This document shows positions 1-32,973 of a stretch of DNA of 32,973 nucleotides, piece after piece. Location of the stretch: contig JAHEKL010000002.1 of assembly GCA_024638345.1 (NCBI GenBank), positions 1 through 32,973 on the forward strand, in the 5' to 3' direction. The position numbers and the translations under genes were made by a program. This DNA comes from Gammaproteobacteria bacterium. GTDB taxonomy: Bacteria; Gemmatimonadota; Gemmatimonadetes; Longimicrobiales; Gaopeijiaceae. Below the pieces are notes generated by a model. It was not told the DNA's origin. It searched no databases and saw only the letters and a program-made list of their open reading frames with translations. The first letter of the stretch is position 1, and each line of letters opens with the position of its first letter.

Positions 1-1
1 T

Positions 2-274
2 CGAGCGCTTCTGGCCTCTGGCAATGTGGAAGGTGCGCTGGAGCAGCTCGACCGGGTGCTCGAGCAGCGCCCTGCATATATCGACGCGCGTCTCCATCGC
101 GGGACTGCCCTCCGTCGCCTGGGCCGGACGGAAGAGGCCGCGTCCGAGTGGCGGAGATGTCTGGATCTCGACCCCGGCAATGAATGGGCGCGTGCCTACC
201 TGGTGTCGATCGAAGCGGAGCGCGCGGGTGGGCTGGGGCCCCCCCGGTCGGACAGTGGGGCGCCCGAGGAATGA
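2..274 (+). CDS. TPR-repeat protein, C-terminal fragment (5' end outside window)
   Basis: Open frame from base 2 (RALLASGNVEGALEQLDRVLEQRPAYIDARLHRGTALRRLGRTEEAASEWRRCLDLDPGNEWA) has TPR-like spacing; stop overlaps the next ATG (ATGA). Confidence 0.75.
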   Translation, partial: RALLASGNVEGALEQLDRVLEQRPAYIDARLHRGTALRRLGRTEEAASEWRRCLDLDPGNEWARAYLVSIEAERAGGLGPPRSDSGAPEE

Positions 275-1182
275 GGAGCGGACTCCGACTCGGCATGGCA
301 TGGTTGCTCGTCCTCTCCGGGTGCACCGCCGCGGGTTCGGAAGGGGAGGCGATTCGACGGGGCGACGAGGCGTTCGCTCGCGGTGATCTGGGAGAGGCTC
401 TCGCGGAGTACCGGCTATCGCTTGCACAGGGAGGCGAGGATCTCGCGACCTTTCTCCGCGTGGCCCATGCGTACGCCCAGAGCGGTCGCGTCGATGAGGC
501 ACGGCAGTACTACAGCCTGGCTGTAGAAGCTGACAGCGCGACGGCGGACCTGGCGGCCTCGGACCTGCTCCGTGTGGCCCGGACGGCGATCACTCGGCAG
601 GACGGGATCGCGGCGGCGGCGGCGGTCGAGGCCGCGATGGAGCTGAAGCCCGGCGTGAGTCTCACGGGGATCTCCCTACCCCTGGCCCGGCACTTTGCGC
701 GAAACGGCCGTTACGGACAGGCCCTCCCCTTCTTTCAGAAGGCCGTGAGGGAGACCGATTCGGATCCGGACGTGGTCTTCGAGATGGCGCTCGCCCACGA
801 GGAGCTGGGCGACTGCAGGAGGGCCCTCGTGTTCTTCGAACAGATTCGCAACGAGGTGTCACCGGCCCAGCGCTCCGAAGTGGACTGGAACATCGGGAAC
901 TGCTCGGCGAACCTTGCCGAGGAGGCGCGGTCCGAGGAGGACTTGGCCGAGGCGCTGCGGCTATATCGTGTCACGATCGACCTGGGAGAGCCTCGCAATC
1001 GGTTGGCGGAGGCCTGGTTCGAGATGGGTGAGATCCTGGTTGCCCGGGGCGAGTGCAGCGAGGCTGCGGCGGCATTCGATCAGGTCGGGCGCCAGGACCT
1101 GAGGGGGGGGTTCATGGTCGACCGGGCCCAGCAACGAGTCGACGAGATCCGCTTTAGACGGGGTGGGGAAGGTCCATGCTGA
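271..1182 (+). CDS. TPR-repeat lipoprotein
   Basis: Start ATG at 271 inside ATGA overlap; signal peptide with lipobox (LVLSGC) then TPR-like helical repeats. Confidence 0.75.
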   Translation: MRSGLRLGMAWLLVLSGCTAAGSEGEAIRRGDEAFARGDLGEALAEYRLSLAQGGEDLATFLRVAHAYAQSGRVDEARQYYSLAVEADSATADLAASDLLRVARTAITRQDGIAAAAAVEAAMELKPGVSLTGISLPLARHFARNGRYGQALPFFQKAVRETDSDPDVVFEMALAHEELGDCRRALVFFEQIRNEVSPAQRSEVDWNIGNCSANLAEEARSEEDLAEALRLYRVTIDLGEPRNRLAEAWFEMGEILVARGECSEAAAAFDQVGRQDLRGGFMVDRAQQRVDEIRFRRGGEGPC

Positions 1183-1253
1183 CCCGCTGCAGCTGACTGG
1201 AACCGAAGCCAACCACGCGAAATCATCCCGAGGAAGCCATCGCCGCTGCATCC

Positions 1254-2378
1254 ATGAGCGTTCCTTTTCTCGATCTAGGGGTTCAATACGAGGCCCTCAG
1301 GGCTGAGTTGGACGACGCGGTCGCTCGCGTCGTGGAATCTCAGCGATTCATTCTGGGGGCCGAGGTGGACGCCTTCGAGGAAGCGATCGCGGCCTATCTC
1401 GGGGTGCCCCACGCCATCGGGTGTGCTTCGGGTACCGACGCGCTCCTCTTACCCCTCCGCGCGTTGGATCCGCGACCCGACGACGAGGTGATTCTGCCGG
1501 CGTTCACTTTCTTCGCCACGGCCGGGGCCGTCTGGAACGCGGGTTTTCGGCCGGTCTTCTGCGACGTCGACTCCGCGACCTTCAACGTGACGGCCGGGAC
1601 CGTGTCGGCGGTCTGGTCCGAACGTACACGTGTGATCGTGCCAGTCCACCTGTTCGGCCAGATGGCTCCCATGCAGGAGTTGAACGAGCTCGCTCGAGAT
1701 CGCGGTGCCCTGGTGTTGGAAGACGCTGCGCAGTCTCTCGGGGCGCGGCAGCGAGGTGCCGGAGACGAGGGGACCTGGGTCATGGCGGGCGCGGCGGGCG
1801 ACGCCGGAGCCTTCTCGTTCTTCCCGACCAAGAACCTCGGGGCCTATGGCGACGCGGGTCTCACTGCGACGTCCGACGACGAATTGGCCGAGAGGATTCG
1901 CAAGCTCAGGGTGCATGGTGGACGCCAGATGTACCGCCATGAGATGGTCGGGACGAACTCCCGGCTCGACGCGCTTCAGGCGGCGGTGCTCCGGACGAAG
2001 CTTCCCCACCTCGACACCTGGGCGACCGCCCGAGGAGAGAACGCCTGTCGATATCACGGACTCCTGAGCGGTTTGGATGGTATCGTGCTCCCAGAGACGC
2101 TGGATGGAAACGTGCACGTCTATAATCAGTACACCATTCGGGCGGAGCGAAGAGACGACCTGAGAGCGCACTTGGAGCGTCGAAATGTGGGAACCGGGGT
2201 GTATTATCCCGTTCCTCTGCATCTCCAGGAGTGCTTTTCCGAGCTGGGTGGGAAGCGAGGACAGCTTCCCGAGGCCGAGCGGGCCTGTGAGGAGGTGTTG
2301 TCGCTGCCCATCTTTCCCGAGCTCGGTGAAGAGCGACAGCAAGTCGTGAGCGAAGCGATCCGGGAGTTCTACGAATGA
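1254..2378 (+). CDS. DegT/DnrJ/EryC1/StrS family PLP-dependent sugar aminotransferase
   Basis: VPFLDLGVQYEALRAELDDAV, GCASGTDAL, LEDAAQSLGA and FSFFPTKNLGAYGDAG (PLP lysine) motifs. Confidence 0.93.
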   Translation: MSVPFLDLGVQYEALRAELDDAVARVVESQRFILGAEVDAFEEAIAAYLGVPHAIGCASGTDALLLPLRALDPRPDDEVILPAFTFFATAGAVWNAGFRPVFCDVDSATFNVTAGTVSAVWSERTRVIVPVHLFGQMAPMQELNELARDRGALVLEDAAQSLGARQRGAGDEGTWVMAGAAGDAGAFSFFPTKNLGAYGDAGLTATSDDELAERIRKLRVHGGRQMYRHEMVGTNSRLDALQAAVLRTKLPHLDTWATARGENACRYHGLLSGLDGIVLPETLDGNVHVYNQYTIRAERRDDLRAHLERRNVGTGVYYPVPLHLQECFSELGGKRGQLPEAERACEEVLSLPIFPELGEERQQVVSEAIREFYE

Positions 2379-2388
2379 CGGGCGATCG

Positions 2389-3171
2389 ATGAGGATCACG
2401 CGCACCTTCATGAAGCGTCTGGGGATAGCGGCCCTGTTGCTGGTGCCTCTCGCATGCGCCTCCGTACCCGCCTACCTCGGGATGGACGCCGAAGAGCTGT
2501 GGGAGGAGGGAGTCCGGGCGTACGAGGGGGAGGACTGGGACCACGCGATCGAGGTGCTGGAGCGCATGGTCATTCAGAACCCCGGACACGCCCGAGGGCC
2601 CGAAGCTCGCATGTACATCGCCCGAGCCTATGCGCAACGTCGGGAGTACGTGACCGCGGCGGCCGAATTCGAACGGTTCCTGCAGTTGCACCGCAACCAC
2701 GGTCTCGCCCCCGAGGCTTCGCTCGCCATCTGTCAGGCGTACGCCGATCTGGCACCCCATCCCCAACGCGACCAGAGCTACACGAGACAGGCCGAGGAAG
2801 CCTGCGCCCAGACATGGCTGGACTACCGGGGTCTGACCATCGCGGAGACTGCGGACTCCATTCGCGTGGTGATGGAGAACCGGCTGGCCGAGCGCGCTTT
2901 TCAAGAGGCGCAATTCTACGAGCGGTTCGTGCCTCCTTCGGCTCCGGACTACTTCGAACGGGTCGTATCGAACTATGGTCAGACCGATTGGGCGCCCAGG
3001 GCGCTGTTGGCCAAATACCGGCTCTACGTTTCATTCGGCTGGGAACCCGAAGCCGACGAGACATCGGCACGTCTGTTCGCCGATTACCCCGATTCCCAAC
3101 CCGCCCGAGATCTCGCGGCCGAGCTGGGGACCGGCGTGGAGGCCAGCGCGGAAGCCGGAGTCGATCGATAG
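2389..3171 (+). CDS. bamD: BamD-like outer-membrane assembly TPR lipoprotein
   Basis: Lipobox (VPLAC) and BamD/YfiO-like TPRs (EGEDWDHAIEVLERMVIQNPGH...EARMYIARAYAQRREYVTAAAEFERFLQLH). Confidence 0.8.
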   Translation: MRITRTFMKRLGIAALLLVPLACASVPAYLGMDAEELWEEGVRAYEGEDWDHAIEVLERMVIQNPGHARGPEARMYIARAYAQRREYVTAAAEFERFLQLHRNHGLAPEASLAICQAYADLAPHPQRDQSYTRQAEEACAQTWLDYRGLTIAETADSIRVVMENRLAERAFQEAQFYERFVPPSAPDYFERVVSNYGQTDWAPRALLAKYRLYVSFGWEPEADETSARLFADYPDSQPARDLAAELGTGVEASAEAGVDR

Positions 3172-3173
3172 CG

Positions 3174-3803
3174 ATGTCCGAGCCCAGGGCCGCGGGTAGG
3201 CTGGGAGTTTTTGGGGGCACCTTCGACCCGCTGCATCAGGGCCACCTGATCGCCGCGCAGGACATATTCGAAGCCATGGCCCTGGAGCGTATCGTGTTCG
3301 TCCCGGCGCGACGCAGCCCTCACAAGGAGCGGGAGCCAGCCGCCTCCACCAAATCGCGGTTCCGGATGATCGAGTGCGCGGTGGAAGGTGACGACAGGTT
3401 CGAGGTCAGCGATACCGAGCTCTCTCGCGAGAGCCCGTCGTACACGATCGATACCCTCGAGGGGCTTGCCGCCGAGCGACCTGGATCTCCACTCGTCCTG
3501 ATTCTGGGCGTTGATCAATGGGCTCGTTTCGGACGCTGGCGCGCGCCGGCCCGGATCGCGGGCCTAGCGCACCTCGCTCTGATGACGCGCGCAGGCGAGC
3601 GAGCGGCCGATTCGGATCCGGGTCTGGGGGAGGACACGCCGCTGGCGTTCACCGAGGTTCCGGTGACTCGAATCGACATCTCCTCGTCACTGGTCAGGAG
3701 CCGGGTCCGCAGGGGGCTCTCGATCCGGTATCTTGTTCCCGAGGCGGTGCGTCGGATCATCGAGGACGAGAACCTGTACGTTGAGGTGCCGCGGGGGGAT
3801 TAG
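3174..3803 (+). CDS. nadD: Nicotinate-nucleotide adenylyltransferase
   Basis: GVFGGTFDPLHQGHLIAAQ, FVPARRSPHK and ISSSLVRSRVRRG motifs; ATG at 3174. Confidence 0.93.
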   Translation: MSEPRAAGRLGVFGGTFDPLHQGHLIAAQDIFEAMALERIVFVPARRSPHKEREPAASTKSRFRMIECAVEGDDRFEVSDTELSRESPSYTIDTLEGLAAERPGSPLVLILGVDQWARFGRWRAPARIAGLAHLALMTRAGERAADSDPGLGEDTPLAFTEVPVTRIDISSSLVRSRVRRGLSIRYLVPEAVRRIIEDENLYVEVPRGD

Positions 3804-3895
3804 GCGGCACTCGGCTCTTCGGTCGAGAGGTGACGCGGAACGACCGGGAGGAACAAGCCGTAAGGACCCGCGGGATCTGGGGAATCGAGCAATAC

Positions 3896-7171
<3,276 letters not shown>

Positions 7172-7219
7172 GGGCGATCCGCTGATCCGACGCTGATCGG
7201 TGTGTGCTAACGTGAAGGG

Positions 7220-7930
7220 ATGGGAGCCCACTCCTCCCCTCACCGAGCCTCCTCGTCCGTAGCGCGCGCCTCGGTGCGAGACTGGCCGGCGGACCAACGA
7301 CCCCGCGAGCGTCTCCGGACGCTGGGGCCCAAGTCGCTCTCTTCGACCGAGCTCCTCACGATCCTCATCGGTTCAGGTGGCCGAAGCGGGTCCGCGACCC
7401 AGCTGGCCGATCGGGTATTGGCGTGGGGTGGAGGACGTCTTCGTGGGCTTGCATCCGCGAGCCCCACTCAACTGGAGGGCGTGGCGGGGATCGGTGAAGC
7501 CACCTCGGCGAGGCTGTTGGCCGCGTTGGAGCTGGGTCGACGGCTCGATCGGGAGGCTCTCCCGGAGCGCCCACCGATCCGGGGGCCATCCGACGTTTTC
7601 GATCTCCTGTCCCCGCATCTTCGGGACCTCGCCTACGAGGAGTTCCACGCTCTCCTCCTGAACACGCAGCATCGTGTGCTAAGGGACGTCATCGTGACGA
7701 AGGGGATCCTCGACGCATCGCTGATCCACCCCCGCGAGGTCTTTCGTCCGGCCATCGTCGAGGGAGCCGCGGCGGTCATCCTGGTGCACAACCACCCCTC
7801 CGGTGACCCGACCCCGTCGAGCCAGGACCTCGCCGTGAGCCGACAGATGATCGAGGCTGGTAGAACGATCGGTATTCCCGTGCTCGATCACGTGATCGTC
7901 GCCGACCGGGGCTGGGCCACCGCCACATGA
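7220..7930 (+). CDS. radC: RadC/JAB-domain (MPN+) protein
   Basis: RPRERLRTLGPKSLSSTELLTILIGSG N-terminus and HNHPSGDPTPSSQD metal-binding motif. Confidence 0.92.
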   Translation: MGAHSSPHRASSSVARASVRDWPADQRPRERLRTLGPKSLSSTELLTILIGSGGRSGSATQLADRVLAWGGGRLRGLASASPTQLEGVAGIGEATSARLLAALELGRRLDREALPERPPIRGPSDVFDLLSPHLRDLAYEEFHALLLNTQHRVLRDVIVTKGILDASLIHPREVFRPAIVEGAAAVILVHNHPSGDPTPSSQDLAVSRQMIEAGRTIGIPVLDHVIVADRGWATAT

Positions 7931-8066
7931 GCTCGGGCGACCCGCCCATCGGCTTTCGGCCACCCGACCCCAGGCCCAAGTTGGCGGGCGGACAGGAGCC
8001 CACTTGGCCGTCGGGGGTAGCACACCGGGCTTTCCCGCGCCCCGCAACAGGTACACACTTCACCAT

Positions 8067-10292
8067 ATGAACCCTCACACCGAGATCGCCGCTCCGGAGA
8101 GGATTCGAGGGATCCCGCGCGACCTGGCGCGGGTCATCGAGCCGTACGCCGGTCGACTGGACGTGGAGTCGATACGTAGAGCCTACCAGGTGGCCGATGA
8201 GGCGCACCGCGGCCAAAAACGCGCGTCCGGCGCGACCTTCGTGAGTCACTCGGTGGAGGTGGCGAAGATCCTGGGACAGCTTCGGCTGGACAGCGCCTCG
8301 ATCATCGCGGGGCTCATCCACGACGTCGTGGAGGACACGCTGTACTCGGTCACGGACGTCGAGGAGCAGTTCGGCGCCGAAGTGTCTTCGATCGTCGACG
8401 GGGTGACGAAGATCGGGAAGGTCCGATTTCGCTCTCATACCGAGCGGCAGGCCGAGAACTATCGCAAGCTTCTGCTTTCTATGGCCGAGGACGCCCGCGT
8501 CATCCTCATCAAGCTCGCCGATCGACTTCACAACATGAGGACCCTGGAACATCTCCCGGTGGAGAAGCGCCGCAGGATCGCTCTCGAGACGCGGGAGATC
8601 TATGCACCCCTCGCGCATCGGCTGGGAATGGCCCAGGTGAAGTGGGAGCTGGAGGACCTCTGCTTCAAGTTCCTGGAGCCAGACGAGTACAAGGAGTTGC
8701 GCAATCGGGTCCAGGCCGGACGCAGGGAACGGGAGCGCCAGATCGCCGAGTTCCAGAAACCCCTCGTGAAGCTGCTCGAGGATGCGAAGATCCCGGCGGA
8801 GGTGACGGGACGCCCCAAGCACCTGCGGTCCATCTATCAGAAAATCGAGCGCAGAGGCAAGCCGTACGAGGAGATCTACGACCTCATGGCCATGAGGGTG
8901 ATCACTGACACGGTCCAGAACTGCTACGCGACGCTGGGCTTGATCCATTCCACGTGGACGCCGATCCAGGAGCGCTTCCACGACTACTTGGCCACGCCGA
9001 AGTCGAACATGTACCAGTCGATCCACACCACGGTCTTCGGTCCCGGAGGAAGGAGGTACGAGGTCCAGATCCGGACCCAGGAGATGCATCGCACGGCGGA
9101 ATACGGGATCGCCGCGCATTGGCGGTACAAGGAGGGAGATTCCAAGACGGACGAAGTGGACGAAGCGCTGTCGTGGTTCCGGCAGGTCCTCGAATGGCAG
9201 CAGGATGCGTCCGAGCCCGAGGAGTTCATGGAGTTCCTGAAGATGGACCTCTTTCTCGGGGAGATCTTCGTGTTCACCCCTAAGGGAGAGGTCAAGCCGC
9301 TCCCTGTCGGAGCGACCCCCATCGACTTCGCCTTCGCGGTTCACACGGAGGTCGGTCTCCGGTGCGGGGGTGCCAAGGTGAATGGCCGGATCGCGCCTCT
9401 GTCCCGCGAATTGAAGAACGGCGATACCGTAGAGATCCTCACGTCCCCGAAGCAGACGCCCTCGAGGGATTGGCTCGCCTTCGTCAAGACGGCGCGTGCA
9501 CGTCAGCGGATCCGGCACTGGATCCGGCTGGAGGAGCAGGAGCAGTCACTCAAGCTAGGGCGCGACTTCCTCGAAAGGGAGCTCCGAAAGCGCCGTCTGA
9601 CCCTGCCCTCGGATTCCGAGCTCGAGGGGGCCGCCGTGAGGCTGGACCTCGGACAGTGGGAGAAGGTGCTGGTTGCTCTGGGAAGGGGGGATGTCGGGCC
9701 TACGGCCGTGATCAAGGAGCTCTATCCGGAGAACAAGCTGGAAGACGTTCCGGCCCCGCCGTCGTCCCCATTTCGCCGTCTGGCCGCCCGAATGAGACGA
9801 TCGGGTCCGGGGGTGCGGATTCAGGGCCTGGACAACCTCATGGTCCGGTACTCGCAGTGTTGTCAGCCGGTGCCCGGAGACGAGGTGATCGGTTACATCA
9901 CGATCGGCAGGGGTGTGTCGATTCACCGGAAGGACTGCCCCAACGTCCTGAACCTCTCCGAAGACCCCGAACGTAGGGTCGAGATCGAATGGAGGGCGGA
10001 AAAGGGAGAGCGGTTCCTGGTGAAGCTCTACACCAAGGGGACAGATCGGCGTGGGCTCCTCTCGGACATCGCCCGAGCGATCGCCGATACGGGCACCAAC
10101 ATACAGCACGCGGATGTGAAGGCAGTGGACGCCGGAATGGTCGGGCAGTTCGTCGTCGAGGTCCGGGACCTGGGCCACCTGAAGAAGGTCATGAGGGGGG
10201 TGGGCGAGGTGAAGGGAGTCCTGGCGGTCGAGCGCCGGGAGTCGTATGGGGACTCGGAGCTTCTGAACTTCGAGGGTGGTCGGAGCGAGTGA
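8067..10292 (+). CDS. Bifunctional-type RelA/SpoT (p)ppGpp synthetase/hydrolase
   Basis: HD hydrolase (AGLIHDVVEDT, KLADRLHNMRTL), synthetase (GRPKHLRSIYQKI...YQSIHTTVFGPGG), TGS (VFTPKGEVKPLPVGATPIDFAFAVHTEVG), CC and ACT regions. ATG 8067 preferred. Confidence 0.95.
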   Translation: MNPHTEIAAPERIRGIPRDLARVIEPYAGRLDVESIRRAYQVADEAHRGQKRASGATFVSHSVEVAKILGQLRLDSASIIAGLIHDVVEDTLYSVTDVEEQFGAEVSSIVDGVTKIGKVRFRSHTERQAENYRKLLLSMAEDARVILIKLADRLHNMRTLEHLPVEKRRRIALETREIYAPLAHRLGMAQVKWELEDLCFKFLEPDEYKELRNRVQAGRRERERQIAEFQKPLVKLLEDAKIPAEVTGRPKHLRSIYQKIERRGKPYEEIYDLMAMRVITDTVQNCYATLGLIHSTWTPIQERFHDYLATPKSNMYQSIHTTVFGPGGRRYEVQIRTQEMHRTAEYGIAAHWRYKEGDSKTDEVDEALSWFRQVLEWQQDASEPEEFMEFLKMDLFLGEIFVFTPKGEVKPLPVGATPIDFAFAVHTEVGLRCGGAKVNGRIAPLSRELKNGDTVEILTSPKQTPSRDWLAFVKTARARQRIRHWIRLEEQEQSLKLGRDFLERELRKRRLTLPSDSELEGAAVRLDLGQWEKVLVALGRGDVGPTAVIKELYPENKLEDVPAPPSSPFRRLAARMRRSGPGVRIQGLDNLMVRYSQCCQPVPGDEVIGYITIGRGVSIHRKDCPNVLNLSEDPERRVEIEWRAEKGERFLVKLYTKGTDRRGLLSDIARAIADTGTNIQHADVKAVDAGMVGQFVVEVRDLGHLKKVMRGVGEVKGVLAVERRESYGDSELLNFEGGRSE

Positions 10293-10333
10293 GGAGGCCG
10301 CGAGATCGCCGACGGTTCTTCGGATCCTGACCG

Positions 10334-12322
10334 ATGCCCGATTTTCGAATCGAAGCGCCCTATGATCCCGAGGGGGATCAGCCAAACGCGATCGAAGAGC
10401 TGTCGAGTGGTCTGACGCGGGGAGATCGCTTCCAGACTCTATTGGGGGCTACGGGGACCGGCAAGACGCTGACGGTAGCCCACGTCATCGCGAATCAAGG
10501 TCGTCCGGCTCTCGTCATGTCCCACAACAAGACGCTGGCCGCCCAGCTCTACGGCGAACTGAAGCAGCTGCTCCCGCGCAATGCCGTCGAGTATTTCGTC
10601 TCGTACTACGACTACTATCAGCCTGAGGCCTACGTCCCCGCGACCGACACATATATCGAGAAGGACTCGTCGATCAACGAGGACATCGACCGTCTGCGTC
10701 TTCGCGCGACGTCCTCGCTCTTCGAGCGCGACGACGTGATCGTCGTCGCCTCCGTCTCTTGCATCTATGGTCTCGGAAATCCGGCCGACTACCGATCCTT
10801 GATGGTCGAAGCTACGGTGGGGGAGGACGTGGGGCGAAACGCGTTCCTCCGGTCCCTGGTGGGTATCCAGTATCGACGGAACGACCTGGCGTTCGAGCGA
10901 GGAACCTTTCGGGTGAGGGGCGACACGGTGGAGGTGCTCCCCGCCTACGAAGAGCAAGCGATCCGAGTGGAGTTCTGGGGGGAAGAGGTCGAGAGGATCA
11001 CTCGATTCGACCCCCTGACCGGCGAGCTCGTCACGTCGCTCAATCGGACCGCCATCTACCCCGCCTCGCATTACGTGACGCACCGTCGGACGATCAACGA
11101 GGCCGTGCCTCTCATCCGACAGGAGCTGGCGGATCAGGTCCAGCACTTCCGGGACCGGAACCTCCTGCTGGAGGCTCAGCGAATCGAGTCGCGAACGGAG
11201 TTCGATCTGGAAATGATGCTGGAGATCGGCACCTGCCCCGGGATCGAGAACTACTCCCGCTTCATGTCGGGTCGACAGGCGGGGGAGCGTCCGTACTGTC
11301 TGATCGACTACTTCCCCGAGGACTTCGTGGTGGTGGTGGACGAGTCCCATCAGACGCTACCGCAGATACACGGAATGCACCGCGGGGACCGGTCCCGAAA
11401 GGAGACCCTGGTGGAGCATGGATTCCGTCTTCCGTCCGCGATCGACAACCGCCCGCTCACCTACGACGAGTGGGAGGAGCTGATCCCTCAGACGATCTTC
11501 GTCTCCGCGACGCCGGGCGAACGGGAGCTGGAGCTTTCGCGGGGAGTCGTCGTAGAGCAGATCATTCGTCCCACGGGGCTAGTCGACCCCGAGGTATTGG
11601 TCCGTCCGGTCAAGGGCCAGGTGGACGATCTCCTCGCGGAAATCCGGGAGCGCGAGACCCGCGGGGAGCGTGTGCTCGTGACGACACTTACGAAGCGGAT
11701 GGCGGAGGATCTCTCCGAGTACTTCCAGGGCGTGGGGGTCCGGGTTCGATACATGCACTCGGACATCGATACGATCGAGCGGATGGAGATTCTTCGAGGC
11801 CTTCGACTCGGTCGCTTCGATGTCCTCGTGGGCATCAATCTCCTACGTGAAGGACTGGATCTTCCGGAAGTCTCGCTGGTGGCGATCCTGGACGCCGACA
11901 AGGAGGGTTTCCTCAGGGATTCCCGTTCACTGATCCAGACGATCGGGCGAGCCGCCCGCAACGTGGAGGGCCGCGCGATCCTCTACGCAGATCGCATGAC
12001 GGATTCGATGAGGCGATGCATCGAGGAGACGGAGCGGAGACGCGATCTCCAGATCGAATACAATCGTACGCACGGGATCACGCCCGAGACCATCCGCAAG
12101 AGCGTCCAGGAAATCGAGTTCTCAACGCGGGTTGCCGATGCTCGAGCCGCCCCGGTCGCGCGTGTCGCGGATCGGGTTCGGTCGTATCAGGACGAGGTGA
12201 ACGTGGAAGAGCTCGTCAAAGCGCTGGAGACCGAGATGGATGCGGCCGCGGCGGAACTCGACTTCGAGAGGGCCGCCCTGTTGAGGGACGAGTTGTTCGA
12301 TCTGCGGGCCGAGCTTTCATGA
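10334..12322 (+). CDS. uvrB: Excinuclease ABC subunit UvrB
   Basis: [70 protein letters not shown]-terminal UVR domain. Confidence 0.98.
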
Positions 12323-12335
12323 CGTCGGTGACCGC

Positions 12336-12803
12336 ATGATCCTTTCGGAGTCCGAGCTCGTCCAATGGGGGGACCGGATCGGGAGAGAAGTCCAGGTCCC
12401 GATCTTCGTCGGACTGCGGGGTCAGCTCGGCGCCGGGAAGTCGGTTCTCGCCCGCGCGATCGCACGCGGGGCGGGCGTTCGAGCGGTCATTCCGTCTCCA
12501 ACCTTCAACCTTCTGTTCCGCTATCCGGCCCGCGACCGGGTCGAGGTGGTCCATCTCGATCTCTTTCGGCTCCGCCGGCCCGATGAGCTGTGGGAGCTGG
12601 GTTGGGAGGAGCTGGGGCTGGGGCCCGAGATCGTCTTGGTGGAATGGCCGGAGCGGGCGGCTGGGAACCTGCCGGAAGACCGATGGGACGTGCACCTGTC
12701 GGCGCCCGAGTCCGGGTCACTCGTGCGGACGGTGGAGGTCCAGCGGATCGGTGCGCCTCCGCATCTTCCTGGTTACCCCGTCTCCCTGGATACTGCGCAG
12801 TGA
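12336..12803 (+). CDS. tsaE: tRNA t6A biosynthesis ATPase TsaE
   Basis: GLRGQLGAGKSVLARAIARG Walker A, SPTFNLL, VVHLDLFRL, GLGPEIVLVEWPER. Confidence 0.92.
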   Translation: MILSESELVQWGDRIGREVQVPIFVGLRGQLGAGKSVLARAIARGAGVRAVIPSPTFNLLFRYPARDRVEVVHLDLFRLRRPDELWELGWEELGLGPEIVLVEWPERAAGNLPEDRWDVHLSAPESGSLVRTVEVQRIGAPPHLPGYPVSLDTAQ

Positions 12804-13558
12804 CGGAATCTCCGGTGCTGCTGGCCTTCGACACCTCGACGACCACGGGGTCCGTGGCCGTAGCGCGGGGCGACCACGTGGTCGCGCGCAGATGGCTGCT
12901 CGAGCGCCGGGAGCATGCCTCGAGGCTGGTTCCCGAAGTGGCGACGGCGCTGGAAGCGGCGAGGGTGTCACCGGAGGAAATCGATGGGCTCGTGGTAGGG
13001 CGTGGGCCGGGCTCGTTCACCGGTCTTCGTATCGCCGCCGCTACGGCCAAGGGTCTCGCAAGAGCCTTGGCCGTGCCGCTCTGGCATCACTCCTCCCTCG
13101 CGGCGGCGGCGGCCTCGCTCGAGGTCGAGGTCCCCGAGGCGCTTCTACCGAAGGCGGAGGCGAAGAACCGGGAGGTGTTCCAGGTCGCGGCGGATCGGCC
13201 TCGGTACGTCCTCTTCGACGCTCGATCCGAAAGGGTCTACGCGGCCTGCTACTGGATGCTTCCGGACCGCCTGACGACCTTGATCGAGCCGACCGGGACG
13301 ACCATTACCCGAATCCTCGAGACCGGGGCGCCCGACGGGGCCGTGTTCTGCGGAGATGGCGCGGTTCGACACTCCGCCCGGTTGTCCGAGGCCGGCTACC
13401 AAGTGCTTGCGCTTCCTCTCGGTCTCCCGACCGCCGAGGGACTTCTGAGAATACACCACGCCTTGCGGGAGGAGGATGGGCAGGGGGAGATCGGCCCATG
13501 GGAGCCCGAATACCTGAGGGGTTCGCCTGCAGCGCCCCCGAGGAGCTCGCGTGGATGA
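12800..13558 (+). CDS. tsaB: tRNA t6A biosynthesis protein TsaB
   Basis: GTG start at 12800 in GTGA overlap with tsaE stop; LLAFDTSTTTGSVAVARG, GRGPGSFTGLRIAAATAKGLA. Confidence 0.9.
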   Translation: MTESPVLLAFDTSTTTGSVAVARGDHVVARRWLLERREHASRLVPEVATALEAARVSPEEIDGLVVGRGPGSFTGLRIAAATAKGLARALAVPLWHHSSLAAAAASLEVEVPEALLPKAEAKNREVFQVAADRPRYVLFDARSERVYAACYWMLPDRLTTLIEPTGTTITRILETGAPDGAVFCGDGAVRHSARLSEAGYQVLALPLGLPTAEGLLRIHHALREEDGQGEIGPWEPEYLRGSPAAPPRSSRG

Positions 13559-14147
13559 GGTCGTAGGAAACCGCCGAGACCGAGGGCCCAATCTTCACGC
13601 GACCGAGCCGCCCGATCGCCCGCAGAGGCCGGTCGACAGCGTGCGGATCCGACCGGCTCGCACCGACGACCTGCACCGCATCGTAGAGGTCGAAACCGAA
13701 TGCTACACCATTCCCTGGAGCCCGAGGGCCTTCCGATCGCTCCTCGACCGGGCCCATGTTCGCGTGCTCGTAGCCGAGGTGGCGGCCGATCAGGGGGGGG
13801 ACACCGCGGATCGGGACTCCGAATACGGTCGGCGGGTCGTGGCTCACGGGGTGCTCTGGCACATCGACAACGAGGCGGAGCTGGCGAACTTGGCGGTCGA
13901 GCGTCGACACAGGAGGCGGGGAATCGCCGCTCGACTCCTCGATCAGCTACTCGAGGACGCGTCCAAGGCGGGAGTCGAGTCGGTCTTTCTGGAGGTTCGA
14001 GAGTCGAACGAAGCCGCGATCGCCCTCTATCTTGGTAGGGGCTTCCGTCAGGTGGGTGTGCGAAGGCACTATTACGAGCGACCTCGGGAGGACGCCAGGA
14101 TCCTGAGGCGGGGCCTGGCGCGCGACGGCAACGGCCAGGCCGACTGA
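13551..14147 (+). CDS. rimI: Ribosomal protein S18-alanine N-acetyltransferase-like GNAT
   Basis: [87 protein letters not shown]; start codon uncertain (GTG at 13551). Confidence 0.88.
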
Positions 14148-14182
14148 TCGTGGGTCGGACGACCGCGAAGGAGAGCTTCGGG

Positions 14183-15151
14183 ATGGGTGATCGGCTGTAT
14201 CGGGGACGGCGTCTGAGACGAAGCGCAGCGCTACGCAGGCTCGTTCGGGAGACCAGGCTGTCTCCCGAGGCCCTGATCCTGCCCTTGTTCATCGAGCCGG
14301 GCGAAGGTGTACGCAAGGCCGTGCCATCCATGCCGGGCGTCTTCCGAACCTCCGTGGACGAAGCCCTTCACGACGCCGCCGAAGCCCGGGAGCTGGGCTT
14401 GGGTGGAGTGATGCTCTTCGGCGTTCCGGCGAACAAGGACGAGGAGGGGACGGGGGCGTGGGCCCCGGACGGCGTCGTACAGACGGCCGTTCGTGCGCTC
14501 AAGGCGGATCTGCCCGACCTCCTCGTGGTCACCGACGTGTGTCTGTGCGAGTACACCTCGCACGGTCACTGTGGGGTGATCGAGAACGGCGACGTTGCGA
14601 ACGATCCGACCTGTGATCTTCTCGCGCGCACGGCGGTGAGCCATGCGGATGCCGGCGCGGATATCGTGGCTCCCTCGGACATGATGGACGGCCGGGTGGG
14701 CGTGATTCGCGCGGCGTTGGACGAGTCGAGGTTTCAGGAAATCCCGATCATGAGCTACGCGGTGAAGTACGCATCCGCGTTCTATGGTCCGTTTCGAGAC
14801 GCCGCCGATTCCATGCCGTCCTTCGGTGACCGCTCCGGGTACCAGATGGATCCGGCCAACGCCGAAGAGGCGATTCGCGAGGCGAAGGCCGACTTGAGAG
14901 AGGGTGCGGACATCCTGATGGTCAAGCCGGCTCTGGCTTATCTGGACGTGATTCAGAGTGTGAAGGCGCACACCGGGGCCCCGGTGGCCGCGTATCACGT
15001 CTCGGGCGAGTATTCGGCGATCATGGCCGCCATCGAGCGAGGGTGGCTGGACGAGCGAGCGATGCTGGAGGCGCTGATTTCGATCCGGAGGGCTGGAGCC
15101 GACGTGATTGTTTCCTACTGGGCACGCGAGCTCGCGAGGCGGGGGCCGTAG
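14183..15151 (+). CDS. hemB: Delta-aminolevulinic acid dehydratase (porphobilinogen synthase)
   Basis: [27 protein letters not shown] zinc-Cys motif, [31 protein letters not shown] 14183 ([13 protein letters not shown]) preferred over GTG 14150. Confidence 0.95.
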
Positions 15152-15189
15152 GGGCCCAGGGCCTTGGGTAAACATATGAAGTCATCGCG

Positions 15190-15219
15190 TTGACCCGTTT
15201 TGTGGGCGCCGGTTATCTT
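15190..15219 (+). promoter_or_regulatory. Candidate sigma70-like promoter for LysM/ccsA/hemA run
   Basis: TTGACC (15190-15195), 18-bp spacer, TATCTT (15214-15219) in the 182-bp gap after hemB. Confidence 0.4.
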
Positions 15220-15333
15220 CCCGAGGGCTCTTGATCTGAACCCGATCCCCCGAAGTGCGAACCGCGGTAGCGGCCGACCCGTCATGGACGATGGCGCGGC
15301 TGGAGCCAGTCATCACAACCCGAGGAAGCCCTG

Positions 15334-16491
15334 ATGAGCCGCCTGGGATGCTTCGTACTCGCGTTCGCGCTCGCCCCCGCAGCCGCTCTGGCACAGGAGC
15401 CTACGGAAGCTGACGCCACGCGCGTCCATACGGTGAGAGCCGGCGACACACTGGGCGAGATCGCGCATCAGTACTACGGTACGGCTTCGGAGTGGCCTCG
15501 GATCCTCGATGCGAATCGGGATCGTCTGACCGACCCCGATCAACTGCGGGTGGGCCTGGAGCTCACGCTTCCAGGATCGACTCCTCCCGTTCGCGTGGCG
15601 GTGACGGCGGTGAGCTCGGTCCAGTCGGCGGTTTCGAGACCCCCGACCCAAGATGGCTCCATGCTCGAGGCGCGGCGCACCATGTTGCAGGCAGCGCCAC
15701 TCGAACCGATGGGGACTCCGGTCGTCCCGATCACCAATCGAACCGTGTTCTTCGAGGTTCCCCAGCTCCGGCCTCGCGCTGCGATCGTCGTCCTGGAGGG
15801 CGCCCAGAGGGTGCCGGCCTTCCCTCTGTCCGTCTTTCATGCGGCTGGATGGCTCGTGCCGGCGCGGGATCGCACCGATCAGGTGGGGGAGGTCCTGGGC
15901 TGGGCCGACGCCCGGGCGGTCGATCCTAGGGAAACCACCGCGCAGCTCTACGAGGATCTGCGGGTCCGGTCCTTCAGCGAAGTCTCCGTGGGGGTGGGGG
16001 AGGAGTTCCTGGTCTACGATGTCACGCGGGAGATCGAGGGGGTGGGTGAAGTGGCGGCTCCGACTGGCAGAGTGGTGGTCCTCACGGTGGAGGGGGATCG
16101 AGCGGTCGTCGAGGTCGTCCAGCAGTTCGCTCGAATGAATGCCGGACAGCGTCTCGCGCGGGCGCGCACCTTCCCCCTCGCGGCAGGAGAGCGACCCGAG
16201 GCGCTCGCCCAGGGGATCGAGGTCCGAATCCGCGCCATGCAGGAGATCAAGGAACTGTATCTTCCCGGCGACTTCGGATTCGTCGACGCGGGGCCGGACG
16301 GTGGACTCGCGCTGGGCGACGAGCTCGTAGGGCTCTCCGACGGAGAAGGAAACTGGACCGAGCGCGGCATCGCCCGATTCCAGGTCGTCGGTCTTCGAGA
16401 CGATGGAGCGACCGTGCGGGTCCTGACCGCTCTGGTGCCGAGTGCGATCCGTCCAGGACTGCGACTCCGGGTCGACCGGAAGATGCCGTGA
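15334..16491 (+). CDS. Secreted LysM-domain protein
   Basis: Signal peptide (FVLAFALAPAAALA) then LysM: HTVRAGDTLGEIAHQYYGTASEWPRILDANRDRLTDPDQLRVGLELTLPG. Confidence 0.88.
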   Translation: MSRLGCFVLAFALAPAAALAQEPTEADATRVHTVRAGDTLGEIAHQYYGTASEWPRILDANRDRLTDPDQLRVGLELTLPGSTPPVRVAVTAVSSVQSAVSRPPTQDGSMLEARRTMLQAAPLEPMGTPVVPITNRTVFFEVPQLRPRAAIVVLEGAQRVPAFPLSVFHAAGWLVPARDRTDQVGEVLGWADARAVDPRETTAQLYEDLRVRSFSEVSVGVGEEFLVYDVTREIEGVGEVAAPTGRVVVLTVEGDRAVVEVVQQFARMNAGQRLARARTFPLAAGERPEALAQGIEVRIRAMQEIKELYLPGDFGFVDAGPDGGLALGDELVGLSDGEGNWTERGIARFQVVGLRDDGATVRVLTALVPSAIRPGLRLRVDRKMP

Positions 16492-16546
16492 GCGACGGGC
16501 GAGTCCCCGGGGTCAAGAAAGGAGCCGGCCAGCGCTGGCAGCAGGC

Positions 16547-17356
16547 GTGATACACCTCTCTGCGTTCGTTTTCTACATCGGTGCGCTCGTCCCTTGGATC
16601 TACCTGCTGGTCCGGGGGCCAAGAGGACACAGCGCGCTGATCGCATCCGGTCTGACGGCTGTCGCCGTAGCCCTCCATGCGATGGCACTGCTGGACTTCT
16701 GGCTGACCTATGGCGAGCTGCCCTTGGGTGGACTGGGTGCGGCGCTTTCCTCTCTGTCCTTCGTCGGCGGCTTGGCGTTGGTGGCGATGCTACCGTTGAA
16801 GGAGGTGGCGCGTATCGCCCTCGGCCTCCTCCCGTTCGTGCTGCTCCTTCAGGGCTCCGCACTGATCCTCGGGATCGAGCCGACGCCTTTGGACCTGGAC
16901 TTCCAGGGCGCGGGCTTCGTGCTACACGTGGGACTGGCATTCCTCGGATTGCAGGGCCTGGCCATCGCCTCTGCCGCGGGGCTGCTCTATCTCATCCAGC
17001 ATCATGAGCTGAAGGTGAAGCGACTGGGCCGGGTGTTTCGGTTCATTCCGGCCCTGGCGACGCTGGAGAGGGTGGGAAGGATCGGGCTCTCGGTCGGATT
17101 CGTCGCGCTGAGCCTCGCGCTGGTCCTCGGGTGGGCTTGGACCGTCCAGAATCGGGGCTCCCTGGAGATCGACGACCCCAAGGTGGTTTGGGCCGTGCTG
17201 AGCTGGGTGGTCTTCCTTGGGATCTTCGCCACGCGTAGGAGCAGAGGGACGAACGAGTACCGAAGTGCCCTGGCTGCCGTGATCGGCTTCGGCATCGTGA
17301 TCGGCACGTATCTCGCCCTCCGCATCACCGCGGGCGGGACCGGGCTCTTCCTGTGA
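16547..17356 (+). CDS. CcsA/HemX-like multi-pass cytochrome c assembly membrane protein
   Basis: Several predicted TM segments, placed directly before hemA; GTG start at 16547 inferred. Confidence 0.78.
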   Translation: MIHLSAFVFYIGALVPWIYLLVRGPRGHSALIASGLTAVAVALHAMALLDFWLTYGELPLGGLGAALSSLSFVGGLALVAMLPLKEVARIALGLLPFVLLLQGSALILGIEPTPLDLDFQGAGFVLHVGLAFLGLQGLAIASAAGLLYLIQHHELKVKRLGRVFRFIPALATLERVGRIGLSVGFVALSLALVLGWAWTVQNRGSLEIDDPKVVWAVLSWVVFLGIFATRRSRGTNEYRSALAAVIGFGIVIGTYLALRITAGGTGLFL

Positions 17357-17378
17357 TTCCTGGGCGAGCGCAAGCACC

Positions 17379-18749
17379 ATGAGCCTGCCTTTGACGGTCG
17401 TGGGCGTCAGCCACGAGACCGCGCCGGTGGAAGTGCGTGAGCAGCTCGCCTACGGGCCGACGGAGGCGACCGAGGCGCTGGTCCACCTTCGCGAGCGCGA
17501 GGGGGTGGAGGAGGCAATACTGCTCTCGACCTGCAATCGTACCGAGGTCTACCTCTATCCGAGCGGAGATCGCAATGCGACGGAGCTGATCGGCCGGCTG
17601 TTCGCCAAGCGCTCGACAAAGATCGAGGGGGACCTGAGCGGCTACCTCTTCGAGAAGGGTGGAGAGACGGCTGTGAGGCATCTCTTCCGGGTCACGGCCG
17701 GTCTGGATGCGATGGTGACCGGGGAGGCCGAGATACAGGGGCAGGTGAGGGACGCCTATCAGCTTGCCGCGAAGCTGCCAGTTGCTCCTCCATTGGTAGG
17801 GCCCGTGCTGGGGCGTCTTTTCGAGACCGCGCTGTCCGCCGGTGGTCGGGTGCGCTCCCAAACATCGATCGGGGAGGGCGCGGCATCCGTCGCGTCGGTG
17901 GCCGTGGAGTTGGCCGGCAAGATTTTCGGCTCTCTCCATGGAAAGCGGGTCCTGATCCTCGGGGCGGGGATCACGGGTGAGCTCATCGTCGAAGCCCTGT
18001 CCCGCGAGGGAGTTCAGAGCGTAGCGGTAGCGAATCGCACCTACGATCGGGCCGTGAGCTTGGCACGAAAGCATCACGGGCAGGCCGTTCCATTCGATCG
18101 AATCGCCGATGTGCTCTCGACGGTGGACATCGTCCTCAGCTCGACGGCCGCTCCTCATCCAGTGCTGACCCGGGCCATCCTCAGGGATTCGTTCGTCGAA
18201 ACGAGGAAGCATCCGCTCCTGATCATCGACGTGGCCATTCCCAGGGACGTCGATCCCTCAGTGGGTGATGAGCCCGAGGTCTTCCTCTACAACGTGGACG
18301 ACCTCCGCAGCATCGTCGAGGAGCACGTCCACTTGAGACAGGATGCGGTTCCGGAGGCCGATCGGATCATCCAGAGCCACTCCGACGAGTTCAGCGCGTG
18401 GTACGCTTCGCTCGAAGTCGTCCCGGTGATCCAGTCGATGCGAGCGAGCGCCGAAGAGCAGCGACGTGCGGAGCTCGAGCGACTGTTCGGCTCCCTCAGG
18501 GGGTTGAGTCCGGAGGAGCGAGCTCGCATCGAGGAGTTTTCGCGGCGTCTCCAAAACAAGCTCCTGCACGATCCCACCACCCGTTTGCGGAAGGGAATGG
18601 CGGACGGGGCCGGCCCCGAGCTCGTGGATGCGGTCCGATTCCTGTATGGGATCGAAGCTGGTGGCGCGATCGAGGCCGATTCGGCCGAGGATTCGAGTGA
18701 GGATGGAGACGAGACAGCCGACCACCAGGAGAAGGAGTCGGAGAGATGA
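17379..18749 (+). CDS. hemA: Glutamyl-tRNA reductase
   Basis: VVGVSHETAPVEVREQL, LLSTCNRTEVYLY, GLDAMVTGEAEIQGQVRDAY, ILGAGITGELIVEAL. Confidence 0.96.
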   Translation: MSLPLTVVGVSHETAPVEVREQLAYGPTEATEALVHLREREGVEEAILLSTCNRTEVYLYPSGDRNATELIGRLFAKRSTKIEGDLSGYLFEKGGETAVRHLFRVTAGLDAMVTGEAEIQGQVRDAYQLAAKLPVAPPLVGPVLGRLFETALSAGGRVRSQTSIGEGAASVASVAVELAGKIFGSLHGKRVLILGAGITGELIVEALSREGVQSVAVANRTYDRAVSLARKHHGQAVPFDRIADVLSTVDIVLSSTAAPHPVLTRAILRDSFVETRKHPLLIIDVAIPRDVDPSVGDEPEVFLYNVDDLRSIVEEHVHLRQDAVPEADRIIQSHSDEFSAWYASLEVVPVIQSMRASAEEQRRAELERLFGSLRGLSPEERARIEEFSRRLQNKLLHDPTTRLRKGMADGAGPELVDAVRFLYGIEAGGAIEADSAEDSSEDGDETADHQEKESER

Positions 18750-19777
18750 AGTCGGGCGAGATCAACGGAGGCTCCGACGGCCCACGCCAGGAGGTCCTCG
18801 GGACGCGCCGCCAGGCTCTGAACGTGCTGGTGACCGGTGGCGCGGGCTTCATCGGGAGCCATGTGGCCGAGGGTTACCTCGCACGGGGAGACAACGTCTG
18901 GATCGTGGACGACCTGTCCTCTGGAAGGCGAGAGAACATCCCCGCGGAGGCGACCTTCGTGGAGATGTCGATCGAAGACGCCGCCCTGAGGGAGCTCTTC
19001 TCCAAGGTCGGGTTCGATCTCGTCAATCACCACGCCGCTCAGATCGACGTGAGGGTTTCGGTGGCCGACCCCGCACTGGACGCACGCACGAACCTGCTGG
19101 GGTTGTTGAATGTGCTGGAGTCCGCCAGGAACCACGGCACGCCTCGCGTCATCTACGTTTCTTCAGGCGGAGTGGTCTACGGGGAGCCCACTTCGATTCC
19201 GACTCCGGAGACCGCCCCCAAGCTTCCGCTTTCCCCCTACGGCGTCACCAAGCTCTGCGGGGAGCTGTATCTTCACTACTACCGGAAGATTCATGGACTA
19301 CAATACGTCGCGCTCAGGTATGCGAATGTCTACGGACCACGGCAGGATCCCCACGGTGAGGCCGGTGTGATCGCGATCTTTTCCAAGCGTCTGCTCGCCG
19401 ACGAGAAGCTGAGCATTTTCGGTGACGGGGAGCAGACCAGAGACTACGTGTTCGTGGAGGACGTGGCGCGGGCCAACCTCTTCGCGTCCGATGCCCCCCT
19501 CGCGGGACGGGATCTGGACGACTTCGCCTTCAACGTAGGCACTGGGACCGGGACGAGCGTAAATACGCTGGCCGACACCCTCGAACGGGTGTCCGGCGCG
19601 CGCCCAGGTCGCATTGTGGAGGAGGCTCGACCGGGGGAGCTCGAGCAGAGCACGCTCGACGTCTCCAAGATCGGTTCGCGGGGATGGAGAGCAGAGGTCG
19701 AGCTGGAGGAGGGTTTGACCAGGACCTTCGATTGGATCGCAGATCGTGACCGTGCATCCAGCGGGGTGACCCCATGA
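18746..19777 (+). CDS. NAD-dependent epimerase/dehydratase (UDP-glucose 4-epimerase-like)
   Basis: VLVTGGAGFIGSHVAEGYL Rossmann motif, YVSSGGVVYGEP, SPYGVTKLCGELYLHYY; ATGA overlap with hemA. Confidence 0.93.
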   Translation: MKSGEINGGSDGPRQEVLGTRRQALNVLVTGGAGFIGSHVAEGYLARGDNVWIVDDLSSGRRENIPAEATFVEMSIEDAALRELFSKVGFDLVNHHAAQIDVRVSVADPALDARTNLLGLLNVLESARNHGTPRVIYVSSGGVVYGEPTSIPTPETAPKLPLSPYGVTKLCGELYLHYYRKIHGLQYVALRYANVYGPRQDPHGEAGVIAIFSKRLLADEKLSIFGDGEQTRDYVFVEDVARANLFASDAPLAGRDLDDFAFNVGTGTGTSVNTLADTLERVSGARPGRIVEEARPGELEQSTLDVSKIGSRGWRAEVELEEGLTRTFDWIADRDRASSGVTP

Positions 19778-20496
19778 TGATCACCATCATGCTGCAGGCG
19801 GGTCGGGCCGTCCCTCAGAGCGCATGGGATCTCGTCTGGGGCGGCACCCTACCGACCACCATCGTTCTGTTGGTGCTGGCCGCATTCTCGATCGCTTCCT
19901 GGGTTCTGATCTTCTGGAAGTGGCGTCAGTTCAGCGGTATTCGACAGGAGGGCGACCGCTTTCTCGATGCGATCGAGCGCTCGCATCGGATGGAGGACGC
20001 GTACCGGGCCATCCTGACGCTACCCGACTCCCCCTACGGCCGAGTGTTTCGACAGGGGGTGAATTTTTTCAGCGAGCTGAGACCGGGAGGGTTGCGAGAG
20101 GGCTCGTCCGCGGAGGAGGGTCTGACACTCACCCAGCTCGAGGTCCTGCGTCTCGTCATGGACAAGGAGGAGGCCCAGGAGCGGGACGACCTGGCGATCG
20201 GTCTGACTTGGCTCGCGATCATTGGCTCGGTTTCTCCACTGCTCGGGTTGATGGGGACGGTGATCGGCGTGATGAACGCGTTCCTGGGAATCGTCGTGAC
20301 AGGGTCTACCAACATCAGCGCGGTCGCTCCGGGCGTAGCCGAGGCGCTGATCACGACCGTGGCCGGTCTTGCCGTGGCGATTCCGGCAGTGATTGCCTAC
20401 AACTTCTACGTGGCACGACTGAACCTCGTGATGGGTGAGATCGAGGGGTTCTCCTCCGAGTTCATCGGGACGCTGGCGAGGGAGGGCCGAGTTTGA
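19774..20496 (+). CDS. tolQ: TolQ/ExbB/MotA-family proton channel
   Basis: LGLMGTVIGVMNAF, VAPGVAEALITTVAGLAVAIPAVIAYNFY; first gene of Tol-Pal cluster. Confidence 0.93.
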   Translation: MMITIMLQAGRAVPQSAWDLVWGGTLPTTIVLLVLAAFSIASWVLIFWKWRQFSGIRQEGDRFLDAIERSHRMEDAYRAILTLPDSPYGRVFRQGVNFFSELRPGGLREGSSAEEGLTLTQLEVLRLVMDKEEAQERDDLAIGLTWLAIIGSVSPLLGLMGTVIGVMNAFLGIVVTGSTNISAVAPGVAEALITTVAGLAVAIPAVIAYNFYVARLNLVMGEIEGFSSEFIGTLAREGRV

Positions 20497-20921
20497 GACG
20501 CCCCAGCATGCAGAGGGGCGATCTCGAGATGAACGCGGAGATCAACGTCACCTCGTTGATCGATGTCGCGTTCACCCTTCTCGTGATCTTCATCATCACC
20601 GCGCCGATCATGCAGGGTGGGATCGAGGTTCGCCTTCCCGAGGCTCAGGTTCAGCCGCTTCAACCGCAGGAAGAGCCGTTCGTGCTGAACATCGTAGAAG
20701 ACGGAACGGTGGTCGTGGGCGAGACGCCGCTGCAGGCGGGCGAGTTCGAGGAGGCCTTCCCTCAACTCTTTGCCGCGGCCTCCCCTTCACTCGTCGTCAT
20801 TCGCGGCGACTCGGCGGCGATCTACGGACGTGTACTTCCGGTGATCGCGATCGTTGCGGAGGTGACGCGCGACGCTGGAGTGCCGTGGGTCTTAGTCGCG
20901 AGGGAGCGTCTTCGGGAATGA
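20493..20921 (+). CDS. tolR: TolR/ExbD-family protein
   Basis: INVTSLIDVAFTLLVIFIITAPIMQGGIEVRLPEA; TTG start in TTGA overlap with tolQ. Confidence 0.92.
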   Translation: MRRPSMQRGDLEMNAEINVTSLIDVAFTLLVIFIITAPIMQGGIEVRLPEAQVQPLQPQEEPFVLNIVEDGTVVVGETPLQAGEFEEAFPQLFAAASPSLVVIRGDSAAIYGRVLPVIAIVAEVTRDAGVPWVLVARERLRE

Positions 20922-21023
20922 CGCTCGGAGCACGGCGGGGATGCGGCCGCCTGGGGAGCGATCTCGTCGGACGGTTTCGGTGTAACACGAACGGATGATT
21001 CACCGACCGGGGACCTGGGATCG

Positions 21024-21725
21024 ATGATGAGCTGGAGCGGGGGCCGACAAACGCAAGGGCCGGAACGCAGCCAGCTGCTTCTTTCCGTGGGTCTACACCT
21101 GGTCCTGCTCCTTTCAGCGTGGCTGGCCGACGCCGTGACCGGCGACGAGATCGAGTACGTGGAGTACGAGATCCAGCTGATCACCGAGGCTCAGCTGGAG
21201 GCGCTCGAGTCTCCTCCCATCGTCGAGACCCCGACTCTGCCGCCGCCCGCACCGGAGCCCGAGCCCGAGCCCGAGCCCGTGATCCCGGAGCCCGAGCCAG
21301 AACCTCCAGAGCCTGAGCCGGAGCCCGAACTCCCGGAGCCCGAGCCGCAGCCGACGCCTCCACAGCCCGACGTGGATGAGCCGGCCGAAGCGACTCCGAC
21401 CGCGTCCGCCGAAGAGATGGCGGTGAGGATGGAAGGTCTACGGCGCGACTATCCTCAGTATTACAATGAGATCGTCAGGGAGATAAACAGATGCTTCCGT
21501 TGGAACGGGGGAGGGCGTTGGCGGACGGTCATCCGATTCGTGATCGAGAGCGATGGTCGGATCCCCGACTCGTCGATCCAGATCTATACGCCGTCGTCGA
21601 ACGGGGCGTTTGACATCGAGGCGTTCGGTGCGGTCGCATGTGCGGGTTCCGGACGGCTCGCGCCACTTCCGGATGATCTTCCGACAGATGCGCTACCAGT
21701 CCAGTTCACCTTCCAGCCGGCGTGA
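21024..21725 (+). CDS. TonB/TolA-like energy transducer with Glu-Pro repeat linker
   Basis: Single N-terminal TM, EP-rich spacer (PEPEPEPEPVIPEPEPEPPEPEPEPELPEPEP), TonB/TolA-like C-terminal domain; positional match to tolA. Confidence 0.85.
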   Translation: MMSWSGGRQTQGPERSQLLLSVGLHLVLLLSAWLADAVTGDEIEYVEYEIQLITEAQLEALESPPIVETPTLPPPAPEPEPEPEPVIPEPEPEPPEPEPEPELPEPEPQPTPPQPDVDEPAEATPTASAEEMAVRMEGLRRDYPQYYNEIVREINRCFRWNGGGRWRTVIRFVIESDGRIPDSSIQIYTPSSNGAFDIEAFGAVACAGSGRLAPLPDDLPTDALPVQFTFQPA

Positions 21726-21818
21726 CGCAATCGGCTGCTCGCATGCTCCGGAACCGATGAGCTCGACCGCGTACACGGTGCGCTCCGAAGCCGATCGGTC
21801 CGCGCATTCCAGGAGGTC

Positions 21819-23240
21819 GTGATGTCGAGATTGACGCTGATGGCCCGGACCCGTCTGGCTGTGTCGGCGCTGTCGACACTTCTCTGGATCGGCTTGGGGG
21901 CGACCCTGGACGGTGTGGCTCAGCAGGTCGAAGAGCGATTCCCAGGGGTAAGCCTCGGTCTCTCGTACGAGACCCGGGCGCTTCCCACGCTGGCGATTCA
22001 GCCATTCACCAGCGGCTTCGGTGATCCGTCCCAGGCCACCCAGGTCGAGAACATCGTGGCACGGGATCTGAGGTACTCCGACCGCTTCCAGGTCATGGAT
22101 GCGCTGCCTGCGGCGCTGGTCCGGGAGGAAGTGGACTACGCCCTGTGGGATCAGATCGGTGCCACCTGGCTGGTCACGGGTCGTGTGGACGGGGCGGGCG
22201 CCGCAGCCGTTCTCGTGCTGGAGCTACACGATGTCGTGTACCGAGAGGTCGCGAGTCGGGGCCGCTTCTCGCTGGCCGAGCCGGGCTCCCCCGACTTTCG
22301 CATGGCCGCTCACGTGGTTTCCGATTCGATCGTTCAGTGGGTGTTCGACGAGCCCGGGATCGCTGCGACCCGGATCGTGTTCTCTCGGCGGATGGAAGAC
22401 GGCAGCCAAGATCTCTGGGTCATCGATTCCGACGGAGAGAACCTGCGTCGCCTGACCAGTCACCGGGGCGGGGAGTTCGGCGTCCCGATCTCGATGACGC
22501 CCAAATGGTCTCCCGACGGTACGCGCGTGGCTTATACGTCCTACAAGGACGAGGGAATGCCCCGAATCTATGAGCTGAACCTCGCGACCGGTCAGGAAAA
22601 GGCGGTGCCCACTCCGCGATCCGGCGACTACATCTCACCCTCCTACCACCCTGATGGACGGTTCGTCTATTTCGCCGTGAACAGCGGAAACTCGAGCGGG
22701 ATCTATCGCTACAACATCGTAGACGGATGCTGCTTCGGAAGCGTGACCGAGAGTCGGAGCGAGGACATCTCGCCGAGCTTCGCTCCGGATGGCCAGACGC
22801 TGGCCTTCAACTCCAATCGGCTCGGTGTGGGTGCCCCCCAGATCTACATCATGTCTGCGGACGGACCGGGCCGACCGGAGCTCGTCTCGCCCTACGTCTA
22901 TAGCACGCCCGGATACTACACATCGCCGGATTGGTCGCCCGTCGGGAACCGGATCGCCTACCACGGACGAGTGCAGCGGAGGGGGGCGCACCAGATTCTG
23001 GTGGCGGAGCTCGACGGCCGTAACCGCGTACGCCAGACCTCACAGATCACGTTTGCGGGTGTCAACGAAGACCCTAGCTGGGCCCCGGACGGACGACACC
23101 TGGTTCACGTGGGAGTCCGGGACTACGGACACGGGCTCTTCGTGACCGATCTCCTCACGGGAAACACTCGTACGCTGGTCTCGGGGATTCGTCCGAACCC
23201 GCCGGCCTGGTCGCCTCCGCTTTCGCCGTCCATCCGCTGA
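21819..23240 (+). CDS. tolB: TolB beta-propeller protein
   Basis: N-terminal TolB domain and WD40/PD40 repeats (PKWSPDGTRVAYTSY, PSYHPDGRFVYFAV, PSFAPDGQTLAFNSN, PSWAPDGRHLVHV). Confidence 0.94.
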   Translation: MMSRLTLMARTRLAVSALSTLLWIGLGATLDGVAQQVEERFPGVSLGLSYETRALPTLAIQPFTSGFGDPSQATQVENIVARDLRYSDRFQVMDALPAALVREEVDYALWDQIGATWLVTGRVDGAGAAAVLVLELHDVVYREVASRGRFSLAEPGSPDFRMAAHVVSDSIVQWVFDEPGIAATRIVFSRRMEDGSQDLWVIDSDGENLRRLTSHRGGEFGVPISMTPKWSPDGTRVAYTSYKDEGMPRIYELNLATGQEKAVPTPRSGDYISPSYHPDGRFVYFAVNSGNSSGIYRYNIVDGCCFGSVTESRSEDISPSFAPDGQTLAFNSNRLGVGAPQIYIMSADGPGRPELVSPYVYSTPGYYTSPDWSPVGNRIAYHGRVQRRGAHQILVAELDGRNRVRQTSQITFAGVNEDPSWAPDGRHLVHVGVRDYGHGLFVTDLLTGNTRTLVSGIRPNPPAWSPPLSPSIR

Positions 23241-23289
23241 ATCCGCGGGCCGTCAGGTGTTTAGCCGGTGAATGAGACCATTGCGCACC

Positions 23290-23313
23290 ACGTCACTTCA
23301 GACGTAGTTTTTT
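23290..23313 (+). terminator. Weak candidate intrinsic terminator after tolB
   Basis: ACGTC-acttca-GACGT (5-bp stem, 6-nt loop), then ag and TTTTTT (23308-23313). Confidence 0.35.
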
Positions 23314-23445
23314 CCGGCCGGATTTGAGTTTCGGGCCAAGGTCAAGGGCGAGCGGAGGTTAGTTGATGCTTCCGCAGCTGGCGGCCTTTGCCCGTGAGAA
23401 GGCCAGGGGCGCTGGGGGTAAACCTTCTGCTATCAGGAGCATGGG

Positions 23446-24027
23446 ATGATGTATCGCAGACTTCTCATCGTGTCTGTGGTTCTCGGGGGCCTGGCGCTGG
23501 CCGCATGCGGCAGTGAGCCTCCACCGGAGCCGCCTGCACCCGAGCCGATGGCGACCGGACCGGACATGGATTCGCTCAGAGCCTACGAGGACTCGGTTCG
23601 AAGGGCGCAGGAGGAGGCGGCTCGATTGGCCGCTGAGCGTGAGCGGGCCATTGCCGACGCGCGCGCCATCCTGGAGCAGCGCGTCCACTTCGACTACGAC
23701 CAGTCCGCGATCCGATCCGACGCGGAATCGGTGCTTCGTCAGAAGTTGGCCATCCTGCGTTCGAGCCCACAGGTCCGGATTCGGATGGAAGGGCACGCTG
23801 ATGAGCGGGGCTCGGTGGAGTACAACCAGGCACTCGGCAACCGTCGCGCGCAGAGCGTACTCGACTTCTTCACCCAGCAGGGGCTGACGGCCGGGGCGTT
23901 CCAGACCACCTCTTTCGGCGAGGAGCGGCCTCTCTCGACGGCCAGCAACGAGACGGCGTGGGCCCAGAACCGCAGGGTGGAGTTCGTGATCACCTCCGGC
24001 GGGGGCAGCATCAACCCCGCGCAGTAG
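23446..24027 (+). CDS. pal: Peptidoglycan-associated lipoprotein (OmpA C-terminal domain)
   Basis: Lipobox LAAC; VHFDYDQSAIRSDAE, MEGHADERGSVEYNQALGNRRAQSVLDF, RRVEFVI. Confidence 0.95.
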   Translation: MMYRRLLIVSVVLGGLALAACGSEPPPEPPAPEPMATGPDMDSLRAYEDSVRRAQEEAARLAAERERAIADARAILEQRVHFDYDQSAIRSDAESVLRQKLAILRSSPQVRIRMEGHADERGSVEYNQALGNRRAQSVLDFFTQQGLTAGAFQTTSFGEERPLSTASNETAWAQNRRVEFVITSGGGSINPAQ

Positions 24028-24065
24028 GCGAACGTAGCAAACGGTGCTCGTCGCCCGACGTGCGC

Positions 24066-24131
24066 CGGTCTGGTTGGCACACCGGTCGGGCGGACCTTGC
24101 GTCTCCCGGCCGGTGTAGGCCAACCCGATCG
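24066..24131. repeat. Long imperfect hairpin between pal and cpoB-like gene
   Basis: Segments pair 66-70/127-131, 72-78/119-125, 79-85/110-116, 86-90/105-109, 92-95/101-104 (last two digits or offset from 24000), loop 24096-24100; about 28 pairs including G.U wobble. Confidence 0.75.
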
Positions 24132-24157
24132 CCACGGGGCTGCTTCCGTCCCGTGGC
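24131..24157. repeat. Second hairpin abutting the long one
   Basis: GCCACGGG (24131-24138) / CCCGTGGC (24150-24157), perfect 8-bp stem, 11-nt loop. Confidence 0.7.
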
Positions 24158-24192
24158 AGGGATGGGCACCCCACAGGAGACCCTTCTCGGCC

Positions 24193-25011
24193 ATGAATGC
24201 CACGTCTCGTAGACGACCCCCACTCGAATCCACGCACACGCTCCAACGCCTCCCGCTCCGACGCGCATTCCAGGGGCTCGTAGCCATCTTCCTGCTTCTA
24301 CCCATGGTCGGCTGCGCGACCAAGGGGGACATCCGGAACCTCCAAACGGAGATCCGTGAGCTCACCTCGCGGCAGCAGGCGCTCCTTCAGGAGTTGCGGC
24401 AGGCCCAGCGGGACCAGGACGAGTCGATCTCCCAAGTCGCAGACGACATTCGGGACTTCCGGGCTGAGACCTCTCGTCGGGTAGCCAGCATCGAGGATCA
24501 GCTTCTCACCGTGCAAGAATTGGCGGGCCTCTCGCAGCAGCAGGTGGCGAGTCTCCGCGATCAATTGGAGCGCGATCGGACGCAGCGGAGCTTCGGGCCG
24601 CCTTCCACGTTCGGCGGTCCGCCGGGGGGAGGGGGTGATCAGGCTCAGGAGGTCTACAACGCCGCCCTCACGCAATACCAGCGCGGAACTCTGAGCGCGG
24701 CCCGGATGGGCTTTCGCACGATCGTCGATCAGTACGGTGCCCATCAGCTGGCCCCCGAAGCCCGCTACTACCTGGCGGAGATCCTGGCGCGGGAGGGAAG
24801 CCTGGAGGAGGCGATCGCCGCCTTCGAGGACATCCGCGAGTTTCATCCGACCGCAGACCGAGTACCCGACGCCCTCTACCGGGCCGGGCTTCTGTACCTG
24901 GAACTCGGGGATGACGATGCGGCGGAAGAGCACTTCGAGCGGGTCGTGAACACATGGCCCGACTCCGTGGCGGCCGATCTGGCCCGGGATGCCCTCCGGA
25001 ATCAGCGCTAG
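24193..25011 (+). CDS. cpoB: CpoB/YbgF-like coiled-coil + TPR protein, predicted lipoprotein
   Basis: Lipobox LPMVGC, N-terminal coiled coil, C-terminal TPRs (EVYNAALTQYQRGTLSAARMGFRTIVDQY...); last gene of Tol-Pal cluster. Confidence 0.88.
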   Translation: MNATSRRRPPLESTHTLQRLPLRRAFQGLVAIFLLLPMVGCATKGDIRNLQTEIRELTSRQQALLQELRQAQRDQDESISQVADDIRDFRAETSRRVASIEDQLLTVQELAGLSQQQVASLRDQLERDRTQRSFGPPSTFGGPPGGGGDQAQEVYNAALTQYQRGTLSAARMGFRTIVDQYGAHQLAPEARYYLAEILAREGSLEEAIAAFEDIREFHPTADRVPDALYRAGLLYLELGDDDAAEEHFERVVNTWPDSVAADLARDALRNQR

Positions 25012-25030
25012 CCTGCAGGTCTTCGGCCTT

Positions 25031-25065
25031 TCGAGCGACCGGCTTCACCCAAGCCGGGCGCCCGA
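25031..25065. repeat. Hairpin between cpoB-like gene and nrdR
   Basis: TCGaGCGaCCGGCTT-caccc-AAGCCGGgCGCcCGA: 13 pairs with two 1x1 mismatches; no T-tract. Confidence 0.6.
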
Positions 25066-25096
25066 GCCCGCACACGTCCGCACGACCTGATCCGAC

Positions 25097-25597
25097 ATGC
25101 GTTGTCCCGAGTGCGACTCCAGCGAGAACCGGGTGGTCGACACCCGAACCAGTCGGGGGGGGCGTGCAGTCAGGAGGCGTCGCGAGTGTGCCGGCTGCGG
25201 ATCCCGATTCACCACGTACGAGTACATTGAGGAACGGCCGGTACAGGTCTTGAAGCGAGGAGGGAGCTCAGAGGAGTTCGATCGTGCGAAGCTCGTTCGG
25301 TCTGTTCAAACCGCCTGCGCCAAGCGCCCGGTATCGCTGTCACAGGTCGAGGCGATCGTCGATCAGATCGAGGATGCGATCTCGCGGCAGGCCGGAGTGG
25401 AGGTCCCGAGCAACCTGATCGGCGAGATGGTGATGGATCGCCTCAAGCCGCTCGATCGGGTTGCCTATGTCCGCTTCGCTTCGGTCTATCGCGACTTTCA
25501 GGACGAGGACGAGTTCCAGGAGTTTGTGAACGACATGAAAGAGCGTGGACGCCGGGAGCAGCAGCAAAAGCATCAGTCCGAGCTACCGCTCGGCTAG
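25097..25597 (+). CDS. nrdR: Transcriptional repressor NrdR
   Basis: MRCPECDSSENRVVDTR...RRRRECAGCGSRFTTYEYIE zinc ribbon plus ATP-cone (VLKRGGSSEEFDRAKLVRSV). Confidence 0.96.
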   Translation: MRCPECDSSENRVVDTRTSRGGRAVRRRRECAGCGSRFTTYEYIEERPVQVLKRGGSSEEFDRAKLVRSVQTACAKRPVSLSQVEAIVDQIEDAISRQAGVEVPSNLIGEMVMDRLKPLDRVAYVRFASVYRDFQDEDEFQEFVNDMKERGRREQQQKHQSELPLG

Positions 25598-25608
25598 ACG
25601 CGTAGCTC

Positions 25609-26418
25609 ATGCCCCGCCCGAAGACGAATCCGATGGGGGAGATGCCCTTCCTCGATCACCTCGAGGAGTTGAGGTGGCGGATCTTCTACATGCTGATCGC
25701 CATCGCGATCGGTACGATCGTAGGCTTTCTGCTCGTGCAGTACCTGGGCATCATGGAGCTGCTGATCCGGCCGATCCGGCCTCTTCTGAACGAGGGACAG
25801 CTCGCGTACTTCAGCCCGGCGACGCCGTTCTTCGTCACTCTCAAGCTCGCACTCGTCGTCGGAATCCTTCTGGCGCTCCCCATCGTCGTATACCAGCTGT
25901 GGGCGTTTCTCTCCCCCGGTCTCAGAAAGGAGGAGAAACGCGTCATCGTCCCGGCCCTGTATTTCGGGCTGGTGCTCTTCTGCTTGGGTGTGGCGATGGC
26001 CTATTTCTTCGTCCTTCCCCTGGCGCTGATCTTCCTCGCGGGATTTCAACAGCAGTTCCTCGCGCCAACCATAGAGGTAGGGGAGTATCTCGGTTTCGTG
26101 ACTCGGATCCTGATCGCGTTCGGTGCCGTCTTCGAGCTGCCGGTGGTCATCCTGATCCTCTCGGTGCTGGGCATCGTCACTCCCGAGTTCCTTCGGACCA
26201 AGCGAAGGCACTCCATTGTGGCGATCACGGTCCTTGCATCTCTGCTCACGCCCGGCGACCTCGCATCCACGTTCTTGATGATGGGACCGATGGTCCTCCT
26301 GTACGAGGTCAGCATCTTCATCTCCGCCGCGATCTACCGCCGAAAGGAACAGGGCCGGAGCATCCTGAGCCCGTCTGAGGAGCCACCGGCCGGCGCAGTC
26401 GGGGCTGAGGGCCCGTGA
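25609..26418 (+). CDS. tatC: Twin-arginine translocase subunit TatC
   Basis: MPFLDHLEELRWRIFY, FFVTLKLALVVGILLALPIVVYQLWAFLSPGL, multiple TM segments. Confidence 0.96.
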   Translation: MPRPKTNPMGEMPFLDHLEELRWRIFYMLIAIAIGTIVGFLLVQYLGIMELLIRPIRPLLNEGQLAYFSPATPFFVTLKLALVVGILLALPIVVYQLWAFLSPGLRKEEKRVIVPALYFGLVLFCLGVAMAYFFVLPLALIFLAGFQQQFLAPTIEVGEYLGFVTRILIAFGAVFELPVVILILSVLGIVTPEFLRTKRRHSIVAITVLASLLTPGDLASTFLMMGPMVLLYEVSIFISAAIYRRKEQGRSILSPSEEPPAGAVGAEGP

Positions 26419-29400
26419 TCGGCTCGATCCCGAGGACGGTTCTGACAGGCGCTCTGGTCGTAGGCAATGGAATCTTCGGTTTAGCCGCACCCCTTACAGG
26501 ACAGACTTCCGCTACGGAGGACAGTCGCCCCGACTCGATTCGGAGTTTCGTGCTCGACCGGATTCGGGCAAGGTCGATGCCTGCCGAGGCGCCCGACTCG
26601 ACGACCGCCACGATCGCCACGACCGACTCGGTACCGGGTCGACCGCTGGGCCGCGGAGCCCCGAGCAGACCCACCGCCGAGGGCCCGGTGGATCTTCCCG
26701 CGAGATCGGACTCGGTGATGCGGGCTCTCGCGCAGCTGGAGGGGTTCACTACGGCCAGCTACCAGGGGGATCGGGCCGACTTCGATGCCGCCACGAGACG
26801 CCTCATCCTATGGGGCACCGCGGAATCCAGAGCCTTCTTTTCGGGCAGCGGGGGACGAGTCGAAGCCGACACGTCGATCACCTACGAGGACCTGCAGGGC
26901 AGGGTGCGGACGACCGGTCGATCTGATCTCACTCCGAGCACCGGAGAGCCTCTCAGCGCGGAGCGTCTGATCTATGACCTGCGGGGGGCGCGGGGAACCG
27001 CCCTGGGCGCCGAGACCACTTACTCCCAGGGTGCGCAGTGGATCGTGCGGGGCAATCTGGATTCGGTGGAGGAAGATCTCCTCTTCGGGAGTTCTGCCCG
27101 GTTCACGACGTGTGATCTGGACGATCCCCACTCCTATTTCCAGGCGAGCGAGCTCAAGGTCGTCGGCGACCAGGTCCTGGTCGCTCGCTCCGTCCGGATG
27201 TACATCGACGATGTCCCCGTGCTATGGCTTCCCTTCATCGCCCAGAACCTGGGCAGTGGACGCGTGAGTGGCATCCTCACGCCCACCTTCTCGATCAACG
27301 ACATCGTCCGAACGTCGTCGGCCTACAACCGACGTTTGTCCAACGTCGGATACTACTGGGCGATGAGCGATTACTCGGACATGACCGTGGCGCTCGACTG
27401 GTTCTCCAACAACTACCTGGCTCTGCAGGGTGGAATGAGGTACCGCTGGGCGCAGCGGTTCCTCGAAGGCACCGTCAACGTCAAGCGCTACTGGCGGGAG
27501 ACCGGCCGGACCGAGCTGGGCTTCGACACGAATCATCGTTGGGACATCTCGGAGAGCACCGGCCTCAGGGCTTCGGGGCGGTACATCTCCAGCTCGAGCT
27601 TCGTCCGCCAGAACTCCTTCGACCCTCGCGAGACCGTTTCGACCATCGATTCGGATGCGAATCTGAATAGGAGGTTCGGGTGGGGCCAGCTGACGGTGGG
27701 TTCCAGTCGGAAGCAGTATCTGAGCGAGGAGCGCACGGAGACCACCCTTCCGTCGGCGAGTCTGTCTCTGTCCACCCTCACCCTTTTAGGGGCGCCGCCA
27801 CAGACGGCGAGTTGGTACAACAACGTCTCCGTCAGCGGCTCCATGAGCTGGGATCGGCGTCTAGCGGACAGGCCGACGCAGCCGGACAGCACGTTCAGTT
27901 TCGGACAGGCGTCGGAGGTCCGCACGGCGGGTTCGGCCAGGGGGAGTGTCAGTCTGGGAGATCTGTCCCTGCGCGGTGCTTTCTCGACGAAGGAGAGCGT
28001 GTTCAAGGACGTGCCCGACCTCCTCCTGAACCCCGTCGATCCGGATCCCCTGGGGTTGGAGGCCATGGCAGGCAGGAATGAGTTCCGGTCGGGCGGCGTC
28101 TCATGGAGTGCGGGACTGTCCTACCAGCAGAGACTGATCGGGGCGACGACGCTCACCCCCAGCTTCTCGGTCGAGGGAAGCATGCTGCGAGTGGACTCTA
28201 TCCCCGAGGCTCGAGAGTTCGTCGCAGGTCCGAAGCGCTACCGCGCAGGGTTGAGCTTGCAGACGGATGTATACGGGTTCTACCCGGGCTTCGGGTCCTT
28301 CGAGGCGATACGACACAAGATCACGCCTTCGGTCAGCTGGTCCTACGCACCCGAGGTCCTGCCGACGGACATTCAAGCACGCGTCTTCGGTCCGACGGCG
28401 GCACGTGCCCAGAACACCTTCACCATCGGATTCAATCAGACCTGGGAGGCGAAGGTCCAGGCCGATGAGGAGACGGGAGCCGACGTGGCGGTCCCGGGCA
28501 CGCCTTCGCTGCAGCCGGATTCCGTTCCAGGCGACTCGATCGGTGCCCCGAGCGCCGCACAGGCTCTCGTCCCCGGTGGGCTGACTCCCGCCCCCGGCCT
28601 AGGAGGGGATGAGGAGCTGAGCCGACTCCCGCCTTCGCAGAATGTGGTTCTTCTTGGACTGCAAACGAACGCCATCACATACGATTTGATCGAGGCGGAT
28701 TCCACTGGGAACTTCATAGACGGGTTTCGGACGCTCAGTCTCACCAACCGGGTCGTGTCCGACTACCTCAGGGGCCTGAATCTGTCCTTCACTCACGAAC
28801 TCTTCGACGACAGTGAGCGGTTCGAGGGAGGGACTCGGACCTTCAGCCCTCACCTATCACAGCTCTCTCTCGGCTTCGCGCTGGACCAGAACTCGGGTTT
28901 TCTCAGGACTGTCGGTCGCCTCCTCGGAATCGAGCCCGATACGGCACGTGTACCTCCGCCGACGGAACGGGAGCCCGAAGTCGTCGATCCAGCGCTTCAA
29001 ACCACGCCCGACTCGCCCCTCGACCAATTCACGGGCTTCGACTCGGATAGGGTCATTCCCGGCCGGGACCCCTTCGACGCTCGACCCACTGGAGAGGGCT
29101 GGCGTGCGGATGTGAACTATTCCCTTAATCGACCGCGGGGGTCGCAGCGTGGAAGCTCGCTCCGCGCCCAGATGCTCCAAGGCCGTCTCTCCTTCACGCC
29201 GTCCGAGAGCTGGACCGTCGATTGGTCGACGTCGTATGACGTCGAGGCTCGGCGCTTCAACGACCACGTCGTCAACCTCCGTCGTGACCTGCACGAGTGG
29301 GAGGCACGCTTCGGCTTCGTCCAGACGGCGACCGGCAACTGGTCCTTCCAGTTCGAGGTTGCCCTACGCGCGAATCAGGACCTCCGGTTCGACTATCGCC

Positions 29401-29423
29401 AAAGAAGCCTCGACCGTTTCTGA
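26415..29423 (+). CDS. LptD-like LPS-assembly outer-membrane protein
   Basis: OstA-like N-terminal repeats then long barrel with LptD-type segment (SARFTTCDLDDPHSYFQASELKV..DVPVLWLPFIAQNLGSGRVSGILTPTFS); C-terminal aromatic (RF*). GTG start in GTGA overlap with tatC. Confidence 0.85.
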   Translation: MIGSIPRTVLTGALVVGNGIFGLAAPLTGQTSATEDSRPDSIRSFVLDRIRARSMPAEAPDSTTATIATTDSVPGRPLGRGAPSRPTAEGPVDLPARSDSVMRALAQLEGFTTASYQGDRADFDAATRRLILWGTAESRAFFSGSGGRVEADTSITYEDLQGRVRTTGRSDLTPSTGEPLSAERLIYDLRGARGTALGAETTYSQGAQWIVRGNLDSVEEDLLFGSSARFTTCDLDDPHSYFQASELKVVGDQVLVARSVRMYIDDVPVLWLPFIAQNLGSGRVSGILTPTFSINDIVRTSSAYNRRLSNVGYYWAMSDYSDMTVALDWFSNNYLALQGGMRYRWAQRFLEGTVNVKRYWRETGRTELGFDTNHRWDISESTGLRASGRYISSSSFVRQNSFDPRETVSTIDSDANLNRRFGWGQLTVGSSRKQYLSEERTETTLPSASLSLSTLTLLGAPPQTASWYNNVSVSGSMSWDRRLADRPTQPDSTFSFGQASEVRTAGSARGSVSLGDLSLRGAFSTKESVFKDVPDLLLNPVDPDPLGLEAMAGRNEFRSGGVSWSAGLSYQQRLIGATTLTPSFSVEGSMLRVDSIPEAREFVAGPKRYRAGLSLQTDVYGFYPGFGSFEAIRHKITPSVSWSYAPEVLPTDIQARVFGPTAARAQNTFTIGFNQTWEAKVQADEETGADVAVPGTPSLQPDSVPGDSIGAPSAAQALVPGGLTPAPGLGGDEELSRLPPSQNVVLLGLQTNAITYDLIEADSTGNFIDGFRTLSLTNRVVSDYLRGLNLSFTHELFDDSERFEGGTRTFSPHLSQLSLGFALDQNSGFLRTVGRLLGIEPDTARVPPPTEREPEVVDPALQTTPDSPLDQFTGFDSDRVIPGRDPFDARPTGEGWRADVNYSLNRPRGSQRGSSLRAQMLQGRLSFTPSESWTVDWSTSYDVEARRFNDHVVNLRRDLHEWEARFGFVQTATGNWSFQFEVALRANQDLRFDYRQRSLDRF

Positions 29424-29438
29424 GTGGTCGGGCAAAGG

Positions 29439-29458
29439 GCCTCGAGGTGTGTCGAGGC
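29439..29458 (+). terminator. Hairpin 15 nt after lptD-like stop; terminator-like but lacks T-tract
   Basis: GCCTCGA-ggtgtg-TCGAGGC, perfect 7-bp stem. Confidence 0.4.
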
Positions 29459-29600
29459 ACTCCGGCCTGTCCTGTTTTGGTGACAATCGGCCTCGTCGTG
29501 AACTGTCAGGCATAGCTGTGCTATCGCTTTCACGTATAGCGACTTAGGCGATCATTGGTGAGCCCGGCACAGCTTCTGCTCCAATAGTTCAGTCCAGCAG

Positions 29601-29637
29601 CACCGTCGCTGCACGGATCTGTGCAGCTTCCGCGGTG
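29601..29637. repeat. Hairpin in leader of the Fn3 lipoprotein gene
   Basis: GCTGCAC-ggatct-GTGCAGC (29608-29627) enclosed by CACCG (29601-29605)/CGGTG (29633-29637). Confidence 0.5.
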
Positions 29638-29662
29638 GTGACCGGAAGCCTGAGGAGCCTGA

Positions 29663-30808
29663 ATGACGACGAACCGTGGTGACATGCGACGTGTCAGGGA
29701 AGCATTGCTCTCGATCCTCCTATCGGTCGCCCTCGCGGGCTGCAGCTCGAACGAGGTCGTTGCCGTGGGCGATGCCCCGGCGCCCCCGGAGAGCTTCGAA
29801 GCGTTCTACTACGCGGGCGCAGTCGAGCTTAGCTGGGCGTTGGGGCCGGCTTGGAACGGCGAGCCTTTCCGCATCTGGGGAAGACGGGTTTCGGACAGCC
29901 AATTCTTCCTGGTGGCCGAAGTGACGAGCTGCGCGGAGGGTCTCTGCTCGTACTCCGACACGAACGTGGCTCCAAATGTGACCTACGTGTACTTCATCAC
30001 CGCTGTGAGTCGGTCCGGCGTGGAAACTGCCTCCGATGATCGCATCGAGGTCTTCGTTCCCGACCCCATTTCGCCGGCGGCACCGGGCAACGTCGATGTG
30101 ATTCCCCTCGACGGCGCTCTCTACCTGACCTGGGACGATACGAGCCGGCTGGCGGACGACTTCTCGTTCTATCGCGTATACTTCGACTCGGGGGAGGGCT
30201 CCATCTTCCTTCTGGGTGAGACCGACTCGGAAGGATTCCTAGACTCTCGCGTCGAGAACGGAAGCACATACGCCTATTTCGTGACTGCACTCGACGACCT
30301 GGGGCACGAGAGCGCCGGTACCGCATTGGTCGAGGGCACTCCGCGACCCGACTTCCACGGCGAGCTCCTCTTCGCGTTCAGCGATCAGCCCGACCTCTCG
30401 GGCTTCAGGTTCCAAGACACCGACTCGACCAACCCGATCCTACCCGGAAACGATCCGAACCGAGACTTCCGGCTCGAGTTCGACGGTCAGAGATGGTGGC
30501 TGGCTCCGGGTCCCGGGGTGGAGGTCGCGGACGAGTCGTTCTTCACGACCGCCCTCCGCTGCGGGCCCGCGGCCGACCCGGGCTGTCTCGACGTACGTTG
30601 GGCGCCGCAGACCGGATACAGCTCCGCGGCGACCGAGCTCGCGACCGAGTTCTCGTTCGCGATTCGCGTTCCCGTCACGGGGGGGTGGAACTACGGTCTC
30701 GTTCGGGTGACACACTTGGGGTTCGCCCAGGACGGCGCCATCGCGATCTTCGACTGGGCGTTTCAGCTCCAGACCGACAATCCGAGCCTCCTGACGGGGA
30801 AGAGCTGA
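29663..30808 (+). CDS. Fibronectin type III-like lipoprotein with uncharacterised C-terminal domain
   Basis: Lipobox LAGC after signal peptide; two Fn3-like modules (APPESFEAFYYAGAVELSW..., APGNVDVIPLDGALYLTWDD...YAYFVTALDDLGHES). Confidence 0.7.
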   Translation: MTTNRGDMRRVREALLSILLSVALAGCSSNEVVAVGDAPAPPESFEAFYYAGAVELSWALGPAWNGEPFRIWGRRVSDSQFFLVAEVTSCAEGLCSYSDTNVAPNVTYVYFITAVSRSGVETASDDRIEVFVPDPISPAAPGNVDVIPLDGALYLTWDDTSRLADDFSFYRVYFDSGEGSIFLLGETDSEGFLDSRVENGSTYAYFVTALDDLGHESAGTALVEGTPRPDFHGELLFAFSDQPDLSGFRFQDTDSTNPILPGNDPNRDFRLEFDGQRWWLAPGPGVEVADESFFTTALRCGPAADPGCLDVRWAPQTGYSSAATELATEFSFAIRVPVTGGWNYGLVRVTHLGFAQDGAIAIFDWAFQLQTDNPSLLTGKS

Positions 30809-30868
30809 CGCTCGAAGGTCCCGGAAAGCCGCCACTCCGGCCCTCCAGAAACCCTTGCGGCATCTCGC

Positions 30869-30897
30869 TTGTTTCGGGGTAGAAGCCGCGCTATCTT
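30869..30897 (+). promoter_or_regulatory. Candidate promoter directly abutting the formimidoyltransferase start codon
   Basis: TTGTTT, 17-bp spacer, TATCTT (30892-30897), ATG at 30905. Confidence 0.4.
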
Positions 30898-30904
30898 CTG
30901 GCCC

Positions 30905-31951
30905 ATGGTGCCCGTTCTGGAGGCGGTACCCAACCTCAGCGCGGGCAGAGACCGGGCGCTCGTGGACAGGTTGGTCCACGCCGTATCCTCGACGTCGGCC
31001 GAGCTCTTGGATGCCTCCGCCGATCCCGACCACAATCGAGCCGTGCTCACCTTCGTCGGGAGTCCGGAGGCAGTCGAGGAGGCGGCCGTCGCGGTCGCGC
31101 GGGTGGCGGTCGAGGCCATCGATCTGAGAAACCACTCGGGCGTGCATCCGAGGATCGGAGCGCTGGACGTGCTGCCATTCGTCCCGCTCGTCGGCCTCAC
31201 CATGGAGGACGCTCGGGCTTCGGCCCGGCGGGTAGGGGTTCGGCTCGCGAACGAAGTCGGAGTGCCGGTCTTCTTCTACGCGCAGGCGTCCGATCCTCGA
31301 GGCAGGGCTTTGGCTGAGCTACGTGCAGGGGGATTCGAGTCCCTGGTCGACGGCTTCCCTGCTGGGCGGGACCCGGATGTGCTGCCCGAAGGGTGGTCTC
31401 ATTCTGGAATCCATCCTACGGCCGGTGCGGTGTGCGTTGGAGCGCGACCCCTCCTGCTCGCCTGGAACGTCGAGATCGACGGGCTCCAGGAAGAAGAGGT
31501 CCGGGCGCTCGCCACCGCGCTCAGGGAGCGGGACGGTGGGATCCCGGGGTTGCGCGCGCTGGCTTTTTCGCTTGCTTCCAGAGGTCGCCTTCAGTTGTCG
31601 ATGAACTTGGAGGATGTTCGTAATCGTCAGCCGTTTCGAGTCTTCCGTGACGTCGAGGAGCACGTACAGTCCGCCGGTGGAAGGGTCGTCCGGACCGAGG
31701 TGGTGGGCATGTTGCCGGATGAGCTGATCTTCGAGGCCGGGGCGGACCGAATATCTTTGCTGGACCCGCACCCCTCACGGGTTCTATCCTCCCGGGTAAC
31801 TGCTCACATCATGAGGCGTGCGGGAAGGCTGGCCGAGGAGCTGCTCGAGTCCGCTTCGAAGGCGGGCGAAGGCACTTCTATGGAGGTTCGCGAAGGCCTG
31901 GAACGTCTCAGGTCGGACCTGTTGGACTCGAGCTTTGGGAACGATAGCTGA
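30905..31951 (+). CDS. Glutamate formimidoyltransferase-like protein (FTCD N-terminal family)
   Basis: LEAVPNLSAGRDRALVDRL, DASADPDHNRAVLTFVG, LRNHSGVHPRIGALDVLPFVPL, LQLSMNLEDV; ATG 30905 preferred. Confidence 0.88.
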   Translation: MVPVLEAVPNLSAGRDRALVDRLVHAVSSTSAELLDASADPDHNRAVLTFVGSPEAVEEAAVAVARVAVEAIDLRNHSGVHPRIGALDVLPFVPLVGLTMEDARASARRVGVRLANEVGVPVFFYAQASDPRGRALAELRAGGFESLVDGFPAGRDPDVLPEGWSHSGIHPTAGAVCVGARPLLLAWNVEIDGLQEEEVRALATALRERDGGIPGLRALAFSLASRGRLQLSMNLEDVRNRQPFRVFRDVEEHVQSAGGRVVRTEVVGMLPDELIFEAGADRISLLDPHPSRVLSSRVTAHIMRRAGRLAEELLESASKAGEGTSMEVREGLERLRSDLLDSSFGNDS

Positions 31952-32973
31952 TGACCGTTGAATCCCTGAAGAAAGAAGCGCGGCGCCACGAGCAGAGAGA
32001 GGAGTGGATCAAGGCGCTCGATCTCTACCTCCAGGCGATCGAGGCTCAGGCAGGCCAGGACGAGCCCGACATCGCTCTCCACAACCGCGTCGGAGACCTT
32101 CAGGTGCGGCTCGGCGACAACGAGGGCGCGTTCGATAGCTACGAGCGTGCGATCGGACTCTACCTTTCGGCCGAGCTTCCGAACAACGCGGTAGCGGTAT
32201 GTCGAAAGGTCATCCGTCACGACCCCGAGCGTCCGACGTCCTATCTGAGGATGGGGCAGATTCGCGCTCAACAGGGCTTCATCGTCGACGCACGGCAGCA
32301 GTTCATCACCTATGCGGAGATGATGCAGGCCCGTGGGGAGTCCGACGAATCGTTTCGCGCCCTGGAGGAATTCGTTGCGCTCGCCCCGCAGGACATCGAC
32401 ACGCGCGTCTTCCTTGCCGAGCAGCTGATCGCGAAGGAGCAGAACGAGGAGGCTCTCTACTACCTCTCCGAAGCGTATCGGGCCGCAGCGAGTCAGGGGC
32501 AGCAGGATCGCGAAAGCGAGATTCTGGAGCGTATCCACTCCATCGATCCGGATCATCCCGTGCCGACCGCACTCGAGACGGCTTCCGAGGAACCGGACGC
32601 CTTCCTCTCCCCTCCCGCGGACGAGCCGATGGACCTGGAGATCACATCGTTCGGAGAGGTTACGCTATCGGACGAAGCCGTGACGAAGGCGGGGTCGGAC
32701 GCCCTCGAAGCGTCGGGCGGTATCAGCCTGGACGATTCCACGAGCTTGGCGGAGGACCTCGAAGTAGAGCTCGACGAGGAGTCCGAGGGGTTCGAGGGCT
32801 TGGAGATCACGAGCTTCGGTGTGCTCGACGAGCAGGAGGAGGACGAAGAGGACGTCCGGACGGGGGTCATCGAGGGCCTGGAGTCCAGCGGTCTCGACGA
32901 CGAGGAGTCTACGCTTGAACGGGACGCGCTCGATCTCGGGCAGGAAGCGGATGACGGCTTGGAGGAAGAGGAG
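31951..32973 (+). CDS. TPR-repeat protein with acidic low-complexity C-terminal region (3' end outside window)
   Basis: Manually translated open frame from ATG 31951 to window end: MTVESLKKEARRHEQREEWIKALDLYLQAIEAQAGQDEPDIALHNRVGDLQVRLGDNEGAFDSYERAIGLY... Absent from ORF track because no in-window stop. Confidence 0.85.
   Translation, partial: MTVESLKKEARRHEQREEWIKALDLYLQAIEAQAGQDEPDIALHNRVGDLQVRLGDNEGAFDSYERAIGLYLSAELPNNAVAVCRKVIRHDPERPTSYLRMGQIRAQQGFIVDARQQFITYAEMMQARGESDESFRALEEFVALAPQDIDTRVFLAEQLIAKEQNEEALYYLSEAYRAAASQGQQDRESEILERIHSIDPDHPVPTALETASEEPDAFLSPPADEPMDLEITSFGEVTLSDEAVTKAGSDALEASGGISLDDSTSLAEDLEVELDEESEGFEGLEITSFGVLDEQEEDEEDVRTGVIEGLESSGLDDEESTLERDALDLGQEADDGLEEEE

Follow-up and report, generated by a model that had tools for sequence, protein, structure and literature searches.

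Very stable hairpins that lie between genes of one operon and lack a U-tract have been described at malE-malF and puf, and the malE-malF hairpin is a REP. In Escherichia coli, operon boundaries can carry hairpins that lack U-tracts and shield the upstream gene from 3'-to-5' exonucleases; of 34 such gene pairs, 26 had a protective hairpin, which in 17 cases was located inside the downstream coding sequence (PMC5927463). The hairpin analyzed here, between pal and cpoB, resembles these cases in its great stability, in its position between operon genes without a U-tract, in being placed sometimes inside the downstream coding sequence, and in that the upstream product is expected to be the more abundant one. 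It differs from all of them in belonging to another phylum and another operon, in being known here from sequence alone, and in that the sequence of its core (type A, see below), not the fold alone, is conserved. Unlike the malE-malF hairpin, it is single-copy. No hairpin at pal-cpoB was found in the open-access literature searched. Our preferred reading, to which we give about an even chance, is that the hairpin is an intercistronic 3'-end element, one that would mark or protect a stable pal mRNA at its end and lower the output of cpoB.

The pal-cpoB gap and its predicted fold

The window (the whole stretch of 32,973 nucleotides that was analyzed) carries, all on the forward strand, tolQ (19774), tolR-like and tolA-like frames, tolB (21819), pal, a cpoB/ybgF-like gene, nrdR, and tatC, with the tolR and tolA frames named by position and sequence, without a family search. 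The pal gene (23446–24027, stop codon 24025–24027), which encodes the peptidoglycan-associated lipoprotein and bears the hairpin at its 3' end, matched TIGR02802 (Pal_lipo) with an E-value of 1.2e-35 and 121.7 bits (cut-off 125.35). The best named match of Pal was from a Gemmatimonadetes MAG (88% identical), and further close records were labelled Gemmatimonadetes or Longimicrobiales. The cpoB/ybgF-like gene (24193–25011), encoding a periplasmic TPR lipoprotein, matched TIGR02795 (tol_pal_ybgF) with an E-value of 2.3e-22 and 79.8 bits (cut-off 90.1). The gap between the two genes spans 24028–24192. A probable Shine-Dalgarno sequence of cpoB, AGGAGA (24175–24180, forward strand), was read from the sequence 12 nt before the ATG at 24193.

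The minimum-energy fold of the whole gap had an energy of -94.4 kcal/mol (z -4.67). The main hairpin (24066–24131, forward strand) comprises ~28 bp in five near-continuous helices with a 5-nt loop (-47.4 kcal/mol, z -6.42) and ends 62 nt before the cpoB ATG. It is abutted by a second hairpin (24131–24157, forward strand; 24131–24140 paired with 24148–24157) of 10 bp with a 7-nt loop (-19.4 kcal/mol, z -4.47). Folding of 24043–24160 (z -6.69) predicted an additional small hairpin upstream (24043–24066, forward strand), weaker than the other two. For the gap, the main hairpin, and 24043–24160, none of 200 shuffled sequences each was as stable as the native one, in agreement with the claim of the preliminary description that the inverted repeat exceeds chance. 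When all 16,448 80-nt segments of the 33 kb, taken from both strands, were compared, 24057–24136 was the most stable (-53.7 vs a mean of -26.1, sd 5.6). The main hairpin is real, and its stability is far beyond chance. The runner-up among the 80-nt segments was 13033–13112 (ACGGCCAAGGGTCTCGCAAGAGCCTTGGCCGT), located in a 747-nt stretch in which the rough gene caller placed no gene.

The preliminary description had paired this inverted repeat by hand, and most of its details were reproduced. The helices 24072–24078/24119–24125, 24079–24085/24110–24116, 24086–24090/24105–24109, and 24092–24095/24101–24104 were all present in the minimum-energy fold, together with the 5-nt loop, the 2-nt bulge (24117–24118), the 1-nt bulge (24091), and the 1x1 mismatch (24071/24126). 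The basal helix 24066–24070/24127–24131 formed in full when the element was folded alone, and was reduced to 24067–24070/24127–24130 in the whole gap, because 24131 pairs in the second hairpin. This second hairpin had been given as 8 bp, a value that the fold corrected to 10 bp.

Conservation, copy number, and strand bias

The main hairpin contains a conserved core, CCGGYCGGGNGGACC-N4-GTYNCCCGGCCGG (24082–24113, forward strand), flanked on its 3' side by a conserved GTA (24115–24117). The core was matched in 8 of the 121 family genomes, once in each. In six of these eight genomes, which represent four genera (G000, G001, G024, G031, G033, and G115; hereafter type A), it occupies the same place in the pal-cpoB gap (alignment A3). 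The matches in G065 (C37; 2 mismatches) and G110 (3 mismatches) were discounted because they are on contigs other than that of pal. No match to the core was found in genomes from two further families of the order.

Between genera, the 32-nt core was 78–94% identical, compared to 25–49% identity at the four-fold degenerate third positions of pal, both calculated for the five of six type A genomes with a full pal gene. Such identity of the core, although the synonymous sites of pal are saturated, indicates that the type A core is under selection. In alignment A3, 10 of the 16 base pairs were invariant, and most of the changes retained a G-U or another standard pair. The arms beyond the core differ in sequence, yet they pair in most type A genomes, as exemplified by GGTTGGC/GCCAACC (G000), GGGAC/GTCCC (G024), and ACGGGC/GCCCGT (G033); only a weak outer stem was observed in G001. 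The presence of the second hairpin in relatives, as judged by eye, was inconsistent.

Because the hairpin is palindromic and intergenic, as are REP/BIME elements, the preliminary description had listed a REP/BIME-like element or a MITE remnant among its candidates, i.e., a repeat without a role at the pal-cpoB locus. Unlike such elements, the hairpin is not repeated. BLAST of the gap against its own genome (a MAG in 369 contigs with a completeness of 79%) returned only the gap itself and short chance matches, and a pattern search for the core with up to 3 mismatches found it there once. Relatives bearing the core likewise had one copy per genome, and both repeat candidates were rejected. With selection on the core and the sense-strand bias described below also opposing it, an origin as a repeat without a local role is hardly credible. 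The single copy instead ties the hairpin to the pal-cpoB locus. No Rfam family was matched at its gathering score; two matches were below threshold (ar7, 17.2 of 60; Rhizobiales-2, 22.4 of 40).

The strand on which selection acts was addressed by symmetric scoring of G-U and A-C pairs in 66 stems. Their ratio was 61:13 in stems near the pal stop vs 132:115 in control stems elsewhere in the loci (Fisher p 6e-6, uncorrected for shared ancestry and a guide only), where some of the 66 stems, from two other families or from deeper in the scanned stretch, may be chance. An antisense RNA, or a site in the DNA, would accept A-C pairs in the forward-strand reading at least as readily as G-U pairs, and the excess of G-U therefore indicates that selection acts on the sense RNA of the stems near the pal stop.

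Hairpins near the pal stop in related genomes

Ungapped inverted repeats scoring 11 or higher on Watson-Crick pairing were mapped in 90 loci; 75 of these belong to the family and 15 to two other families of the same order. Strong stems were detected at 0–50 nt after the pal stop in 35 of the 90 loci, at 50–100 nt in 20, and at 100–150 nt in 10. The other 50-nt bins, including the tolB-pal boundary, mostly contained 0–5%, and up to ~10% in the sparsest bins. The 5' arm started at a median of 28.5 nt past the pal stop. A strong inverted repeat between the pal stop and about +200 nt was present in 27 of the 36 sampled family genera, which are non-independent samples represented mostly by MAGs. 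Several genera (g12, g26, g23, g27, and g15) had no such stem by the ungapped score criterion, which can miss bulged stems like those visible in G031 and G024. The sites of the stems vary: they are located just after pal, around the ribosome-binding site of cpoB, or within the first cpoB codons, where the cpoB start codons were assigned by rule. As judged from these genomes, a hairpin near the pal stop is kept in most sampled genera of the family, with its sequence and exact place turning over. Folding z-scores near the pal stop averaged only about -2 over the family, and the mapping of inverted repeats was more telling than these averages. A 504-nt gap in G031 (L232, 7158–7661) contained a perfect 26-bp inverted repeat with a 48-nt loop and a second perfect one of 20 bp.

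In a tree of Pal C-termini and CpoB, the type A genomes formed one clade (support 0.93). This clade adjoins genomes of type C, in which the hairpin is within the initial codons of cpoB; arms like GACCCCTCC...GGGGGAGGGGTC enclose loops of ~40 nt, and only a few codons separate the ATG from the 5' arm. In another large clade (type B), nearly all members have a compact hairpin, CCCCTCCYCCGG/CCGGRGGAGGGG, 14–22 nt past the pal stop. This palindromic pattern, searched on both strands, was found once each in 20 genomes, and in 19 of them at the 3' end of pal, as judged by coordinates or sequence. The match in G132 was left out because it has A/T flanks like those of a terminator and no visible pal sequence. 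In this locus (L133; G132:C179:16171–16198), GCGAAAAG and CTTTTCG border the palindrome, which thereby resembles a terminator for both directions.

Covariation was almost nil in type A, as determined by RNAalifold and pair counts, because most of its pairs never vary. In type B, double changes were found in 9 cells vs 5.6 in shuffles. The comparison of pal-cpoB gaps among relatives that had been proposed for this element thus demonstrated conservation of the stem, and covariation within types that was weak to modest.

The positions of the type B and type C hairpins bear on translational control of cpoB, in which the hairpin would hide or crowd the start region and lower translation or couple it to that of pal. 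The type B 3' arm (GGGGGAGGGG) contains a Shine-Dalgarno-like GGAGG a short way upstream of ATG codons, with CCTCC in the opposite, 5' arm, and the type C 5' arm starts close behind the ATG; these positions depend on the cpoB start codons as assigned. In type A, however, the main stem is far from the ATG, and AGGAGA is outside both main hairpins. Translational control is therefore not a function common to all types, and we consider it improbable as the explanation of the hairpin. An RNase III-type processing site, at which the stem would be cut and the pal and cpoB messages separated, fits the ~28 bp near-continuous stem of the window. Many stems of the family, however, have just 12–16 bp and short loops, which makes such a site a very improbable explanation.

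Expression of pal and cpoB

According to the preferred reading of a protective 3'-end hairpin, RNA polymerase would read through the gap, and the sense RNA just past the pal stop would fold into the very stable stem. An endonuclease, probably RNase E/G, would cut the cpoB part of the transcript, and 3'-to-5' exonucleases such as PNPase would halt at the stem, so that the pal message would persist and the cpoB message would be lost. With both genes in one operon, Pal would in the end be made in excess of CpoB. The cutting of the transcript, the halting of exonucleases at the stem, and the resulting shift in the Pal:CpoB ratio are steps that we infer. The locus has the features of a 3'-stabilising hairpin, i.e., a stable and conserved hairpin between co-directional operon genes, no U-tract, and a genome that encodes both PNPase and RNase E/G. 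Models of these enzymes were matched above cut-off in all 7 genomes tested. The genome of the window had two long PNPase matches (G000:C302 and G000:C289), compared to one full-length match in relatives, possibly due to contamination or strain mixture in this MAG.

In many type B genomes, an ATG starts within ~10 nt of the hairpin. The space between them would hardly accommodate a separate promoter, and cpoB is therefore probably transcribed through the hairpin. A promoter scan of 23900–24400 gave no match near the stem of the window. The stems in early cpoB codons of several genera (type C) match the hairpins inside downstream coding sequences in E. coli (17 of 26; PMC5927463). In E. coli, furthermore, Pal is an abundant lipoprotein and CpoB regulates PBP1B (PMC7391070), and unequal amounts of the two are therefore plausible; although encoded in one operon, they need not have equal output.

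A processing or stabilising structure that sets the Pal:CpoB ratio and a cis-regulatory RNA were the two other candidates of the preliminary description. Both fit the position near the pal stop, the sense-strand G-U signature, the strong conservation, and the lack of a U-tract. A plain exonuclease barrier would not require sequence conservation as strong as that within type A. Sequence-specific recognition would explain why, despite saturated synonymous sites, change is resisted in the type A core (GGACC...GTCC apex with the GTA flank) and in the arms of type B (CCCCTCCYCCGG). A sequence-specific cis-regulatory RNA, bound by a protein or a regulatory RNA and tuning the Pal:CpoB ratio in these Gemmatimonadota, is nevertheless rather doubtful in our view.

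Termination at the hairpin is a live alternative, because hairpins with a T-run are widespread behind proteobacterial pal genes. Among 40 mainly proteobacterial loci, 22 had a stem 0–50 nt past the pal stop, many with classical T-runs. Records labelled Alpha- and Deltaproteobacteria (L165, L168, L173–L178, L180–L188, and L191–L194) had a hairpin ~15–40 nt after pal, usually with a T-run and even before a cpoB-like gene. The hairpin of the window shares with a rho-independent terminator the GC-rich stem soon past a stop codon. It differs in that the stem is followed by AGGCCAACC, with no U-tract directly behind it, and by the next gene of the operon, and an ordinary rho-independent terminator was rejected. 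A terminator scan of 23900–24400 was empty, and throughout the family TTTT was present within 10 nt of a single stem among the 60 detected. Hairpins behind pal are thus widespread, and those of the family are, with rare exceptions, without a U-tract.

A transcription attenuator, in which the hairpin would make RNA polymerase pause or dissociate in the absence of a U-tract, perhaps aided by a factor, and let only part of the transcripts reach cpoB, would agree with the proteobacterial hairpins. It would also agree with G013 (L038), where a separate hairpin followed by TTTTTT is located in the same gap, and with the distance of 13–31 nt past the stop in many genera, which resembles that of terminators elsewhere in these genomes. 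The missing U-tract argues against attenuation, as do the T-rich tails of some hairpins behind other genes in the genome of the window and in relatives (TTCTCGTTC and TTTCCATGA). We regard attenuation as unlikely, though worth serious attention. Hairpins after genes were scarce in tandem gaps of this genome and two relatives (7 of 67, 14 of 78, and 3 of 37), in counts based on a rough gene caller.

The amount of CpoB relative to that of Pal would fall under protection, under attenuation, and under reduced cpoB translation, which is the order in which we rank them. A hairpin kept at the 3' boundary of pal while its sequence and place change would be a clear natural example of how RNA structure can be selected for its effect on operon stoichiometry. 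The true terminators at the same place in many Proteobacteria suggest a general need, served in different ways, to separate the expression of pal from that of cpoB, an idea open to direct test in laboratory species. In 8 of the 40 mainly proteobacterial loci, a strong inverted repeat was also observed close to where pal starts, ~550–600 nt ahead of its stop, perhaps at the tolB-pal boundary.
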